Below are positions 1 to 64,000 of a stretch of DNA of 64,000 nt, one piece after another. Position 1 is the stretch's first letter; every line of letters starts with the position of its first letter. Below the pieces are notes generated by a model. It did not search any database, had not been told where the DNA came from, and saw nothing but the letters and a program-made list of their open reading frames with translations. Origin of the DNA: Quadrisphaera granulorum. Lineage in GTDB: Bacteria > Actinomycetota > Actinomycetes > Actinomycetales > Quadrisphaeraceae. A program made the translations under genes and the position numbers. Where the stretch lies: positions 1 through 64,000 of the forward strand of contig NZ_QGDQ01000006.1 in the NCBI RefSeq assembly GCF_003149145.1, written 5' to 3'.

Positions 1-2006
1 TTGGCGTTGTTCGAGGTGCTGCCGGTGAAGCTGGGCCGGTTCGGGGCAGGTGGAGGTGTCCCGGTGGCATTGGGGCGCGGCGGGGTGGGGTCGCTCCGAT
101 GGGCCGGGCACTGGGCCGGCTGCTCGGAGGTGGGGGGTGCATTTGTGGGGCGGGGTCGATCTCGCCCACCGGGTGGACTCGTCGCTGTCGCCGTCGATGA
201 GGGCGGCGATGAGCCCGGCGGGGAGGTCGGTGTCGGTGCTGGTGGTGGGGTCGCTGACGATCCCGACGACTCCTCGGGTTCGCGGTCGTGGTGGCCGTGG
301 TGGCCGTGGGGCTGGCTGCTGGGTTCAGGGGCGGGGAGGTCGGTGTCGGGCCAGTCATCAAGATCGCCGGGCCAGTCGTCTGGGCCTTCGGGGTCGTCGG
401 GCCATCCGCCGGGCCCGTTAACCTCGCCGCCGTCTCCGGGGCGGCCGTCCGGCCCGTCGTCTGGCGGGCCGTCGGGCTCCTCATCAGGCCCGTTGTATGG
501 GTCGTCTGGCCCGCTGTCCGGATCCTCGGGACCCTCGTCACCTTCGGGGCCGTTGGAATCCTCGTCGCCGTCGGGGTCTTCGAGGTCATCGTCGATGAGG
601 TCGTCTGCCAGGACGACGATGTGGATCTCCGACAGGCGAGCTCGCTGCTCCGGGGTGGGGATCCGCACCGGAGCGCGGTTATCCGCCGCAGCCCGCGCCG
701 CGGAAGCGTTCATCGACCCGGACTCGTCGCCCTCGTCGCCCTCGTCGTCCTCGTCGAAGTCCTCGACATCGTGCTCATCACGGTCGTCGTCGGTGTCCTC
801 GAGGTCGTCAGCGAGGTCGTCAGCGTGACCGCCGTCGGCGAACAGCTCCTCCCCGAGCGGGGAAGAGCGGTCAGCAGCCGGCTCGGTGGGCTCGCCGGCC
901 TCGCCGGGGACGGGGTCGCCCAGGGCCTGCGCGATCGTCACCGGGGTCGCTTCGATGTCACCCAGCACCAAACTCGCCAACGCGTCCGCGCGCAGCTGCC
1001 CCTTGGTGCGGGTCTCCGGCTCGCCCTCACCAGCATCGCCGTCACCGGCGTCGGGGTTCTCGGTGTCACCCGCCAACGCGTTCGCCGCGATCTGGTTGAT
1101 CACCTGCCACACCCGCGTCGCGTCCCCCAACTCCATATCCGCCACGATCCGCGCACACCCCGGCAGCGGAGACGCACGCAGCACCACGTCACGGTCATTG
1201 ATACCCGCGGCCATCGCCCGCGCCGCATACCCCGGATCAGCAGCCAACGCCGCTTCCTCCAACGTTGCTGCCAGGCGAGCCCGGCTCAGCGTCGCCGCAG
1301 CAGCCACCGCCGTGGCCTCCACGACCCGGCGTGCCCGCTCACCCTCGACGCCTTCGGGCAGGCGCCGGCACACCGTGACCAGCTCCCGCCACTGCGACGG
1401 CGTCATCACCCCGCAGACCAGGGCCTCTTCAGCAGCAGGAAGGAAGCAGAGCTGCCGTGCCTGCCCGACCAGGGCTGTCGCTGACCGTCCGGAGATCCGC
1501 AGCACCGGGGCGAGTTCATCGGAGGCAGGGCGGCGGGAGTCCTTCCACGTCGCCCGCGAGGACTGCTCCGCCAACTTCGCAGTGTCCAGGCCAGCGATGA
1601 AGTTCAGCTGCAACGCGTACAGGTAGGAGGCGCACCGGTCGCTGGCGGCGATGACCTCGGTCCACTCCCGACTCGACAGGCCCAACCCGGCGGGGTCGAC
1701 CTCGGGGGCTGCTGATGCAGAGGACTGGTTGGCGTTGACGACGGTCAGCAGCGTCTCCAACGCTGCCATCTGCGCCGACCCCGGGGACTGCTCCACTGCA
1801 GCGACCACGCAGCCGCGGAGGCGCCGTCGTTCGGCGATCGACCCCGTCAACGGCTCCGCTGCCAGGACCTTCGTCCACCAGGGGATGCTGAAGGGGACCA
1901 GGCGCTCGCCGTCGTCGTCCAACGCGAAGGCGGGCGTGGCGGAATTGCGAGTGGGCTCGTCGTCGTAGTCACCGACGGCCCACTCTGGAGCCCCGCTCGA
2001 ACTCAT
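1..2006 (-). CDS. DUF222 domain protein (13E12-type, expected HNH endonuclease), 3' end outside window
   Basis: An open minus-strand frame starts at ATG 2006 and runs off the left edge, giving at least 668 residues. Residues about 40-340 look like the actinobacterial DUF222 domain, with the typical segment around SPLPGCARIVAD near residue 275 and RADALASLVLGD near 330. A very acidic stretch follows (about 350-430), then a short DUF222-like beta strand (IHIVVLADDL, near 457), then more than 150 residues rich in Pro, Gly, Asp and Ser. In this family an HNH nuclease domain normally follows DUF222; here it would lie beyond base 1, so nuclease activity cannot be judged. The length before any HNH motif is unusual for the family. 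Start context is ordinary; the next gene to the right is on the same strand, about 100 bp away. Confidence 0.8.
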   Translation of the reverse strand, partial: MSSSGAPEWAVGDYDDEPTRNSATPAFALDDDGERLVPFSIPWWTKVLAAEPLTGSIAERRRLRGCVVAAVEQSPGSAQMAALETLLTVVNANQSSASAAPEVDPAGLGLSSREWTEVIAASDRCASYLYALQLNFIAGLDTAKLAEQSSRATWKDSRRPASDELAPVLRISGRSATALVGQARQLCFLPAAEEALVCGVMTPSQWRELVTVCRRLPEGVEGERARRVVEATAVAAAATLSRARLAATLEEAALAADPGYAARAMAAGINDRDVVLRASPLPGCARIVADMELGDATRVWQVINQIAANALAGDTENPDAGDGDAGEGEPETRTKGQLRADALASLVLGDIEATPVTIAQALGDPVPGEAGEPTEPAADRSSPLGEELFADGGHADDLADDLEDTDDDRDEHDVEDFDEDDEGDEGDESGSMNASAARAAADNRAPVRIPTPEQRARLSEIHIVVLADDLIDDDLEDPDGDEDSNGPEGDEGPEDPDSGPDDPYNGPDEEPDGPPDDGPDGRPGDGGEVNGPGGWPDDPEGPDDWPGDLDDWPDTDLPAPEPSSQPHGHHGHHDREPEESSGSSATPPPAPTPTSPPGSSPPSSTATATSPPGGRDRPRPTNAPPTSEQPAQCPAHRSDPTPPRPNATGTPPPAPNRPSFTGSTSNNA

Positions 2007-2105
2007 GTTCCCACCGTAGAGGCAACCACCGACAGTCCGGTCGGACTCGTTTCAGCAGCTCAGGAGCGTGATCGGGGCCTCACGGAACGTCATGCTCGGC
2101 ACGGC

Positions 2106-2582
2106 TTAGGCGCCAGAACTACCTCCGTAGAGCTCGATCTTGTACTCGGTGACCTCCAGCGCCAGCGAGAGCTCCCGCATCCTGCGCAGGATCCGTTCCC
2201 GCTGCTCGAGCATGATGCGCCGCCGCTCGTCGACGGTGTGCTCGCCCTGCTCGACCAGTCGCACGTAGCGCGTGAGGTCGTGCATGGTCATCCCCGACAG
2301 CCGCATGCGGGTCAGGAACACCAGCCGCCGCAGGTCGGCCGCGCGGTACAGGCGGTGGCCCGAGGGGCTGCGCGCCGGCCGCACGAGCCCCTGCTGCTCG
2401 TAGTAGCGCAGCGTGTGCGCGGTCAAGCCGACCAGCGCGGCCGCCTCGGCGACGCTCCGCGGCGCATCGTCATCGGCGTCGAGCATCGAGTCGTCCAGCA
2501 GCTGGTGCAGCGCCTCGACCACCGACCTGCCGACTTCCGGGGGAGCGGCGAGCAGCTGCTCGATCAACGCATCGGTGGACAC
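2106..2582 (-). CDS. MerR-family transcriptional regulator
   Basis: A 158-residue protein. The MerR winged helix-turn-helix lies at about residues 42-110 (SVAEAAALVGLTAHTLRYYE, then a GHRLYR wing), followed by a basic-acidic helix (about 115-148) suited to the dimerising coiled coil. An N-terminal extension of about 40 residues precedes the HTH. No cysteine cluster is present, so a metal sensor is unlikely. It starts 9 bp after the end of the upstream dehydrogenase gene on the same strand, so the two are probably one transcript; MerR regulators of this kind often control a neighbouring oxidoreductase. The ligand is unknown. Confidence 0.9.
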   Translation of the reverse strand: MSTDALIEQLLAAPPEVGRSVVEALHQLLDDSMLDADDDAPRSVAEAAALVGLTAHTLRYYEQQGLVRPARSPSGHRLYRAADLRRLVFLTRMRLSGMTMHDLTRYVRLVEQGEHTVDERRRIMLEQRERILRRMRELSLALEVTEYKIELYGGSSGA

Positions 2583-2591
2583 GGCCGCACC

Positions 2592-3515
2592 CTACGAAGA
2601 GCAGGAGGACGACGATGGCGACGCCAGCGTCGTGCTGAACGCTCGCGTGGCCGTCGGAGCGTCGGGGAAGTCGGCGGACCGGCTCAGATCGGCCCAGGCC
2701 CTCACGTCCTCCAGCGACCGGGTGTAGGTCCGTTCGAGGTTCCTCACCGCCTCGGCGCCCAGCGGCAGCCGCAGCGGCGCCTGCGGAGCGTCGAGCGCAG
2801 CGCGGATGGCAGCGGCCGCCCGCGCGGGGTCGCCCTCCTGCCTGCCGTCGGCGCCGGCCATGTCCGCGCGGATCGCCCCGACCACCCCGTCGTAGTCAGC
2901 GCTTGGGGCGGCTGCGCGCAGCACGTCAGCGGCGTTGAACTCGGTCCGGAACCTGCTTGGCTCCACGATCAGCACCCGGATCCCGAACGGCGCTACCTCC
3001 CCGGCCAGGGCCTCCGACCAGCCTTCCAGTGCGAACTTGCCCGCCGAGTAGCTGCCGACCGCCGGGAACGACAGGCGTCCGCCCTGGCTGCTCATCTGCA
3101 CGATCGCCCCAGACCCGGCCGCCCGCAGGTGTGGCAGCACTGCGCGGACGAGTGCCGCCGGCCCGAAGAGGTGCTGGTCGAGCATGTCGCGCAGCGCGGC
3201 ATCGCTGACCTCCTCGGCCGTGCCGACCTGCCCGACCCCGGCGTTGTTGACGAGCACATCGACACGTCCGAAGACCCGCATCGCGTGCTCCACGACACCG
3301 CCAGCCGCCGCCGTGTCGCGCACGTCGTGCTGCACCACGGACAAGCGCTCCCCGAACTTCGCCTGTAGATCCGCGAACCGCTCGAGCCGACGGGCGGTGC
3401 CCATCACGTGCTCACTGGCCTCGAGGGCCGCCCGCGCCAGGGCGAGGCCGAGCCCGGAGCTCGACCCCGTAATGAGCCACGTCCGCGTCGATGCCTTGTG
3501 TGGTGTCTCGATCAT
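2592..3515 (-). CDS. SDR-family NAD(P)-dependent oxidoreductase
   Basis: A 307-residue classical short-chain dehydrogenase. The cofactor motif TGSSSGLG is at residues 16-23, NNAG follows, then the catalytic Ser (QMSSQGG) and YSAGK (YxxxK). The order fits an SDR that reduces or oxidises a carbonyl/alcohol; the substrate cannot be told. The start is ATG 3515: the frame stays open upstream for another 140 codons, but that part has no SDR character and overlaps the start of the divergent sigma gene. It precedes the MerR gene by 9 bp in the same direction, suggesting a two-gene operon. Confidence 0.9.
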   Translation of the reverse strand: MIETPHKASTRTWLITGSSSGLGLALARAALEASEHVMGTARRLERFADLQAKFGERLSVVQHDVRDTAAAGGVVEHAMRVFGRVDVLVNNAGVGQVGTAEEVSDAALRDMLDQHLFGPAALVRAVLPHLRAAGSGAIVQMSSQGGRLSFPAVGSYSAGKFALEGWSEALAGEVAPFGIRVLIVEPSRFRTEFNAADVLRAAAPSADYDGVVGAIRADMAGADGRQEGDPARAAAAIRAALDAPQAPLRLPLGAEAVRNLERTYTRSLEDVRAWADLSRSADFPDAPTATRAFSTTLASPSSSSCSS

Positions 3516-3650
3516 GTCGAGGACGCTAGAAGTTCGAGCGCGCTCGAAGGCAAGCCCCGAATCCCCGAAGCCTCGGCTTCTCAGAAGATCCCGGGCTCGT
3601 CCCAACCATCTGGTCAGCTCGTGCGTATGGAGGGGCCGAGGAGGTGGGGG

Positions 3651-4183
3651 ATGGGCCCGGACGCACGATCGGCCGAGGAGTCGTTCGACGAGTTCGCTGC
3701 GTTCGCGCTGCCCCGCCTGCGACGGGTCGCCTACGCCTACTGCCAGGACTGGCACCGCAGCGACGACGCCGTGCAGGGCGCCTTGGAGCGGGTCTACAGC
3801 GCGTGGTCGCGGGTGCGCAGCGGCGACGCCTACGGCTACACCCGCACCACGCTCGTCCGGCTGCTCGTCTCCGAGGGACGCCGCCCGTGGCGTCGCCACG
3901 AGGTCACCACCGACGATCTCACCCCGCACGAGCACTCACGCCGCAGCGCCCCGGCGAGCACCGGCCATCCGCCCCCCACCGAGCAGGAGCTGTTCGCGCT
4001 GCTGGCGGACCTCTCGCCGGGGCAGCGCGCCGTCGTCGTCCTGCGCTACTTCGAGCACCTCTCCGTGGCGGAGACCGCCCGGACGCTCGGGTGCAGCGAG
4101 GGCACCGTCAAGAGCCAGACCCACGCCGCGCGGCAGGCCCTGCGTGAGCTGCTGACCGACCCCTCCGAGCAAGGAGCACCGCG

Positions 4184-4187
<4 letters not shown>
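3651..4187 (+). CDS. SigE-family ECF RNA polymerase sigma factor
   Basis: A 178-residue sigma-70-type factor with region 2 (about 10-75, LPRLRRVAYAYCQDWH) and region 4 (about 120-168, LSPGQRAVVVLRYFEHLSVAETA then GTVKSQTHAARQAL). This matches the short SigE family common in actinomycetes. ATG 3651 is chosen because AGGAGG lies 6 bp upstream; an ATG at 3627 is in frame but lacks such a site. The stop overlaps the next start (GTGA), so it is translationally coupled to the membrane protein that follows, which is the usual place for an anti-sigma or sensor partner. Confidence 0.9.
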
Positions 4188-5584
<1,397 letters not shown>

Positions 5585-5635
5585 CCTGTTGGACGACCGA
5601 CGTAAGGATCGCGGCGTGCCAGCACATCACAGGGC

Positions 5636-6316
5636 ATGAGCCTTCCTCACCACGACGCCGATCCACCACGTGGATCGAGCGCCGGACCTCCTGCTGACGC
5701 CAGCGCCGACCCCGACATCGCCAGGTTCAACGAGCTGTGGGCGTCGTGCTCCTCGCGGGTGCTGGCCTACGCCACCCGGCACGTCGGCCGTGATGACGCG
5801 CAGGAGGCGCTCGCGGAGACCTTCCTCGTCGCGTGGCGTCGCCTCGCCGACGTGCCCGAGCAGCCGCTGCCGTGGCTGCTCGTTGTCGCCCGCAACACGA
5901 TGGCCAACCAGCGCCGTTCCGCTTACCGCCGCACCGCGCTGCACAGCGAGCTCGCTCACCTGCACGCGTCCGCGGCGCCCGCAGCCGCTGCCGACGTCAC
6001 CGTCGGTCAGCGAGCTGACGTCTTGGCCGTTCTCGCCGCACTCTCTCCCAGCGAGCGCGAGGCGCTGCTGCTCGTCTCGTGGGACGGGCTCAGCGTGCCC
6101 GAGGCCGCTCGCGTCGCGGGCTGCTCGACCTCGGCGATGCACGTCCGTCTCTTCCGCGCCCGCCGTCGCCTGCGGGCCTCCTCCCTTGAGCCGATTGGGG
6201 ACGACGACGAGGGCCGCCCAGCCGTGACCGCTCCGCCCAGGCAGCAACGAGCGACCAACCGCACTCCCGCCACTGCCCCCGCAACCGTCACGACGTCCGC
6301 TAGGAGCCCGCGATGA
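5636..6316 (+). CDS. Sigma-70 family (ECF) RNA polymerase sigma factor
   Basis: 226 residues. Region 2 spans about 25-95 (FNELWASCSSRVLAYATRHV, LAETFLVAWRRL), region 4 about 128-182 (LSPSEREALLLVSWDGLSVP, then CSTSAMHVRLFRARRRL). A Thr/Ala/Pro-rich tail of about 40 residues has no sigma counterpart. ATG 5636 starts about 50 bp after the upstream membrane-protein gene. The end overlaps the next gene by ATGA. Together with the previous pair this makes two sigma/membrane-protein modules back to back. Confidence 0.88.
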   Translation: MSLPHHDADPPRGSSAGPPADASADPDIARFNELWASCSSRVLAYATRHVGRDDAQEALAETFLVAWRRLADVPEQPLPWLLVVARNTMANQRRSAYRRTALHSELAHLHASAAPAAAADVTVGQRADVLAVLAALSPSEREALLLVSWDGLSVPEAARVAGCSTSAMHVRLFRARRRLRASSLEPIGDDDEGRPAVTAPPRQQRATNRTPATAPATVTTSARSPR

Positions 6317-7158
6317 ATCGCCCCGCCAACTCGCAGAACGTCAGCGCTGACCGTCTCGCTGTCTTGGCCTCCCTCCGCCCGGGTTCGGCTACTGACCAGG
6401 GCTGGGATGCGGAGACGCATGATGCGGTGCGCCAGCGCGTCCTGACCGCAGCTCGTTCTGCCGCAGCTCGTCCCGAGGCTGGCCGCACCTCACTGATCAA
6501 CGCTCCTCGTGCCAACGTTCCGCGGAGGAGGGTGGCTCGTCACCGCGGCGTGACAGTCGCCGTCGCCGGAGCCCTGGTGCTCACCGGGGGAGGTGTCGCA
6601 GCAGCGGGCGGCCACCTGCCGCTGGCGTTCACGTCGGCCTTCGCGTCGTGGGCGGAGGACTGGTCCATGAACGGTGTCCACGGCGTTGACTCCGACACCG
6701 CCGAGCGCGTTGCCACCGCGCCCGGTCCGGACGGCACCACCTTCACCGTGATGGCCGCCCCGAGCACCACGCTCGACGGCGCCGACGCCGCGTGCACCGT
6801 CGTCGTCCTCGAACGAGCCGGGAGCCTGCGCAGCGCGGGACCGTCGGAGTTCCTGGACGTCTTGGACTCCGGGTGTGCCCCCGGTCTGCAGGGGCAGCCG
6901 TTCGGCGTCGCGTCCGTGAGCCTCGTGAGGGCCGACGATGCACCGGAGTGGACCAGCCAGGACCTCTACGTCTGGACCGCCGCCGCGGGACACGCCGCCA
7001 CCGCCGAGGTGATCACGGCGGACGGACGCCGGTGGCCGGCGGTGTCGTACGACGGCACGCTCTACGGCTGGATCCCCGCTCCGCGTGAGGGGACCGCACT
7101 CCCACAGCTGATCGGCTACGCCGCCGACGGCTCGGAGGTCGGACGCAGCGACCTGTGA
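6313..7158 (+). CDS. Membrane protein coupled to the second ECF sigma factor
   Basis: 281 residues: a cytoplasmic N-terminus of about 75 residues ending in a basic cluster (PRRRVARHR), one membrane helix (about 78-98, VTVAVAGALVLTGGGVAAAG), and an extracytoplasmic domain of about 180 residues. No zinc anti-sigma motif is visible. The ATGA overlap with the sigma gene implies coupled expression, and the layout is that of an anti-sigma factor or a sigma-controlled surface protein. The sequence is unlike the first membrane partner apart from its layout. Confidence 0.8.
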   Translation: MNRPANSQNVSADRLAVLASLRPGSATDQGWDAETHDAVRQRVLTAARSAAARPEAGRTSLINAPRANVPRRRVARHRGVTVAVAGALVLTGGGVAAAGGHLPLAFTSAFASWAEDWSMNGVHGVDSDTAERVATAPGPDGTTFTVMAAPSTTLDGADAACTVVVLERAGSLRSAGPSEFLDVLDSGCAPGLQGQPFGVASVSLVRADDAPEWTSQDLYVWTAAAGHAATAEVITADGRRWPAVSYDGTLYGWIPAPREGTALPQLIGYAADGSEVGRSDL

Positions 7159-7306
7159 CCTCGCGAGACCTGTCAGTACACGTAGACAGAAGCCCTCAGG
7201 CCGTCGGAGCGCAGCTGCGCCCAGTGTCGGTCTCCGGTGAGGACCGGCTGGCGGTGGGGTCCCTCGTCGGACGTGGTCGGGCGGGGTCCCAGGCGTGGGG
7301 TCAGCA

Positions 7307-7840
7307 TCATGGCTGCTCGACCGCCGTCGTCGGAGTGTCGAAGGTCAGCATCAGCGACGTGGAGTACGCGCCGCCGTGGGCGTCCGTCGCCGCCGTCCTC
7401 TCGACGGGACTGTGCCCGGCGGGCCACGCGGACGTCGCCCGGAAGTCGTAGCCGTCCTGGCGCGCTGCCTCCCACTCCAGCTCCACGCATTGACCGGCGG
7501 TGAGGCTGGCGTACCCCTCGACGAGGACGACGGAGAAGTGCGCCCAGCACCCTCCTGGGGTCTGGGGCGCATCGATGACGCCCCAACCCTCCTCGTCGTG
7601 CCACACGCGAACCACGCCGCTGGCTCTCCCGGCGGGAAGCTGTGGCACCTCGGCCGGCGACAGCGCACGCACAGCGCTGACCAGCTGATCCTTACCGGGA
7701 GGGCTGCCGTCGGCGTTCGCCACGGTCACGGTGCGCTGCTGTCCGTTGACCACCCAGCGCAGCTCGTAGGTCACGGCGTCATCGGGCAGGGCGGACACCG
7801 AGACCTGCAGCCCGTCCACCGTGATCGATCGCTGCTTCAC
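7307..7840 (-). CDS. Cold-shock-domain-like protein with N-terminal extension
   Basis: 177 residues from GTG 7840. Residues about 75-145 (GVVRVWHDEEGWGVIDAPQ, then CWAHFSVV and GQCVELEWE) resemble the beta-barrel of cold-shock proteins, whose canonical first strand reads GTVKWFNxxKGFGFI. The aromatic RNA-binding positions are only partly kept. The first 60 residues form a separate small domain of unknown role. The start is the in-frame GTG nearest the conserved part; the frame remains open far upstream but there overlaps the opposite lipoprotein gene, and no good ribosome site is seen, so the start is uncertain. Nucleic-acid binding is inferred. Confidence 0.7.
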   Translation of the reverse strand: MKQRSITVDGLQVSVSALPDDAVTYELRWVVNGQQRTVTVANADGSPPGKDQLVSAVRALSPAEVPQLPAGRASGVVRVWHDEEGWGVIDAPQTPGGCWAHFSVVLVEGYASLTAGQCVELEWEAARQDGYDFRATSAWPAGHSPVERTAATDAHGGAYSTSLMLTFDTPTTAVEQP

Positions 7841-7958
7841 AGGGGCCAGTGTGATCGGCCAGCGCGCACCAGTGAAGGTCCGGTCCGCGTCATGGTGGGG
7901 GATCGCCGACTGGCAGCGTCGCCTCACGGGAGCGGTGCAGGGGGCGGCGGAGGAGTCG

Positions 7959-9218
7959 ATGATGCGGAAGATCACCGTGGCGCTGGCGGTGGGTGTCCTC
8001 ATGCTCTGCTCGGCGGGTTGCGCCGGTGGAGCCGCGCGCCGGGCCGACAGTGGACCCACCGCCGAAGACTCTGCTGCGGCGGGGCCGGGGAGGTTGGCGC
8101 TCGTCGGGTTCCACACGGGCGATCTCGTCACCGGGGTGATCGTCGTCGACCTCTCCTCCGGCTCGTCCGCACGTGTTGGCGGTGGCCAGGAGGCGTGGTC
8201 TCCGGTGTGGCTCGGCGACGGGCGCCGCCTTGCCATGATTCGTCGCGCTACCCCCGACGCTGTCGGCCAGCTGGTCACCGTCCGGACCAGCCTTCGCGAC
8301 GACATGGAGGGCGACGACGTCAGCGGTGACGGCGCACTCGTGGCCGCCACGTAGCAGGTGCTCGATGCGAGAAGCACGCCCAACGGCCGGCGACTCGTGT
8401 GGATCGGACGCTCAGCAGCAGCCTCGCCGCTCTGCGACGCCCCGCCCCCGCGTGAACCGCTCGGCCTCTACGTCGCGGACGTTGCCGACACCGAGACCCC
8501 GGACGGTACGGGTCTCACCGGCGTGCGACGCGTCGCTGACCTGGCCCCCACCGCGAACCTCGCCGTGCCATCGCCGGACGGGCGCACTGTCGCCGTCGTC
8601 GACCTCGGCGAGAACGCCGGGCCCTGCGACGGCGGCACCGCGCGCCTCGTGCTGTTCGACGTCGCGACGGGCGCCCAGAGCGCCGTTACCGGCCTGACCG
8701 AGCGCATCGGGGTGCCGCACTGGAGCCCGGACGGGCACACCCTTGCGCTCGACGGCGACGACTTCGCCACGGGTCAGACTCGTGACGTGGTGCTCGTTGA
8801 CGTGCCCAGCGCGACCGCCCGGCGCATCGTGACTGCCAGCAGCGTCGAGTCCTCCCCGGTCTTCTCCCCGGACGGACGGCACCTGGCGTTCCTCCGTCAC
8901 GACGACGGCGCACGCGGGCTGGCGAGCGCCTCCATCGTGCTGGCTGATGCCGACTCCGGTCTTGCACGGGTGCTTGCCCTGACGGGTACCGACGACGAGG
9001 ACCTCGTCTGGTCGCGAGACGGTTCCCAGCTCGTGGTGGCCGGTGCCCGCATCGAGCCGACGTGTGACGGGGACGGCGGGAGCAGCGGCGATGACGGTGG
9101 GTGCGACGTCGCGGGCGCTGATCCGGGGGTCCGCACGGTCGATGTCGCCACGGGTGAGCTGCGGTCCCTGTCCGTCACGGCCGCTCTCCTGCAGTCGCAG
9201 CTCACCGTCTCCCCCTGA
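7959..9218 (+). pseudogene. TolB-like beta-propeller lipoprotein gene interrupted by TAG at 8352
   Basis: Two parts lie in one reading frame. The first (7959-8354, ATG after GGAGG) begins with a lipoprotein signal peptide, lipobox SAGC near residue 20, and the first propeller blades. An in-frame TAG at 8352-8354 follows. The second part (to 9218) continues with PD40-type repeats: SPDGRTVAV, SPDGHTLAL, SPDGRHLAF, SRDGSQLVV. Without the TAG it would be one 419-residue surface lipoprotein with a WD40/TolB-like propeller. A sense codon (CAG, GAG or AAG) one base away would restore it. It may be a recent nonsense mutation or a base-call error; a GTG at 8358 could restart the second part, but that would lack an export signal. 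Confidence 0.8.
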
Positions 9219-9377
9219 CGGTGAGGATGTAGGCGAGCCCCGCAGCCACCGGGTCTGACCCGTCTCACGCCCACCGTGGAGCTCCCCACCTCTGCAGCGA
9301 CACTCCACAGGTCCGGGTGCACCCCTCCCTGTCAGTCTGAAGTGAGGCGAAGAGCGGATGCGTCACACAGCAACTGA

Positions 9378-10004
9378 TCATGAATCCGCTCGGCTCCCTG
9401 GACCAGCTTCCGGGGGCGTCAGGTCAAGAAGGTGTTCCACGACCTCGCGTCCGCTGCGGAGCATGTGGTCGTCTCCGTCGATGCCGCGCTGGGACATGCC
9501 GCCCTCGAGCAGCAGGAAGATCTGGCGCGCGGTGGACTCTGCGTCGTCGACGGGGCCACGGCTCCGTCGGAGGAGCTCGGTCAAAAGGTCCAGCACTGCG
9601 CGCTTGTGAGCCCGGATCACGTCCCGAGCGGGATGGTCCTCGGGGAGTTCGCCGGCGGCGTTGATGAAGGCGCAGCCACGATCGGACGGCTCAGCGTCCA
9701 GGGTGTATGAGTCCCATAGTGCGAGGATCGGCGAACCTGGCGCCTGGTTGACGCGTCGTTGCATGCGCTCCCACCAGCGCTGGTGACGTAGCTGCAGGTA
9801 GGCCCGGATCAGTCCGTCCTTGGAGCCGAAGCGGTCGTACAGGGTGCGCTTGGTGACGCCCGACTCTGCCGCGATGGTGTCGACCCCGACTGCGTGCAGG
9901 CCGCCTCGGTAGAACAGGTCCGAAGCGACCTCCAGGATGCGCCGGGCACCGGGGGTGAGCGTGGGCGGGCTCAGCAGGTCGGCGAGTTCCTCAGTCGGCT
10001 CCAC
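9378..10004 (-). CDS. TetR-family transcriptional regulator
   Basis: About 208 residues from GTG 10004 (GGAGG lies 10 bp upstream; GTG 10013 is the alternative). The TetR HTH is near the N-terminus: ILEVASDLFYRGGLHAVGVD, ESGVTKRTLYDRFGSKDGLI. The C-terminal ligand domain is typical in length. The gene is divergent from an MFS exporter, with two palindromic operator copies between them, the classic arrangement for a drug-responsive repressor controlling an efflux pump and itself. Confidence 0.92.
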   Translation of the reverse strand: MEPTEELADLLSPPTLTPGARRILEVASDLFYRGGLHAVGVDTIAAESGVTKRTLYDRFGSKDGLIRAYLQLRHQRWWERMQRRVNQAPGSPILALWDSYTLDAEPSDRGCAFINAAGELPEDHPARDVIRAHKRAVLDLLTELLRRSRGPVDDAESTARQIFLLLEGGMSQRGIDGDDHMLRSGREVVEHLLDLTPPEAGPGSRADS

Positions 10005-10030
10005 AGCCCCCACCCCTCCGGAAACGTGCG

Positions 10031-10085
10031 TTGACTTCACAGACCTGTGCACTCTACTGTCGCGACCAAGTTCACAGATCTGTGA
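10031..10085 (+). promoter_or_regulatory. MFS promoter with two TetR operator copies
   Basis: A TTGACT -35 (10031-10036), 18-bp spacer and TACTGT -10 (10055-10060) point to the MFS gene. The spacer holds the imperfect palindrome TCACAGACCTGTGC (10037-10050). A perfect copy, TCACAGATCTGTGA, lies at 10072-10085. The centres are 35 bp apart. A repressor on the first copy would block RNA polymerase; the second lies just before the GTG start. That the adjacent TetR protein binds here is inferred from position and symmetry. Confidence 0.8.
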
Positions 10086-10098
10086 GATCGGAGCGGTC

Positions 10099-11310
10099 GT
10101 GCTGCAGGACAACCCGACAGGCGCAAACTCGAGCGCGACAGCACACGAACGGGGCCGGGAGCGGCAGATCCTGTGGGCGGGAGCCTTGCTGATCGCTGCG
10201 ACCTACGGGCTCGGGCGCTACGCCTACGGGTTCTTCGTCCCCGTCTTCCGCGTCGAGTTCGACCTGAACACCAACCTCATCGGCATCATCGCCGCAGGCT
10301 CCTACGTCACCTACTGCCTGGCGATCGTGGCCAGCACCGTGCTGACTCCGCGCCTCGGGGCGCGGACGGTGGCCGTGGGCGCCGGATGCCTGGCGACGCT
10401 GGGTCTGGCCATGGTGACCTTCGCCCCCACCGCCGGCGTCGTGGCCGCCGGAGTGCTCATCGCAGGGTCCAGCACCGGTGCCTCCTCGCCCCCGCTGGCC
10501 CAGGCCGTCGCTCACGCCATCGCTGAACGGTCGCGAGACCGGGTCCAGACAGTGATCAACGCCTCGGCCGGCGCGGGCATCGCCGTCATTGGTCCGGTCG
10601 CGTTCCTGACCCAGGAGCACTGGCGGGCCGCGTGGTTCGTCTTCGCTGCCGCATGCGCTGCGGTCACGGTCTACGTCGCCATCGCTCTGGCGGCCTCGAC
10701 AGGTGAGCGGGATGACGCAGCACCGCGACCGGCGCTGCTGCCCCGCCCGCTCCTGCCCTCGGGCAGTGCGCGCCTGATCACTGCCTCCGCGCTCATGGGC
10801 GCAGCCAGCGCCGCCGTCGCAACATTCGGTCGCGACGTGCTGACCAGCATCGGGCGCATGAGCGAGACGAGCTCGACCACGGCGTGGATCCTGCTGGGAG
10901 CCGCTGGTGTGCTGGGGGCTTCGGCTGGTGACCTCACCCGTCGGTGGGGCCTTCGAGCGGCCTGGTCGAGCACGATGGCATTGATGGGGTGCGCGACCGT
11001 CCTGCTGGCGTCCGCACCAGGCATCGACGTCGTGGCGTGGGCTGCCGCTGCCGTGTTCGGCGCGAGCTACATGACCCTCACCGGGCTCCTGCTGATCTGG
11101 GGCACGCAGACGTACTCGCTCAGCCCGGCTGCCGGGGTAGGTCTGGCCTTCCTCGTCATGGCTCTCGGGCAGGCAGCAGCGGCGCCGATCGTCGGCGGAC
11201 TCCTCGCGCGGTACGGCGCGCTCCCGGCCTTCGTGGCCGCGGCCGTCTTGGCCATCGCTGGGGCATTCCTCGGACCCACGAGAGCCACCGACCCCTGTCG
11301 TGCGAGGTAA
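10099..11310 (+). CDS. MFS transporter
   Basis: 403 residues from GTG 10099 with about 12 hydrophobic segments. The N-terminal helix (GALLIAATYGLGRYAYGFFV) and the mid-protein soluble loop (STGERDDAAPRPALLPRP) fit the YbfB-like or DHA branch of the major facilitator superfamily. It likely exports a small molecule sensed by the divergent TetR regulator. The start follows the second operator; upstream codons in the same frame cross the TetR gene and are not used. Confidence 0.88.
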   Translation: MLQDNPTGANSSATAHERGRERQILWAGALLIAATYGLGRYAYGFFVPVFRVEFDLNTNLIGIIAAGSYVTYCLAIVASTVLTPRLGARTVAVGAGCLATLGLAMVTFAPTAGVVAAGVLIAGSSTGASSPPLAQAVAHAIAERSRDRVQTVINASAGAGIAVIGPVAFLTQEHWRAAWFVFAAACAAVTVYVAIALAASTGERDDAAPRPALLPRPLLPSGSARLITASALMGAASAAVATFGRDVLTSIGRMSETSSTTAWILLGAAGVLGASAGDLTRRWGLRAAWSSTMALMGCATVLLASAPGIDVVAWAAAAVFGASYMTLTGLLLIWGTQTYSLSPAAGVGLAFLVMALGQAAAAPIVGGLLARYGALPAFVAAAVLAIAGAFLGPTRATDPCRAR

Positions 11311-11418
11311 GTGCAGTTCACCAACGCCGCTCAGCCTGCTCAGGCGATCCGTCCCTCAGGAGGGGACGACGGCGACCGCCGTCGGGCGCGTCGGGCGACT
11401 GCGTGGCACGGTCTGGCC

Positions 11419-12342
11419 GTGGAGGTCGATCTCACCGCTGTCGCGACCTTCCTCGCCGTCGTCGAGCACCAGCACTTCGGGAGGGCTGCCACCGAACTGG
11501 GGGTGTCCGTCTCGGCAGTGACCAAGCGTCTGCACCGCCTCGAAGCAGCGCTCGGTGTGCCGCTCGTGGAGCGCGACTCGGGCGGCTTCACGGGCCTGAC
11601 CCCCGCCGGACGGCGCTACGTGCAGGTAGCGCCGCTGCTGCTGCGGGCCGAGCGCGACGCCCGCCTGGTTGCGGTCGGTGGGTCCCTCACCACGCTGCGC
11701 ATCGCTGTCCCCGCCGGAGTCGGCGTGACCGCGCCGCTGCTGCCGGCCGCCTTGTCAACGCTGGAGGTGGCGCTCAGCCATGCCCACCCCGGAGTGGCCG
11801 TCACCTCGGTGCCGACCGCCTTCGCGTCCCTCACACCCGACCTGCTGGGCGGCGTCGTCGACGTCGTCCTGACCTTCGGCGGTTCACCGGAGGTCGGAGT
11901 GCACGTCACGCGCCTGTCGGACGTCCGGCGGGTGGGTCTCGTGGCCGCCACCCACCCGTTCGCGCATCGCGGCGTCGTCGACGTCGAGGAGTTCGCCCGC
12001 CAGCCCATGATCTTCGGGCGCGGCCTGCCCGACGAGTACATGCACCCCTTCGTGCTCGCTGACGTGCGGCCCCTGACCGAGGCGCGCCTCGTGGGGCTCG
12101 ACGCGACGAACACGGCCCACGTCGCCCAGCGCGTGCTCCTGGGCCGGGAGGTGACGGTGGTGCCACTTGCGCTGACGGCCAATCTGCCGCCGCAGCTGCG
12201 TCGGGTGTCGCTGCGAGGGGTCCCACCCGCGTGGTACACCGCGCACCGCCGCGCCGTCGACCACCGACCGGAGCTGCTCACCGCCGTCGACCTCATGGCC
12301 GACTTCACCGAGACCCTCACGCTCGCGGCCCTGCGCGCCTGA
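11419..12342 (+). CDS. LysR-family transcriptional regulator
   Basis: About 307 residues. The LysR HTH is at the very N-terminus (FLAVVEHQHFGRAATELGVS, then SAVTKRLHRLEAALG), with a periplasmic-binding-protein-like effector domain from about residue 90. GTG 11419 is chosen because LysR proteins begin just before this HTH. The frame also opens at GTG 11311, directly after the MFS stop, which would add 36 residues with no family counterpart. It reads in the same direction as the MFS gene and may be co-transcribed. Confidence 0.85.
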   Translation: MEVDLTAVATFLAVVEHQHFGRAATELGVSVSAVTKRLHRLEAALGVPLVERDSGGFTGLTPAGRRYVQVAPLLLRAERDARLVAVGGSLTTLRIAVPAGVGVTAPLLPAALSTLEVALSHAHPGVAVTSVPTAFASLTPDLLGGVVDVVLTFGGSPEVGVHVTRLSDVRRVGLVAATHPFAHRGVVDVEEFARQPMIFGRGLPDEYMHPFVLADVRPLTEARLVGLDATNTAHVAQRVLLGREVTVVPLALTANLPPQLRRVSLRGVPPAWYTAHRRAVDHRPELLTAVDLMADFTETLTLAALRA

Positions 12343-12434
12343 ACTCTCCGTTTCCTCCCCGGCAACAACGCCGCGCCCCAGTGGCGCCGTCACTACCGTC
12401 CGGGCCACCGATCCATCGGCGAGGGGAGGATCAG

Positions 12435-13040
12435 GTGCGTGCTGGGTGGGCAGTGGTGGCAGGAGGGGCGCTCCCACTGCTCCTCGGTGCGGCCCTGGGG
12501 AGCGCGACGACGACGGCGAGCGCGGATACGTGGGCGGCCCCGATGCCGCCGGGCGCTTTCCTGGCGCTCTCGCTCGGGCTGGCGGTGAGCCACCTGCTGG
12601 TGCTGCTCGCCTACACCTCCGCACGGCGGTCGACGAGCGGCGTGGCGTCGGCGGCCGCGCTGGTCGGCGCGGTCGGGACAGCGGCGCTCGTCGCGTGCGA
12701 GGTGTGGTCAGGCACGCTGGCCCGCACTCCGCTCCACGCGCCGGTGCTGGGCGCTCTCGACGCCGCCTACGGCGTCAGCTCCCTGGCCGTGCTGGTCGGG
12801 ACACTCGTGCTCGCGGTGGTGCTGCTGCGCTCGAGGCCCCGCCTGCCACTGGCGTGGCCCGTGCTGGTCAACGGACTGGCGTTGCTGGTGGCGATACCGC
12901 TGAAGTTCTTCACCAGCGACGGCGTGGGCGTAGCGGCGCTCACGGTGTGGAGCCTCACTTACGTGTGGTGGGGCCTGCGGATGAGGAAGGCCTCCCGCCG
13001 TCACGCGCTACCGGAGGCGATGGACGCCAGGACGGCGTAG
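12435..13040 (+). CDS. Multi-pass membrane protein of unknown function
   Basis: 201 residues from GTG 12435, preceded by GGAGG at 5 bp. About six hydrophobic segments cover nearly the whole length, with short basic tails (RMRKASRRH at the end). I do not recognise the family. It ends 5 bp before the convergent amidohydrolase gene. It could be a small integral membrane protein linked to the LysR gene upstream, but nothing in the sequence shows its substrate. Confidence 0.7.
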   Translation: MRAGWAVVAGGALPLLLGAALGSATTTASADTWAAPMPPGAFLALSLGLAVSHLLVLLAYTSARRSTSGVASAAALVGAVGTAALVACEVWSGTLARTPLHAPVLGALDAAYGVSSLAVLVGTLVLAVVLLRSRPRLPLAWPVLVNGLALLVAIPLKFFTSDGVGVAALTVWSLTYVWWGLRMRKASRRHALPEAMDARTA

Positions 13041-13045
13041 GCCGT

Positions 13046-14743
13046 TCACATCGCCCGGTGGACGACCCGACCGTCGACCACTGTCAGCGCCACCCGCACC
13101 TCACTGCGCACGACGGCGGCGGCGGTGCCGGGCGCCAGCGGGTCGGCGTCGAGGGCGACGACGTCGGCGACGTCCCCGACTGCCACCCCGGACCTGCCCC
13201 GGGCGCTCGCGGCGAGCGCCTCCGCGGTCGTGATCGCTTGCTCCGGATGCCACGGCGGGCGTGGGCGCCCCTGGCTGTCGAGCGCGGCGCTGGAGGGGTT
13301 CGTGCGCGGGTCGGTCCTGTCGACGGCGGCGGCGATCGCCAGCCACGGGTCGAGCGCCGCCACAGGAGCGTCCGACCCCATGGCCAGGCGTGCACCGGCG
13401 TCGAGCAGCGCACGCAGCGGGAAGGCGCGGTGCGTGCGGCCGGGCCAGTGGACCTCCGCGACATCGCGGTCGTCGAGCAGGTGGGCGGGCTGCACGCTGG
13501 CGGTCACGCCGAGCGCGGCGAAGCGGGCGACGTCGTCGTGCGCCACCAGCTGGGCGTGCTCGATGCGGCCACCCCCACCTTCAACCGGTCGGCTGGCCTC
13601 CAGGGCGTCGAGAGCAGCGCGGACGGCGGCGTCACCGATGGCGTGGACAGCGGGCTCCAACCCACCTGCGCGGCCCCGGCGCAGCAGTCCCGCCAGCTGG
13701 TCCGGGGGCCAGGTCAGCTCGCCGTGCGCACCGGGTCCGGTGCGCCCCGGGTAGGGCTCCAGGCAGCACGCGGTGCGCGTGTTGAGCGAGCCGTCGGTGA
13801 TGACCTTCAACGGTCCAGCCACCACCAGGGGGTTGCCGGCGACCAGGGGAGCGCGGCCGCGCAGCCCCGCGGCGAGCGCCTCGTCAAGGTGCTGCGGGTA
13901 GGTGCCGGCCTCCACCCGCAGCCCGGCTGACGCCGCCCGACCCCCGGCGGCAGCGCGCCGGGCCCACACCGCCGCGGTGCCGCCGGGGGAGTCCGTCATC
14001 TCCAGGTCGACGACGCCGACCACACCGCGCGTCGCCGCTTCCGCCAGCGCCTCGGCGACGGCGGCATCGAGCTCCGCCTCACCGACGCGACCCAGTGCGC
14101 GCTGCACCGCGAACGCGCCCTCCTCGCGTACGAGGCCGTGCTCGTCCGGAACGACGCCCAGTGGAGCGGCCACCTGCCGGGCGGCGGCGCTCGACAGCCA
14201 CGCGCAGTGCAGGTCGCCGGAGACGAGCACCACGGGGCGCTGCGCATCCCCGGCCGTGGCGACCGCGTCGTCGAGGAGCGCCGCGGAGGGCGCGTCAGGC
14301 CACAGCCCGTCGCGGAAGCCGTACCCGACCAGCACGCTGTTGCTGACGGACCTGCCTCGCTCCGCCGCTGTGTGCTCAGACGCTGTGTGCTCAGACGCTG
14401 CGCGCTGCGTCACGGCGGCCGCTGCCTGCGCGGCGCTCGCCGCTGTCGACACGTCGAGCCGGCGGCGCACCTGCGCCCACTGCCCCAGGTGCACGTGCTC
14501 GTCCCAGAGACCGGGTAGCAGCCAGCGCCCGTCGAGATCGACGACGACGGCGGCAGCGTCACCAGCGCCAGGCGGCAGCAGAGCATCGCCGGCCGCGCTC
14601 GCCGTCGTCGTCGTGCTCATCGAGGGGGTGATCGAGGAGACCGCGCCGCCACGCAGCAGCACGTCGACCAGGCCGCTGCCCGAACCAGCAGGATCGACGA
14701 GGCGGCAGCGGCGCAGCAGCAGAGCGTCGGTCGCAGCGGTCAC
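13046..14743 (-). CDS. Amidohydrolase family protein (YtcJ-like)
   Basis: 565 residues from GTG 14743 (GAGG 6 bp upstream). The metal-binding HxH motif (WDEHVHLG) follows the N-terminal beta-sandwich strand; further landmarks are VITDGSLNTRTA, HAIGDAAVRAALDA, RIEHAQLV and GSDAPVAALDPW. These match the Amidohydro_3/YtcJ group of metal-dependent hydrolases acting on C-N bonds; the substrate is unknown. An Ala/Ser/Glu repeat (SEHTASEHTAAE) sits in a surface region. Divergent from the pirin gene. Confidence 0.9.
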   Translation of the reverse strand: MTAATDALLLRRCRLVDPAGSGSGLVDVLLRGGAVSSITPSMSTTTTASAAGDALLPPGAGDAAAVVVDLDGRWLLPGLWDEHVHLGQWAQVRRRLDVSTAASAAQAAAAVTQRAASEHTASEHTAAERGRSVSNSVLVGYGFRDGLWPDAPSAALLDDAVATAGDAQRPVVLVSGDLHCAWLSSAAARQVAAPLGVVPDEHGLVREEGAFAVQRALGRVGEAELDAAVAEALAEAATRGVVGVVDLEMTDSPGGTAAVWARRAAAGGRAASAGLRVEAGTYPQHLDEALAAGLRGRAPLVAGNPLVVAGPLKVITDGSLNTRTACCLEPYPGRTGPGAHGELTWPPDQLAGLLRRGRAGGLEPAVHAIGDAAVRAALDALEASRPVEGGGGRIEHAQLVAHDDVARFAALGVTASVQPAHLLDDRDVAEVHWPGRTHRAFPLRALLDAGARLAMGSDAPVAALDPWLAIAAAVDRTDPRTNPSSAALDSQGRPRPPWHPEQAITTAEALAASARGRSGVAVGDVADVVALDADPLAPGTAAAVVRSEVRVALTVVDGRVVHRAM

Positions 14744-14796
14744 ACCGGCATCCTCGCCGAGGCGTGCCGACCGCCGACCAGGGGCAGACTCAGGGC

Positions 14797-15801
14797 GTGG
14801 ACGCGGGAATGCCGGAACGGCTGCTGGAGGGTCGCGAGGTGCCGCTGGGCGGCGTGCGCGGCATGAGCGTGCAACGGTGGCTGCCGCATCGCGAGGTGCC
14901 GACCGTCGGTGCGTGGTGCTTCCTCGACCGGATCGGCCCCCAGCGCGTCGACATGCGCGTCCAGCCGCACCCGCACACGGCACTGCAGACCGTCACCTGG
15001 CCGCTCACCGGCGAGATCCGCCACCGCGACTCCGTCGGTAGCGACGTCGTGGTGCGCCCCGGTGAGCTCAACCTCATGACGGCCGGGCGCGGCGTCTCGC
15101 ACAGCGAGTTCTCGCTGCCGGACGGGTCGGGTCGGGCGCCGGTGCTGTCCGCCGTGCAGCTGTGGGTGGTGCTGCCCCGCGACCAGGACGACGACCCGCC
15201 GCGCTTCGAGCAGCAGCGCGAGCTCCCCGTGCTCGAGGTAGGAGGCGCTCGCGGGGGCGTGCGGGCCACGGTGCTGGTGGGGTCGCTCGGCGGGGCGACG
15301 TCGCCGGCGGGGGTGGCGCCAGGTCTGGTCGGTGCCGACGTCGTGCTCGACGAGGGCGCGGACGTCGAGGTGGAGGTCGACCCGGCCCACGAGCACGCGT
15401 TGCTCACCCTCGACGAACACGGCATGGGCGATGAGGACGACGGGGGCGGCACGCGGCCGGCACTGCGGTACTGGGCGCCAGGCCGCTCTAGTCTGCGGCT
15501 GCGCCGTGCCGACGGTGCCCGCCAACTGTTGCTCGGCGGGGTGCCGACCACCGACGACCTCGTGATGTTCTGGAACTTCATCGGCCGCACCCACGAGGAC
15601 GTCGCCGCCGCACGCGCCGCCTGGGAAGACCCCGACGACGCCGCCGAGCGCTTCGGCCGGGTGCCCGGTCACGCCGCCTCCGAGCGCATCCCGTCTCCGC
15701 CGCTGCCGCCGGTGCGGCTCACGCCGCGCCGTCCACGTCCGGTCAAGTTCGGGCGTACGGAGTCCGGCGCTCCCACCCCCGAGGCGCCCGCATTCAGCTG
15801 A
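14797..15801 (+). CDS. Pirin family protein
   Basis: About 334 residues from GTG 14797 (ATG 14809 is the alternative). The pirin N-terminal cupin is clear: FLDRIGP, HPHTALQTVTWPLTGE, RPGELNLMTAGRGVSHSEFS. The metal ligands His, His, Glu and His of pirin are represented (HPH, TGEIRHRD, SHSE). A second cupin half follows, with FWNFIGRTHEDVAAARAAWE as in pirins. Some pirins oxidise flavonols or act as redox sensors. The tail of about 40 residues is Pro/Arg-rich. Confidence 0.9.
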   Translation: MDAGMPERLLEGREVPLGGVRGMSVQRWLPHREVPTVGAWCFLDRIGPQRVDMRVQPHPHTALQTVTWPLTGEIRHRDSVGSDVVVRPGELNLMTAGRGVSHSEFSLPDGSGRAPVLSAVQLWVVLPRDQDDDPPRFEQQRELPVLEVGGARGGVRATVLVGSLGGATSPAGVAPGLVGADVVLDEGADVEVEVDPAHEHALLTLDEHGMGDEDDGGGTRPALRYWAPGRSSLRLRRADGARQLLLGGVPTTDDLVMFWNFIGRTHEDVAAARAAWEDPDDAAERFGRVPGHAASERIPSPPLPPVRLTPRRPRPVKFGRTESGAPTPEAPAFS

Positions 15802-15871
15802 ACGGGGCTTCCCTCGCCTCCGAGCGGGGGAATGATCTTCCCGCGGGTCGAGGCGCGACGACGCGCCACCG

Positions 15872-16990
15872 ATGGAAGAGGACACCCCGCACCCTGTGCG
15901 GGTCGACAGTGACGGAGTGCACGTGCCAGAAGCCGGCCGCACCGCCGACGACGGGCGCCCCCGCGCCCGGGTGCTGGCGTGCCTGGTGCTGGCCGCTGTG
16001 GCCGTGGGGTGCGTCGCGGCCCTCGACCCGACCACGCTGCGTCCCGGCGCGTGGACGCTCGCCTTCATCGCCAGCTTGGTGCTGGGCACCGCTGTCGGCA
16101 CGGCGCTGCTTGCCGTCGCGCGTCGCTGGTCCGGCGCCGCCCTGGCCGCAGTGGTGTGCGGGTTGCAGGGCATCGTCGTGCTGTCGGTGCTGGCCAACCA
16201 GTCGCGCGCCGGTGGTGTACTCAACGTCGTCCTGCTCCTGCCGCTGGCCGTGTACGCCGCCGTCTACCTCTCCCGCCGGCAGTGCCGCGTGGTCATGGCG
16301 GCGCTGGTGGCATGCGTGGGCGTCGTCATGGGGGCGGTGGCGGACGGCGTCCTGCAGTGGATCTCGCTGACGGCGCTCCCGGTGCTGGCCTTTCTCGGCA
16401 CCAGCGAGGTGGTGCTGCGGCTGCGCACGCACCTGGAAGGTGCCCTGGCGTCGCTGGTCGAGCAGGTCGCCACCGACCCTCTGACCGGGCTGCTGAACCG
16501 TCGGGGCCTCGAAAGCCGATTGCCGCGCGCCGCGGACGCCCCCACGGGGTTCCGCTGCGTGCTGATGCTCGACATCGACCACTTCAAAGCCATCAACGAC
16601 AGGTTCGGCCACGAGGTGGGAGACGAGGTGTTCCGCCGCTTCGCCGCGGGGCTGGCGCACGAGACACGTGCGGGAGACCTCGCCGTGCGCCTCGGCGGGG
16701 AGGAGTTCCTCGTGCTGTCCACCACCGCCCCGGACCAGGTGAGCGACTACGCCGAGGCCCTGCGCGCCCGAGCCGCCGAGTGGATGGCCGAGTGGGCGGT
16801 CACGGTGAGCGTCGGAGTCGTCAGTGCCACCGCCGGTGAGGACGGAGTCGCTCGCGGCGACGTGCTGGGGGCGGTGGCCGCCGCCGACGAGTGCCTCTAC
16901 CGCGCCAAGCAGGAAGGCCGGAACCGCACGGTGGTGCGCCCCTGGAACGACGCTCGACCCTCCGACGGAGTCTCGACCTCCGTCGGCTGA
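15872..16990 (+). CDS. GGDEF-domain diguanylate cyclase, membrane-bound
   Basis: 372 residues. Five or six membrane helices occupy about residues 32-175, then a GGDEF domain from about 190 (DPLTGLLNRRGLE, MLDIDHFKAINDRFGHEVGD, LGGEEFLV). The active-site motif is GGEEF, which is usually active, so it probably makes cyclic di-GMP. No RxxD inhibitory site is evident before the motif. The membrane part is probably a sensor. ATG 15872 is used; the ribosome site (GATGG context) is weak. Confidence 0.9.
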   Translation: MEEDTPHPVRVDSDGVHVPEAGRTADDGRPRARVLACLVLAAVAVGCVAALDPTTLRPGAWTLAFIASLVLGTAVGTALLAVARRWSGAALAAVVCGLQGIVVLSVLANQSRAGGVLNVVLLLPLAVYAAVYLSRRQCRVVMAALVACVGVVMGAVADGVLQWISLTALPVLAFLGTSEVVLRLRTHLEGALASLVEQVATDPLTGLLNRRGLESRLPRAADAPTGFRCVLMLDIDHFKAINDRFGHEVGDEVFRRFAAGLAHETRAGDLAVRLGGEEFLVLSTTAPDQVSDYAEALRARAAEWMAEWAVTVSVGVVSATAGEDGVARGDVLGAVAAADECLYRAKQEGRNRTVVRPWNDARPSDGVSTSVG

Positions 16991-17009
16991 GACCCCGGAT
17001 CAGCGTCGG

Positions 17010-18131
17010 TCAGCGCGCCGCGCCGGACCCCGCGCCGGCGCGCTCGACGTCGTCCTCGTCGATCTCTGGGGCAGTCTCAGAGGCAGCCTCCGGGGCAGCG
17101 CGGACGGTCGGCTCCTCGGGCGGGGCGTCCTTGTCGAACGTGGCCGTGACCGTCTCGAAGCCCTTGTACGTCTCGCTGCGCGCGTAGCCGGTGTAGGTGC
17201 GCACGTCCTGCGGGGTGAGGTCGACGTCGTCGGTGAACGGCGTCAGGAGTGCCCGCGGGTACAGCCGCCGCTGGCGGACCACGTTGATCTCGGCGGCGAG
17301 CACGAGCGCCATCGACTGCAGGTACAACCACGCCACCAGACCGAGGACGACGCCGAACACCCCGTACACGTCCCCGGCGTGCTGCAGGTACGCGCCGCCG
17401 AGGCGCGCGAACACCGTCTGCAGCACCTCCCACAGCCCCGCGGCGACCAGCGCGCCGATCAGGACGTTGCGCCACCCCAGGTGCACCGCGGTGAGGACCC
17501 TGAAGATGACGATGAAGATGCCCGTGTTGATCGCGAACGGCACCAGGGTGCCCGCCGCCAGCAGCAGCCCACCGCCCACCGGCACGGCCTGCGCTACCTG
17601 CGGCAGCGCCACGGAGATCGCCGTGGCGACGATGGCGAGCAGGCCCAGCGCCACCATGAGCACGATGCTGCGCAGGCGCGACAGGATCGGGTTGGGCTGC
17701 TTGTACCGCGGCACGGCGTAGATCCGGTTCAGCGCGGCCTGGGTGGCCTGCATGACGCCCATCCCGCCGTAGAGGGTGCCGAGGGCGCCGATCGTCAGCG
17801 CCACGCCGCTGCCACGCAGCCCGGTGATGCTGCCCTGCAGCGCGCTGCCGAGCACGGGCACACCGGCAAGGACGTCGATCGTCGTCGTCACGGCCCGGTT
17901 CGAGAGGTCCGGGTCGGCCCCGGCGAACGGCTGCAGCACGAAGCCCAGCACGGACACCAGGAGCAGCAGCAGCGGGAACACCGAGACGAAGCCGTAGTAC
18001 GCCATGAGCGCCGCCAGGTGCGGACCGCGATCTTCGGCGAACTTGTAGACGACGGCGAGCGGGAACGCGCTGGCCGGGTGGCGCCGTTGGAACGCGTCGA
18101 TGCGATCGATGAGCTTGGGACCGTGGGCCAC
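17010..18131 (-). CDS. YihY/virulence factor BrkB family membrane protein
   Basis: 373 residues from GTG 18131. Features of the family are the early segment HLAALMAYYGFVSVFPLLLL, about six membrane helices, and the region GGAYLQHAGDVYGVFGVVLG. The last 80 residues are soluble and acidic (ending near EIDEDDVERAG). The family is of uncertain transport function despite its old ribonuclease BN name. It ends 19 bp from the convergent GGDEF gene. Confidence 0.92.
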   Translation of the reverse strand: MAHGPKLIDRIDAFQRRHPASAFPLAVVYKFAEDRGPHLAALMAYYGFVSVFPLLLLLVSVLGFVLQPFAGADPDLSNRAVTTTIDVLAGVPVLGSALQGSITGLRGSGVALTIGALGTLYGGMGVMQATQAALNRIYAVPRYKQPNPILSRLRSIVLMVALGLLAIVATAISVALPQVAQAVPVGGGLLLAAGTLVPFAINTGIFIVIFRVLTAVHLGWRNVLIGALVAAGLWEVLQTVFARLGGAYLQHAGDVYGVFGVVLGLVAWLYLQSMALVLAAEINVVRQRRLYPRALLTPFTDDVDLTPQDVRTYTGYARSETYKGFETVTATFDKDAPPEEPTVRAAPEAASETAPEIDEDDVERAGAGSGAAR

Positions 18132-18390
18132 GCGCTCATCGTGACCCAGCGGAGATCATTCGGCGCGTCGAGACCCGGTCGGACGAAGGGCCGGACGACG
18201 GTTTGTCGAGCTGCTGGAGGAACGCTCGGGCATAGCCCGGACGGGTGACGCCCGGTCGCAGGACTTGAGTTCTGGTCATTGACACCTCATCGATCATGCT
18301 TCCGAGCTGGGATGTTTGTGCGATTCCGTCACTTCCCGGTACTTTCTGCTCGCTCTCGGAGATGACCCGAGGGTCCTCATCGCGCACGCC

Positions 18391-18566
18391 GAGCCCCTGC
18401 CAGCGCGACCGAGGCCACAAACCCGTATGGCAGGGGACGGGGGAACCACTTCCGGGCGTCGTGCTTCATCAAGCGCGGCGTCCTTGGGGTGAAGCTCGCC
18501 TAGCGAGCCGGGGGACCTCACCTCCCGAACCCGACAGCTCACCTCGCAGGCGTCGGAGAGGCTCAC
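18391..18566 (+). promoter_or_regulatory. ydaO/yuaA-type cyclic di-AMP riboswitch
   Basis: The leader of the NlpC/P60 gene holds the conserved blocks of this riboswitch in order: a hairpin with arms CCCCTGCCA (18394-18402) and TGGCAGGGG (18428-18436), then GGGGGAACC, TTGGGGTGAA (18484-18493), GGGGGACCTCACCTCCCGAA, CCGACAGCT and ACCTCGCAGGCGTCGG. In actinomycetes this element commonly precedes cell-wall hydrolase genes and turns them off when c-di-AMP is high. The last part (GGAGAGG, 18555-18561) is also the ribosome site for ATG 18573, so control may be translational. A possible promoter is TTGTGC (18316) with TACTTT (18340). Confidence 0.9.
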
Positions 18567-18572
18567 CCCCCT

Positions 18573-19091
18573 ATGTCGATGACCCATGCCCATCGCGGGC
18601 GTCATGTCTCCTGCAACCGTTGCTCGGCCTCCGCTGCCGGCACGTCCCGTCCCCGCCGTGCTCTGGCTCGCGCTGCAGCGGGTCTCGCCCTGACCGGTGG
18701 CCTCATGGCCGCGGCCGCGGTGCCGGCCAACGCCGCACCGGTGCTCGACAGCGGCGCCGTCCTCGCCACGGCCAGCCAGTACATCGGCACGCCGTACCGC
18801 TTCGGTGGCAACACCCCGTCCGGCTTCGACTGCTCCGGGTACACCCAGCATGTCTTCGCCCAGAACGGCATTTCCATCCCGCGTACCGCTGACGCGCAGA
18901 TGGACGCCAGCACTCGCATCAGCGCCTCCGAGGCGCGTCCGGGTGACCTGGTGTTCTTCGTCCGCGGTGGCCGCGCCTACCACGTGGGCATCTACACCGG
19001 TGACGGTCAGATGATGGACTCCCCGCGCTCGGGCAAGTCCGTCACCGAGCGCTCCATCTGGGGCAGCAACGTGGTGTACGGCCGCTTCTGA
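18573..19091 (+). CDS. Secreted NlpC/P60 peptidoglycan hydrolase
   Basis: 172 residues. A basic N-terminus and hydrophobic stretch (about 30-55, ending VPANAAP) form a signal peptide. The NlpC/P60 domain follows: catalytic Cys87 in SGFDCSGY and His137 in RAYHVGIY, with GDLVFF between. It should cleave D-Glu-meso-DAP or related stem-peptide bonds in the wall. The protein is short, with no LysM or SH3 targeting domain. The upstream c-di-AMP riboswitch links its level to turgor and wall signalling. The start is 12 bp after GGAGAGG. Confidence 0.93.
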   Translation: MSMTHAHRGRHVSCNRCSASAAGTSRPRRALARAAAGLALTGGLMAAAAVPANAAPVLDSGAVLATASQYIGTPYRFGGNTPSGFDCSGYTQHVFAQNGISIPRTADAQMDASTRISASEARPGDLVFFVRGGRAYHVGIYTGDGQMMDSPRSGKSVTERSIWGSNVVYGRF

Positions 19092-19110
19092 GCGTCCGCC
19101 TCCATGGCAC

Positions 19111-19160
19111 GCACCCCCCTCACCTCCTCGGCGGCGACGTCGAGCGGGCGAGGGGGGTGC
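19111..19160 (+). terminator. Hairpin downstream of the NlpC/P60 gene
   Basis: Perfect 11-bp arms GCACCCCCCTC (19111-19121) and GAGGGGGGTGC (19150-19160) enclose a 28-nt loop 19 bp after the stop. No T-run follows, as is common in high-GC actinomycetes. Confidence 0.65.
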
Positions 19161-19165
19161 ATGCT

Positions 19166-19390
19166 GTGAGGGTGAACACTCCCACGTGGATCCGCGTCGT
19201 GTCCTTCGTGGTGTCGCTGGGGGCGTTCGTGCTGACCCGCATGATGACGCGCGGGCTGCCGTGGTGGCTCTCGATCGTGGTGGCCTTCGTCGTGATGCTC
19301 GTCGCGGGCCGCCTCGCGGCGATCGGCGCAGCCGAGGCGCACGTGTGGTGGCGCCGTCGTCAAGAACGCGGAGCGGTCACCCGGTCGTAG
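19166..19390 (+). CDS. Small membrane protein of unknown function
   Basis: About 74 residues from GTG 19166 (GTG 19172 is possible), with a G-rich ribosome-like site inside the preceding hairpin arm. It has two hydrophobic segments (VVSFVVSLGAFVLT and WWLSIVVAFVVMLVAG) and a basic end. No family is recognised. Its last 31 bp overlap the 3' end of the convergent nitrilase-like gene. Confidence 0.55.
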   Translation: MRVNTPTWIRVVSFVVSLGAFVLTRMMTRGLPWWLSIVVAFVVMLVAGRLAAIGAAEAHVWWRRRQERGAVTRS

Positions 19391-20178
19391 AGCTCGGGCC
19401 GCCGGTCCAGCCACAGATCGGACAGGCCACTGACGACCTTGTCGCGAGAGGCCTCAGGGTCGATGTCGGCCCATGCCGCGCTCCGCCCCTGCCCCGCGGC
19501 CGCCAGCAGCTGCCCACCGGCGGACAGGACGCAACTGCCGCCCGTCCAGCCCGGGCCGCTGCGGTCGGCGCAGACCACCGCCACCCGGTCCAGACGGGCC
19601 GTGGCCGCCGCCACGAGCTGGCCGTCCGGTCCACCGCCCTCACCGGGCTGGGCATCGGGCCACGCCACGGGCACCGCCAGCACGTCAGCGCCGCCGAGCG
19701 CCGCGGTGCGGGTCCACTCGGGGAAGCGCAGGTCGTAGTTGATGACGACGCCGACCCGCCCGTGCAGCGTCTCCACCACCGGTGGCGCCGCGGAGCCCGC
19801 CGCGAACACAAGGCGCTCGCGGTCCCATAGGTGCGCGCACCGGTACACGGCCCGCACGCCGGTCGCGTCGACGACGGCGGCACTGTTGTAGAGCTGCCCG
19901 TCGTCGCCGGCCTCGCAGAACCCGCCGACCACCACCGCGCCGTGCCGCGCGGTGCACGCAGCGGCCCACGCCGCGAAGACGCCGTGCCCGGGGGCGATGG
20001 CCACCGCGCGCGCTGCCTCGGGGTCGGACAGGACACCGCCGGTGGTCACCAGCGCAGGTAGGACCACCAGGTCAGCGCCCTCGGAGATGGCCTCGCGGAC
20101 CGCGTCACCCGTCAGCTCCGCGGTGGCCGCGAGGTCGTCGGGGACGGGGGCCAGCTGGCACGCGGCGATCCTCGTCAC
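19360..20178 (-). CDS. Nitrilase/CN-hydrolase superfamily protein lacking the catalytic triad
   Basis: 272 residues with the whole nitrilase fold recognisable: N-terminal RIAACQLAPVPDD, then GADLVVLP, the VYR-AHLWDRE block and the YDLRFPEW block. The Glu-Lys-Cys triad is missing: Ala42 stands in VVLPALVTTGG where LPE is expected, Cys114 in YRCAHLWD where YRK is expected, and Asn147 in VVINYDLRFPE where ICYD is expected. All three codons are read directly (GCG, TGC, AAC). The frame is intact and the surroundings conserved, so this looks like a retained non-hydrolytic member rather than a decayed gene. Its closest kin would be omega-amidase or NLP-type proteins. Confidence 0.88.
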   Translation of the reverse strand: MTRIAACQLAPVPDDLAATAELTGDAVREAISEGADLVVLPALVTTGGVLSDPEAARAVAIAPGHGVFAAWAAACTARHGAVVVGGFCEAGDDGQLYNSAAVVDATGVRAVYRCAHLWDRERLVFAAGSAAPPVVETLHGRVGVVINYDLRFPEWTRTAALGGADVLAVPVAWPDAQPGEGGGPDGQLVAAATARLDRVAVVCADRSGPGWTGGSCVLSAGGQLLAAAGQGRSAAWADIDPEASRDKVVSGLSDLWLDRRPELYDRVTAPRS

Positions 20179-20336
20179 GCCACCATCCTGCCCGGCGCAG
20201 GTGCCGCCGGCCCCGGGAGCCCGTCAGAAGCGCGTCACAGGCGGGTCAGCAGCCGATCAGCCGGCGGTCAGCGCGAGATCACCGGCCTGGTCAACGGCGG
20301 AGTCACTGGCTTTGTCTGCGGGCGATCAGCAGATGA

Positions 20337-20567
20337 TCAACGAGGGGGAGCGGCGACAGCAGCCGGCTGCTCGCGCTCGGTCTGCGCCGGCACGGTCGCG
20401 CGCAGGGAGCGGTAGCGGGAGGGGCACTCCGGTGAACCGGCCGGGGGGTGGGGGTCGGCGACGACGCGCTCCACGTGCCAGCACCGCAGGCACCTCATCG
20501 CGACGACTCCCGCTGGGTCCACGCCCACCAGCTCGAAGCCCTGGCCTCCGCACGCATCGCACGTCAC
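20337..20567 (-). CDS. Small CxxC zinc-ribbon-like protein
   Basis: 76 residues from GTG 20567, with GGAGG 9 bp upstream. Two cysteine pairs, CDACGGQGF at residues 3-11 and MRCLRCW near 24-30, resemble a mini zinc ribbon. The rest is Pro/Arg-rich and likely disordered. Function unknown; small zinc proteins of this kind are common in actinomycetes. The 158 bp between its end and the nitrilase-like gene contain loosely repeated GATCA motifs but no clear signal. Confidence 0.6.
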   Translation of the reverse strand: MTCDACGGQGFELVGVDPAGVVAMRCLRCWHVERVVADPHPPAGSPECPSRYRSLRATVPAQTEREQPAAVAAPPR

Positions 20568-20932
20568 GGCAGGTCACCTCCCCGTTCAGCCGGACATCCT
20601 CTCCATCGAGGATCGGCAGGCGCTCACTGTGCCCTTGAACGCATCCCTCGGTTGGCCGAACACGCCAGAACACGCGGGCCGTCTACCGCAGGGGACACGG
20701 CCCGGGAGCCGTCGGCAGCGCCAGCGACCGTCCCCGCCGGTCCCCAGAGTCCCCGCTCTGCGGCCAGATCGTCCGTGATCGTCACGGTTCGAGGGGATTC
20801 GGTGACGGCCCGTCGTCGTACGCCTCTGACGACGGGTCTCGGCGTTCCAGCCCGCGGCGAGTCCCATCAGGCCAGACTCAGGTCTGGGGCCGCTGTGGCG
20901 GACGAGGTTCTTCGTGACGGAAGGGCAGTGGC
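20568..20932. other. Gene-poor spacer, nothing clear
   Basis: 365 bp between the small Cys-protein gene and the exonuclease-like gene. No convincing reading frame, hairpin or promoter was found, apart from the ribosome-site region next to the Cys-protein start. Open frames on the minus strand here have no recognisable content. Confidence 0.5.
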
Positions 20933-22678
20933 ATGGGCGTGCTGGACCGGCTGATGAGGCGCGCTGACGGTGCGCGCCGCTTCTCGCTCACCGCTGGCTC
21001 CTGCGCGAGCGGCGCAGCTCCCGCGGGGGTAGCGGTCATGCCGACCGCCCTGCGCGGCGGTGAGCCGGACGCCCTCCGCACCGCCGACGTCGCCGGGCGC
21101 GCCATCACCGAGCCGCTGTCCGTCGTGGCCGAGGTCGCGGCTCGCGCCGCGGGCGTCGTTCCCGACGTCCTGCCCCTCAGCGCGACGCCCGTGACAGGCT
21201 TCGACGCCGCCACCGGTGACGAGGCCTCTCGAAACTGGGGCTACGCCGTCCTCGACATCGTCACCAGCGGCCCCTCCCCGGAGCGTGACCGGTTGCTGGA
21301 GATCGCCGTCGTCCAGCTCGACGCCGACGGCGCCGTCGTCGGTGAGTGGACCTCCCTGGTGCGCCCCTCCGTGGTGCCCGTGCCCGACCCCGCGGCCGAT
21401 CTCGCTGCATCTGACACCGCCGCATCCGACGCCACGGGCCCCCTCGCGAGCCTCCGGGCGAACCTCGACGTGGGTGAGCTCGCCGCCGTCGTCGGCGTCT
21501 CGCGGGAGGAGCTGGTGACGGCTCCGACGTTCGCCGACGTCGCCGGGGAACTCGTCGAGGCGCTCGCGGGCCGCGTGCTCGTCGCCCACGGTGCCGCCGC
21601 CGACCTGGCCCACCTGCGCGCCGAGCTGGCCGCCACGGGTGTGGCGCTGCCGATGGCTCCCGTGCTGTGCACCCTCGAGGCGAGCTGGCGGCACCTGCCC
21701 GGTCTGCACCGACGCCGTCTCGTCGACTGCTGCCGTGCCGCCGGGGTTGCCCTCGACGGCGTGCCGACTGCCCTCACCGACGCCCGCGCCGCCGCTGGAC
21801 TGCTCCAGCGATACCTCGCCCGTGCCGGCGAGAGCTGCGAGGGGCAGGCTGCGGTGGTCGCCCGCGCGGCCAACACCCCGTGGCCACAGGTCGAGGTTCC
21901 GCCGATGAGCTGCGCCGTCGCGCGCACCGACGCGCAGCCGTCGCTGGTCGCGCAGCCGGGTCGTCTCGCCGTGGCGCTGGAGTCGCTGGCGCTCGACGGG
22001 CCCGACCTGCCCCTTCCGGCCGTCGCCGCGCACGTCGAGCTGCTCGCCGAAGCACTCGCTGCAGGTCCCCTCGACGACGACGACGCCCGCACCCTCGCCC
22101 TGCTGGCCGACGCCGCCAACCTCACCCGCGCCCAGGTCCGCGCCGCCTCCCGCGGCGTGGTGCTCGCGCTGGCCGGGGCGGTCGGCCGCGAGCCGGATGC
22201 CGGCGACGCAGAGCGCGAGGAGCTGCTCACCGCCGCGCGGGTGCTCGGGGTGGACGTCGACGACGTCCTCGCGACGCTCACCGCCGCGGCCGTGGCCACC
22301 GGGTCGATCCCGCGGGTGGCCGTCGGTGTGCCCGGCCCGATGACGCAGGCGCTGGCGGCGGTGCGCGTGCCCGTGCCGCGGACCGAGCGCACCCCGCAGG
22401 ACGTGGCCGAGTCGGTCATCGGTGAGCCGGCCGCCGGTGAGCTGGCCGCTGACGACGCGCTCGCCACCCCGCTCGACCTGCACGAGCCGTCGGTCCGCGC
22501 TGCTGTCCGCGCCTGGGCACGCGAGCGTGGCCTGGAGATCAGCCCGCGCGGCAAGCTGCCGCGCGCCGTCGTCGAGGCCTACGAGGCCCAGCGCACGACC
22601 CCACCGACAGCCCGGCCAACAACCCAGCCAGCACTCCAGCCAGAGCCGCTGGCCGCAGGGCTGGTCAGCTCCCGCTGA
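20933..22678 (+). CDS. Degenerate DnaQ-like exonuclease fused to an Lsr2-type DNA-binding domain
   Basis: 581 residues. Residues about 102-295 follow the DnaQ/RNase T exonuclease pattern: YAVLDIVTSG (motif I), VLVAHGAAADLAHL (motif II, Asp224) and TALTDARAAAGLL (motif III, Asp283). Motif I has Val110 where the metal-binding Glu of DxE is needed, and motif III has Pro278 where His is usual, so catalysis is doubtful. Residues about 522-556 (VRAAVRAWARERGLEISPRG, then KLPRAVVEAYEA) match the C-terminal AT-hook-like domain of Lsr2. The middle 220 residues are helical and unassigned. It may bind DNA ends or AT-rich DNA without cutting. Confidence 0.8.
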   Translation: MGVLDRLMRRADGARRFSLTAGSCASGAAPAGVAVMPTALRGGEPDALRTADVAGRAITEPLSVVAEVAARAAGVVPDVLPLSATPVTGFDAATGDEASRNWGYAVLDIVTSGPSPERDRLLEIAVVQLDADGAVVGEWTSLVRPSVVPVPDPAADLAASDTAASDATGPLASLRANLDVGELAAVVGVSREELVTAPTFADVAGELVEALAGRVLVAHGAAADLAHLRAELAATGVALPMAPVLCTLEASWRHLPGLHRRRLVDCCRAAGVALDGVPTALTDARAAAGLLQRYLARAGESCEGQAAVVARAANTPWPQVEVPPMSCAVARTDAQPSLVAQPGRLAVALESLALDGPDLPLPAVAAHVELLAEALAAGPLDDDDARTLALLADAANLTRAQVRAASRGVVLALAGAVGREPDAGDAEREELLTAARVLGVDVDDVLATLTAAAVATGSIPRVAVGVPGPMTQALAAVRVPVPRTERTPQDVAESVIGEPAAGELAADDALATPLDLHEPSVRAAVRAWARERGLEISPRGKLPRAVVEAYEAQRTTPPTARPTTQPALQPEPLAAGLVSSR

Positions 22679-22730
22679 CATCGCCGGGCACCATCGCCGC
22701 GTGTGAGGGTGCTGGTGTGAGGGTTGTGAC

Positions 22731-23504
22731 GTGAGAGTGCTGGGCGCCGACGTCTGGGACGGGCGCTGGGTCGGCGTCGTCCTCGACGACACTCACACCA
22801 CTCACCACAACGGCACACGCGGCATCTCCGTGCAGGCGCACACCGCCGCCGACGTCCGCACGCTCGTGACGATCGCGCAGCGGGGCGGGCCCCTCGCCGT
22901 CGTCGGGCTCGACATCCCCATCGGCTTGGCCGAGCGCGGTCATCGCCTCGCCGACCTGGCGGCTCGCGCGGCGCTGGGCGCGCGGCGGTCGTCGGTGTTC
23001 CTCACACCCGTGCGCGCTGCGCTGGAGGCTGGCTCGCACGCTGGAGCGGTCGCCATCTCCCGCCGAGCGACCGGCGCCGGAGTGAGCATCCAGGCCTACG
23101 GGTTGCGGGCGAAGATCCTCGAGGTCGACGCCTGGGTCCGCGACACCGCCGGTGCAGGTGCGGATGGTCGGCCGCGCGTCGTCGAGGTGCATCCGGAGGT
23201 CGCGTTCGGTGTGATGGCGGCGATGGAGGCGGGAGTCGAGGCAGGAGACGCGCGAGGGTGTCTGCCGCTGCCGGACCGCAAGAAGAGCTGGGCGGGCGCC
23301 GCGCGGCGCAGGTCGCTGTTGGCGGCGCACGACGTCGTCGTCCCCGATGACCTCGGGGAGGCCGGACGTGCTGCTGTGGACGACGTGCTCGACGCCGCCG
23401 CCGTGGCGTGGGTCGCCCGGCGCGTGGCGCAGGGCGTGGCCCGCTCGTGGCCGGACCCGCCGGAGATCACTCCCGATGGCTGGCCGGCCGCCATCTGGTC
23501 CTGA
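22731..23504 (+). CDS. DUF429 domain protein
   Basis: 257 residues from GTG 22731. The pattern fits DUF429, a predicted RNase H-like family: GADVWDGRWVGVVLD at the start, VVGLDIPIGLAE, RRSSVFLTPVRAAL, VVEVHPEVAFGVM and a late DDVLDAAAVAWVA. The conserved Asp/Glu/His positions expected for a nuclease-like site are present, but activity for this family is not established. It starts about 50 bp after the exonuclease-like gene on the same strand and may share its transcript. Confidence 0.8.
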   Translation: MRVLGADVWDGRWVGVVLDDTHTTHHNGTRGISVQAHTAADVRTLVTIAQRGGPLAVVGLDIPIGLAERGHRLADLAARAALGARRSSVFLTPVRAALEAGSHAGAVAISRRATGAGVSIQAYGLRAKILEVDAWVRDTAGAGADGRPRVVEVHPEVAFGVMAAMEAGVEAGDARGCLPLPDRKKSWAGAARRRSLLAAHDVVVPDDLGEAGRAAVDDVLDAAAVAWVARRVAQGVARSWPDPPEITPDGWPAAIWS

Positions 23505-23518
23505 CGCTCCGACCGAGA

Positions 23519-23968
23519 TCATGCGCTGGATGCAGGGAGGACCTTCCGGCACAGCTCACGGAGCGCGGCGAGTTCGTCGTCGTCGAGGTGCTCCCCGAGC
23601 GCGTCGGCGATGGCGGCCGCGTGCCGGCGCCCCACCTCCCGCTGCACCGCTCGCCCCGCGTCGGTGAGGACGAGGACGACGCCGCGCCGATCGGCCGGGT
23701 CCGGCTCGCGCTGCAGCAGCCCCTGCGCGACGAGCCTGTCGACGAGTCGACTGAGCGACGGCTGCGGTAGCAGCACCGCGTCGGCGAGCGCGCCGAGCCG
23801 GGCGCGCCCGCCGACGCTGGTGGTGAGGGTGTAGAGGACGTCGTACTCGCGCAGGCCGACACCGTGCTCGGGTGCCCACACGTCCTGCTCGGCGAAGCGG
23901 CGCACCAGCGAGGCTTGGGTGCGGAAGAGTGCCTCCCAGGCCTCGACGGCGAGCTTGGTGCTGGTCAC
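23519..23968 (-). CDS. MarR-family transcriptional regulator
   Basis: 149 residues from GTG 23968. The winged helix reads YDVLYTLTTSVGGRARLGAL, LPQPSLSRLVDRLVAQGLL, DPADRRGVVLVLTDAGR, a textbook MarR. It overlaps the end of the luciferase-like monooxygenase gene by 4 bp (GTGA), so both are one operon. A strong palindrome before that operon is the likely site of autoregulation. Confidence 0.93.
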   Translation of the reverse strand: MTSTKLAVEAWEALFRTQASLVRRFAEQDVWAPEHGVGLREYDVLYTLTTSVGGRARLGALADAVLLPQPSLSRLVDRLVAQGLLQREPDPADRRGVVLVLTDAGRAVQREVGRRHAAAIADALGEHLDDDELAALRELCRKVLPASSA

Positions 23969-25101
23969 GCCCGCTGCTGCTGAGCCTGCGTGGTCTGCTG
24001 CGTCGTCTGCTGCGCGGCCTTCTGCGCGCGGGCGGCCACCCGGCTGGCGTGGCTCGGCGGGTCGCTCGGCACCCCGGCGGGACGCCGAGCCTCCATCTCC
24101 GCGCGCAGCGCTGGCACGACCTCCTCCGCGAGCAGGTCGATCTGCTCCAGCACCGTCTTCAGGGGCAGGCCCGCGTGGTCGATGAGGAACAGCTGACGCT
24201 GGTAGTCACCGAAGAACTCCTGGAACGTCAGCGTCTTCTCGACCACCTGCTCCGGCGTGCCCACCGTGAGCGGCGTCTGGCGCGTGAACTCCTCCAGGCT
24301 CGGGCCGCCGCCGTACACCGGTGCCTTGTCGAAGTACGGGCGGAAGTCCCGCACCGCATCCTGGGACCGCTTGCGCATGAACGCCTGCCCGCCGAGCCCG
24401 ACGATCGCCGTGCTGCCCGGACCGTTGCCGTGGTGCTCCCACCGCTGGCGGTACAGGTCGATGAGGCGGATGTAGTGCTCCTTCGGCCAGAAGATGTTGT
24501 TGGCGAAGTAGCCGTCACCGAAGTACGCGGCGATCTCGGCAACCTCCGGCGTGCGGATCGAGCCGTGCCAGACGAACGGCGCGACGCCGTCCATCGGCCG
24601 CGGGGTGGCGGTGAACTGGTGCAGCGGGCTGCGGAACTGACCCTGCCAGTCGACGGGGGAGTCCTCGTCCCACAGGCGGCGCAGCAGCTGGTAGTTCTCC
24701 ACCGTGAGCTGCACCGACGCGCGCGGGTCCTTGCCGAACGCGGAGTAGCCGGCCATGGAGTTGCCGCGGCCGAACATGACGTCGGCGCGGTCGTCGGAGA
24801 GCACCTGCAGGGTGGCGTAGTCCTCGGCGAGCTTCACCGGGTCGTTGGTGGTGATGTGCGCGATGGACGTCGAGAGGCGCAGCCGCGAGGTCCGGCCCGC
24901 GATGTAACCGAGCACCGTGGTGGGGCTGGACGTGACGAACCCGGTCTCGTGGTGCTCGCCGAGGGCGAAGACGTCCAGGCCGGCGGCCTCGGCGTGCTGG
25001 GCGATGGTGACGAGGGAGCGCAGGCGCTCGACGTCGTCCGGGACATGACCGGTGTGGACGTCGGGGGTCTGGTCCGCGACGGTGAACACGCCGAACTGCA
25101 C
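23965..25101 (-). CDS. Luciferase-like (LLM) flavin-dependent monooxygenase
   Basis: 378 residues from GTG 25101, with AGGAGG 6 bp upstream. The TIM-barrel landmarks are present: AEAAGLDVFALGEHH, TSPTTVLGYIAG-like strands, LAEDYATLQVLSDDRADVMF, GRGNS. It should use reduced FMN to oxidise an organic substrate, or F420 in some relatives; the substrate is unknown. The C-terminus ends in a Gln/Thr-rich tail (QQTTQQTTQAQQQ) that is not part of the fold. Co-transcribed with MarR. Confidence 0.92.
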   Translation of the reverse strand: MQFGVFTVADQTPDVHTGHVPDDVERLRSLVTIAQHAEAAGLDVFALGEHHETGFVTSSPTTVLGYIAGRTSRLRLSTSIAHITTNDPVKLAEDYATLQVLSDDRADVMFGRGNSMAGYSAFGKDPRASVQLTVENYQLLRRLWDEDSPVDWQGQFRSPLHQFTATPRPMDGVAPFVWHGSIRTPEVAEIAAYFGDGYFANNIFWPKEHYIRLIDLYRQRWEHHGNGPGSTAIVGLGGQAFMRKRSQDAVRDFRPYFDKAPVYGGGPSLEEFTRQTPLTVGTPEQVVEKTLTFQEFFGDYQRQLFLIDHAGLPLKTVLEQIDLLAEEVVPALRAEMEARRPAGVPSDPPSHASRVAARAQKAAQQTTQQTTQAQQQRA

Positions 25102-25150
25102 GGTGCGCCTCCTGGGCTTCTCGCTGGGCGGCTGGGACGAACCGCTCCGC

Positions 25151-25176
25151 CAAGTCTATGCATGTGCATGGACTTG
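25151..25176 (-). promoter_or_regulatory. Palindromic MarR operator candidate
   Basis: A 26-bp palindrome with one mismatched pair: left arm CAAGTCTATGCA, centre TG, right arm TGCATGGACTTG. It lies 50 bp upstream of the monooxygenase start, where a promoter should be. Length and symmetry fit a MarR dimer site. Assignment to the co-encoded MarR is inferred. Confidence 0.75.
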
Positions 25177-25251
25177 GGGCTCAACCGCCCGGCGTGCCGC
25201 GGTGTTCCCGCGCCCGTCGGGGCTCCTCCGTGGTCGCAGCAGTGACGGCAG

Positions 25252-25414
25252 ACGTGCAGAACTCCCGTGGCGAGGGTGCTGAGCGGCGTGTCGCCTACTT
25301 CTGCACGTTCGTCGTCACCACCGCTGGACGCGTTCCGGGGTGCCGGCGTCCCGCCGGGCATGCAGAAGTGCTGTCGGCGCCACTTCCCACGGTGTCGCGC
25401 CCGAGTTCTGCATG
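25252..25414. repeat. Two inverted repeats built on TGCAGAA
   Basis: ACGTGCAGAA (25252-25261) pairs with TTCTGCACGT (25299-25308), and CATGCAGAA (25359-25367) with TTCTGCATG (25406-25414). The same GTGCAGAA core occurs in the hairpin near 27256. They occupy the spacer between the divergent monooxygenase operon and the next plus-strand gene. Confidence 0.6.
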
Positions 25415-25452
25415 TTTGGCGGGCCGGGTGGTGGGCGTGCGACGCTCCGGAC

Positions 25453-26013
25453 GTGAACGAGGCGTGGGACGACGACGGCGGCGGCTTCTCCAAGCACGTG
25501 GACGTGGTCTTCGACACGCACGCCGGTCCCGCCGTCGCGCACGGACCGCAGGCCGAGCCTGACTCACCACCGCTGCGCGCAGCCTCCCTCGCCGCCGTCC
25601 ACGCGCTGGTCGCGATGGCGGCAGCCGACGGCATCGCTGTCGAACTGGAGATGCCGGCCACCCGCGAGCGCGGCTGGCCGGCGTCCTGGCCGCTGCCGCC
25701 GGCGTGGTTCCGCGTCATCGGCGAAGGGGACGCGGGCCTGTTCGGCAGCGACGGCAGCGAGAGTGCCGCCGAGGAAGCAGCGCGTGTCGCCGAGGAAGCA
25801 GCGCGTGTCGCCGACACCGCTCATGGGGAGGTGGTCGAGTCGCTGTGGCCACACCGGCCGACCAACTGGCCTCCGTGCCCGGAGCACCCGACCACGCACC
25901 CGCTGCAGCTGACCCCCGGCGACGACGCCGACCCGCGCCCGCTCTGGACCTGCCCGAGCACGGGCGACGTCATCGGCCCGCTCGGCCCTGGGGAGATCCA
26001 TGCCACTCCCTGA
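25453..26013 (+). CDS. Hypothetical protein with an EEAARVA tandem repeat
   Basis: 186 residues from GTG 25453. Acidic overall, rich in Pro and Trp near the end (WPHRPTNWPPCPEHP, then WTCPSTGDVIGPLG). The C-terminal CPEHP...WTCP pattern could form a small metal site, but only weakly. Residues about 106-119 hold two exact copies of EEAARVA, encoded by a 21-bp tandem duplication at about 25770-25811, so length may vary between strains. No family recognised. Confidence 0.6.
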   Translation: MNEAWDDDGGGFSKHVDVVFDTHAGPAVAHGPQAEPDSPPLRAASLAAVHALVAMAAADGIAVELEMPATRERGWPASWPLPPAWFRVIGEGDAGLFGSDGSESAAEEAARVAEEAARVADTAHGEVVESLWPHRPTNWPPCPEHPTTHPLQLTPGDDADPRPLWTCPSTGDVIGPLGPGEIHATP

Positions 26014-26014
26014 C

Positions 26015-26073
26015 TGGCACGGGGTGGCCCTGTGCCAGTCCTAGGCGCAGTGTCACGGGGCCACCCCGTGCCA
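26015..26073 (+). terminator. Long perfect hairpin after the hypothetical gene
   Basis: Arms TGGCACGGGGTGGCCC (26015-26030) and GGGCCACCCCGTGCCA (26058-26073) match over all 16 bp, with a 27-nt loop. It starts 1 bp after a stop codon, so it is a likely terminator; it also resembles other long intergenic palindromes in the window. No T-run. Confidence 0.7.
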
Positions 26074-26149
26074 TTCAAGGAGGGGGGCGGCCACTTCAGA
26101 ACGGGAGAGCGTGCTCGCACGCGGTACACGCCTGTGGTGGGGTGGCGGC

Positions 26150-27217
26150 ATGGAGGTCGTCGAGGTCCACCCGAGCGTCGAGCAGTACGCCTACACGTTC
26201 GGCGGCGCTGCGCCGCTGCGCTCCGTGCGCCCCGGGCAGGCGCTGCGCCTGTGGAGCGAGGACGCCTTCGGGGGGAGCCTGCGCACCACCGCCGACGTCA
26301 CCTCCAACACCCCGCCGGCGCCCGGCCTCAACCCGCAGACCGGTCCGTTCTTCGTCGAGGGCGCGAAACCCGGCGACGTCCTCGCGCTCCACCTCGTCGA
26401 TCTCGAGCCCGCCCGTGACACGGGTGTCTCCAGCCTCGTGCCGTTCTTCGGCGGCCTCACCGGTACCGACACCACCGCGCTGCTCACACCGTCCTTGCCG
26501 GAGCGGACGTGGATCTACCACCTCGACTCCGCCCGCCGCACGCTCGCCGTCGAGCTGACCGCGGGCGGCTCGCGCGAGGCCTTCAGCGTCGAGTTGCCGC
26601 TGGATCCGATGCTCGGCACCGTCGGCGTGGCGCCCGCCGCCGGTGAGGTCCGTACCTCGCTGGTACCGGGCGTGTTCGGCGGCAACCTCGACACCCCGCA
26701 GATGCGCGCCGGCACCACCTGCTACCTGCGCGTCAACGTCGAGGGCGCCCTGTTCAGCCTCGGCGACGGCCACTACCGCCAGGGCGAGGGCGAGACCTGC
26801 GGCACCGCCGTCGAGGGCGCCATGACCACCACGCTCGTCGTGGACCTCGTCAGCTCGGAGCAGCTGGCGTCGTCGTCGATGAGGACGACGACGGGAGCGC
26901 CCGCGTCCGCCCCGGCGACACCGCGCCTGGAGGACGACGACCACTGGATCACCGTCGGCACGGGCCGTCCGCTGGAGGACGCGTGGCGCGCCAGCCAGGT
27001 GGAGATGGTCCGCTGGCTGCGCGACCTGTTCGGACTAGACGACCTCGACGCCTACCAGCTGCTCAGCCAGGTGGGCCTGGCGCCGCTGGCCAACGTCGTC
27101 GACCCGGCCTACGCGGCGCTGGCCAAGGTGCCGAAGGCGCTGCTGCCCGCTCCCGCCGGCGGCGCGTTCGGCGGGGTGCACGCCCGCCTGCGCGCCGCGG
27201 CCAGCACCCTCCGCTGA
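26150..27217 (+). CDS. Acetamidase/formamidase family protein
   Basis: 355 residues from ATG 26150. The FmdA/AmdA pattern is clear: FVEGAKPGDVLALHLVDLEP, VPGVFGGNLDTPQM, LRVNVEGALFSLGDGHYRQG, GETCGTAVEGAM. It should hydrolyse formamide, acetamide or similar short amides to ammonia and acid in the cytoplasm. The last 110 residues (from about 245) are helical and less conserved. It stands alone, between two strong hairpins. Confidence 0.9.
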   Translation: MEVVEVHPSVEQYAYTFGGAAPLRSVRPGQALRLWSEDAFGGSLRTTADVTSNTPPAPGLNPQTGPFFVEGAKPGDVLALHLVDLEPARDTGVSSLVPFFGGLTGTDTTALLTPSLPERTWIYHLDSARRTLAVELTAGGSREAFSVELPLDPMLGTVGVAPAAGEVRTSLVPGVFGGNLDTPQMRAGTTCYLRVNVEGALFSLGDGHYRQGEGETCGTAVEGAMTTTLVVDLVSSEQLASSSMRTTTGAPASAPATPRLEDDDHWITVGTGRPLEDAWRASQVEMVRWLRDLFGLDDLDAYQLLSQVGLAPLANVVDPAYAALAKVPKALLPAPAGGAFGGVHARLRAAASTLR

Positions 27218-27226
27218 CCCCCGGCA

Positions 27227-27274
27227 CGATCAAGGAAGTTCAGCACAGCGGAGCGTGCAGAACTTCCTTGATCG
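27227..27274. terminator. Bidirectional hairpin between convergent genes
   Basis: Perfect 15-bp arms CGATCAAGGAAGTTC (27227-27241) and GAACTTCCTTGATCG (27260-27274) with an 18-nt loop lie between the ends of the acetamidase and phosphatase genes. Placement fits a two-way terminator. No T-run. Confidence 0.8.
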
Positions 27275-27293
27275 TCGCGGAGGGGGTGGGGGA

Positions 27294-27826
27294 TCAGGCG
27301 TGCTGGGCCAGCGCTTCCCGCACGTGCTCGACCACGCCGTCGGCGGCCGCCTCCATCTGCGCGAGGCACTCCTCGAAGTCGCTCATGTCGCCGTACCAGG
27401 GGTCGGCGACGTCGAGCCCGGCGCCCACCAGCCCCGATGCCGCCGGGTCGAACGAGCGCCACAGCGCCACCCGGTGCGACACCCCGGGCGCCAGCCGCTG
27501 CACGGCCCGCCGGTGCGCGGCGGTCATCGCGAGCACGAGGTCGCGCTCGTCGACCTGCCACGCCTCCACCTGCCGCGCGCGGTGCGCCTCGGGGGAGTCG
27601 TCAGCGGGCACGTCGTACCCGGCGTCGACCAGCACGCGGCGGGCGCGGCGGTCCATCGGGCGGCCCTCCTCCTCGTCGGAGATGCCGGTGGAGTCGACCT
27701 CGACCCGGCCGTCGAGCCCCGCCTCCGCGAGCCGGTGCCGCAGCACCACCTCCGCCATCGGGGAGCGGCAGATGTTGCCGGTGCAGACGGTCATGATCCG
27801 GTACGGGCGCTTCGGGAAGGACGAGC

Positions 27827-27830
<4 letters not shown>
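27294..27830 (-). CDS. Low-molecular-weight protein-tyrosine phosphatase
   Basis: 178 residues from GTG 27830. The P-loop CTGNICRS (Cys16, Arg22) sits at the N-terminus and the general-acid Asp in DVADPWYGD near residue 143. It should remove phosphate from protein tyrosine. Its start overlaps the end of the dihydroxyacetone kinase gene by 4 bp (GTGA), so both are expressed together; no functional reason is visible for the pairing. Confidence 0.93.
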
Positions 27831-29647
<1,817 letters not shown>

Positions 29648-29706
29648 GGCTCCGACGCTAGCGCCGCATGCGCGTTCGCGCGATCAGCGGTCTGCGGCAG
29701 GCAGAG

Positions 29707-30273
29707 CTACAGCCGGCCGCTGAGCAGTTCGCGGGTGCGCAGGTCGATGACGACGGCGCCGGCCAGGTCCGCCCACTGCTCGAGCTGCACCGGGTCGGGC
29801 ACCGGTGGGGGCCCCTGGGCGACGTGCAGGCTGACCAGCCCCGGCAGCACCCCCGGGGGACCGGCGAGGGCCGCCGGGCCGACGCCGATCGGTGCGTCGG
29901 GGTGGCGGGAGGCCCGCTGGTGGACCCGCACGGCGGTGCCCGGCAGCAGACGGTCGGACAGGTCGAGGTGGTGCCAGGCGTGGACGGCGGTGCGGCGGCG
30001 TCCACGGGCGCCGTCGGCGAGGCCGTCCTCGCACTCCAGGAGGATCCACCCGTCGGTGCCCACCGAGGTCACGGTGCCGCGCCGCCATCCCCAGGGACGG
30101 CGCTGCACGACCTCGGCCAGCAGCCGCGGCATGCGGTGACCAGGCAGGTGGGAGCGGCAGCTCTCCGCGGTGGGTGCGAGGGGGCCCCCGGCCCGCTCGC
30201 TGTCCTGGCCTGCTGAGGCAGAACGGTCGAGCTGGTCGGGGTGTGGGGGGACCGGAGACGTGCAGGTGGTCAA
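29707..30273 (-). CDS. Conserved-looking hypothetical protein
   Basis: About 188 residues from TTG 30273, chosen because AGGAGG lies 8 bp upstream; ATG 30132 would give a 141-residue form starting at MPRLLAEVV. The N-terminal 40 residues are low-complexity. The remainder looks like a beta-rich folded domain (RRGTVTSVGTDGWILLECED, TAVHAWHHLDLSDRLLPGT). I do not recognise it. It ends about 60 bp from the DAK start on the same strand. Confidence 0.55.
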   Translation of the reverse strand: MTTCTSPVPPHPDQLDRSASAGQDSERAGGPLAPTAESCRSHLPGHRMPRLLAEVVQRRPWGWRRGTVTSVGTDGWILLECEDGLADGARGRRRTAVHAWHHLDLSDRLLPGTAVRVHQRASRHPDAPIGVGPAALAGPPGVLPGLVSLHVAQGPPPVPDPVQLEQWADLAGAVVIDLRTRELLSGRL

Positions 30274-30583
30274 CGCCCGGCCCTCCTCGTGTGGCTCAGT
30301 GCGACGGGGCCGCCGCGGCGCCGACACTAGCCGCAGTGCCCTGTCCTCGGTCGACCGTGGGTCGAGCTCCTGCGGCGTCTGGGTGACGTGCGGCTGAGAT
30401 CCCGCCGGGAAGTCCTGGGCTGTGGTGGCGGGGCTGCGGACGCGTCCGCGTTGACACGTGTGGTGGCACCCGACAAGGCTTACGACGTTGTCAGGCATGA
30501 CCCTGCGAGCAGACGTCGGGTGACGATCACCGGTGAGCGTCGCCCGTGCCGCCCCTGCGCTGATTCGTCGGAAAGGACGCCCT
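30274..30583. other. Divergent regulatory spacer ahead of the arabinofuranosidase
   Basis: 310 bp between divergent genes. TTGACA at 30451-30456 could be a -35 box toward the arabinofuranosidase, but no good -10 lies 16-18 bp downstream. No clear operator palindrome was found. The 5' side holds the ribosome site of the minus-strand gene. Confidence 0.4.
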
Positions 30584-32161
30584 GTGCCCCGCGCCCGCAT
30601 CGCCGTCGACGCCGCCTACACGACCGCCCCGGTGCCCCGCCGCCTGTTCGGCTCGTTCGTCGAGCACATGGGCCGCTGCGTCTACACCGGCATCTTCGAG
30701 CCCGATCACCCGAGGGCCGATGCCGACGGTCTGCGTTCCGACGTGCTCGACCTGGTCCGCGAGGTCGGCCCGACCGTGGTGCGCTACCCCGGCGGCAATT
30801 TCGTCTCGGGGTATGACTGGGAGGACGGCGTCGGCCCGCTCGACGCCCGCCCCCGCCGCATCGACAGGGCATGGCGCACGGTGGAGACCAACGCCTTCGG
30901 TCTTGACGAGTTCGCCCGCTGGGCCGACAAGGCGGGCACGGAGATGATGTACGCGGTCAACCTCGGCACCCGCGGTCTGCAGGAGGCCTGCGACCTGCTC
31001 GAGTACGCCAACCACCCCGGCGGCACCCTGTTCTCCGACCTCCGCAGCGCCCACGGCCGGCAAGACCCGTACAACATCCAGTTGTGGTGCCTGGGCAACG
31101 AGATGGACGGCCCGTGGCAGACCGGCCACAAGACCGCCCACGAGTACGCCCGCCTCGCCGGGGAGACCGCCCGCGCGATGCGCCAGATCGACCCGACCAT
31201 CGAGCTCGTCGCCTGCGGCTCCTCCTCACGGTCCATGCCGACGTTCGGCGAGTGGGAGCGGATCGTCCTGGAGGAGACCTACGAGGACGTCCAGCTGATC
31301 TCCGCGCACGCCTACTACGAGGAGTCGGAGACCACCCCGCTGGCCGACTTCCTCGCCTCCGCCGTCGACATGGACCTCTTCATCGACTCGGTGGCCGCCA
31401 CCGCCGACGCCGTCGGCGCGAAGCTCAAGAGCCGCAAGAAGATCGGCATCAGCTTCGACGAGTGGAACGTCTGGAACCAGACCGCCTGGCACTCTTCCGA
31501 GCGAGCCCGCGGCCTCATCGCGTGGGACGTCGCCCCGCGCATCATCGAAGACGAGTACACGGTGCAGGACGCCGTCGTCGTCGGGACCCTGCTCAACTCC
31601 CTGCTGCGCCACGGGGACCGGGTGCTCGTCGGCTGCCAGGCGCAGCTGGTCAACGTCATCGGTCTGCTGCGCAGCGAGCCCGGTGGCGCCGCGTGGAAGC
31701 AGACCATCGCCCTGCCCTTCGAGCAGGTGCGCCGTCGCTCCCTGGGTGGTCACGTGCTCGACGTGCGCACCTCGTCGGACCGGTACGAGACGGGCAGGTA
31801 CGGGGACGTCGACCTGGTCGACGCGTCCGCGGTGGTCCACCACGACGACGGCGGCGGGCTCGCGCGTCTCACCCTCTTCCTGGCCAACCGGTCGCTGGAG
31901 GAGTCTGCGGACGTTGCGGTCAGCCTCGGGGGCTTCGCCGACCTTTCGGTGGGTGACGCCCTCGTGCTGGCCGCCGCCGACGGGCAGGACCGGTACACCT
32001 CCAACCGCGAGGCTGCTCCCGACGCCGTGCGGCTGCGGCCGCTGGCCGCCGCGGGCGGGACGGTCGCTGTGGAGGCGAGCGAGCGAGGCGCGCAGACGGC
32101 GCGGATCACCCTGCCGGCGCTGTCGTGGGCCGTCGTCGAACTGGTGCCCGCCCCTCGCTGA
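30584..32161 (+). CDS. GH51 alpha-L-arabinofuranosidase
   Basis: 525 residues from GTG 30584 (GAAAGGA 6 bp upstream). The family-51 pattern is complete: LFGSFVEHMGRCVYTGIFEP at the start, VRYPGGNFVSGYDWEDGVGP, the acid/base Glu173 in WCLGNEMDGPWQ and the nucleophile Glu293 in ISFDEWNVW. It releases arabinofuranosyl units from arabinan or arabinoxylan oligomers. There is no signal peptide, so it acts inside the cell on imported oligosaccharides; no transporter gene is adjacent. Confidence 0.96.
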   Translation: MPRARIAVDAAYTTAPVPRRLFGSFVEHMGRCVYTGIFEPDHPRADADGLRSDVLDLVREVGPTVVRYPGGNFVSGYDWEDGVGPLDARPRRIDRAWRTVETNAFGLDEFARWADKAGTEMMYAVNLGTRGLQEACDLLEYANHPGGTLFSDLRSAHGRQDPYNIQLWCLGNEMDGPWQTGHKTAHEYARLAGETARAMRQIDPTIELVACGSSSRSMPTFGEWERIVLEETYEDVQLISAHAYYEESETTPLADFLASAVDMDLFIDSVAATADAVGAKLKSRKKIGISFDEWNVWNQTAWHSSERARGLIAWDVAPRIIEDEYTVQDAVVVGTLLNSLLRHGDRVLVGCQAQLVNVIGLLRSEPGGAAWKQTIALPFEQVRRRSLGGHVLDVRTSSDRYETGRYGDVDLVDASAVVHHDDGGGLARLTLFLANRSLEESADVAVSLGGFADLSVGDALVLAAADGQDRYTSNREAAPDAVRLRPLAAAGGTVAVEASERGAQTARITLPALSWAVVELVPAPR

Positions 32162-32403
32162 TCCGGCCTCGATCGGCTCCCTCCGCGAACGGCTCGAGCC
32201 GGGGGTCGTCACGGACGGCGAAAATCGGCGCGGATGGTCGCGCACCGCCTTCGCAACGATCATGCGGTTCTGCGCCACATCCCCGCGCCGCCTGCGGGGA
32301 GCCTGCCCATCCCGGTCGCGGCCCCGCAGGTGGAGGGTCAGGGGCGCTCGCCACCACCTGTTCCGGGGCGACCGCCCCACACGGCGAGGCCTACGGTGGT
32401 CGC

Positions 32404-33018
32404 GTGGCGAAGGGGATCCTGACGCAGCTGCTCGACCTCGCGAAGGCCGTGGCCTCCGCGGCCCGGTCCACCACCCCTCCCGCCGAGCCTCGGGCAGATC
32501 GGCAGGCGCAGCGTCCCGCCGCGGCTCCGCCGAGGCGCCCGTCGTCGTCCTCGAAGGCGGAGCGGCCGTCGGAGCGCTCGCGCCTGCGCCGCGAGCCGGC
32601 TCCGGCGCCCACTCCGCCCCAGCGTGATACCGGCACCGGCGGCGCACGCTACGCCCCCGAGGCCGACGGCCTGCCCGACCCCGGCGAGGTGGTCTGGGCG
32701 TGGGTGCCGTACGAGGAGGACGCCTCCCGCGGCAAGGACCGCCCCGTCCTGGTGCTGGACGTGCTGGACGACGGCGACGTCGTCGGGCTCATGCTCACGA
32801 GCAAGGACCACGCCAGCCCGCGTACCCAGGGTCAGCGCGACAGTGACGGCCGCCGCTGGATGGACGTCGGCACGGGTGCGTGGGACTCGCAGCGCCGGCC
32901 CAGCGAAGTCAGACTCGACAGGGTGCTGCGTCTCCCGGCTGCGTCAGTGCGTCGTGAGGGGGCGGCGCTGCCTCGCGAGATTTTCGATCGCGTCGTCGCA
33001 GCGTCACGGTCCCAGTAA
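32404..33018 (+). CDS. PemK/MazF-fold family protein (no partner antitoxin)
   Basis: 204 residues from GTG 32404. The C-terminal half fits the PemK-like family of actinomycetes: PGEVVWAWVPYEEDASRGKD, RPVLVLDVLDDGD, LMLTSKDHAS, MDVGTGAWDSQRRPSEVRLD. The first 90 residues are a helix (ILTQLLDLAKAVASAARS) and a long Pro/Arg/Ser-rich linker. No antitoxin-sized gene lies beside it, so either the family is not a classical toxin here or the partner is elsewhere. The 242 bp upstream show no other feature. Confidence 0.82.
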   Translation: MAKGILTQLLDLAKAVASAARSTTPPAEPRADRQAQRPAAAPPRRPSSSSKAERPSERSRLRREPAPAPTPPQRDTGTGGARYAPEADGLPDPGEVVWAWVPYEEDASRGKDRPVLVLDVLDDGDVVGLMLTSKDHASPRTQGQRDSDGRRWMDVGTGAWDSQRRPSEVRLDRVLRLPAASVRREGAALPREIFDRVVAASRSQ

Positions 33019-33250
33019 TCAGCACTTGTAGTGCAACTCCACGAGTCATTATTGCTGGCAGTGCGAGTCACGCGAAGAGAGTCAAGACTCGCGTCGCGCA
33101 CTTGGAATGCCAAGAGATCAGGCCGCCGCGTAGGTCGCCGAGTTGCCAAGAACGCACGCGTGACGCCGGTCGTGACGCACCGCTCATGGTGGGTGACGCG
33201 TTTCCGTCACCAGGCGCGGCGGGCGCCCGTCCGCCGCTACGCTGCTGGAC
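33019..33250. other. Spacer with GAGTC/GACTC motifs, less GC-rich
   Basis: 232 bp of lower GC than its surroundings. CACGAGTCATTATTG, GCGAGTCACGCG, AGAGTCAAGACTCGCG contain four GAGTC or GACTC words within about 60 bp (33039-33100). Similar ACGAGT and GACTCGC words recur past the following gene (34402-34545). Binding sites are possible; nothing else is seen. Confidence 0.45.
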
Positions 33251-34225
33251 GTGGATGTCGCCGAGGTGCTCCGCCGCGCGGCGGCCGCCGTCGACCGTTC
33301 CGGGGTCTCAGGAGACCTGCGGGCGGTGGCCTTCACCACCGCCGTCGACCTCATGCTCCGCACCGGCGGGGAGCACGCCCCGGTCCTGTCGGACGGCGGC
33401 GAGGCCGGAACGTTCCCGCCTGTCGGACCCGCCGCTCGCACGGCGTTGCCGGCAGACCGACCTGCCTCCGGCCTCGACCACCCCTCCACGGCGGGTCCGT
33501 TCCCCGCTGCAGGCTTCGGTCCCACCGAAGACCTCGGCGACCCTGCCTGGGACCTCGACGAGAGCGCCGAGCACCGCGGCTGGCCCCAGCCCCAGAGCCC
33601 GCGCGTGCTGCGCCCGGTGAACAGCGCTCCGTCGGCGCGGACCAACCCGCGGCTGGCGGTCCGGTCCGACATCGAGGACGACGGCTACTCCAGCCGCGCC
33701 AACCGCGCCGCCGACCGAGCGGGGGATCGGGCTGCCGATCGAGCTGCCGAGTGGGCCGCCGCCCGTCGTGGCCCGGAGCGACTGGTGGCGGTGACGCCTC
33801 GCACGTGGGCGACCGCGCCCGGCGCCAGCGAGGAGCCGTGGGGCTCCATCGCCGACGCCCTCGGCGTGCGCCCCGAGCTGCTCGACCGGGTCTGGGAGGA
33901 GCGCGGCGGCAAGCTGCAGCTCGCCGGAGACCCGGCCCGCCTCGGCCGTACCCGCGCGCAGCGCGTCGGCACGGCCGCCGTCCTTCTCCTGGCCGCGCTG
34001 CGCTGGAGCGGGCGCGACGGTGGCGAGCCTGTGCCCGACGCCGTCGTCCGCGCCGAGGTCGAGCGCTTGGGCCTGCTCGACACGGGCAACTACACCAAGC
34101 ACCTCGCCGGACGCCGGCACCTGCTGTCCACCACCGGCTCGGGTCGTACCGCTACGTACAAGCTGCGGTACGACGGCCTCGAGGAGGCCCGCGTCATCGC
34201 CCGGGCCCTCCTCGACGAGGCCTGA
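33251..34225 (+). CDS. Hypothetical protein, two conserved-looking ends and a disordered middle
   Basis: 324 residues from GTG 33251. A short helical N-terminal part (VAEVLRRAAAAVDRS, to about 40) and a C-terminal domain (about 185-324: ADALGVRPELLDRVWEERGG, ALRWSGRDGGEPVPD, GRRHLLSTTGSGRTATYKLR) flank about 130 residues of Pro/Asp/Arg-rich sequence including an Arg-Ala-Ala-Asp-Arg repeat (RAADRAGDRAADRAAEWA). The C-terminal part could be a winged helix, which would suit DNA binding. No family name can be given. Confidence 0.65.
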   Translation: MDVAEVLRRAAAAVDRSGVSGDLRAVAFTTAVDLMLRTGGEHAPVLSDGGEAGTFPPVGPAARTALPADRPASGLDHPSTAGPFPAAGFGPTEDLGDPAWDLDESAEHRGWPQPQSPRVLRPVNSAPSARTNPRLAVRSDIEDDGYSSRANRAADRAGDRAADRAAEWAAARRGPERLVAVTPRTWATAPGASEEPWGSIADALGVRPELLDRVWEERGGKLQLAGDPARLGRTRAQRVGTAAVLLLAALRWSGRDGGEPVPDAVVRAEVERLGLLDTGNYTKHLAGRRHLLSTTGSGRTATYKLRYDGLEEARVIARALLDEA

Positions 34226-34401
34226 GCCTCACCGCCCCTTCCCTGCGCGCCAGCTGGCGGATCGGCCGGCACGGCTCCTGCTGACGGGCCGACTGCGCTG
34301 TAAGCCCACGGCGCCGCGGGCTGCCCCGCGTCAGGTGACGCCGGCGGCCGTCGGCGTCCGTGCCCGCCCCGCGAGGAAGCCCCTGGCCGCAGGCACCGCC
34401 C

Positions 34402-34515
34402 ACGAGTAAACCCTGCCAGTCATCCTCGGGCGAGTGCGGCTGTGCCAGAAACGAGTGTGTCGCGAGTACCCCTAGTGAGATAAGCCGTCAGAATCACGTC
34501 GAGACGAGTAAACCC
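34402..34515 (+). repeat. ACGAGT-rich stretch with a 12-bp direct repeat
   Basis: ACGAGTAAACCC occurs exactly at 34402-34413 and 34504-34515; ACGAGTG and GCGAGTA lie between. The stretch is less GC-rich than its neighbours and directly precedes the 33-bp tandem array. Confidence 0.6.
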
Positions 34516-34540
34516 CAGGTCGGGCGTGTTCGACTCGCAC

Positions 34541-34771
34541 TTGACTCTCACGCGTGTGACGCGTCGCACCTCCGTGAATGACACGACCGCAGCGCGTCGC
34601 ACCGTCGTGAACGACAGGCGCGTCGTGCGTTGGCCCGTCGTGAACGACAGGGGCGTTGTGCGTCGCGCCGTCGTGAACCACCACCGCGTGGCGCGTCAGC
34701 TACTCGTGAACCACACGGGCGTCGTGCGTCGCGCTGGCGTGAACCACAAGCACGTGGTCCGTCGCGCCCGC
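34541..34771 (+). repeat. 33-bp tandem repeat array, seven units
   Basis: Seven head-to-tail units of exactly 33 bp begin at 34541 (degenerate), 34574, 34607, 34640, 34673, 34706 and 34739. The core is GTGAAC(G/C)AC followed by a variable triplet pair and GTGCGTCGCGC-like sequence. Read on the plus strand each unit gives 11 residues such as VNDRGVVRRAV and VNHTGVVRRAG inside an open frame 34526-35044, but that frame later runs through a hairpin and has no recognisable content, so I annotate DNA repeats and not a gene. 33 bp equals three helical turns, which suits cooperative protein binding. Confidence 0.85.
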
Positions 34772-34905
34772 GCGGGGCAGGTCGACGTGCTCGTCCTCAG
34801 GCCGGCTGAGGATGGTCGGTTCCTAGGGTCGGTGCCCTTCTCTCGGACGCCGAACCGGAGTTGGTCGTGGACATCGAGCTGGACACCCTCGCCGGGGACG
34901 GATCC

Positions 34906-34989
34906 GTGTCGGGAGCTGTGCAGCGTTGGCCCCTTCGGCGTGACCACGCGGTCACGCCGAAGGGGCCAACTCACCACAGCTCCCGACAC
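34906..34989. repeat. 84-bp near-perfect palindrome (GGCCCCTT family)
   Basis: Outer arms of 15 bp (GTGTCGGGAGCTGTG with CACAGCTCCCGACAC), a 5-bp mismatch, inner arms of 20 bp (TTGGCCCCTTCGGCGTGACC with GGTCACGCCGAAGGGGCCAA) and a 4-nt loop. The AGCTGTG and TTGGCCCCTT words recur near 38581 and 57193. It may act as a terminator for the converging LysR gene, but its size suggests a dispersed palindromic element. Confidence 0.85.
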
Positions 34990-35067
34990 GACGACGGCCT
35001 CCGCGGGGCGGGCGTCAGGGATGGTGGACTCACGGTGGGCCTGACAGCCCCGGGGGGATTCCCTCGT

Positions 35068-35973
35068 CTAGCTGGCCCCGTCGAGCTCAGTCACCCCGCG
35101 CCGCAGCTCCTCGGCGAGGGCGCGGACGGCGGGCACACGGCGCGACTCCGGCCGCAGCAGCAGCTCGACTACGCGAGCGTCCAGACCACCCACGGGACCG
35201 TGGAGGACGCCGGGCGCCGAGCTGGCGCGCAGCGCCCACACGGGCAGCAGCGCTACCCCCAGCCGCGCGGCCACGAGGTGCTGGACGGCGACGTGGTCGT
35301 CGGTCTCCAGGCGCACGTCGGGGGTGAAGCCTGCCGCCGCCGCGCACCGCACGAGGTGCGCCCGGCAGCGAGGGCATCCCGCGATCCACGGCCGGTCCGC
35401 GAGATCAGCCAGGTGCCCCGGCGCTCGCTCACCGGCCGGGACCACCGCGTGGACGGGGTGGCGGCCCAACGGCAGACGCAGCAGGTCTCCGGGCACCGGC
35501 TCTGGGTCTCCCTCGTAGCGGAAGACGAGCGCCAACGACACCCGCCCCGCCCGCACGGCGGCCTCCGCCTCCGGCGGTTCGGCCTCGGTGAGGCGCACCG
35601 ACAGGCCCGGCGCGCGGTCCGCGAGCGCCGCGAGCGCTCTCGGCAGCAGGACCGCCGAGGCGGTCGGGAAGGCGGCCAGCGCCACGTCGCCGCGCACGAG
35701 GCCGGACAGCGCGGCCAGGTCCTCCTCGGCGGCGCGCAGGACGTCAGCCAGCTGCTCGGCCCGCTCGGCCAGCACCCGGCCCGCTTCGGTCAGCGCACTG
35801 CCTCGACCCTGACGTACCAGGAGGGTGGTGCCGGCCTCCGCCTCCAGCCGGGACACCTGCTGGCTCACGGCCTGCTGGGTCATCCCCAGGCGGGTCGCCG
35901 CGCCGGTGAGGGATCCCTCGGCCTCCACGGCGAGGAGCACGAGTAGGCGGCGGGGATCCACGCCCCGCACCAT
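35068..35973 (-). CDS. LysR-family transcriptional regulator
   Basis: 301 residues from ATG 35973 (GTG 35961 is possible). The HTH is at the start: LLVLLAVEAEGSLTGAATRL, GMTQQAVSQQVSRLEAEAG. The effector domain contains CPRCRAH, a cysteine pair that is not usual for the family. Divergent from the racemase gene, with a 17-bp palindrome between them, so it probably controls the racemase-dehydrogenase genes. Its end faces the 84-bp palindrome. Confidence 0.9.
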   Translation of the reverse strand: MVRGVDPRRLLVLLAVEAEGSLTGAATRLGMTQQAVSQQVSRLEAEAGTTLLVRQGRGSALTEAGRVLAERAEQLADVLRAAEEDLAALSGLVRGDVALAAFPTASAVLLPRALAALADRAPGLSVRLTEAEPPEAEAAVRAGRVSLALVFRYEGDPEPVPGDLLRLPLGRHPVHAVVPAGERAPGHLADLADRPWIAGCPRCRAHLVRCAAAAGFTPDVRLETDDHVAVQHLVAARLGVALLPVWALRASSAPGVLHGPVGGLDARVVELLLRPESRRVPAVRALAEELRRGVTELDGAS

Positions 35974-35975
35974 CC

Positions 35976-35992
35976 CACAAGCGACGCTTGTG
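35976..35992. promoter_or_regulatory. LysR-type operator candidate
   Basis: CACAAGCGACGCTTGTG is a perfect 7-bp inverted repeat around a 3-bp centre, adjacent to the LysR start and 58 bp before the racemase start. The size fits a LysR recognition site. Confidence 0.6.
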
Positions 35993-36049
35993 GCTGCCTC
36001 TGAGCTGGGCGGACTACCGCGGACCGCGGCCCGCGGCCACCGTGGAGGG

Positions 36050-36958
36050 ATGAACGCGCCGACCCCTGAGCAGCAGACCCCCGGCCCCCAGACCTCGACG
36101 ACGACGGCGGCTGCGGCTGCGGCTGCGACGACGGCTGCGCCTGCGCTGGGGACGACGACGATTGGCGTACTCGGCGGCATGAGCTGGGAGTCGACGGCCC
36201 TGTACTACCGGCTGGCCAACGAGCTGGTCCGCGAGCACCGTGCCCTCGGCGCCGGCAACGAACCCGGCGAGCCGCTGGCCAGCGCCGACCTGCTGGTTCG
36301 CAGCCTCGACTTCGCGCGGGTCCGCGAGCTCCAGCTGGCCGACCGCTGGGACGTCGCCGCCGACCAGCTGCGCCGCGAGGGCCTGGCTTTGGCCGGGGCG
36401 GGCGCTGGCGTCGTCGTCCTCGCCACGAACTACATGCACAAGGCCGCCGGTCCGCTGGAGGAGGCGCTCACCGAGCGGGGTGTGAGGTTCCTCCACCTGG
36501 CCGACGTGGTGGCCGCGGCAGCGCTGGCGCGCGGGGTGCGCAGCGTGGGGCTGCTGGGCGCCGGCGGCACGATGACCGAGCCGTTCTACGTCGAGCGCCT
36601 AGCCGCCTCCGGGGTCGAGGTGGTGGCGCCGGACGCCGCCGGGGTCGCCCGCGTCGACCACGCCGTGTTCGGCGAGCTGTGCCGCGGCGTCTTCTCACCG
36701 GCCACCCGAGCTGACCTGGCGGCCGTGGTGGCCGGTCTCGTCGACCGCGGCGCGCAGGCGGTGGGTCTGTGCTGCACCGAGCTCGAGCTGCTGCTCGGCC
36801 CCGACGACGTCCCCGCCGGTGTGCCGCTGCTGCCGTCGGCCCGGCTGCACGTGGAAGCGGCGCTGGCCGCCGCGGGCCAAGTGCCGGCGCAGGTGCCGGC
36901 GCGGGGGCCGGTGCGGGCGCCGATGGCCGAGCCCCGTCTCGTCGGAGGCGCCGTCTAG
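36050..36958 (+). CDS. Aspartate/glutamate racemase family protein with one catalytic Cys replaced
   Basis: 302 residues from ATG 36050. After a Thr/Ala-rich start, the family pattern follows: IGVLGGMSWESTALYYRLAN, LLVRSLDFARV, LADVVAAAAL, GLLGAGGTMTEPFY, GLCCTELELLL. The second catalytic Cys is kept (Cys242 in CCTE), but the first, normally in CTNTMHK, is Ala125 in VVLATNYMHKA. E. coli YgeA, a known one-cysteine racemase, has Thr there; Ala is further from any base. It may work as a one-base enzyme, bind without racemising, or be a decarboxylase-like relative. The start is weakly supported (GGAGG only 1 bp away). Confidence 0.85.
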   Translation: MNAPTPEQQTPGPQTSTTTAAAAAAATTAAPALGTTTIGVLGGMSWESTALYYRLANELVREHRALGAGNEPGEPLASADLLVRSLDFARVRELQLADRWDVAADQLRREGLALAGAGAGVVVLATNYMHKAAGPLEEALTERGVRFLHLADVVAAAALARGVRSVGLLGAGGTMTEPFYVERLAASGVEVVAPDAAGVARVDHAVFGELCRGVFSPATRADLAAVVAGLVDRGAQAVGLCCTELELLLGPDDVPAGVPLLPSARLHVEAALAAAGQVPAQVPARGPVRAPMAEPRLVGGAV

Positions 36959-36979
36959 CCTGCGCCTACCCTCCCTGAC

Positions 36980-38056
36980 GTGCGCGCCCTCCAGTACACC
37001 GAGCCCGGCGGTTCCCTGACCCTCGTCGACCTGCCCGATGCCGAGCCGCCCGCGCAGGGCGCCGTGCTGGCGGTGGAGGCCACCGGGCTGTGCCGCAGCG
37101 ACGTGCACGCCTGGGCCGGGCACGACAGCGACATCGTCGTCGGTCCCCATGCCGGTCCCGGCGGCACCCCTGCCACTCACGTGCCGGGCCACGAGCTCGT
37201 GGGTCGGGTGGTGGCCGTCGGTGAGGGCGTCGACCCGGCGTGGGTGGGCCGGCGCGCCACCACCCCGTTCGTCCACGCCTGCGGTAGCTGCGCGGAGTGC
37301 CTGGCCGGTGACGGCCAGGTCTGCCGCGACCAGACGCAGCCCGGGTTCACCACGCAAGGATCGTGGGCCGAGCAGGTGGTGGTGCGCCACGCGACAGTCA
37401 ACCTCGTGGAGGTTTCCGAGGACGTCGACGGCGGAGCCGCGGCCCTGCTCGGCTGTCGCTTCGCGACCGCCTACCGCGGCCTCGTGCAGCGCGCGCAGCT
37501 GAGGGCCGGCGAGCGGGTGCTCGTGGTGGGCTGCGGGGGCGTGGGCCTGTCGGCGGTGATGGTGGCGGCGGCGCTCGGCGCCGAGGTGGTCGCCGCCGAC
37601 GTCGATGCTCGGGCCGTGGCCCGCGCCGTGGAGCTGGGTGCCGCGAGCACGGTGACCACCGCTGGGCTGACGCCGCGGGAGGTGGCCGACGCCGTCCTCG
37701 CGACGGGGGGTTCGGTGGCGGTCAGCGTCGACGCCGTCGGGCGCCCCGGAGCCCTGGACGCCGGGCTGCTGTCCTTGGGACGTCGGGGGCGCCACGTGCA
37801 GATCGGGCTCGTCGCCGCCGAGCCGGTGGTGGAGGTCTCACGGGTCGTCAGCCATGAGCTGGCGCTGTTCGGCAGCCACGGCATGGACGCCCGCAGCTAC
37901 CCCGAGCTGCTGGAGCTGGTCACCAGCGGCCGGCTGCGCCCGCAGGATCTCGTGGCGCGCTGGCTGCCCCTGGACGACGCCGCCGGCATCGAGGAGCTCG
38001 TGCGCGCGATGGACGCCGGCACCGCACCGGTGGGCGTCACGATGATCCGCCCGTGA
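36980..38056 (+). CDS. Zinc-dependent alcohol dehydrogenase (MDR family)
   Basis: 358 residues from GTG 36980, 21 bp after the racemase-family gene. Catalytic zinc ligands Cys and His appear in GLCRSDVHAW and VPGHELVGRV; structural zinc cysteines in HACGSCAECLAGDGQVC; the NAD(P) motif in VLVVGCGGVGLSAV; an acidic residue after the second beta strand (AADVDARAV) suggests NAD. It oxidises an alcohol or reduces an aldehyde; the substrate is unknown. Overlaps the DksA-like gene by 4 bp. Confidence 0.93.
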   Translation: MRALQYTEPGGSLTLVDLPDAEPPAQGAVLAVEATGLCRSDVHAWAGHDSDIVVGPHAGPGGTPATHVPGHELVGRVVAVGEGVDPAWVGRRATTPFVHACGSCAECLAGDGQVCRDQTQPGFTTQGSWAEQVVVRHATVNLVEVSEDVDGGAAALLGCRFATAYRGLVQRAQLRAGERVLVVGCGGVGLSAVMVAAALGAEVVAADVDARAVARAVELGAASTVTTAGLTPREVADAVLATGGSVAVSVDAVGRPGALDAGLLSLGRRGRHVQIGLVAAEPVVEVSRVVSHELALFGSHGMDARSYPELLELVTSGRLRPQDLVARWLPLDDAAGIEELVRAMDAGTAPVGVTMIRP

Positions 38057-38412
38057 GCCAGCTGTCCCTGGCCGACGTGGTGGCCGCCCTGGAGGCCGAG
38101 CGCGCGGACGCCACCGCCCAGGTGCGCGACCTCGACCGTGCGGTCGCCGGGGTGGTGGAGGCGTCGCGAGACTCCAACGCCGACGACGAGCACGACCCGG
38201 AGGGCGCCACCATTGCCTTCGAGCGGGCCCAGGCGATGGCTGTGCGTGACCGTCAGCGGGCGCGGCTGCGTGAGGTCGATGCCGCGCTGGAGCGTGTCGC
38301 CGACGGGACGTTCGGTCGATGTGAGAAGTGTGGATGTGAGATTGCATCCGGCCGTTTGCTGGTCAGGCCCACTTCTCACACGTGCGTGACCTGCGCAGAT
38401 GTGAAGCGCTGA
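38053..38412 (+). CDS. TraR/DksA-type C4 zinc-finger protein
   Basis: 119 residues from GTG 38053 (GTGA overlap). A coiled coil (about 8-75, LADVVAALEAERADATAQVR) precedes a C4 zinc finger: CEKCGCEI near 90 and CVTC near 112. The coil tip in real DksA has DxxDxA; here ADDEHDPEGA is acidic but not the same. It may bind the RNA polymerase secondary channel; the linkage to a dehydrogenase gene is unexplained. Confidence 0.88.
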   Translation: MSQLSLADVVAALEAERADATAQVRDLDRAVAGVVEASRDSNADDEHDPEGATIAFERAQAMAVRDRQRARLREVDAALERVADGTFGRCEKCGCEIASGRLLVRPTSHTCVTCADVKR

Positions 38413-38414
38413 CG

Positions 38415-38461
38415 GATCTCACATCTGTACTGTGAGGCGAGAGTCTCCTTGATGTGAGATC
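38415..38461 (+). terminator. Hairpin after the DksA-like gene
   Basis: GATCTCACATC (38415-38425) and GATGTGAGATC (38451-38461) match over 11 bp, 2 bp after the stop, with a 25-nt loop. Likely terminator without a T-run. Confidence 0.65.
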
Positions 38462-38580
38462 AGGGTGAGAGTGAGTTGTGTGATCAGCCATGCTGTCAGC
38501 GCGGTGTTCACCCCGCCATGACTGTCGATGCGCCAGCCGTCTCACCTCAATCCGAAGAGAGGATGGGGGGTCGGTGCGTG

Positions 38581-38655
38581 GAGCTGTGAAGCGGTGGCCC
38601 CTTGCGCGTGAGCGCGTGGTCACCCTGAAGAGTTGAACCGAGCACGGCTCGGTTC
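38581..38655. repeat. Truncated copy of the GGCCCCTT palindrome plus a 9-bp hairpin
   Basis: 38581-38630 keeps one side of the family (GAGCTGTGAAG, GGTGGCCCCTTGCGCGTGA, then GTGGTCACC) but lacks the second outer arm. It is followed by a perfect hairpin GAACCGAGC-ACG-GCTCGGTTC (38635-38655). The rest of the 415-bp spacer 38413-38827 shows no gene. Confidence 0.65.
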
Positions 38656-38827
38656 ACAGACGCTCCGGTCCAGGGGCGGCAGTTCCGGGCGCTCGCGTCA
38701 CAGCGGACCGTCGACCTGAATCGGGGACTCGGCCCATTGTTCAGCGAGAAGGAGCGGATCAGCGGTGCGCGGGTCGCCCTGCTGCGTCGCAGGTTTCCCG
38801 CGGGCTCGTGCGGGCAGGAGACCGGGC

Positions 38828-39274
38828 GTGGCGCAGGAGTTCACCCCGCGGGGATCGGACCGGCCGTGTGCGTTCTGCGCGATCGTGCGGGGCGAGGTGG
38901 CGGCCGAGGTGGTGCTCCGTACTGACGCGGTGGTGGCCTTCCTCGACGCTCACCCGGTCTTCCCTGGGCACGTGCTGCTCGTGCCGGTCGTGCATGTGCA
39001 GACCTGGGACGAGCTGCCGGTCGAGATCGCGGCCGAGTGGCTTGCCGCCAGTCAGGCGCTGCAGCGTGCTGTCGAGGCAGCCACCGGCGCCGAGGGTGCG
39101 CTGCTGCTCACCAACAACGTGGTCAGTCAGAGCGTCCCGCACGTGCACTTCCACGTGATCCCGCGGCGGCGCGGAGATGGGCTGCGGTTCTTCCTCGGAC
39201 CCCGACGCCGGTACGCGGCCGGGCAGGCGCGTGAGGTGGCTGACTCGGTCAGGCAGCATCTCGCCGCCCGCTGA
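38828..39274 (+). CDS. HIT-family hydrolase
   Basis: 148 residues from GTG 38828 (AGGAG 7 bp upstream). The HIT motif is VPHVHFHVIPR, and the N-terminal CAFCAIVRGE has the CxxC typical of many bacterial HIT proteins. It should cleave nucleoside phosphates or dinucleotide polyphosphates such as AMP conjugates. It stands alone, after a palindrome-rich spacer. Confidence 0.93.
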   Translation: MAQEFTPRGSDRPCAFCAIVRGEVAAEVVLRTDAVVAFLDAHPVFPGHVLLVPVVHVQTWDELPVEIAAEWLAASQALQRAVEAATGAEGALLLTNNVVSQSVPHVHFHVIPRRRGDGLRFFLGPRRRYAAGQAREVADSVRQHLAAR

Positions 39275-39440
39275 CGTCCCGGGGCCCGACACGCAGTGGC
39301 CTGAAGCCTTGTGTCGATCTCCTGCACCGGTGCGCGCCTCGGGCAGCGCGCCGGCCTCCCCCGGTCACGTTCATGCACCTGCGCGCCACCTTCACTCCGT
39401 GATCATGGACTTCCCGAACAGCGACTGGCCGCCATTCCGT

Positions 39441-39498
39441 GACCGTGGACGCTGTGTTCCGGTGTGGCCGCTCAGACCGGAACACAGCGTCCACGGTC
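39441..39498. repeat. Perfect 23-bp inverted repeat
   Basis: GACCGTGGACGCTGTGTTCC plus GGT (39441-39463) pairs exactly with ACC plus GGAACACAGCGTCCACGGTC (39476-39498) around a 12-nt loop. A related word, CCGTGATCATGGAC, lies 40 bp upstream (about 39399). Spacer 39275-39551 has no other feature. Confidence 0.8.
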
Positions 39499-39551
39499 GG
39501 GTGCCTCCCGGTGAGAGGTGGCGCGGAGGTCCTTGGTATCGGAGGGGTGGA

Positions 39552-39956
39552 GTGAAGGGTGCCCAGGGGCAGCCGGGAGTGTCGGGCGTGCCGTCGGTGT
39601 CCCAGAGTGGGGGCGTGGGCGAGTCAGCGGAGGGTGCGCTGGGAGCGGAAACGCGGTACGAGTTCACCGCCGAGCTGTGGCGGTGGGAGGCCCGCGCCGA
39701 CGAATGGGTGTTCGTGCGGCTCCCGCAGGACGCCTCGGACGAGATCGCCGCCGTGCCCCGTCCGCGCGCTGGCTTCGGCGCGGTGAAGGTGACGGCGTCC
39801 ATCGGTGGGTCGCGCTGGACCACGTCGATTTTCCCGGAGCCGGGTGCTGACGGCGAGGGGGTGCGGTACGTGCTGCCGCTCAAGAAGGCTGTCCGCGTCC
39901 GGGAAGGCTTGGAACTCGGCGACGAGGTGCGCGTCGCCGTCGAGACCCACCACTGA
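39552..39956 (+). CDS. DUF1905 domain protein
   Basis: 134 residues from GTG 39552 (GGAGG 6 bp upstream). The first 35 residues are Gly/Ser-rich; the rest fits DUF1905: YEFTAELWRWEARADEWVFV, LPQDASDEI, GFGAVKVTASIGGSRWTTSI, YVLPLKKAVRVREGLELGDE. The domain is a small beta barrel of unknown role. Confidence 0.88.
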   Translation: MKGAQGQPGVSGVPSVSQSGGVGESAEGALGAETRYEFTAELWRWEARADEWVFVRLPQDASDEIAAVPRPRAGFGAVKVTASIGGSRWTTSIFPEPGADGEGVRYVLPLKKAVRVREGLELGDEVRVAVETHH

Positions 39957-40027
39957 ACGCATCACTGAACCGCGTCATTGACCCCGGCGATGACCGCGCT
40001 CGCGGCAGGCGCTGGTGGCGCCCGCAC

Positions 40028-42271
<2,244 letters not shown>

Positions 42272-42468
42272 GGGGCACCACTCTGCCCTGCACCACCGAC
42301 AGCCCGGCCGGTCCCTGGCAGCTGTAGCCGGGGCGCCAGGCCGTGCTCGCCGTACCGGCTGCCGAGGAAGGCCGCCCAGCCGTGCTCGGTGACGAGATAG
42401 GCGTCGGAGGAGGTGCTGGTTCCCGGCGAGCGTGTGCCGTGGTGACGATCACCGGGAGCGCAGCTCGG

Positions 42469-42474
42469 TATGAT
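42469..42474 (+). promoter_or_regulatory. -10 box (TATGAT) for a leaderless antitoxin transcript
   Basis: TATGAT ends 6 bp before ATG 42481, so transcription should begin at or next to the start codon. GGTGACGATCACC, a 5-bp inverted repeat (42441-42453), and a repeated GGTATGA word (42467, 42478) may be operator elements. No ribosome site exists. Confidence 0.65.
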
Positions 42475-42480
42475 TCCGGT

Positions 42481-42735
42481 ATGACCAGCAAGATCGCCAT
42501 CAGCCTGCCGGATGAGCTTGTGGCCGCAGCCCGTGAGGCTGTAGCCGACGGCCGTGCAGCCAGCGTGTCCGCGCTGGTGGCCCAGGCGCTGCGTGAGCAC
42601 CTCGAGCGGCCCACCCTCACCGACATCGTCGCCGAGATGGTGGCCGAGGTCGGAGAGCCGGACGCGAGCGACCGCGCCTGGGCCGCTGAAGCCCTCCGCG
42701 GAGGAACGCGAAGCCAGGCCGTGGCCGGTGCCTGA
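42481..42735 (+). CDS. Ribbon-helix-helix antitoxin (VapB-like)
   Basis: 84 residues. SKIAISLPDELVAAAREAVA at the start is a ribbon-helix-helix DNA-binding segment; the acidic C-terminal half (DIVAEMVAEVGEPDASDRAW) should wrap the toxin. It overlaps the PIN-domain gene by 8 bp. ATG 42481 follows a -10 box directly, so the mRNA is probably leaderless. Such antitoxins repress their own operon with the toxin. Confidence 0.88.
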   Translation: MTSKIAISLPDELVAAAREAVADGRAASVSALVAQALREHLERPTLTDIVAEMVAEVGEPDASDRAWAAEALRGGTRSQAVAGA

Positions 42736-43099
42736 CGTCGTCCTCGATGCTGGCGCCCTCATCGCGCTCGATCGCGGATCGCGTCGCATGGCCGCTCTCC
42801 TGGACGCCGTGCATCACCGTGAGGGCACCGTCGTCGTGCCGGCCGGCGCGCTCGCCCAGGTCTGGAGGGACGGCGCGCGCCAGGCACGCCTGGGCAGGCT
42901 GCTGCGCAGCATCGCCGTCGTCGTCGATCCCCTGGACGGACAGACGGCCCGCGCAGCGGGGGTGCTGTGCGGAAGGGCAGGTACCTCGGACGTGGTCGAC
43001 GCGAGCGTTGCGCTCGCGGCTGCCCGCAGGGGATGCGCGGTGGTCACGACAGACCCGGAAGACCTGTCACGGCTCGGCGCCGACGTGATCGCCCTCTGA
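42728..43099 (+). CDS. PIN-domain toxin (VapC-like)
   Basis: 123 residues from GTG 42728. Acidic metal ligands of PIN nucleases: Asp7 in VVLDAGALIALD, Asp in GTSDVVDASVALAA and Asp in VVTTDPEDLSRL. It should be a Mg-dependent RNase that targets tRNA or rRNA and is held by the preceding antitoxin. Its end lies 3 bp from the convergent methyltransferase gene. Confidence 0.9.
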   Translation: MPDVVLDAGALIALDRGSRRMAALLDAVHHREGTVVVPAGALAQVWRDGARQARLGRLLRSIAVVVDPLDGQTARAAGVLCGRAGTSDVVDASVALAAARRGCAVVTTDPEDLSRLGADVIAL

Positions 43100-43102
43100 A
43101 CG

Positions 43103-43819
43103 TCAGCGCGGAGCGACCCAGACCGCGACGTAGCGCCAGAACAGTCCGCGGTGGATGCTCACGCCCGGCAGCGTCCGCCGCATCGTCGTCGCGACCTCCT
43201 CGAAGGACTCCTGCGGCTGGCGCGTGGGCGCCCGCATGTGCGGGGGAGGGGAACTCGCGGCGCGCGGCTGCTTCACCAGCCCGATCACAGGGTTGAGCAC
43301 GACCGACGCCCACGAGTGGAGCCTGTCGGCAGGGGTGTCGCGGTAGCAGCCGATGACCACGAGGCGTCCGCCGGGACGCAGCGCCGAGCGGACCGCTTCC
43401 AGCGTCGGTTCCAGTGGCAGGTGGTGCAGGCTCGAGATGAAGGTGACCAGGTCGGCCGAGCCCTCGGGCAGAGGCCCGAAGGGAGCGTGGCGGACGGTGA
43501 CGTGGGGCAGGTCACCGGTCGCGTGGGTGGCCAGGGCAGCGCTCTGCGCGTGCGGCTCGATGCCGATGACCTGCGGCACCACGGACGCCAGCCGTTCCAG
43601 CAGGCGGCCGGTGCCGCAGCCGACGTCGACCGCGCAGGTGCCACCCGCGGCGACCACGCGCCGGGCGTGGTGCAGCACCAGCGGTGCGTACACCTCCCCG
43701 TGAGACCACGGGTGGCGAGTGTTGACACGGTCCAGGGTCTTCAGAGCCGTGGACATCACTGCAGGCGCCGCCATGTCGCAGAGTGTGACCGTCAAGGCCG
43801 AGAGATCGCTGTGAGTCAT
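43103..43819 (-). CDS. Class I SAM-dependent methyltransferase
   Basis: About 238 residues from ATG 43819; ATG 43774 or 43756 are possible and no start has a strong ribosome site. Motif I is AVDVGCGTGRLLERL, followed by GIEPHAQS (acidic residue binding ribose), then LVTFISSLHHLP and LRPGGRLVVIGCY. The segment RVNTRHPWSHGEVYAPLVLH before motif I recurs in small-molecule methyltransferases. Substrate unknown. Confidence 0.87.
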   Translation of the reverse strand: MTHSDLSALTVTLCDMAAPAVMSTALKTLDRVNTRHPWSHGEVYAPLVLHHARRVVAAGGTCAVDVGCGTGRLLERLASVVPQVIGIEPHAQSAALATHATGDLPHVTVRHAPFGPLPEGSADLVTFISSLHHLPLEPTLEAVRSALRPGGRLVVIGCYRDTPADRLHSWASVVLNPVIGLVKQPRAASSPPPHMRAPTRQPQESFEEVATTMRRTLPGVSIHRGLFWRYVAVWVAPR

Positions 43820-43851
43820 GCTCTGCCGGCACTCACAGCACGGGAGGTGTG

Positions 43852-44307
43852 ATGAAGGCAGTGGTCCTGGGGGCAGCGGCATGACCGGACGAGCCGTCGC
43901 CGCGGCGCTCGGGAGCATTGGGTGCTCGACAGGCTGCTCGCGGGGCAGCGGGCCTGCCGCACGCGGCCACCGCCGGCAACCACCCGACGGCCGCCGCCAA
44001 CCTCGCGAGCCTGGCGCTGCAATGTGCCGAGCGGCCAGCTCACCGCGTGCTCAACAGCGCCGATCCTGGAACGCCCACGGCCGCCGAGGTGGTCACCGCT
44101 GTCGCAGACGCGATGGGTGTGCAGGTAGAGGTCGTCGACGACGACGAGCGCGGTGAAGTGTCGCCGTGGAGCACCTGGCCGCCGTTCTTTCTCGACACGT
44201 CGGCGTCGCTGGCCACCGGGTACCGTCCCGTGGGCACGCACGCCGAGACGGTCGTCGCGTGTGTGGAGGAGCTGGTGGGGCGCTTGCGCTGTCAGCCGGG
44301 CGGGTGA
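43852..44307 (+). pseudogene. Decayed NAD(P)-dependent epimerase/reductase gene
   Basis: ATG 43852 after GGGAGG begins MKAVVLGAA, the start of an epimerase Rossmann fold, but the frame stops at 43882. A 1-bp loss explains this: the adjacent frame continues GMTGRAVAAALGS. The C-terminal part is again in the first frame (about 43970-44307: NHPTAAANLASLALQCAERP, GTPTAAEVVTAVADAMGVQV, SPWSTWPPFFLD), as in such reductases. About 150-200 residues of the middle are gone. This is a remnant with at least one frameshift and one deletion. Confidence 0.75.
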
Positions 44308-44383
44308 GGCCGCCGAGGGTGCCTCGGACGACCGTCCGCTTCCCGGCTCGATCGTCGGAGCACGGCTGCGGGAGGCTGTCGCC

Positions 44384-44998
44384 ATGAGCAAGCGCGTCAT
44401 CGTGATCGGAGCGTCCGGGGCTGCAGGCTCCGCGGTCGCCGCAGCCCTGGGGGAGCGCCACCAGGTGCTGTCAGCCTCACGCAGCGGCCAGTACCGGGTC
44501 GACGTCACCGACCCCGTCTCCATCACCGATCTCTACCGGCGGGCCACCGCCGAGGGGCCGGTGCACGCCGTCGCCTTCGTCGCCGGGGTCACTCCCTTCA
44601 AAGCGCTAGGGGAGCTGGCGTTGGACGACTTCCGTGCCGGGCTGGACGACAAGTTGCTGGGGCAGGTGGAGCTGGTGCGCCAGGGCATCCACCACCTTGC
44701 CGACGGCGGCAGCTTCACGCTGATGGCCGGGGTGCTGGCCGATGACCCGATCCTGACCGGTGCTGTGGCCAGCACGGTCAACGGAGCGCTGGAGTCCTTC
44801 GTCAAGGCCGCCGCGATCGAGCTGCCGCGCGGGCTGCGGATCAATGCCGTCAGCCCGGAGGTGCTCGTCGAGTCCTGGGATGACTACGGGCCGTTCTTCC
44901 CCGGGCACGTGCCGGTTCCGGCGGCGGAGGTCGGTCGGGCCTACGTGCGCTCCGTGGACGGTGCCCAGACCGGCCAGGTGTACAAGGTCGGCTTCTGA
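44384..44998 (+). CDS. Short atypical SDR-family oxidoreductase
   Basis: 204 residues from ATG 44384 (GGGAGG 8 bp upstream). GASGAAG replaces the usual TGxxxGxG, and the active-site helix reads ASTVNGALESFVKAAAIELP with neither the catalytic Tyr nor Lys of YxxxK. This fits the short SDR subgroup with NGALE in that place, whose activity is uncertain. It sits just after the epimerase remnant. Confidence 0.85.
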   Translation: MSKRVIVIGASGAAGSAVAAALGERHQVLSASRSGQYRVDVTDPVSITDLYRRATAEGPVHAVAFVAGVTPFKALGELALDDFRAGLDDKLLGQVELVRQGIHHLADGGSFTLMAGVLADDPILTGAVASTVNGALESFVKAAAIELPRGLRINAVSPEVLVESWDDYGPFFPGHVPVPAAEVGRAYVRSVDGAQTGQVYKVGF

Positions 44999-45063
44999 GC
45001 TCCCGGCGGCGACGGCGCGCCGGCCGCGATGACGGCGGCGGGTTGGGGATCCCTGCGGGTCCC

Positions 45064-45330
45064 TCAGGGGCGGTAGGCGTCGCGGCGGTGCTGCATCCGG
45101 ATGACGCGGACCACGACGCGGTGCTCCTGGATCTCGTAGATGACCCGGTAGTCGCCGCGTCGGGCGCTGCGCAGGCCTTCCACCGAGCCCCTCAGCGGCC
45201 TGCCCACGCGGTGCGGGTTCTCGGCCAGGGGGCCTCGCAGGAACTCCAGTACCGCCGCCGCGACAGCCTCGGGAAGATCGCGTGTGAGGGCTCGTCGTGC
45301 GGAGGGGGAGAGCTCGACCTCATAGCTCAC
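45064..45330 (-). CDS. RelE/ParE-family toxin
   Basis: 88 residues from GTG 45330. The pattern matches small ribosome-dependent RNases: YEVELSPSARRALTRDLPEA, RPLRGSVEGLRSARRGDYRV, IYEIQEHRVVVRVIRMQHRR. The Arg residues in the second half and the final HRRDAY are typical. The start overlaps the antitoxin stop by 4 bp. Confidence 0.93.
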   Translation of the reverse strand: MSYEVELSPSARRALTRDLPEAVAAAVLEFLRGPLAENPHRVGRPLRGSVEGLRSARRGDYRVIYEIQEHRVVVRVIRMQHRRDAYRP

Positions 45331-45605
45331 GAGGGCAGGCGTCCGGCCGCTCGCATCTCGGCCTCGACCTGAGCCAGGGGTACAACGTCGTCGGGGTTCT
45401 CCCGGTAGGCCTTGATCTCAGCCATCGCCTCGGGGTCGCTGAGGATCTCCAGCGTCTCCAGGAGGGACTCGAAGTCCTCCGCGGAGAGCAGGACCGCAGC
45501 GGGGCGGCCGTTGCGCGTGATGTGGATGCGCTCGTGCGTCTCGACCGCCGAGTCGACCAGCTTCGACAGCTGTGCGCGGACCTCGGCGAGCGGCAGCGTG
45601 GTCAT
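45327..45605 (-). CDS. Phd/YefM-family antitoxin
   Basis: 92 residues from ATG 45605. TLPLAEVRAQLSKLVDSAVE, then ITRNGRPAAVLLSAEDFESL is the Phd/YefM DNA-binding part; the acidic C-terminus (DPEAMAEIKAYRENPDDV) neutralises the RelE toxin. It precedes the toxin with a 4-bp overlap. A TAGAAT box ends 7 bp before the start, so its transcript is probably leaderless. Confidence 0.92.
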   Translation of the reverse strand: MTTLPLAEVRAQLSKLVDSAVETHERIHITRNGRPAAVLLSAEDFESLLETLEILSDPEAMAEIKAYRENPDDVVPLAQVEAEMRAAGRLPS

Positions 45606-45612
45606 GTACAGG

Positions 45613-45618
45613 ATTCTA
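45613..45618 (-). promoter_or_regulatory. -10 box (TAGAAT) for a near-leaderless antitoxin transcript
   Basis: On the minus strand TAGAAT is followed by 7 bp and then ATG 45605. No ribosome site is present. No clear -35 is seen 17 bp upstream. Confidence 0.65.
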
Positions 45619-45642
45619 GCCGTCGTGTCGCCGGGTTGGCCT

Positions 45643-45978
45643 CTATAGCACCACTGCTGCCCATCTTCGACGCGTCAGCCGGTGCTGCCGGGGCCACCCG
45701 GGGCCGGCGGGCAGGGGCTCAGCTGCGGTGGCCCGCAGCTCGGCTTCGACGGCGTCGCCCTCGCCCTGGTCGACGGGGCGCCAGCCGCCGTGCTCGGCGA
45801 TCGCGGTGTGGACGATCTGGTGGTGGCGCTGCATCGCGGTGTTCATCTGCTGCGGGACCTCGGCCCAGCGGCGGGTGCAGCCTTCGACGTCGGTCATCAC
45901 GAGGACGGCGGTGGCCGTCCCGCGCTCTACCGGGGCGTCATCGCACAGGGCAGGGCCACACGGAGAAGTGTGGTCCAC
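45643..45978 (-). pseudogene. Truncated adenylate/guanylate cyclase domain fragment
   Basis: 111 residues. About residues 24-80 (VLVMTDVEGCTRRWAEVPQQ, HHQIVHTAIAEHGGWRPVDQ, GEGDAV) match the first third of a class III cyclase domain (TDIEGST... GDG... in active forms). After GEGDAVEAE the homology stops and the sequence becomes Pro/Arg-rich. Such domains normally head large LuxR-type regulators; the rest is missing. Either a remnant or an odd small protein. It overlaps the palindrome before the Crp gene. Confidence 0.6.
45956..45973. promoter_or_regulatory. 18-bp palindrome just upstream of the Crp/Fnr gene
   Basis: CCACAC-GGAGAA-GTGTGG: perfect 6-bp arms with a 6-bp centre, ending 12 bp before GTG 45986. 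The spacing resembles a Crp-family operator, though the half-site differs from that in the 48.8-kb spacer. Autoregulation is a possibility. Confidence 0.5.
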
Positions 45979-45985
45979 TGCCCCC

Positions 45986-46675
45986 GTGGCGGACGATCAG
46001 CGGTCGCGCTCTGCCGGTTTGGGGGGAACGCAGCTGCTCGCCGGCCTCCCGGACCCGGCGCGCAGCGAGGTGGAGGCAGCCGCACGACGCCGCACCTTCA
46101 GCGACGGGGAGCTCGTCGTACGCCAGGGCGAACCGGCCAGCAGCCTTTTCGTGGTCGAGGCGGGGCGCGTGATGGCGCGACTGGTCTCCGCCGCGGGCGA
46201 CGAGGTGACGCTGTCCGTCTCGGGCCCCGGTGACGTGGTCGGTGAGCTCGGCGTCGTCCTCGAAGGGCAGGTGCGGACGGCGTCGGTGCGAGCCGTCGGC
46301 GACGTGGTTGTCAGGGAGCTGCGCCGCGAAGACCTCGACCGTCTGCGCGCCCGCTTCCCCGCGGTGAGCGACCTGCTCCTGAAGGTGCTCGCGCACCGGG
46401 TCGACACCCTGAGCCGGCGGCTCCTCGAAGCGCACCGCGTGCCCGTGGAGAAGCGGGTCGCCCGGCGGTTGTTCGAGGTGGGCAGGCTCTTCGCCGATGG
46501 GTCTGCGCCGGTGGTGGTGCCACTGACCCAGGAGGACGTCGCCAGCATCGCGGGGACCACCCGCCCGACGGCCAACCAGGTGCTCAAGGCGCTTGAAGCC
46601 GACGGCGTGCTGCGGCTCGCGCGCGGGCGGGTGGAGCTGCTCGACATCCGGGGTCTGCGCGAGCGCTGCCGCTGA
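45986..46675 (+). CDS. Crp/Fnr-family transcriptional regulator
   Basis: 229 residues from GTG 45986. The cyclic-nucleotide-binding fold spans about 15-130 (FSDGELVVRQGEPASSLFVV, GPGDVVGELGVVLEGQVRTA), a dimer helix follows, and the HTH_Crp is near 178-212 (LTQEDVASIAGTTRPTANQV). The phosphate-binding segment reads GELGVVLEGQVRTA; Crp proteins that bind cAMP have GELA...RSA, so the ligand could differ. No cysteine cluster for an iron-sulfur centre. It faces the MFS-cNMP gene tail to tail and may control the divergent promoter at 48.8 kb. Confidence 0.9.
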   Translation: MADDQRSRSAGLGGTQLLAGLPDPARSEVEAAARRRTFSDGELVVRQGEPASSLFVVEAGRVMARLVSAAGDEVTLSVSGPGDVVGELGVVLEGQVRTASVRAVGDVVVRELRREDLDRLRARFPAVSDLLLKVLAHRVDTLSRRLLEAHRVPVEKRVARRLFEVGRLFADGSAPVVVPLTQEDVASIAGTTRPTANQVLKALEADGVLRLARGRVELLDIRGLRERCR

Positions 46676-46702
46676 CCCAGCAGCTGACCCGACAGCTGAG
46701 CC

Positions 46703-48445
46703 TCAGCCGACCCGCGTCTTGAGGGGGCCGGTCGGGTGGGTGCGTCGCAGCCTGGTGGTGGCCAGGAGGCCGACGGCGGTCTCGAGGGCGTCGTCGCCCC
46801 GGACAACCTCGAGCAACAGGTTCCCGGGGAGGCGTAGCAGCGTGCACGGCACCAGCGCGGTCACGGTCGCGGTCCGTGGCCGGGCGTGAAGGAGGCCGAT
46901 CTCACCGAAGCAGCTCTGCGGGCCTAGCTCCGGGACGTCGGGCTCGCCCGGGGTCGTCGCGGTCGTGCTCACTGCCAGCGCACCCTCGACCACCACGAAC
47001 ACGTCGACGGCGGCGTCACCCTCCCGCACCACCACAGCCCCGGCGGCGACGCGCTCCTCCGCTGCCGCCTCAGCGAGCCGTTCCAGCGCCGCCGGACTCG
47101 CTCCGGTGAGAGCGTCGACGCCGGCCAGGATGCGCGTCCGGGGCGCCAGGGCCTCGACCCGTGCCCGTGAAGCCCGGTCGAGCGCAGCCGCCGTCGGGGT
47201 CGCTGCAACAGCGGCCAGGAGCGGAAGCACCGCCACCACCACCAGCGCCCACCGGACTCCGGCCAGCTCCACGACGACCCCGCTGAGCAGGCTGCCGAGC
47301 AGGATGCTGGCGAAGGCCGCCGAGTCGATGAGCCCTGAGGCCCGCCCGAGCAGGCCGGTGGGGAGGTGGCGCTGCAGGAGCGTCACCATGAGGACCTCGG
47401 TGATGAGGTAGGCGCCACCCAGGAGCAGGGCCAAGGCACACCCCACCACGATCCCCGGGGCGACCGCGAGGAGCAGCAGGCAGAGCGCGGAGAGCGCGAC
47501 GCAGGCCACCACCGCTCGGCCCACGGCGGTGCCGGCGGCGATGCGGCTGGCCAGCGGAGCACCGACCAGCCCTCCCGCACCCGCGGCGGCCAGCAGGTAG
47601 CCGGCGCCCGCCGTCCCCGTGCCCAGCAGCTCCAAGGAGACGACGACGAACAGGACGCTGGTGGCGCCGAAGGTGAAACAGGCGGCGATGACAGAGCTGA
47701 CGGCCACGGCGAGGGTGCTGTCGGTCAGGAGCAGCCGGGCGACCCCCGTCGTCGACATCGCCTCGGGAGCCTCCGAAGCCTGGACCTCCTCGTCCGGGGT
47801 GGGAGACGACGACGCGGCGGGCGCAGCCGTCGTCCCCGTCGCCGGTGCGTGGGAGCGGAGGGCCAGCAGGCAGACGAACGCCACCACGAAGGTCGCCGCG
47901 TTGAGGGCGAAGGCTGTGGCCGGTGACCCCAGGAGCAGCAGGACAGCGCCCGCAGCCGGCCCCACGACCACGGCCATCGCCGACAGAGACCCCGTGACGG
48001 CGTTCGCAGCCGCGAGGTCGCGCTCGGGGACCACGGTGGGTACCAGCCCCGCGACGGCCGGCCCCACCACCGTCGACGCTGCGTTGACGGCGGTCGCGAG
48101 GAGGATCACCACGAGCACGGGCGAGCCCGCGGCGGTCGCTACGGCCATCCCGGCGGCGAGCAGCGCCATGACCGCATTGGCCGCCAGGAGCAGCCGGCGG
48201 CGGTCGACCCGCTCGGCGAGCGCGCCCGCGAGCGGAGGGAGGATGACGAGGGGCAGCATCCGAACGACCACGGCGCCGGTGACCCACGCCGCTGAGGCGG
48301 TGCGGTCGAACACCACCGCGGCGAGCGCCACCACGTACAGCAGGTCACCAAGCTCCGAGACGGTGCTCCCGAGGGTGAGCCAGCGGAAGCCGGGATGGGT
48401 GAGCGCGGCCCGGTAGGTGCCGCCTCGACGGGTGGAGCTGGCCAC
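46703..48445 (-). CDS. MFS transporter fused to a C-terminal cyclic-nucleotide-binding domain
   Basis: 580 residues from GTG 48445 (GAGAGGA 4 bp upstream). Twelve helices of an MFS exporter (about 20-420; loop RRLLLAANAVMALLAAG, a Pro/Thr-rich central loop) are followed by a cNMP-binding domain (about 445-560: EERVAAGAVVVREGDAAVDV, GPQSCFGEIGLLHARPRTAT). The FGEIGLL...RTATV segment is close to a working cNMP pocket. Such fusions are known in actinomycetes and suggest ligand-gated efflux. It is downstream of the small peptide gene on the same strand, separated by 97 bp holding a hairpin. Confidence 0.9.
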   Translation of the reverse strand: MASSTRRGGTYRAALTHPGFRWLTLGSTVSELGDLLYVVALAAVVFDRTASAAWVTGAVVVRMLPLVILPPLAGALAERVDRRRLLLAANAVMALLAAGMAVATAAGSPVLVVILLATAVNAASTVVGPAVAGLVPTVVPERDLAAANAVTGSLSAMAVVVGPAAGAVLLLLGSPATAFALNAATFVVAFVCLLALRSHAPATGTTAAPAASSSPTPDEEVQASEAPEAMSTTGVARLLLTDSTLAVAVSSVIAACFTFGATSVLFVVVSLELLGTGTAGAGYLLAAAGAGGLVGAPLASRIAAGTAVGRAVVACVALSALCLLLLAVAPGIVVGCALALLLGGAYLITEVLMVTLLQRHLPTGLLGRASGLIDSAAFASILLGSLLSGVVVELAGVRWALVVVAVLPLLAAVAATPTAAALDRASRARVEALAPRTRILAGVDALTGASPAALERLAEAAAEERVAAGAVVVREGDAAVDVFVVVEGALAVSTTATTPGEPDVPELGPQSCFGEIGLLHARPRTATVTALVPCTLLRLPGNLLLEVVRGDDALETAVGLLATTRLRRTHPTGPLKTRVG

Positions 48446-48486
48446 GGTGTCCTCTCGGGGTCGGAGCGGGGGCTGGGCCAGCGGTC

Positions 48487-48524
48487 GGCGCTGACAGGCT
48501 GCGCCGAGCAGCGCTGTCAGCGCC
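48487..48524 (-). terminator. Attenuator-like hairpin between peptide gene and MFS gene
   Basis: Perfect 11-bp arms GGCGCTGACAG (48487-48497) and CTGTCAGCGCC (48514-48524) with a 16-nt loop, between the peptide stop and the MFS start. It could lower MFS expression relative to the peptide. It also contains the GCTGACAG word found in the 48.8-kb palindrome. Confidence 0.6.
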
Positions 48525-48542
48525 ACGGCGCCGGCAGTCGGG

Positions 48543-48716
48543 TCAGGGGCGCGTGCGGCTCACGACCTCGCTGGTCGGCCACTCGGGGAACGAGTGGCCG
48601 GAGACGTCGTCGTCCTGGTCGTCGTTGACGATGGCGGCGGGGCGGAAGGCGTGGCCGGTGGTGTCGTCCACCTCGGGAGCGAGGTGCTCGGCGCCGGGCT
48701 GCGTGGTGTTCGACAT
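48543..48716 (-). CDS. 57-residue peptide with duplicated DD..GH(A/S)F motif (candidate precursor peptide)
   Basis: ATG 48716 is preceded by AGGAGG at 5 bp, one of the best ribosome sites in the window. The peptide is acidic and has no signal peptide or membrane helix. Two similar blocks occur: DDTTGHAFRP (about 17-26) and DDDVSGHSFPEW (about 35-46), separated by AAIVNDDQ. It has no Cys. A leader-like N-terminus, repeated core blocks, a downstream exporter and a divergent subtilisin gene are features of modified or processed peptides. Function is unknown; a metal-binding or regulatory peptide is the alternative. Confidence 0.75.
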   Translation of the reverse strand: MSNTTQPGAEHLAPEVDDTTGHAFRPAAIVNDDQDDDVSGHSFPEWPTSEVVSRTRP

Positions 48717-48800
48717 GGTGTCCTCCTGGCTGTGCGGCCGCTGCTCCGGTGAGCGGGGCGGTGGAGCGGTACGGCGAGGAGTCTGGAACGGTCCGGCGCG

Positions 48801-48823
48801 GCTGACTGTCAGCCAGCTGACAG
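48801..48823. promoter_or_regulatory. Crp-type palindrome TGTCA-N6-TGACA in divergent spacer
   Basis: GCTGACTGTCAGCCAGCTGACAG holds two overlapping palindromes. The 16-bp core TGTCA-GCCAGC-TGACA (48807-48822) has the 5-6-5 layout of Crp/Fnr operators; CooA uses a similar TGTCA half-site. Another half-site CTGACAG lies at 48837-48843. It sits between the peptide and GAF genes, so one site could control both directions. Binding by the nearby Crp/Fnr protein is inferred. Confidence 0.65.
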
Positions 48824-48879
48824 AGCCTGTGTCGGCTCGCTGACAGACGCCGGTGGCGGACCGCGTGCCAGGATCGGGC

Positions 48880-49518
48880 GTGATCTCGCCCCAGGTGGAT
48901 GGGCCCGGACCAGGGCACGGAGACGACTTCCTCCAGGCCTGCACCGACCTCGGCGTCGCTCTGTTCGGGGCGGTGGCATGTTTGGTGGCCGTCGTGGAAC
49001 CCGACGAGGAGCACCTGGTGTTCCGGGCTGCCAGTGGCCGCGAGACCCAGGGAGTCGTGGGCTTGCGCCTGCCTGTGGGGCGTGGCGTCGCGGGCTGGGT
49101 GGTGTCGTCGGGGCAGGGGATCGCCGTCGAGGACGTCCGCGCTGATCCGCGTTTCGCGCGCGATGTCGCCGAACAGACCGGGTACGTGCCGGCGTCGATC
49201 CTGGCTGCTCCGCTGCCTGCGGCAGCCGGCACCGACGAGGCGCTCGGCGTGGTGGAGGTGCTCGACCGCCGCCGCTCACCGGACCGTGATGACGCGCGCC
49301 TGCTGTCCCTGCTCGCGCGGCAGCTGTCGCTGGGCCTGCAGCTCGAGCAGGCGGCGGACGACGAACGGCAGCTGGCCGCCTCGCCCGCTGCCGCCGCGCT
49401 GGCGGAGCTGTCCGCTGTCGCCGGCCCCGAGTCCTCCGAGGCGCGGCTGGCAGCCACCCTCGTGCTCGGACTGCGCGACCTCGCACAGGAGCGGCGTGGA
49501 CGTCCCGGCCTGGGCTGA
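48880..49518 (+). CDS. GAF-domain protein
   Basis: About 212 residues from GTG 48880 (AGGA 6 bp upstream; GTG 48853 in frame). One GAF domain covers about 15-160: FLQACTDLGVALFGAVACLV, GLRLPVGRGVAGWVVSSGQG, ARDVAEQTGYVPASILAAPL. The C-terminal helix (LARQLSLGLQLEQAADDERQ) may dimerise. It carries no output domain, so it would act on a partner; its stop lies inside the subtilisin gene (23-bp overlap), making coupling likely. Ligand unknown. Confidence 0.88.
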   Translation: MISPQVDGPGPGHGDDFLQACTDLGVALFGAVACLVAVVEPDEEHLVFRAASGRETQGVVGLRLPVGRGVAGWVVSSGQGIAVEDVRADPRFARDVAEQTGYVPASILAAPLPAAAGTDEALGVVEVLDRRRSPDRDDARLLSLLARQLSLGLQLEQAADDERQLAASPAAAALAELSAVAGPESSEARLAATLVLGLRDLAQERRGRPGLG

Positions 49519-50311
49519 GGCCTTCGCCCCGGACCGCCTCGGAACCGTCGACCCGCTGCCGCTGCCGCAGCGGATCACCTCGGAGTGGGCCTTCGGCGAC
49601 GGCTCGGGGCGCGGCGTGAAGGTGGCGATCATCGACAGCGGCGTCGACGCCCGCCACCCGGCGGTCGGCTCGGTGGCCGGCGGCGTCGTCCTCGAACACG
49701 ACCCGGAAGCCCTCGACGGTGTACGGGTGGTCGAGGGGCCCCATGAGGACCTCTTCGGCCACGGCACGGCGTGCGCGGGGATCGTGCGCTCCCTTGCCCC
49801 CGAGTGCCAGATCTACAGCGTGCGGGTGCTCGGGCAGCGCCTCACGGGCAAGGGCGTCGTGTTCGCCGCGGGTATCCGCTGGGCCGCTCGCCACGGGATG
49901 CACGTGGCGAACCTCAGCCTCAGCTCGGCCCGCCAGGACCTCTACGGCCTGTTCCACAGCGTCTCCGACGAGGCCGCCTTCGCCGGGCTCTCGCTGGTGT
50001 GCGCGGCGAACAACTCACCGGGCCCCAGCTACCCGTCGCTGTTCTCTTCCGTGCTGTCGGTCGCCTGCCTACCCGCCGGCTCTACCGGGTTCGCCTACAA
50101 CCCTGCGCCGCCGGTGGAGTTCGGGGCGCCCGGCATCGATGTCGACGTCGCCTGGCTCGACGGCGCCCGGATCACCTCCACGGGCAACAGCTACGCGGCC
50201 CCGCACATCACCGGGCTCGTGGCCCGGGTGCTCGGCGCCCACCCGGGACTGCGGCCGTTCCAGGTCAAGACCGTGCTGCAGGCCGTCGCCGACAACGCGC
50301 GCCGCCCCTGA
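49496..50311 (+). CDS. Cytoplasmic subtilisin-like (S8) serine protease
   Basis: 271 residues from GTG 49496 (AGGAG 4 bp upstream). The catalytic triad is complete: Asp47 in VAIIDSGVD, His89 in DLFGHGTACAG and Ser232 in TGNSYAAPHITG, with oxyanion Asn172 in CAANNSPGPSYPS. There is no signal peptide and no pro-domain, unlike secreted subtilases, so it should act inside the cell as a processing enzyme. The GNS serine block in place of GTS is seen in some peptide-maturation subtilases. It is coupled to the GAF gene and divergent from the GH(A/S)F peptide gene, its most obvious candidate substrate. Its 3' end overlaps the convergent GlxA-type gene by 243 bp. Confidence 0.88.
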   Translation: MDVPAWAEAFAPDRLGTVDPLPLPQRITSEWAFGDGSGRGVKVAIIDSGVDARHPAVGSVAGGVVLEHDPEALDGVRVVEGPHEDLFGHGTACAGIVRSLAPECQIYSVRVLGQRLTGKGVVFAAGIRWAARHGMHVANLSLSSARQDLYGLFHSVSDEAAFAGLSLVCAANNSPGPSYPSLFSSVLSVACLPAGSTGFAYNPAPPVEFGAPGIDVDVAWLDGARITSTGNSYAAPHITGLVARVLGAHPGLRPFQVKTVLQAVADNARRP

Positions 50312-51349
50312 CACTCGGTCGACGACGACTCGACGGTGCTGACGGCGGTAGTCGCTGGGGCTGAGTCCGGTGGCGTTGCGCAGGTGGGTGCGCAAGCTGG
50401 TGGCTGTGCCCAGGCCGCTGCGATGGGCGACCTGCTCGACCGGCAGGTCGGTGGTCTCCAACAGGCGGCGCGCGTGCGCGACGCGCTGAGCGTGCAGCCA
50501 TGCGAGCGGCGTGCATCCGAGGTGCTGGGAGAAGCGTCGGTGGAGGGAGGCTCTGCTCAGCCCAGCCCGGGCGGCGAGTACGGCGACGTCGATCGGATCG
50601 GCCAGGTTCGCCCGCGCCCAGGCGAGCGCGTCGGCGAGGGCGTCCGGTGCGCTGGGTCTGGGGAGCGGCGTCTCGATGTACTGGCGCTGTCCACCGGGGC
50701 GGTGAGCAGGGAAGACCAGCCGGCGAGACACCGCCGCCGCGACGTCGGCCCCGTGGTCAATGGCCACGATGTGCAGCGCCAGGTCCAGCGCCGAGGCACT
50801 ACCAGCAGCCGTCAGCAGGCGCCCGTCGTCGTCGACGAACAGGACCTCCGGGCGTAGGTCGACGTCGGGGTAAGCCCGCCGGAACCTCTCGGCCCACTGC
50901 CAGTGCACCGTGGCCGCGCGCCCGTGCAGCAGACCGGCCTCGGCGAGGGTGAACGCGCCGCTGCACATGCCGACCATCCGCGCTCCGCGGGCGTGGGCCG
51001 CGCGCAGGGCCCCCAGCACCGCGGGGGTGTGGGGCTGGTCGGTGTCGGGACGGTTGGGGACGACGACGGTGTCGGCGTCGTCCAGCGCCTCGAGACCTGC
51101 GGTGGCCGTCATCACGAAGAAGCCCTGGCGCATGCGCACCTGCGGGGCGGTGGTGGCGAAGCGCAGGTCGTAGAGCAGGCCACCGACCTCGGGGCGCTCG
51201 ATGCCGAGGACCTCGGTCATGCAGGCCAGCTCGAAGGGGTTGGAGTCTTCGTCGACCAGGACGACGACGCGGTGCAGCCGGCGGTGCGGCTCGTCAGACG
51301 GGTCGGACCGCTCCCGCCGCGCTGGATCGTGAGACGAATCTTGCGGCAC
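50069..51349 (-). CDS. GlxA-family (DJ-1/PfpI plus AraC) transcriptional regulator with antisense-encoded tail
   Basis: 426 residues from GTG 51349 (ATG 51403 overlaps the divergent cupin start and is less likely). DJ-1/PfpI-like domain with the nucleophile elbow MVGMCSGAFTLAEAGLLHGR; two AraC helix-turn-helix units, LAARAGLSRASLHRRFSQHL and VAHRSGLGTATSLRTHLRNA. Homologous proteins end near SPSDYRRQHR. Here the frame lacks a stop and continues about 85 residues inside the complement of the protease gene; that tail is Arg/Gly/Val-rich with no domain character. Confidence 0.87.
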   Translation of the reverse strand: MPQDSSHDPARRERSDPSDEPHRRLHRVVVLVDEDSNPFELACMTEVLGIERPEVGGLLYDLRFATTAPQVRMRQGFFVMTATAGLEALDDADTVVVPNRPDTDQPHTPAVLGALRAAHARGARMVGMCSGAFTLAEAGLLHGRAATVHWQWAERFRRAYPDVDLRPEVLFVDDDGRLLTAAGSASALDLALHIVAIDHGADVAAAVSRRLVFPAHRPGGQRQYIETPLPRPSAPDALADALAWARANLADPIDVAVLAARAGLSRASLHRRFSQHLGCTPLAWLHAQRVAHARRLLETTDLPVEQVAHRSGLGTATSLRTHLRNATGLSPSDYRRQHRRVVVDRVSGAARVVGDGLQHGLDLERPQSRVGAEHPGHEPGDVRGRVAVARGGDPGAVEPGDVDIDAGRPELHRRRRVVGEPGRAGG

Positions 51350-51401
51350 GCGCTGTTTCTCGCACTCACCGATGTTGCCGCGCAAGCCGCAGCCTCGTTC
51401 C

Positions 51402-51827
51402 ATGAGCGCAGATCACCTCGAAGGCCCCAGCCCCCGCCTCACCCCGAGCGTCAACGTCGAGGAGGTGCTGGCCGGCTTCGAGGAGCTGTGGGCGCCGCGG
51501 GTGGTGGCGCGGGTCAACGACTACGCGGTCAAGGTGGCGAAGGTGCGCGGCGAGTACGTCTGGCACGCCCACCAGGACACCGACGAGCTGTTCTGGGTGC
51601 TCTCGGGGCAGCTGCACCTGCACCAGCGCAACGCGGGGGGCGAGCACGTGGTGGTGCTCGGCCCCCAGGACATGCACGTGGTTCCTCGGGGTGTGGAGCA
51701 CCGCCCGGTCTCGGCCGATGGAGCGGTGATCGTCATGGTGGAACCAGCGGCGACCCTGTCGACGGGCGACTACTCCGGCCAGGTCCCCGATCACGTCACA
51801 TCGACGCGTGGCCTCGCCGTGGACTGA
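51402..51827 (+). CDS. Cupin-domain protein
   Basis: 141 residues from ATG 51402. The cupin core shows the metal ligands: YVWHAHQDTDELFWVLSGQL and LGPQDMHVVPRGVEHRPVSA. N-terminal helix VNVEEVLAGFEELWAPRVVA. It may bind a metal and a small organic ligand or act as an isomerase/dioxygenase-like enzyme. Its gene is divergent from the GlxA-type regulator, which is a likely controller. Confidence 0.9.
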   Translation: MSADHLEGPSPRLTPSVNVEEVLAGFEELWAPRVVARVNDYAVKVAKVRGEYVWHAHQDTDELFWVLSGQLHLHQRNAGGEHVVVLGPQDMHVVPRGVEHRPVSADGAVIVMVEPAATLSTGDYSGQVPDHVTSTRGLAVD

Positions 51828-51839
51828 CCGGGCGGGTCC

Positions 51840-52325
51840 CTACATCCGTTCCAGGCGGATCCCGCGGTCGTCACACTCAGCGGTCAGGCGGCGCGCGTTC
51901 GCCAAGGACGCTGCCCCCAGCGCCAGGACCTCCACGTTGACGTTCAGACCTGACCGCCGGCGAAGGGAGGTCCTCTCGAAGGTGGCCCACGTGGACCACT
52001 CGGGGCGTCCCGGAGCACTGGCGAACGACACGCGCTCGACGCTGCTCCACGGCACGCGTGTGGTGATGCCCAAGCGGCGCGCCACCACGTCATCGCCGTC
52101 GACCCACAGGCCGTTGCAGCCGGGGCCGAGAAGCCACAGCACACACCGCCCCGAGCAGAGGAGCAGCGTGACCAGCAGGGCGAAGATGGCAGCGTCGCTG
52201 GGTTCCGACGAGGATGCGACGAGAGCGAGCACGATGGCCAAGACGGCGAGTGCGCCGCCCAGCGGGAGGGCGGGCCACAGGGCGCGGACGGCCTGCCGCC
52301 GGTCGGCAACGAGGAGGGGGCGCAC
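51840..52325 (-). CDS. Membrane protein with a PH-like domain
   Basis: 161 residues from GTG 52325. Two membrane helices (about 20-65, LGGALAVLAIVLALVASSSE then FALLVTLLLCSGRCVLWLLG) precede a PH-like beta domain (NGLWVDGDDVVARRLGITTR, VPWSSVERVSFA). This layout is common in actinobacterial PH-domain membrane proteins of unknown role. It ends 12 bp from the convergent cupin gene. Confidence 0.7.
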   Translation of the reverse strand: MRPLLVADRRQAVRALWPALPLGGALAVLAIVLALVASSSEPSDAAIFALLVTLLLCSGRCVLWLLGPGCNGLWVDGDDVVARRLGITTRVPWSSVERVSFASAPGRPEWSTWATFERTSLRRRSGLNVNVEVLALGAASLANARRLTAECDDRGIRLERM

Positions 52326-52368
52326 GCCCCCCAGTGTCAGCGACTCGGTCTGTGCTCCTCGTCGGCGG

Positions 52369-53088
52369 TCAGCGCGCCCGCGAGGCCAGGGCCTCGCGTC
52401 GTTCGGCCCCGAAGCGCACGGCGGCGGCCACGCGGGGGTCGTCGTCGTTCTCCAGCAGAGTGATGACGTCGTCGGGCAGAACGGCTTGGCCGGTCAGATG
52501 CCACCGCTCCGCGACGGTGCCCTGCTGAGCGAGGTGGCAGGCACGCGCGGCGTCCTCCTCGCTGTCGGTGACGTCCGGGCGTGTCAGCCTGAAGGAGAGG
52601 AACCCCTGCGGGATCTCGCCGGGCTCGGTGTCGCTCGGCGAGGGGTCCGGAGGCAGGAAACTCACCACCACGGACAGATCGGGGCGCTGCCAGACGGCGG
52701 CGATCTGCTGGTCGGTGTCGACTTGCTCGTGGGGGCCGGGCACCGGGCCGCGTGACTCCGGTGCTCCCAGGAGCTCCTCCAGCCGGTCGGCGATCTGCTC
52801 GGCGACGCGGAAGAGGGCAGCATCATCAGGGTGGCTGAGGATGATCTCGACGGACGGCGGTGTCAGCTCCGTGATGCCGCTGCCCGGCAGCCCACAGGGG
52901 CCGCGCCACTGCCCTCCCCGGCGCCCCCAGGACCATCCGCGCTCGGTCAGCGCCGCGTCGATGCTCGTGGCGTCGGTGAGCAGACCGCCGGTGTTGGCTG
53001 CTCGGGCGAGGTCGAGGCAGACCTCCAGCGTCTGGTTCCAGTCGACGCTGTCAGCGATGTCCCCGCTGCCGTCTCCGTGCCCCGTCAT
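52369..53088 (-). CDS. Hypothetical protein
   Basis: About 239 residues from ATG 53088. The frame is open further upstream but there runs antisense to the GNAT gene. Mixed composition without membrane segments: LEVCLDLARAANTGGLLTDA, VEIILSHPDDAALFRVAEQI, PDDVITLLENDDDPRVAAAV. It ends 43 bp upstream of the PH-domain gene on the same strand. No family recognised. Confidence 0.65.
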   Translation of the reverse strand: MTGHGDGSGDIADSVDWNQTLEVCLDLARAANTGGLLTDATSIDAALTERGWSWGRRGGQWRGPCGLPGSGITELTPPSVEIILSHPDDAALFRVAEQIADRLEELLGAPESRGPVPGPHEQVDTDQQIAAVWQRPDLSVVVSFLPPDPSPSDTEPGEIPQGFLSFRLTRPDVTDSEEDAARACHLAQQGTVAERWHLTGQAVLPDDVITLLENDDDPRVAAAVRFGAERREALASRAR

Positions 53089-53181
53089 CCAGGCATGGTT
53101 GATGCGCGCTGACGACCAGTCAAGGTCAGAGCGCCGTTGGCGACCTCGCCCACAGATGGGGGCCTTGCGAAGATCCGTCCT

Positions 53182-53718
53182 GTGCCCGTCACACTCACCA
53201 CGGCCCGGCTGCTCCTGCGACCCTGGATCGACGACGACGTCGACTTCATCCTCGACATGTACTCGCGCTGGGAGGTGCAACGCTTCATCGGACTGACCCC
53301 GCGCGTCATGACCGAGCGTCACGAGGCCGAGCAGCGCCTTCAGGCCTGGAAGGCCTTCGAGGACCCCGTCCTCGGCATCTGGGCCGTCACCACCCACGAC
53401 GGCGCACGCGCGGGCACGCTGCTGCTGAAGCCGATCCCCGCCTCCGCACCCACCACACCGCTGCCGCCCTCAGGTGACATCGAGATCGGCTGGCACTTCC
53501 ACCCCGACGCGTGGGGGCACGGCTACGCCAGCGAAGCCGCAGCACGCGTTCTCCAGCACGCCTTTGACAGCGGACTGCAGCAGGTGGTCGCGGTGACCAA
53601 CCCTGCCAACACGGCGTCGCAGGCGGTCGCTCGCCGGATCGGTATGGCTCATCGCGGCACCACCGACCGCTACTACGGCACGACGTGCGAGCTGTTCGTC
53701 GCCGAAGCCCCGGCGTAG
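53182..53718 (+). CDS. GNAT-family N-acetyltransferase
   Basis: About 178 residues from GTG 53182; TTG 53137 is an alternative. The RimJ/RimL-like pattern is clear: LTTARLLLRPWIDDDVDFIL, IEIGWHFHPDAWGHGYASEA (acetyl-CoA P-loop), VAVTNPANTASQAVARRIGM. It transfers acetyl from acetyl-CoA to an amine, often a protein N-terminus or an antibiotic; the substrate is unknown. Confidence 0.92.
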   Translation: MPVTLTTARLLLRPWIDDDVDFILDMYSRWEVQRFIGLTPRVMTERHEAEQRLQAWKAFEDPVLGIWAVTTHDGARAGTLLLKPIPASAPTTPLPPSGDIEIGWHFHPDAWGHGYASEAAARVLQHAFDSGLQQVVAVTNPANTASQAVARRIGMAHRGTTDRYYGTTCELFVAEAPA

Positions 53719-53764
53719 CGGTCGCCGTCGTCGTCCCAGTCTTTGACACCCCAGAAGACCGGGC

Positions 53765-54892
53765 TCAGCCCTTTCTCGGGGAGACCCACCGAGCGCTCTT
53801 GAAGGCCAGCGCCGGGCGTTCCACGAACCGCCACGACAGTGCCGCAACTCCCAGGGCGATGACGATGCTGAGTGTGGTGAAGCCGACAGGCCCGAGGGCG
53901 GTGGCGCCGAGCAGGACGAGCAGCACCTGGATCGGCCAGTGCCAGATGTAGGTGCCGTAGGACAGGTCCCAGCTGAGCTGGGGCCGGCGGATAACGGTCA
54001 TCAGCCACAGGCACACGTAGGCGAAGCCGACCGCGCCCACAGTGCGGTAGTCCTCCAGGGTCAACATCGCGACGAGGGTCAGCAGCCCCGCCCCCAGAGC
54101 CAGCAGCGGGTGCATCGGCAGGCGGTGGGCGTACAGCGCTGCGAGCGCCCCGAGCATGAACACGAACAGGAGGTGCGGCAGGTTGTCCGCCGGCAGCGTC
54201 ACCAGTCCCGCTGCTGAGGCGACCAAACCGACCCACAGCGCGAGCGTGGCCGCGGCCACCAGCCAGGTGCGACGGCGCAGGAGACCGAGCAGCCCGAGGG
54301 CGGCAACGGCGAAGTAGCAGAGCGCCTCATAGAAGAGGGTCCACAGTGAGCCGTTGATGACGCCGTCGCTGTGGGGTCCGCCGAGGCCGGCGATGCCGAA
54401 CTGGTTGATCTGCAGGGCCGCGTTGACCGTCACGTAGCGCCAGGCCGGCTCCGAGGCGGCGGTGAAGACCGACAGGGGCGGGCGTTCGCTGAGCATCGCG
54501 GCCACGGGGGCGATGACGAGGGCGGTCACCACCAGGCAGAGCCAGAACGCCGGCGCGATCCGCAACGCCCGGTGCCAGGCGTAACGCCGCACGTCAGCCA
54601 GCCGATTCCAGCTGGAGACCATGAGGTAGCCGCTGATGACGAAGAAGCCGTCCACCGCCAGCACGCCGATCTGGGTGCCGTTCACCGAAGGCTGCCAGCC
54701 GAAGCCGTTCTCCAGTCCGTGGGAGATGGCGACGACGACGGCCAGCGCCAGCCGCATCAGGCTCAGCCCATTGGCGCGGTGGTCGAAGGCGTCCCTCAGG
54801 CTCGGCGCCCACGTGGTGCGCGTGGGCACGTGCCCGGTTCCAGCGGCGGACCGCGCCAACGTGGCGGCGGTCGAAGGCGGGGAGTGGCTCAC
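53765..54892 (-). CDS. Acyltransferase 3 family membrane protein
   Basis: 375 residues from GTG 54892. About ten membrane helices and the family markers: LALAVVVAISHGLENGFGWQ near the start (His in the active site), VDGFFVISGYLMVSSW, RALRIAPAFWLCL, GSLWTLFYEALCYF. It acylates a surface sugar or lipid such as a polysaccharide. Expressed from a promoter with a palindrome between -35 and -10 (54941-54969). Confidence 0.9.
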   Translation of the reverse strand: MSHSPPSTAATLARSAAGTGHVPTRTTWAPSLRDAFDHRANGLSLMRLALAVVVAISHGLENGFGWQPSVNGTQIGVLAVDGFFVISGYLMVSSWNRLADVRRYAWHRALRIAPAFWLCLVVTALVIAPVAAMLSERPPLSVFTAASEPAWRYVTVNAALQINQFGIAGLGGPHSDGVINGSLWTLFYEALCYFAVAALGLLGLLRRRTWLVAAATLALWVGLVASAAGLVTLPADNLPHLLFVFMLGALAALYAHRLPMHPLLALGAGLLTLVAMLTLEDYRTVGAVGFAYVCLWLMTVIRRPQLSWDLSYGTYIWHWPIQVLLVLLGATALGPVGFTTLSIVIALGVAALSWRFVERPALAFKSARWVSPRKG

Positions 54893-54940
54893 GGTGGGCT
54901 CCGTCGGGGCGCAGAGGGCGACCCGACGCGCGGGCTGACA

Positions 54941-54969
54941 TCTCTACCCTAACCCGAGGGTAGGGATAA
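54941..54969 (-). promoter_or_regulatory. Acyltransferase promoter with palindromic operator in the spacer
   Basis: On the minus strand TTATCC (-35, 54969-54964) and TAGAGA (-10, 54946-54941) are 17 bp apart. The palindrome CTACCCT-AACCCG-AGGGTAG (54944-54963) fills the spacer. The upstream gene encodes a MerR-type regulator, whose class binds between -35 and -10; the link is inferred. Confidence 0.6.
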
Positions 54970-55004
54970 GCCACCTGATCGCTGCCGCGACACGCGGTGA
55001 GTTC

Positions 55005-55469
55005 TCAGGGAGTGCTGGCATCACCAGCAGCGCTCGTGGCCCTGGCGTGGCGCTCGCGCAGCAGCCCGACGAACTCCTCGGCCATTGCCACCTTCGCGAT
55101 GAGCTTGCGGCGGCTCTCCTCGGCCTGGTCGAGGTAGTCCGCCAGCCGCGCGGCCAGGTCCGCGGCCTCGGCGGGGTCGCTGTCAGCACCCCCGAAGCTC
55201 TCGGCGTCGACGGTGTCGGCAATGGCCATGACGTCGCGCATCTGATCCAGCGTGAACCCCAGCGGCTTCATGCGCCGGATGACCAGCAGCCTGTCGACGT
55301 CGTGCCGGCTGTAGAGCCGGAAGCCGCCCTCGCTGCGCGCCGAGGGAGAGAGCAGACCGACCTCGTCCCAGTGGCGCAGGGTGTTGACCGACAGGCCCGT
55401 CAGCTCGATGACCTGACCGATCTGCATCGGCTTATCGGGGTCGTCGTTCGAGTGGGGGCGTGGCGGCAT
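55005..55469 (-). CDS. MerR-family transcriptional regulator
   Basis: About 154 residues from ATG 55469. HTH: MQIGQVIELTGLSVNTLRHW, DEVGLLSPSARSEGGFRLYS, then HDVDRLLVIRRMKPLGFTLD, followed by a helical dimer part. Only this C-terminal portion of a much longer open frame has protein character. It lies 86 bp downstream of the SulP gene on the same strand. Possible targets are that operon and the acyltransferase promoter next to it. Confidence 0.9.
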   Translation of the reverse strand: MPPRPHSNDDPDKPMQIGQVIELTGLSVNTLRHWDEVGLLSPSARSEGGFRLYSRHDVDRLLVIRRMKPLGFTLDQMRDVMAIADTVDAESFGGADSDPAEAADLAARLADYLDQAEESRRKLIAKVAMAEEFVGLLRERHARATSAAGDASTP

Positions 55470-55508
55470 GGAGCCACTCTTCCGCACCGCGCCAGGCGGG
55501 ACAGTGCT

Positions 55509-55554
55509 GGTGGGTGGGCTGGTGGGTGGGCTGGTGGTCGGGCTGGTGCCGGGG
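55509..55554 (+). repeat. G-rich tract with G-quadruplex potential
   Basis: Repeated GGTGGGCT units give at least four GGG runs within about 40 bp on the plus strand, between the SulP and MerR genes. The genes run on the minus strand, so the tract is on their template strand. Confidence 0.6.
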
Positions 55555-55555
55555 C

Positions 55556-57145
55556 TCAGCTTCCGCCGCCGAAGTGACCAGCCAGCCGCTCGTGACGTGC
55601 GGCGCTGTGGCCCGCCAGGCCTCGGATCTCCACATGCTTGTCGCGGTCGGCGTAGCGGGCGCTGATCGCATCCAGCGTGGCCACGGTGGAGGCGTCCCAC
55701 ACGTGGGCGTCCGACAGGTCGATGACCACCGAGGGCGGGTCGGCGGCGTAGCGGAACTGCTCCGCCAGGTCGTTGCTGGAGGCGAAGAACAGCTGCCCGG
55801 TCACGGTGTAGGTCACCGCGGCGCCGTCGTCGCTGAGGTGGCGTTCGACGTCGACGAGGTGCGCCACCCGCCGCGCGAACAGCGCCAGCGCCACGATCAC
55901 CCCCACGATGACGCCGTACGCGAGGTTGTGCGTGGCCACCGTCACCGCCACCGTCGTCAGCATCACCGTGGTCTCGGAGAGCGGCATCCGCCGCAGGGTG
56001 CTCGGGGCGATGGAGTGCCAGTCGAACGTGCCGACCGACACCATGATCATGACGGCGACCAGGGCGGCCATCGGGATCAGCGAGACCACGTCTCCCAGCG
56101 CCACCACGAGAGTGATGAGGAAGGCGCCGGCCAGGAAGGTGGAGAGGCGGGTGCGAGCCCCCGAGGTCTTCACGTTGATCATCGTCTGGCCGATCATGGC
56201 GCAGCCGCCCATGCCGCCGGTGAACCCGGTGACGACGTTGGCCACGCCCTGGCCCCACGCCTCGCGCTTCTTGCGCGAGCGGGTGTCGGTGATGGTGTCG
56301 ACCAGCTGCGCCGTCATCAGCGACTCCAGCAGCCCCACCAACGCCATCGCGAACGCATACGGCGCGATGATCCGCAGCGTCTCTCCCGTGAACGGCACGT
56401 CCGGCACCAGGAACGACGGCAGCGAGTCCGGCAGCTCGCCCTGGTCGCCCACCGTCGGCACGGAGACGGCCGCGACCACGGTGACGGCCGTCAACACGAC
56501 GATCGCCACGAGCGGGGCCGGTACCACGGTGGTCAGGCGAGGCAGGAGGGCGATCATCGCCAGCCCCGCCGCCACCAGCGGGTAGACCAGCCACGGCACC
56601 CCCAGGAGGTACGGCAGCTGCGTGGTGGCGATGAGGATGGCCAGAGCGTTGACGAAGCCCACCATCACGCTGCGCGGGATGAATCGCATCAGGCGGGCCA
56701 CTCCCAGAAGCCCGAGCGCCACCTGGAGAACACCGGCGAGGACGACGGTGGCCAGCAGGTAGTCCAGCCCGTGCTCGCGCACCACGGGGGCGACGACGAG
56801 CGCCACCGCTCCTGTCGCCGCGGAGATCATGGCCGGGCGGCCACCGACGATCGCCGTCGTCACCGCCATGGTGAACGCCGCGTAGAGGCCGACGCGGGGA
56901 TCGACGCCTGCGATGAGGGAGAAAGAGAGCGCCTCGGGGATCAGCGCGAGCGCCACCACCAGGCCCCCGAGAACCTCGATGCGCAGCCGGCGCGGATCGC
57001 GGAGCGCCTGCAGGACGGTGATCCCGCCGTCGCCGTCGTCGTCGCCCACGCAAGGGTGACGCTCCCGGGGGCCCTCGCCGGGACCGTCGGGTACGAGACC
57101 CGGTCCCTCGTGGGGGCGGCGCGGGTTCGGCCGTGGGGATCGCAT
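55556..57145 (-). CDS. SulP-family anion permease with STAS domain
   Basis: 529 residues from ATG 57145 (GGAGG 3 bp upstream). SulP markers: ALALIPEALSFSLIAGVDPR, VGLYAAFTMAVTTAIVGGRP, GFTGGMGGCAMIGQTMINVK; about 11 membrane helices. The STAS domain covers about 445-515 (VVIDLSDAHVWDASTVATLD). It likely moves sulfate, bicarbonate or another anion with Na or H. Short acidic/Arg-rich start of about 45 residues. Confidence 0.94.
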   Translation of the reverse strand: MRSPRPNPRRPHEGPGLVPDGPGEGPRERHPCVGDDDGDGGITVLQALRDPRRLRIEVLGGLVVALALIPEALSFSLIAGVDPRVGLYAAFTMAVTTAIVGGRPAMISAATGAVALVVAPVVREHGLDYLLATVVLAGVLQVALGLLGVARLMRFIPRSVMVGFVNALAILIATTQLPYLLGVPWLVYPLVAAGLAMIALLPRLTTVVPAPLVAIVVLTAVTVVAAVSVPTVGDQGELPDSLPSFLVPDVPFTGETLRIIAPYAFAMALVGLLESLMTAQLVDTITDTRSRKKREAWGQGVANVVTGFTGGMGGCAMIGQTMINVKTSGARTRLSTFLAGAFLITLVVALGDVVSLIPMAALVAVMIMVSVGTFDWHSIAPSTLRRMPLSETTVMLTTVAVTVATHNLAYGVIVGVIVALALFARRVAHLVDVERHLSDDGAAVTYTVTGQLFFASSNDLAEQFRYAADPPSVVIDLSDAHVWDASTVATLDAISARYADRDKHVEIRGLAGHSAARHERLAGHFGGGS

Positions 57146-57192
57146 GGTCCTCCGGTGGTGAGGCGGGACAGCCGCGATGCGGAAGTCGTCGC

Positions 57193-57313
57193 GGGCAGCT
57201 GTGAAGAGTGAGCCCCTTGAGTGTGGGGACGTTGGCCCTTTCAGCGTGACCGCTTGGCTACTGCCAAGGGGCCAACCGTTCGCCCCCAAGGGGCCAACTC
57301 TTCACAGCGCCCG
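57193..57313. repeat. Composite nested palindrome of the GGCCCCTT family
   Basis: Outer arms pair GCTGTGAAGAGT (57199-57210) with ACTCTTCACAGC (57297-57308); inner parts include AGCCCCTTG, GTTGGCCCTTT, CAAGGGGCCAAC twice. It contains about two units of the element seen at 34906. It lies between the SulP and oligopeptidase genes, in their 5' and 3' flanks. Confidence 0.75.
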
Positions 57314-57366
57314 GCACCGCTCACTGGACGTAGCGGAGAGCATCGGCGATGCCAGCCACCATCTCC

Positions 57367-59676
57367 TCAGGCCAGGCCGAGCACGTCCAGCGCCCACGCG
57401 TCCTCGAAGGCCCGCTCGCGCCACGCCTCGTAGCGGCCCGACCGGCCGCCGTGCCCGCCGTCGACCTCGGTCTTGAGCAGCACGTCGGGCGCGCCGTCGG
57501 GGGCCTGCTGCCGCATCCGCGCCACCCACTTGAAGGGCTCCACGTAGAGCACGCGGGTGTCGTGGAGGCTGGTGGTGACCAGCAGCCTCGGCCACGTGGG
57601 GGAGCCCGGTCCGCCGTCCTCGATCGACGGGAGGTTCTCGGTGGGGGCGTAGCCCTTGATGAGCGCGTAGGCGGCGGCGTCGCGGATCGGGTCTCCCCAC
57701 TCCTCCTGCTCGGGCACCGTCAGCGGCAGCGACTCGTCGAGCATCGTGGTGAGCGGGTCGACGAACGGCACCGCCGCGAGCACCCCCGCGAACAGCTGCG
57801 GCGCCAGGTTCAGCGCCGCCCCGACGAGCAGCCCACCCGCCGACCCCCCGGAGGCGACCAGGCGCGCCGGGTCGACGTAGCCCTCCCGGCCCAGGTGCTC
57901 GGCGGCCGCGACGAAGTCGGTGAAGGTGTTGCGCTTGCTGGCCAGGCGTCCGCCCTCGTACCAGAGCCGACCCAGCTCGCCACCGCCGCGCACGTGCGCC
58001 ACGGCGAACACCACGCCGCGGTCCAGCAGCGACAGTCGCGGCACGGAGAACCACGGGTCGAGGCTGACCTCGTAGCTGCCGTAGCCGTACAGGTATCCCG
58101 GGGCCGTCCCGTCGACGGCGACGTCGGCGCGGCGCACCACGGACACCGGCACCCGGACACCGTCGGGGGCGGTCGCCCAGGTGCGTTCCTCTACGTAGGC
58201 GGAGGCGTCGTACCCGCCGCGCACGGGCGTCTCGCGGCGCAGCACGAGCTCGCCGTCGCGCTCGCCACCGGACAGGTCGAGGTCCACCACGCGCACCGGC
58301 GTCGTGAACGACGTCTGCTGCAGGCGCAGCAGCGGCGCCTCGAAGGACGGGTTGCCTGCCAGCACGGAGGAGGCCAGCGCCGTGGGGCTGGGCACCTCCA
58401 CCGGCTCGCTCAGCTCGCCGACACCGACACTGCCACGCCCGTCCGGGCTGATCCTCAGGACGGCGACGCGCGGCAGCGCCTCCCGCCGCCACGACACCGC
58501 CACGTGCCCGGCGAACGCGTCGACGTCCTCCAGCCGGCGTCCGGGCTCGTGGGGGATGACCGTCGTCCACCGCTGGTGGGCGGTCGCCGGGTCGGCCGGG
58601 GTAGCTGAGCCACCGAGCACGCCGTCGGCGTCGAGCAGGGCGAGCGCGAAGTCCGGGGCGTCGTCGTCGTGAAGCACGAGAAGGGCGTCACGCGTGCCGC
58701 CAAGCCTACCGGCGGAGCCGTCCGGGAGCACCACGTGATCGACCGAGTACTCCACGCCGTCGCGTCGCCCCGCGACCGACACGGGAACCTCACCGGGCGC
58801 GCGGCCCGGGCCGCCGGCGTCCAGCAGCCACACCTCGGAGGTGTTCTTCGAGCCCGCCGACAGCACGATGAACCGCCCCGACCGGGTGCGCCCCACGCCG
58901 AGCCAGTAGCGCTCGTCGTCCTCGCGGAGCAGCACGGCGTCGCCGGTGCCGTCGGGGGCGCTCTCGCCCAGCAGGTGCCGGCGCACCTCGAACGGCCGCC
59001 ACGCCTCGTCGACCACCGAGTACAGCAGCGTGCGGGAGTCCGACGCCCACGTGGCCCCGTGCCCCAGACCGGCGATGGCGACGTCGAGGTCGGCGCCCGT
59101 CACGAGGTCTCGGACGCGCAGCGTGAAGCGCTCGTCTCCGGTGATGTCCGCCGACCACGCCAGCAGCTGCCCGTTGGGGCTCACCGACGCCGCCCCCAGC
59201 GCGAAGAACGCCGAGTCCTTCGCCTCGACGTTGCCGTCCAGCAGCACCTGCTCACCGGGCAGCGCCGAGCCGTCCTCCGGCAGCGCCGGCGGCTCCCACC
59301 CGCCGGGCTCGCCGGCCGGGACCGCAGCGGGCACCCGGCAGATCAGCCCGTACTGCTGCCCCTCCACGGTGCGGCGGTAGTACCACCAGGCGCCGTCGCG
59401 GCTGGGCACCGACAGGTCGCTCTCCTGGGTGCGCGAGCGCACCTCCTCGAACAGCTGCTCACGCAGCGGCTCCAGGTGCGCGGTGCGCGCGGCGGTCCAG
59501 GCGTTCTCCGCGTCGACCAGCTCGCGGACCGCCGGGTCGTCGCTGTCGCGCAGCCACTCGTGCTCGTCGACGACGACGTCGCCGTGGTTCTCGCGGGTCA
59601 CGCGCACGCGACGCGCCACCGGGGGGTGTTCGGGCAGGTCCTGGTGCTGATCGGTGGAGGGAGGAGCGCTGCTCAC
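57367..59676 (-). CDS. S9-family oligopeptidase B-like serine peptidase
   Basis: 769 residues from GTG 59676. An N-terminal seven-bladed propeller domain (to about 440) and the alpha/beta-hydrolase domain: GYLYGYGSYEVSLDPWFSVP, AVAHVRGGGELGRLWYEGG, the nucleophile in ASGGSAGGLLVG, the Asp in TSLHDTRVLYVEP and His in VDGGHGGRSGRYE. It should cleave short peptides after basic or Pro residues in the cytoplasm. Family length is 680-720; the extra residues are in the N-terminal part. Start without a clear ribosome site. Confidence 0.93.
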   Translation of the reverse strand: MSSAPPSTDQHQDLPEHPPVARRVRVTRENHGDVVVDEHEWLRDSDDPAVRELVDAENAWTAARTAHLEPLREQLFEEVRSRTQESDLSVPSRDGAWWYYRRTVEGQQYGLICRVPAAVPAGEPGGWEPPALPEDGSALPGEQVLLDGNVEAKDSAFFALGAASVSPNGQLLAWSADITGDERFTLRVRDLVTGADLDVAIAGLGHGATWASDSRTLLYSVVDEAWRPFEVRRHLLGESAPDGTGDAVLLREDDERYWLGVGRTRSGRFIVLSAGSKNTSEVWLLDAGGPGRAPGEVPVSVAGRRDGVEYSVDHVVLPDGSAGRLGGTRDALLVLHDDDAPDFALALLDADGVLGGSATPADPATAHQRWTTVIPHEPGRRLEDVDAFAGHVAVSWRREALPRVAVLRISPDGRGSVGVGELSEPVEVPSPTALASSVLAGNPSFEAPLLRLQQTSFTTPVRVVDLDLSGGERDGELVLRRETPVRGGYDASAYVEERTWATAPDGVRVPVSVVRRADVAVDGTAPGYLYGYGSYEVSLDPWFSVPRLSLLDRGVVFAVAHVRGGGELGRLWYEGGRLASKRNTFTDFVAAAEHLGREGYVDPARLVASGGSAGGLLVGAALNLAPQLFAGVLAAVPFVDPLTTMLDESLPLTVPEQEEWGDPIRDAAAYALIKGYAPTENLPSIEDGGPGSPTWPRLLVTTSLHDTRVLYVEPFKWVARMRQQAPDGAPDVLLKTEVDGGHGGRSGRYEAWRERAFEDAWALDVLGLA

Positions 59677-59705
59677 GGGGGCGACACTACGGCGCCCCCT
59701 CGGGG

Positions 59706-62105
59706 CTAGCGGGTTGTGGGGACCCAGCTCACGGCGAGCACGGTGGTGTCGTCCGCACGCGCGGACACCGAGCGCAGGAGCTTGTCGCACAGCTCGTCGA
59801 GGGAGCCCACGTCACCGCTGACCGTCCTGACCACCCGCTCGAGCCGCTCGGTCCACGCGGTGCGCCGTTCTTCGACGAGGCCGTCGGAGAACAGCAGCAG
59901 GGCGCCGCCGGGTTCGAGCTGCACCTCGGTGGTCGTGTACTCGACGTCGTCGAGCAGGCCGACGGCTGGGCCGCGGGCGCCGTCGTCGACGAGTCGAGCG
60001 GTGCCGTCGCCGCTGCGCACCACGAGCGGGGGGTGCCCGGCGTTGACGATGCGGGCGGCCCCTGTGGCCTGGTCGATCACGACGACGACGGCGGTGGCGA
60101 GCTCCCCGGTGAGCAGGCGCGTCACCAGCTCGTTGAGGCGCCCCAGCGCCTGGGCCGGGTCGCGGGAGGCCAGCACGTACGCCCGCAGCGCGTTGCGCAT
60201 CTGGGCGCTGATGGCCGACGCCGCCAGTCCGTGGCCGGCGACGTCGCCCAGTACCACGGCGGTGCACCCGTCGGACAGGGGCACGATGTCGTACCAGTCA
60301 CCGCCGACGATGTCGTCGCTGTGGGGCACGTACCGCACGGCCAGGTCGAGGCCGGGCACCTCGGGGAGCTTCTCCAGCAGCAGCGTCTGCTGCAGCGCCC
60401 TGGCGAGCCGGCTGGTGCGCTCGACCTCGCGCAGCAGGGAGTCCGACAGGTGCCGCGCGAACCCGAGAGCCGCGTCGACCTCGTGCTGAGTCCATCGCTG
60501 CGCGGTGCGCCGCACGGTCTCGCTCCACGCGTCGAAGGAGTGGCGGGGGGAGAGCCGCACGGTGCCGTCGTCGCTGCTGACGAGTGTCGACGAGCGCGGG
60601 TCTCCGCCCCAGATGATCTCCTGGAGCACCTCGGGGCGGAACCAGGCGATGAGATCGCCGGGTTGACCGCCGGCGATCGGCGCGGCCAGGACGCCGCTGG
60701 CGGTGGCCCACACGTCTTCGGGCTCCAGCCCCGCGGTCACCTCGAGGGCGGTGGCCGCCAGCGAGGAGGTCACCAGGGGGCCGTCGGCCAGGTGGACCGA
60801 CAGGGCAGCGACGACGGCGGGCGGGGGGGTGGCGCCGAGCAGGCGCAACTCGCCGTGAATCCGCAGCGCGACGCCGCCGCACGGCACGAGGTCGGCGATG
60901 GTGGCGTCTTCGCGGGTCAGCGCCTCCAGCGCCATCTCCGGGGAGTCGGCGAGCAGCTCGGTGAGGCGGGCGCGCACCTGCGAGGTCGCGACCACCTGGT
61001 GGTCGGTCTCGCGCCCCACCACCACGGGCAGCAGCAGCGAGGCCGTGCGGCCGAGGAACTCCGCCGCCGTGCGCACGGGCACGCTCGGGCGGTGCGGGCC
61101 GGCGTAGTGGTGGCACGCGATGAGGCCCCAGAGCCGGTCTCCGTGGAGCAGCGAGATCGACATCGAGGCCGCGACGCCCATGTTCCGGAGGTACTGCAGG
61201 TGCACCGGCGAGACGCTGCGCAGCACCGCGAGCGACAGGTCGAGCGGCTCTCCCGTGGGCTCGGCCGGCTCGAGGGGCACCGGCGCGTACGACGACGTCG
61301 GGATGATCCGCAGCCACTGGCGCGCGTAGAGCGCGCGGGCCTGCGCGGGGATGTCGGTGGCCGGGTAGCGCAGTCCGAGGAAGGGCTCGAGGTCCGCGCG
61401 GCGGTCCTCGGCGAGCACCTCGCCGTTCCACTCCTCGTCGAAGCGGTAGACCATGACGCGGTCGAAGCCCGTCAGCTCGCGCACGCCCGTGGCGAGAGAC
61501 TCCGCGAGCGCGGTGACGCTGCCGGCGTCCTGCAGGCGCCGCAGCACGGCGGGCAGCTGCAGGTGCCAGGGGTGGGTGGGGCCTTCGTCGCCGCGGGCGG
61601 GTTCGAGTTCGACGACGACGAGCGCCGGGTGCTGCGAGCTGTCGCTCGAGGTCGGCGTGATGCGGTGAGCCACGGCGTGGTGCCGGCGGCCGGACCCCAC
61701 GGGCAGCTCGACAGGGTCGATCGTGGTGGTCTGGTCCCCACCGCCGTCGATGACCGAGCGGACGAGGTCGGCAAGCTGCCCTGACAGGTCCGCCAGGTCT
61801 GCGCCAGCGCTCGCGGCGGCTCCCAGGGTGCGCGCGGCGCCCGCCGACGCCGACAGCACGGTCAGTGCAGGCGGCCCCGGCGGTGCGCTCGGCGCGGGGC
61901 CCGCAGGCCGCACCACGAGCAGGTGCCCGTGCGGCTGGATGCTGCCGGGGATGCGGATCGGCTCGTCGGCACAGGCGGCGGCCGCGGCCGCCAGCGCGGC
62001 CTCGTCGAGGGCGTGTGCCGTCAGGCCGTCGGTCAGTGCGTCGGCGTGGATCAGCGCGGTTCCGGTCGCCGACGCGGCGGCCGGGGGCGGCTGCGAGGAG
62101 GACAC
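59706..62105 (-). CDS. Bacteriophytochrome fused to a SpoIIE-type PP2C phosphatase
   Basis: 799 residues from GTG 62105 (GGAG 4 bp upstream). PAS (about 40-140) with Cys45 in ACADEPIRIPGSIQPHG, the biliverdin-attachment position of bacterial phytochromes; GAF (about 190-350) with LGLRYPATDIPAQARALYAR and the His of SLLHGDRLWGLIACHHYAG; PHY (about 370-540) with the tongue motif SPRHSFDAWSET. Then a SpoIIE/PP2C phosphatase (about 565-795): VGGDWYDIV, VLGDVAGHGLAASAISAQMR, LLFSDGLVEERR, DDTTVLAV. It should detect red/far-red light and dephosphorylate an anti-anti-sigma factor. No heme oxygenase for biliverdin lies in the window. Confidence 0.94.
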   Translation of the reverse strand: MSSSQPPPAAASATGTALIHADALTDGLTAHALDEAALAAAAAACADEPIRIPGSIQPHGHLLVVRPAGPAPSAPPGPPALTVLSASAGAARTLGAAASAGADLADLSGQLADLVRSVIDGGGDQTTTIDPVELPVGSGRRHHAVAHRITPTSSDSSQHPALVVVELEPARGDEGPTHPWHLQLPAVLRRLQDAGSVTALAESLATGVRELTGFDRVMVYRFDEEWNGEVLAEDRRADLEPFLGLRYPATDIPAQARALYARQWLRIIPTSSYAPVPLEPAEPTGEPLDLSLAVLRSVSPVHLQYLRNMGVAASMSISLLHGDRLWGLIACHHYAGPHRPSVPVRTAAEFLGRTASLLLPVVVGRETDHQVVATSQVRARLTELLADSPEMALEALTREDATIADLVPCGGVALRIHGELRLLGATPPPAVVAALSVHLADGPLVTSSLAATALEVTAGLEPEDVWATASGVLAAPIAGGQPGDLIAWFRPEVLQEIIWGGDPRSSTLVSSDDGTVRLSPRHSFDAWSETVRRTAQRWTQHEVDAALGFARHLSDSLLREVERTSRLARALQQTLLLEKLPEVPGLDLAVRYVPHSDDIVGGDWYDIVPLSDGCTAVVLGDVAGHGLAASAISAQMRNALRAYVLASRDPAQALGRLNELVTRLLTGELATAVVVVIDQATGAARIVNAGHPPLVVRSGDGTARLVDDGARGPAVGLLDDVEYTTTEVQLEPGGALLLFSDGLVEERRTAWTERLERVVRTVSGDVGSLDELCDKLLRSVSARADDTTVLAVSWVPTTR

Positions 62106-62137
62106 GGGGCTCCAGCGGTGGGTGGTGGTTCGTGGGG

Positions 62138-62170
62138 GCGGATCACCAGCGGATCACGAGCGGATCACCA
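62138..62170. repeat. Three tandem 11-bp repeats GCGGATCACCA
   Basis: Units at 62138, 62149 and 62160: GCGGATCACCA, GCGGATCACGA, GCGGATCACCA. They sit in the 144-bp divergent spacer, 33 bp before the phytochrome start. One-helical-turn phasing fits a cooperative regulator. Confidence 0.8.
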
Positions 62171-62249
62171 CGTGTGCGGCCGGCCTGCCGGGGTAGGTAG
62201 GTGCCATCATCGCACCGCTGCTGCCTACCCCTGCTGACTTGGAGGCTCC

Positions 62250-62759
62250 GTGCACCTCAGCTACGGGCTCCGGCTCCCGACGGACGTGCGGCACGTCCCC
62301 GTCGTCCGGCACCTTGCCATCGCCACCCTGACCGAGCTGGGGGTCAGCCGCGGCAGCATCGATGACATCGCCCTGGCCGTCACGGAGGCCTGTTCCAACG
62401 TCGTCCAGCACGCCGGGGGCGGTGACTTCGAGGTTCGGGTCAGCGTCGAGGGCGAGTGGTGCCGCATCGAGGTGCTCGACGGCGGCGCCGGCTTCGACCC
62501 CGCTGAAGCATCTGCCGCGGTGCTCGCGGAGGGCCCCAGCGCTGACCTCACGCACGGGAGGGGGCTGGGGCTCATGCGGATCCTCGTGGACCAGCTCCAC
62601 TTCGAGCCGCGCGACGGCGGGACGACGGTGGTGCTGCTCAAGCACCTGGTGCTGCGTGAGGGGTCGGTGCTCGCCGCCGCCGTCGCCGCTGCGACCGCCC
62701 CAGGGACCAGCTCGAGGACCGGCCCGGGGCTTGGCCCGGTCACTGAAGACCCCCGCTGA
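62250..62759 (+). CDS. RsbW-like anti-sigma factor histidine-kinase-type ATPase
   Basis: 169 residues from GTG 62250 (GGAGG 4 bp upstream). HATPase_c fold of anti-sigma kinases: DDIALAVTEACSNVVQHAGG (N box), VLDGGAGFDP, then HGRGLGLMRILVDQLHF. It lacks a phosphoacceptor His, as expected for RsbW/SpoIIAB proteins that phosphorylate anti-anti-sigma factors and bind sigma. It is divergent from the phytochrome-phosphatase gene, so both enzymes of a partner switch lie together. A Ser/Thr/Pro tail of about 30 residues is extra. Confidence 0.93.
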   Translation: MHLSYGLRLPTDVRHVPVVRHLAIATLTELGVSRGSIDDIALAVTEACSNVVQHAGGGDFEVRVSVEGEWCRIEVLDGGAGFDPAEASAAVLAEGPSADLTHGRGLGLMRILVDQLHFEPRDGGTTVVLLKHLVLREGSVLAAAVAAATAPGTSSRTGPGLGPVTEDPR

Positions 62760-62780
62760 GCAGACCCCCGCTGAACGCGC

Positions 62781-62819
62781 GAGGGGGCGCCCGCGGCCCA
62801 TGGCCGCGGGCGCCCCCTC
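62781..62819. terminator. Strong bidirectional hairpin
   Basis: An 18-bp perfect stem GAGGGGGCGCCCGCGGCC / GGCCGCGGGCGCCCCCTC with loop CAT, 21 bp after the RsbW-like gene and 48 bp after the end of the convergent OsmC gene. No T-run. Confidence 0.85.
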
Positions 62820-62867
62820 GTCAAAGGTGCGCGAGCTTGCGCAACCTCCAAGAAGTCAGGGAGAGCT

Positions 62868-63311
62868 TCAGGACTCCAGCGACGCGTCGAGCGTGATCTC
62901 TACGCCGGTCAGGGCCTTGCTGACGGGGCAGCCGGCCTTCGCGTCGGCAGCGGCCTTGGCGAAGCTCGCCTCGTCGAGGCCCTCGACCTCACCGACGACG
63001 GTCAGCTTGATGCCGGTGAGCTTGAAGCCGCCGGCCTCCTTGTCCGGGCCGAGGGAGACGTCGGCCTTGACCTCGAGGGACTGCGGGGTGCCGCCGGCGG
63101 CCGCGATGAGCGCGGACAGCTGCATGGCGAAGCAGGAGGAGTGCGCCGCGGCGATGAGCTCCTCGGGGCTGGTGGTGCCGTCGGCGTCGTCAGCGGCGCG
63201 CTTGGGGAAGGACACGGTGTAGGTGCCGGCGCCGGAGCTGGTGAGCTCGACCTGTCCGGAGCCCTGCTCCAGGGTGCCGTTCCATGCGGTGCGAGCGGTG
63301 CGGGTGGGCAT
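62868..63311 (-). CDS. OsmC-family peroxidase-like protein
   Basis: 147 residues from ATG 63311. Both redox cysteines are present: HSSCFAMQLSALIAAAG and KAGCPVSKALTGV. N-terminal WNGTLEQGSGQVEL and SPEELIAAA fit OsmC. It should reduce organic hydroperoxides with a thiol donor. Confidence 0.94.
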   Translation of the reverse strand: MPTRTARTAWNGTLEQGSGQVELTSSGAGTYTVSFPKRAADDADGTTSPEELIAAAHSSCFAMQLSALIAAAGGTPQSLEVKADVSLGPDKEAGGFKLTGIKLTVVGEVEGLDEASFAKAAADAKAGCPVSKALTGVEITLDASLES

Positions 63312-63450
63312 CTCGTCTCCTTCGTCCGTTGACTCAGTCTGTCGACGTCAGTCGTTCGCGCGTCCGGGATGTCCCGGCCCGCACGGAGAAAACATATCGT
63401 GCGCGACAGGTATTCCCGTCGGGGGTCGTCCCCCCACTCGCAGCCTGCAC

Positions 63451-63484
63451 GCGGGGCCCACGGCGTGCACGCCGTGGGCCCCGC
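63451..63484 (-). terminator. Perfect 34-bp palindrome downstream of the nitroreductase gene
   Basis: GCGGGGCCCACGGCGT (63451-63466) and ACGCCGTGGGCCCCGC (63469-63484) with a GC centre. It lies 56 bp past the nitroreductase stop on that gene's strand. No T-run. Confidence 0.8.
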
Positions 63485-63540
63485 CCGTTGTCGAGTAGTT
63501 GGAGTTGTCGGTGTTCTCGGAGGTGCGAGAGCTGCCGCCG

Positions 63541-64000
63541 TCAGGCGGAGGCGCCGCGCAGGGGCAGCAGCAGCTCGGACAGGGGACGGCGCGCACGGGT
63601 CAGCTCACGCGCCCGGACCGTCTCGTCGAGGGTCTCCAGGTCACCCTGGCGCCCGACGGCCACGACGACGAGCGGCTCCACGCCGTCCGGGATTTCGTAG
63701 GCGGCGCGGATCGCGTCGACCTCGATGCCGCCCAGGGTGTGCACGACGAGGCCCTCGGCAGCCGCCTGCACCGTGAGGTGGGCGACGGCCTGACCGGCGT
63801 CGAGGTCGGCCCAGCGCAGCGTCTTGCCCTCCGGGGTCACGCGCTCGGCTGCCACCAGCACCAGGGCGGAGGCGTTGCCGGCCCACGCCTGGTTGAACCC
63901 CATGAGGGTGCCGAAGAGCACGTCGTGCTCGGGGGTGCCGCGCAGCGCCACCGCGAAACGCCACGGCTGGGTGTTGCTCGCACTGGGGGACCAGCGGGCG
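63541..64000 (-). CDS. Nitroreductase family protein, 5' end outside window
   Basis: At least 152 residues. The visible N-terminal segment ARWSPSASNTQPWRFAVALR is the FMN-binding block of nitroreductases; the rest has TVQAAAEGLVVHTLGGIEVD and ends near LRGASA. It should use FMN and NAD(P)H to reduce nitro or quinone compounds. The frame continues past base 64000, so the start is missing; a GTG at 63951 is internal and not the true start. Confidence 0.92.
   Translation of the reverse strand, partial: ARWSPSASNTQPWRFAVALRGTPEHDVLFGTLMGFNQAWAGNASALVLVAAERVTPEGKTLRWADLDAGQAVAHLTVQAAAEGLVVHTLGGIEVDAIRAAYEIPDGVEPLVVVAVGRQGDLETLDETVRARELTRARRPLSELLLPLRGASA

Follow-up and report, generated by a model that had tools for sequence, protein, structure and literature searches.

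A candidate nucleotide-regulated peptide-maturation and export cassette with a GAF-coupled subtilisin in Quadrisphaera granulorum

Results

A peptide gene between an exporter and a GAF–subtilisin pair

We analysed a stretch of 64,000 nucleotides of Quadrisphaera granulorum DNA (contig NZ_QGDQ01000006.1, positions 1 to 64,000), referred to here as the window. The initial annotation had proposed a cassette of five open reading frames, all of which we recovered at or near the positions given for them. The genes and features of the locus are as follows.

45643..45978, minus strand: probable remnant of the N terminus of a class III nucleotide cyclase, beside the Crp gene; belonging uncertain
45986..46675, plus strand: Crp/Fnr-type regulator, cNMP-binding domain and Crp HTH (Pfam PF00027 2e-19, PF13545 2e-15)
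46703..48445, minus strand: MFS exporter with a C-terminal cNMP-binding domain and a GTG start (Pfam MFS_1 5e-28, MFS_3 2e-27, cNMP_binding 2.5e-17)
48487..48524, minus strand: RNA hairpin with perfect 11-nt arms, between the peptide stop codon and the MFS start
48543..48716, minus strand: 57-aa precursor-like peptide with the motifs DDTTGH (48651-48668) and DDVSGH (48594-48611)
48722..48727, minus strand: AGGAGG ribosome-binding site of the peptide gene, read from the sequence
48807..48822, no strand assigned: Crp-format operator TGTCAGCCAGCTGACA, at -106 relative to the peptide start
48830..48845, no strand assigned: second operator TGTCGGCTCGCTGACA, 23 bp from operator 1
48880..49518, plus strand: GAF-domain protein (Pfam GAF_2 4e-14)
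49496..50311, plus strand: subtilisin-like (S8) protease without signal or pro-domain (Pfam Peptidase_S8 2e-24)

The ribosome site of the peptide gene, flagged earlier as unusually strong, is an AGGAGG placed 5 bases ahead of the ATG, and the GAF protein described as coupled to the subtilisin is encoded by a gene that overlaps the S8 gene by 23 bases. The stretch around the hairpin (48470-48545, 76 nt) has a minimum free energy of -46.6 kcal/mol (z -4.49; 0 of 200 shuffles equally stable), and the hairpin may be an attenuator, a processing site or a terminator. The ORF at 45643..45978 gave no Pfam match at E<=0.01; in a single comparison with the cyclase/ATPase protein of locus L056 it showed a 46-residue match at 39% identity (E 1e-10).

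The gene set recurs in two phyla

Homologues of the S8 protease were found in 34 examined loci from Actinomycetota and Chloroflexota. The profiles used for locus counts (S8, GAF, exporter, cNMP and cyclase) were built partly from the counted loci. Left out of the counts were four S8 profile matches of about 30% identity that are ordinary secreted-type subtilases (L063-L066), L018 (identical to L017 in genome and coordinates), L013 and L014 (the L036 and L037 loci in shorter form) and L076, a second, weaker match in genome G045 (E 1e-33). The initial annotation had named a conserved neighbourhood as its own test, and motif peptides do stand beside homologues of S8, the cNMP exporter and Crp, and they do so across two phyla and several genera. 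At the level of sequence, this conservation across loci supports its reading of an unnamed processed-peptide system.

The cassette is nonetheless sporadic, with S8 in 3 of 149 genomes (its own included) at E<=1e-20. In the five further genomes of the genus that were searched, no S8 match reached that threshold, and the only same-genus peptide match (G005, E 0.08) falls in another protein and is due to chance. Both results would fit a chance neighbourhood, that is, a spurious peptide ORF amid ordinary genes; the conservation of motif peptides and operator in independent genomes contradicts this explanation, which we consider extremely unlikely. A BLAST search with the peptide against the 149 genomes, its own included, returned 10 weak matches besides itself, and the four that were inspected (L003, L004, L005 and L010) were rejected as chance matches in other frames or proteins.

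Among the papers listed when the open-licence literature was searched for the motif (alone or with leader peptides), the gene set and bacteriocins with cNMP, none describes the system in its title or in the opening of its abstract. By term search, 'cyclic nucleotide' and 'subtilisin' were absent from a paper on NHLP and Nif11 (PMC2887384), as were 'GAF' and 'cyclic nucleotide' from a review of leader proteases (PMC10885120).

The peptide belongs to an unnamed acidic family

The 57-aa ORF falls in a family of acidic peptides that has no name and whose members contain [DE]-D-[VT]-E-[GA]-H between one and nine times. It matched nothing in NCBIfam, and its best Pfam value (E 0.18) is under the cut-off and at chance level. 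The GH(A/S)F blocks of the earlier description held in part, as D-x-x-G-H is conserved but F and the other residues after H vary across the family. Over 66 motif copies in 20 peptides, positions P6-P1 carry 1.6-4.2 bits and P1', P2' and P3' carry 0.85, 1.19 and 1.12 bits; some R/K conservation is found at P2' and P3', so the motif is not wholly one-sided.

We counted ORFs of <=260 aa with >=2 motifs and a Shine-Dalgarno-like site. Twelve such ORFs, in 11 loci, lie <=4.5 kb from the protease in 33 loci (274 kb), as against 1 in 252 kb elsewhere, itself inside the L016 gene cluster. The window peptide is more than a chance ORF. A motif-bearing peptide was assigned in 24 of the 34 S8 loci, in Actinomycetota and Chloroflexota alike; the two per-genome candidate scorings (at most 6 and at most 21 candidates per genome) give lower bounds. 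In the remaining 10 loci no motif peptide of the H or Q type was assigned. Contig ends truncate L019 and L055, F-type variants occur in L034 (EVEAF/EVETF) and L056 (DDTQGF), L035 carries another precursor-like ORF, and a less strict scan for single motifs gave no convincing candidate in L024, L054, L057, L058 and L060. Conversely, the genomes G344 (94% complete) and G374 (81%) hold motif peptide, operator and cyclase with no S8 homologue at E<=1e-30, and the protease is therefore not obligatory.

The five loci with GAF-S8 and no assigned peptide, together with L070 and L071, which have peptide, operator and cyclases and in which S8 was not found, would suit a different explanation. GAF-S8 could be a cyclic-nucleotide signalling protease with the regulator, cyclase or exporter as its target, and the peptides co-regulated non-substrates, for example acidic, His-rich, metal-binding secreted peptides. 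The peptide gene lies directly 3' of S8 in L020, L023, L025-L027 and L029-L031, which speaks against this, as do the precursors of the aroma-sacti loci described below, and we judge a signalling protease of this kind unlikely.

A Crp-type operator precedes the peptide genes

Two copies of an operator with the consensus TGTC[AG]N6[TC]GACA lie ahead of the window peptide gene, and the operator recurs before the peptide genes of its relatives. It is exact in 10 of 31 upstream regions and present with <=1 mismatch in 16 of 31; in the 418 kb of flanking DNA that served as background, exact sites numbered 2, both ahead of MFS-cNMP genes. Its position is -87 to -130 from the peptide start, except in L022 (box only at -187), and pairs spaced 23-24 bp are also found in L053, L070 and L071. 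With a box derived solely from the window, and the window itself excluded from the count, exact copies were found in 4 of 32 regions compared with 1 in 373 kb; none of five control boxes occurred in any of the 32 peptide upstream regions. The first 16-mer, TGTCAGCCAGCTGACA, is the only copy within 1 mismatch in the whole genome. Taken by itself, the window shows no notable excess of boxes (2 within one mismatch where 1.04 are expected, with 31 of 100 shuffles reaching 2). No box was found before the peptide genes of L015, L017, L021, L028, L029, L056 and L059 or ahead of the aroma-sacti genes in L037, L061 and L062, and L079 has three one-mismatch sites, ahead of neither of its two peptide genes.

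A Crp-like gene is present in 13 of 15 box-bearing loci versus 4 of 12 others (Fisher p 0.007, from a hand-counted table in which L022, for its box at -187 only, and L079 were entered as box-less); because many loci are related (Nocardioides L023-L027, L030), the p-values overstate independence. The recognition helix of the window Crp protein, GTTRPTANQ, resembles Crp helices of other box-bearing loci and is not exclusive to those. The Crp HTH and the TGTxx-N6-xxACA promoter boxes point to probable Crp/Fnr regulation of the peptide gene.

A subtilisin without pro-domain is paired with a GAF protein

The S8 protein starts 46 residues ahead of the catalytic Asp, so that a signal plus a pro-domain cannot fit, in agreement with the earlier call that both are missing. 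Its catalytic residues, which had been said to be kept, are invariant in a 23-row alignment (D47, H89, N173, S232). AlphaFold produced a confident subtilisin fold (pLDDT 92.4), and the best Foldseek matches of this model are subtilisin BPN' variants. As it has no signal, the protease is probably cytoplasmic.

A subtilisin without its pro-domain, and with a peptide gene near it in many loci, might instead be served by a propeptide in trans. The peptide would then be a detached inhibitor or folding aid, and its motifs inhibitory loops rather than cut sites. Several observations make this quite unlikely: motif number varies from 1 to 9 in otherwise divergent sequences, as serial substrates would show; the motif precedes a short C-terminal tail in the aroma-sacti relatives; 15 of 34 loci also contain a cNMP-fused exporter; and peptides are present in two genomes in which an S8 homologue was not found.

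A GAF protein adjoins S8 in 33 of the 34 loci, and the two are fused in L020. The best PDB match of the GAF profile (alignment A4) was the GAF domain of the CyaB2 adenylate cyclase (1ykd, 8e-32), and its best matches also include PDE2, PDE5 and PDE10; GAFs of cyclic-nucleotide enzymes are its closest relatives of known structure, as is expected of a cyclic-nucleotide-binding GAF. NKFDE is the signature of such GAFs, and inspection of A4 by eye revealed an invariant Asp (D129) near its expected place, the remaining signature being degenerate.

Exporters and cyclases point to a nucleotide signal

Exporters with a cNMP-type domain were found in 15 of 34 loci, 13 of them MFS (window included) and 2 ABC (L054 and, under the Pfam cut-off, L034). 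Other ORFs with a cNMP domain, mostly Crp-like, occur in 19 of 34 loci, and class III cyclases, as detected by an in-house profile, in 12 of 34. A single class III cyclase match was found in genome G000, on C35, adjoined by a second MFS-cNMP gene. The initial annotation had offered nucleotide or redox control; the Crp-type operator, the class III cyclases and the CyaB2-like GAF profile favour a nucleotide signal, and the redox reading was weighed and placed low.

A defence reading was also weighed and placed low. Here the locus would be a Pycsar-type anti-phage module composed of a cyclase, a cNMP-binding effector and a protease effector. PADLOC gave weak matches through shared domains to the Crp protein (PycTIR 4e-13, PycC 5e-10), to S8 (subtilase model, 2e-20) and to the two neighbouring cyclases scanned (PycC, up to 5e-20). 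These matches are limited to the cNMP, cyclase and subtilase domains, and the six proteins scanned gave only partial matches to the Pycsar pairing of PycC with PycTIR or PycTM. Such a module would leave the exporter, the DNA-binding regulator with its matching operator and the precursor-like peptides unexplained, and we regard it as very unlikely.

Relation to known peptide systems

The cyanobactin proteases PatA and PatG are subtilisins that act on multi-core precursors, cutting at recognition sequences that recur along them. The window S8 reached 15.5 bits with the PatA/PatG model (TIGR03895, cut-off 421), and no heterocyclase or macrocyclase was recognised in the cassette. Identity as a mycosin (TIGR03921) was rejected at 89 bits, with a cut-off of 279.

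QhpE, from the quinohemoprotein amine dehydrogenase (qhp) operon, is described in passages of PMC7876137 as a cytoplasmic subtilisin-like protease whose substrate is a peptide encoded alongside it in that operon; a transporter exports the peptide afterwards. Its model is the best NCBIfam match of the window S8 (NF049966, 3e-27), at 95.4 bits under the cut-off of 165, and the window S8 shares with QhpE the lack of a signal and pro-domain and the retained catalytic residues. The window cassette differs in that no QhpC-like substrate and no QhpD-like radical SAM gene were recognised, and its GAF partner, cNMP exporter and repeated motifs are absent from those qhp passages. For the exporter, passages of PMC10986499 describe HetC as a proposed peptide exporter with a fused cNMP-type domain that is required for function. 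HetC belongs to the ABC exporters and carries a C39 peptidase of its own, whereas the window has an MFS protein and a separate S8; the HetC domain bound ppGpp, and cNMP-type domains can bind other ligands.

Small ORFs near GAF-S8 resemble Frankia_peptide (PF14407) in Miltoncostaea oceani (L079, E 5e-6) and in L035 (1e-3), both under the gathering cut-off; the window peptide has no PF14407 match.

In three distant loci (L037, L061 and L062), the S8-GAF pair has radical SAM genes and precursors of the aroma-sacti type as neighbours. P0006 of L037 scored 81.8 bits with NF045560 (aroma_sacti, cut-off 30), and the L061 and L062 precursors are its relatives, only L037 having been model-tested. All carry EVQAH followed by a nine-residue tail (VTVAGAGLF, GEIAGGALF or SEIAGGALF), and this coupling of the GAF-S8 pair to RiPP-type precursors is what argues against peptides that are not substrates. 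The clusters share the S8-GAF pair with the window and add a cyclase/ATPase; unlike them, the window has a peptide that does not match NF045560 and no radical SAM gene called nearby. L034 contains three Cys-rich ORFs with EVEAF or EVETF just ahead of the Cys region, beside a radical SAM/SPASM gene. Radical SAM genes were found in L034, L037, L061 and L062 only, using a profile built from those four. The term 'aroma-sacti' was not found in the open-licence literature.

As in RiPP clusters, a short ribosomal precursor gene stands in a conserved cluster (24 of 34 loci), and the window MFS-cNMP gene would supply the exporter. S8, conserved beside the peptide, would be the candidate for a dedicated protease, yet no S8 was found in G344 and G374, which have the peptide. 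No tailoring enzyme was recognised in the window cassette, and by eye none recurs beside D-x-x-G-H peptides, so these peptides may not be strict RiPPs.

Discussion

We propose, with a probability of roughly two in three, that the cassette matures and exports a peptide under the control of a nucleotide, the cut being made by a cytoplasmic GAF-subtilisin. From the computed gene set, its conservation, the motif, the operator, the fusion and the RiPP-type neighbourhoods, we infer the identity of the ligand, binding by the regulator, cleavage and its position, export and the function of the product. The Crp/Fnr-like regulator would be charged with a nucleotide (the simplest candidate is cAMP, made by a class III cyclase encoded at another site in the genome) and would bind the paired TGTC[AG]N6[TC]GACA boxes at about -106 and -129. 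Once bound, it would switch on the peptide gene as well as GAF and S8, which are read from the divergent promoter. In the cytoplasm S8 would be held or gated by the GAF protein and would cut the precursor at its [DE]D[VT]x[GA]H motifs. The likeliest cut site directly follows His, with the motif as P6-P1 and more variable residues after it. One short peptide would be freed per motif, with residues 23-41 and 42-57 as the predicted products in the window, and the MFS transporter would export them while its fused cNMP domain reads the same signal. More tentatively, the cassette may represent a new class of systems for secreted peptides in which a single nucleotide signal controls transcription by Crp at the paired TGTC-N6-GACA boxes, proteolysis by a GAF-gated S8 that cuts behind each D-V-E-G-H motif, and export by an MFS or ABC transporter that carries its own nucleotide-binding domain, releasing up to nine different unmodified peptides per precursor in a prohormone-like manner.

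This model makes a clear prediction that is cheap to check, a cut after the His of D-x-x-G-H, and the combination of motif repeats, operator and GAF-S8 provides a handle for genome mining. For aroma-sacti clusters, it suggests GAF-S8 as a possible leader-removing enzyme. If the model is correct, cells would have in the GAF-subtilisin an intracellular protease that can be switched allosterically, and the peptides would form a ribosomal family, unnamed in the libraries searched, that has its own protease, exporter and regulator, spans two phyla and is tied to nucleotide signalling. If secreted, these peptides would be candidate signals or antimicrobials.

Gene content of the cassette

The five ORFs that the initial annotation had grouped as a cassette were all found in the window, with domains as named there, and an apparent cyclase remnant lies beside them:

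45986-46675, + strand, Crp/Fnr regulator (ORF check and domain search)
46703-48445, - strand, MFS-cNMP transporter (ORF check and domain search)
48543-48716, - strand, 57-residue peptide (ORF check)
48880-49518, + strand, GAF protein (ORF check and domain search)
49496-50311, + strand, S8 protease (ORF check and domain search)
45643-45978, - strand, apparent N-terminal remnant of a class III nucleotide cyclase, adjoining the start of the Crp gene and a toxin-antitoxin-like pair

The S8 protease begins 46 residues ahead of its catalytic Asp, is predicted with confidence to fold as a subtilisin and, as claimed, keeps its catalytic residues (D47, H89, N173 and S232 are invariant in a 23-row alignment). 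The protease gene starts within the GAF gene, giving an overlap of 23 bases. Among solved structures, the GAF profile comes closest to the GAF domains of the CyaB2 adenylate cyclase and of PDE2, PDE5 and PDE10, but the NKFDE signature is degenerate, so that a ligand for the GAF protein is no more than a possibility. The ribosome site of the peptide gene, described as very strong, contains a perfect AGGAGG, and a strong hairpin (z -4.5) lies between the peptide and MFS genes. The cassette may formerly have had its own cyclase. By eye, RelE/Phd-like and CopG/PIN-like pairs were seen at 45064-45605 (-) and 42481-43099 (+); two toxin-antitoxin-like pairs so close to the cassette suggest a mobile neighbourhood.

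We compared the window with homologous loci. An S8 protease scan of GTDB genomes gave 21 loci (L015-L035), relatives gave 2 more (longer stretches, L036 and L037), 396 genomes of the phylum, that of the window included, gave 10 after 4 unrelated subtilases were left out, and a Miltoncostaea oceani plasmid gave 1; with the window counted and the duplicate L018 removed, n=34. Part of the material for the gene-set profiles came from these same loci. Gene absences are weak evidence because many contigs are short. GAF was present in 33/34 loci, missing only from L019, whose contig starts at the protease, and is fused to S8 in L020. The initial annotation had named a conserved neighbourhood as a check of its proposal; motif peptides were assigned in 24/34 loci, and MFS-cNMP exporters are present in 13/34. 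Two further loci have an ABC exporter fused to a cNMP domain, which in L034 scores under the Pfam cut-off. Besides the exporters, 19/34 loci contain cNMP-domain ORFs that are for the most part Crp-like (fragments only in L035); a cNMP ORF of any kind is present in 24/34. Class III cyclases were found in 12/34 with a profile made for this analysis; Pfam confirms those in L017, L020, L028, L056 and L061.

A recurrent motif in the peptides

In 17/34 loci the protease has small acidic ORFs nearby in which [DE]D[VT]E[GA]H, or a sequence much like it, occurs 1-9 times. Motif variants add two loci (EGQ in L053, ETEAH/ETQAH in L079), single-motif peptides with a longer N-terminus two from Chloroflexota (L021, L022) and EVQAH in aroma-sacti-type peptides three (L037, L061, L062), which makes up the 24. 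The other 10 (L019, L024, L034, L035, L054-L058, L060) yielded no peptide that could be assigned an H- or Q-type motif. A looser recheck of these found F-type variants in L056 (DDTQGF) and L034, and nothing convincing in the remaining eight (L019, L024, L035, L054, L055, L057, L058, L060). The L034 variants lie in three ORFs:

L034 9944-10252, 10302-10595 and 10616-10924, + strand, small ORFs rich in Cys, in which EVEAF or EVETF precedes the Cys region

EVEAF/EVETF is an F-type variant of the motif, placed at what is likely a leader/core boundary.

ORFs with at least two motifs are concentrated near the protease, with 12 there (11 loci, 274 kb) vs 1 in 252 kb further off, and that single ORF belongs to the L016 cluster itself. 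In 66 copies from 20 peptides, information from P6 to P1 was 1.6, 2.2, 2.7, 2.3, 2.7 and 4.2 bits, and from P1' to P3' 0.85, 1.19 and 1.12 bits; the H, G/A and P4 columns are conserved partly by construction, because copies were chosen by a pattern with H fixed, G or A preceding and five residues permitted at P4. Subtilisin specificity resides mainly on the non-prime side, and the one-sided weighting of the conservation agrees with that. The prime side shows a smaller signal, a preference for R/K at P2'-P3'.

The plasmid locus L079 (NZ_CP064357.1) encodes two hypothetical proteins with ETEAH/ETQAH repeats, at 1096-1653 (+) and 16885-17193 (-), which share the C-terminus SDVRLKxxIRAV; S8, GAF, cyclase and MFS-cNMP genes lie in the same region.

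Operator boxes ahead of peptide genes

The divergent promoter of the window contains two Crp-format palindromes, TGTCAGCCAGCTGACA and TGTCGGCTCGCTGACA, spaced by 23 bp. Two boxes within one mismatch vs 1.04 expected is not unusual for the window alone (at least two in 31/100 shuffles); the operator evidence is comparative. Across 31 regions of 250 bp upstream of precursor-like peptide genes, window included, TGTC[AG]N6[TC]GACA occurs exactly in 10 and within one mismatch in 16. The background, 418 kb of the same loci, holds 2 exact and 20 one-mismatch sites, and both exact sites precede MFS-cNMP genes. A box derived solely from the window matched 4/32 other regions exactly vs 1 site in 373 kb, and five control boxes matched 0/32.

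In box-bearing loci the Crp recognition helix fits the pattern G[GAT][TAS]R[PQ][ST][VA]N[QA], from which L021 and L022 differ. Similar helices are nevertheless present in L015 and L028, which have a peptide but no box, and in L024 and L054. A Crp-like gene is present in 13/15 box loci vs 4/12 others (Fisher p 0.007, from a hand-counted table of non-independent loci).

A motif-profile search found two further D-x-x-G-H peptides, L070 (genome G344) and L071 (G374), with paired boxes and adjoining class III cyclase genes (large cyclase/ATPase). Their boxes, like those of L053, are 23-24 bp apart. No S8 homologue was found in either genome at E<=1e-30. Here the link between peptide, operator and cyclase holds, whereas the protease link fails; a different protease may serve these peptides.

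A single class III cyclase match was found in the window's own genome. It lies on contig C35 (region L080) and adjoins a second MFS-cNMP gene:

L080 5733-8837, - strand, class III cyclase match
L080 9216-10886, + strand, second MFS-cNMP exporter, divergent to the cyclase

The operator was absent within one mismatch from the 19 kb examined, and no motif peptide was noticed nearby.

Association with ribosomal peptides

In L037, L061 and L062, the S8-GAF pair has a cyclase/ATPase and a radical SAM gene for company, together with a precursor ending in EVQAH plus nine residues. The L037 precursor (P0006), the one scanned with this model, matches NF045560 (aroma_sacti_dom) above cut-off, and in BLAST the other two precursors share 64% and 55% identity with it. 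In L034 a radical SAM/SPASM protein, TIGR04463-like (8e-87, below cut-off), lies beside the Cys-rich ORFs and the GAF-S8 pair, and L035 and L079 contain Frankia_peptide-like ORFs, also below cut-off. The GAF-S8 pair, found with aroma-sacti-type and other precursors, thus accompanies ribosomal peptides repeatedly. Most of these precursors have the motif in common, which suggests that it may be what the shared proteins read.

A 53-residue ORF in L061 (2504-2665, -) has EVEAHSVLDLQE and a Cys-containing tail, looks lanthipeptide-like by eye and has no NCBIfam match; the motif may serve more widely as a leader element. TldD/PmbA-type peptidase-like ORFs were seen by eye left of the Crp gene, adjoining the cluster, in two Nocardioidaceae MAGs (L015, L016); proteins of the TldD/E kind trim certain RiPPs.

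The window peptide has no NCBIfam match and a Pfam match at chance level only; ten related peptides likewise matched nothing in NCBIfam and, in Pfam, nothing above cut-off. All D-x-x-G-H, EGQ and single-motif peptides scanned matched no NCBIfam model and no Pfam model at cut-off. No publication on this gene set was found in the open-licence literature.

Proposed mechanism

The most likely order is signal, Crp activation, precursor synthesis, cutting and export. A nucleotide signal would lead to activation by Crp and thus to synthesis of the precursor, which would be cut after His with the assistance of the GAF protein; the cut peptides would leave through the cNMP-gated transporter. The hairpin could permit precursor in excess over exporter. 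Two systems provide precedents. QhpE shows that peptide cutting by a subtilisin can take place in the cytoplasm, ahead of export (PMC7876137), and HetC that the function of a proposed peptide exporter can require a cNMP-type domain, in that case one binding ppGpp (PMC10986499).

We rate the cassette as belonging to the processed ribosomal peptides, an already known kind. It could go beyond the known members, both in a possible control by nucleotide at three levels and in seeming to have no tailoring enzymes.
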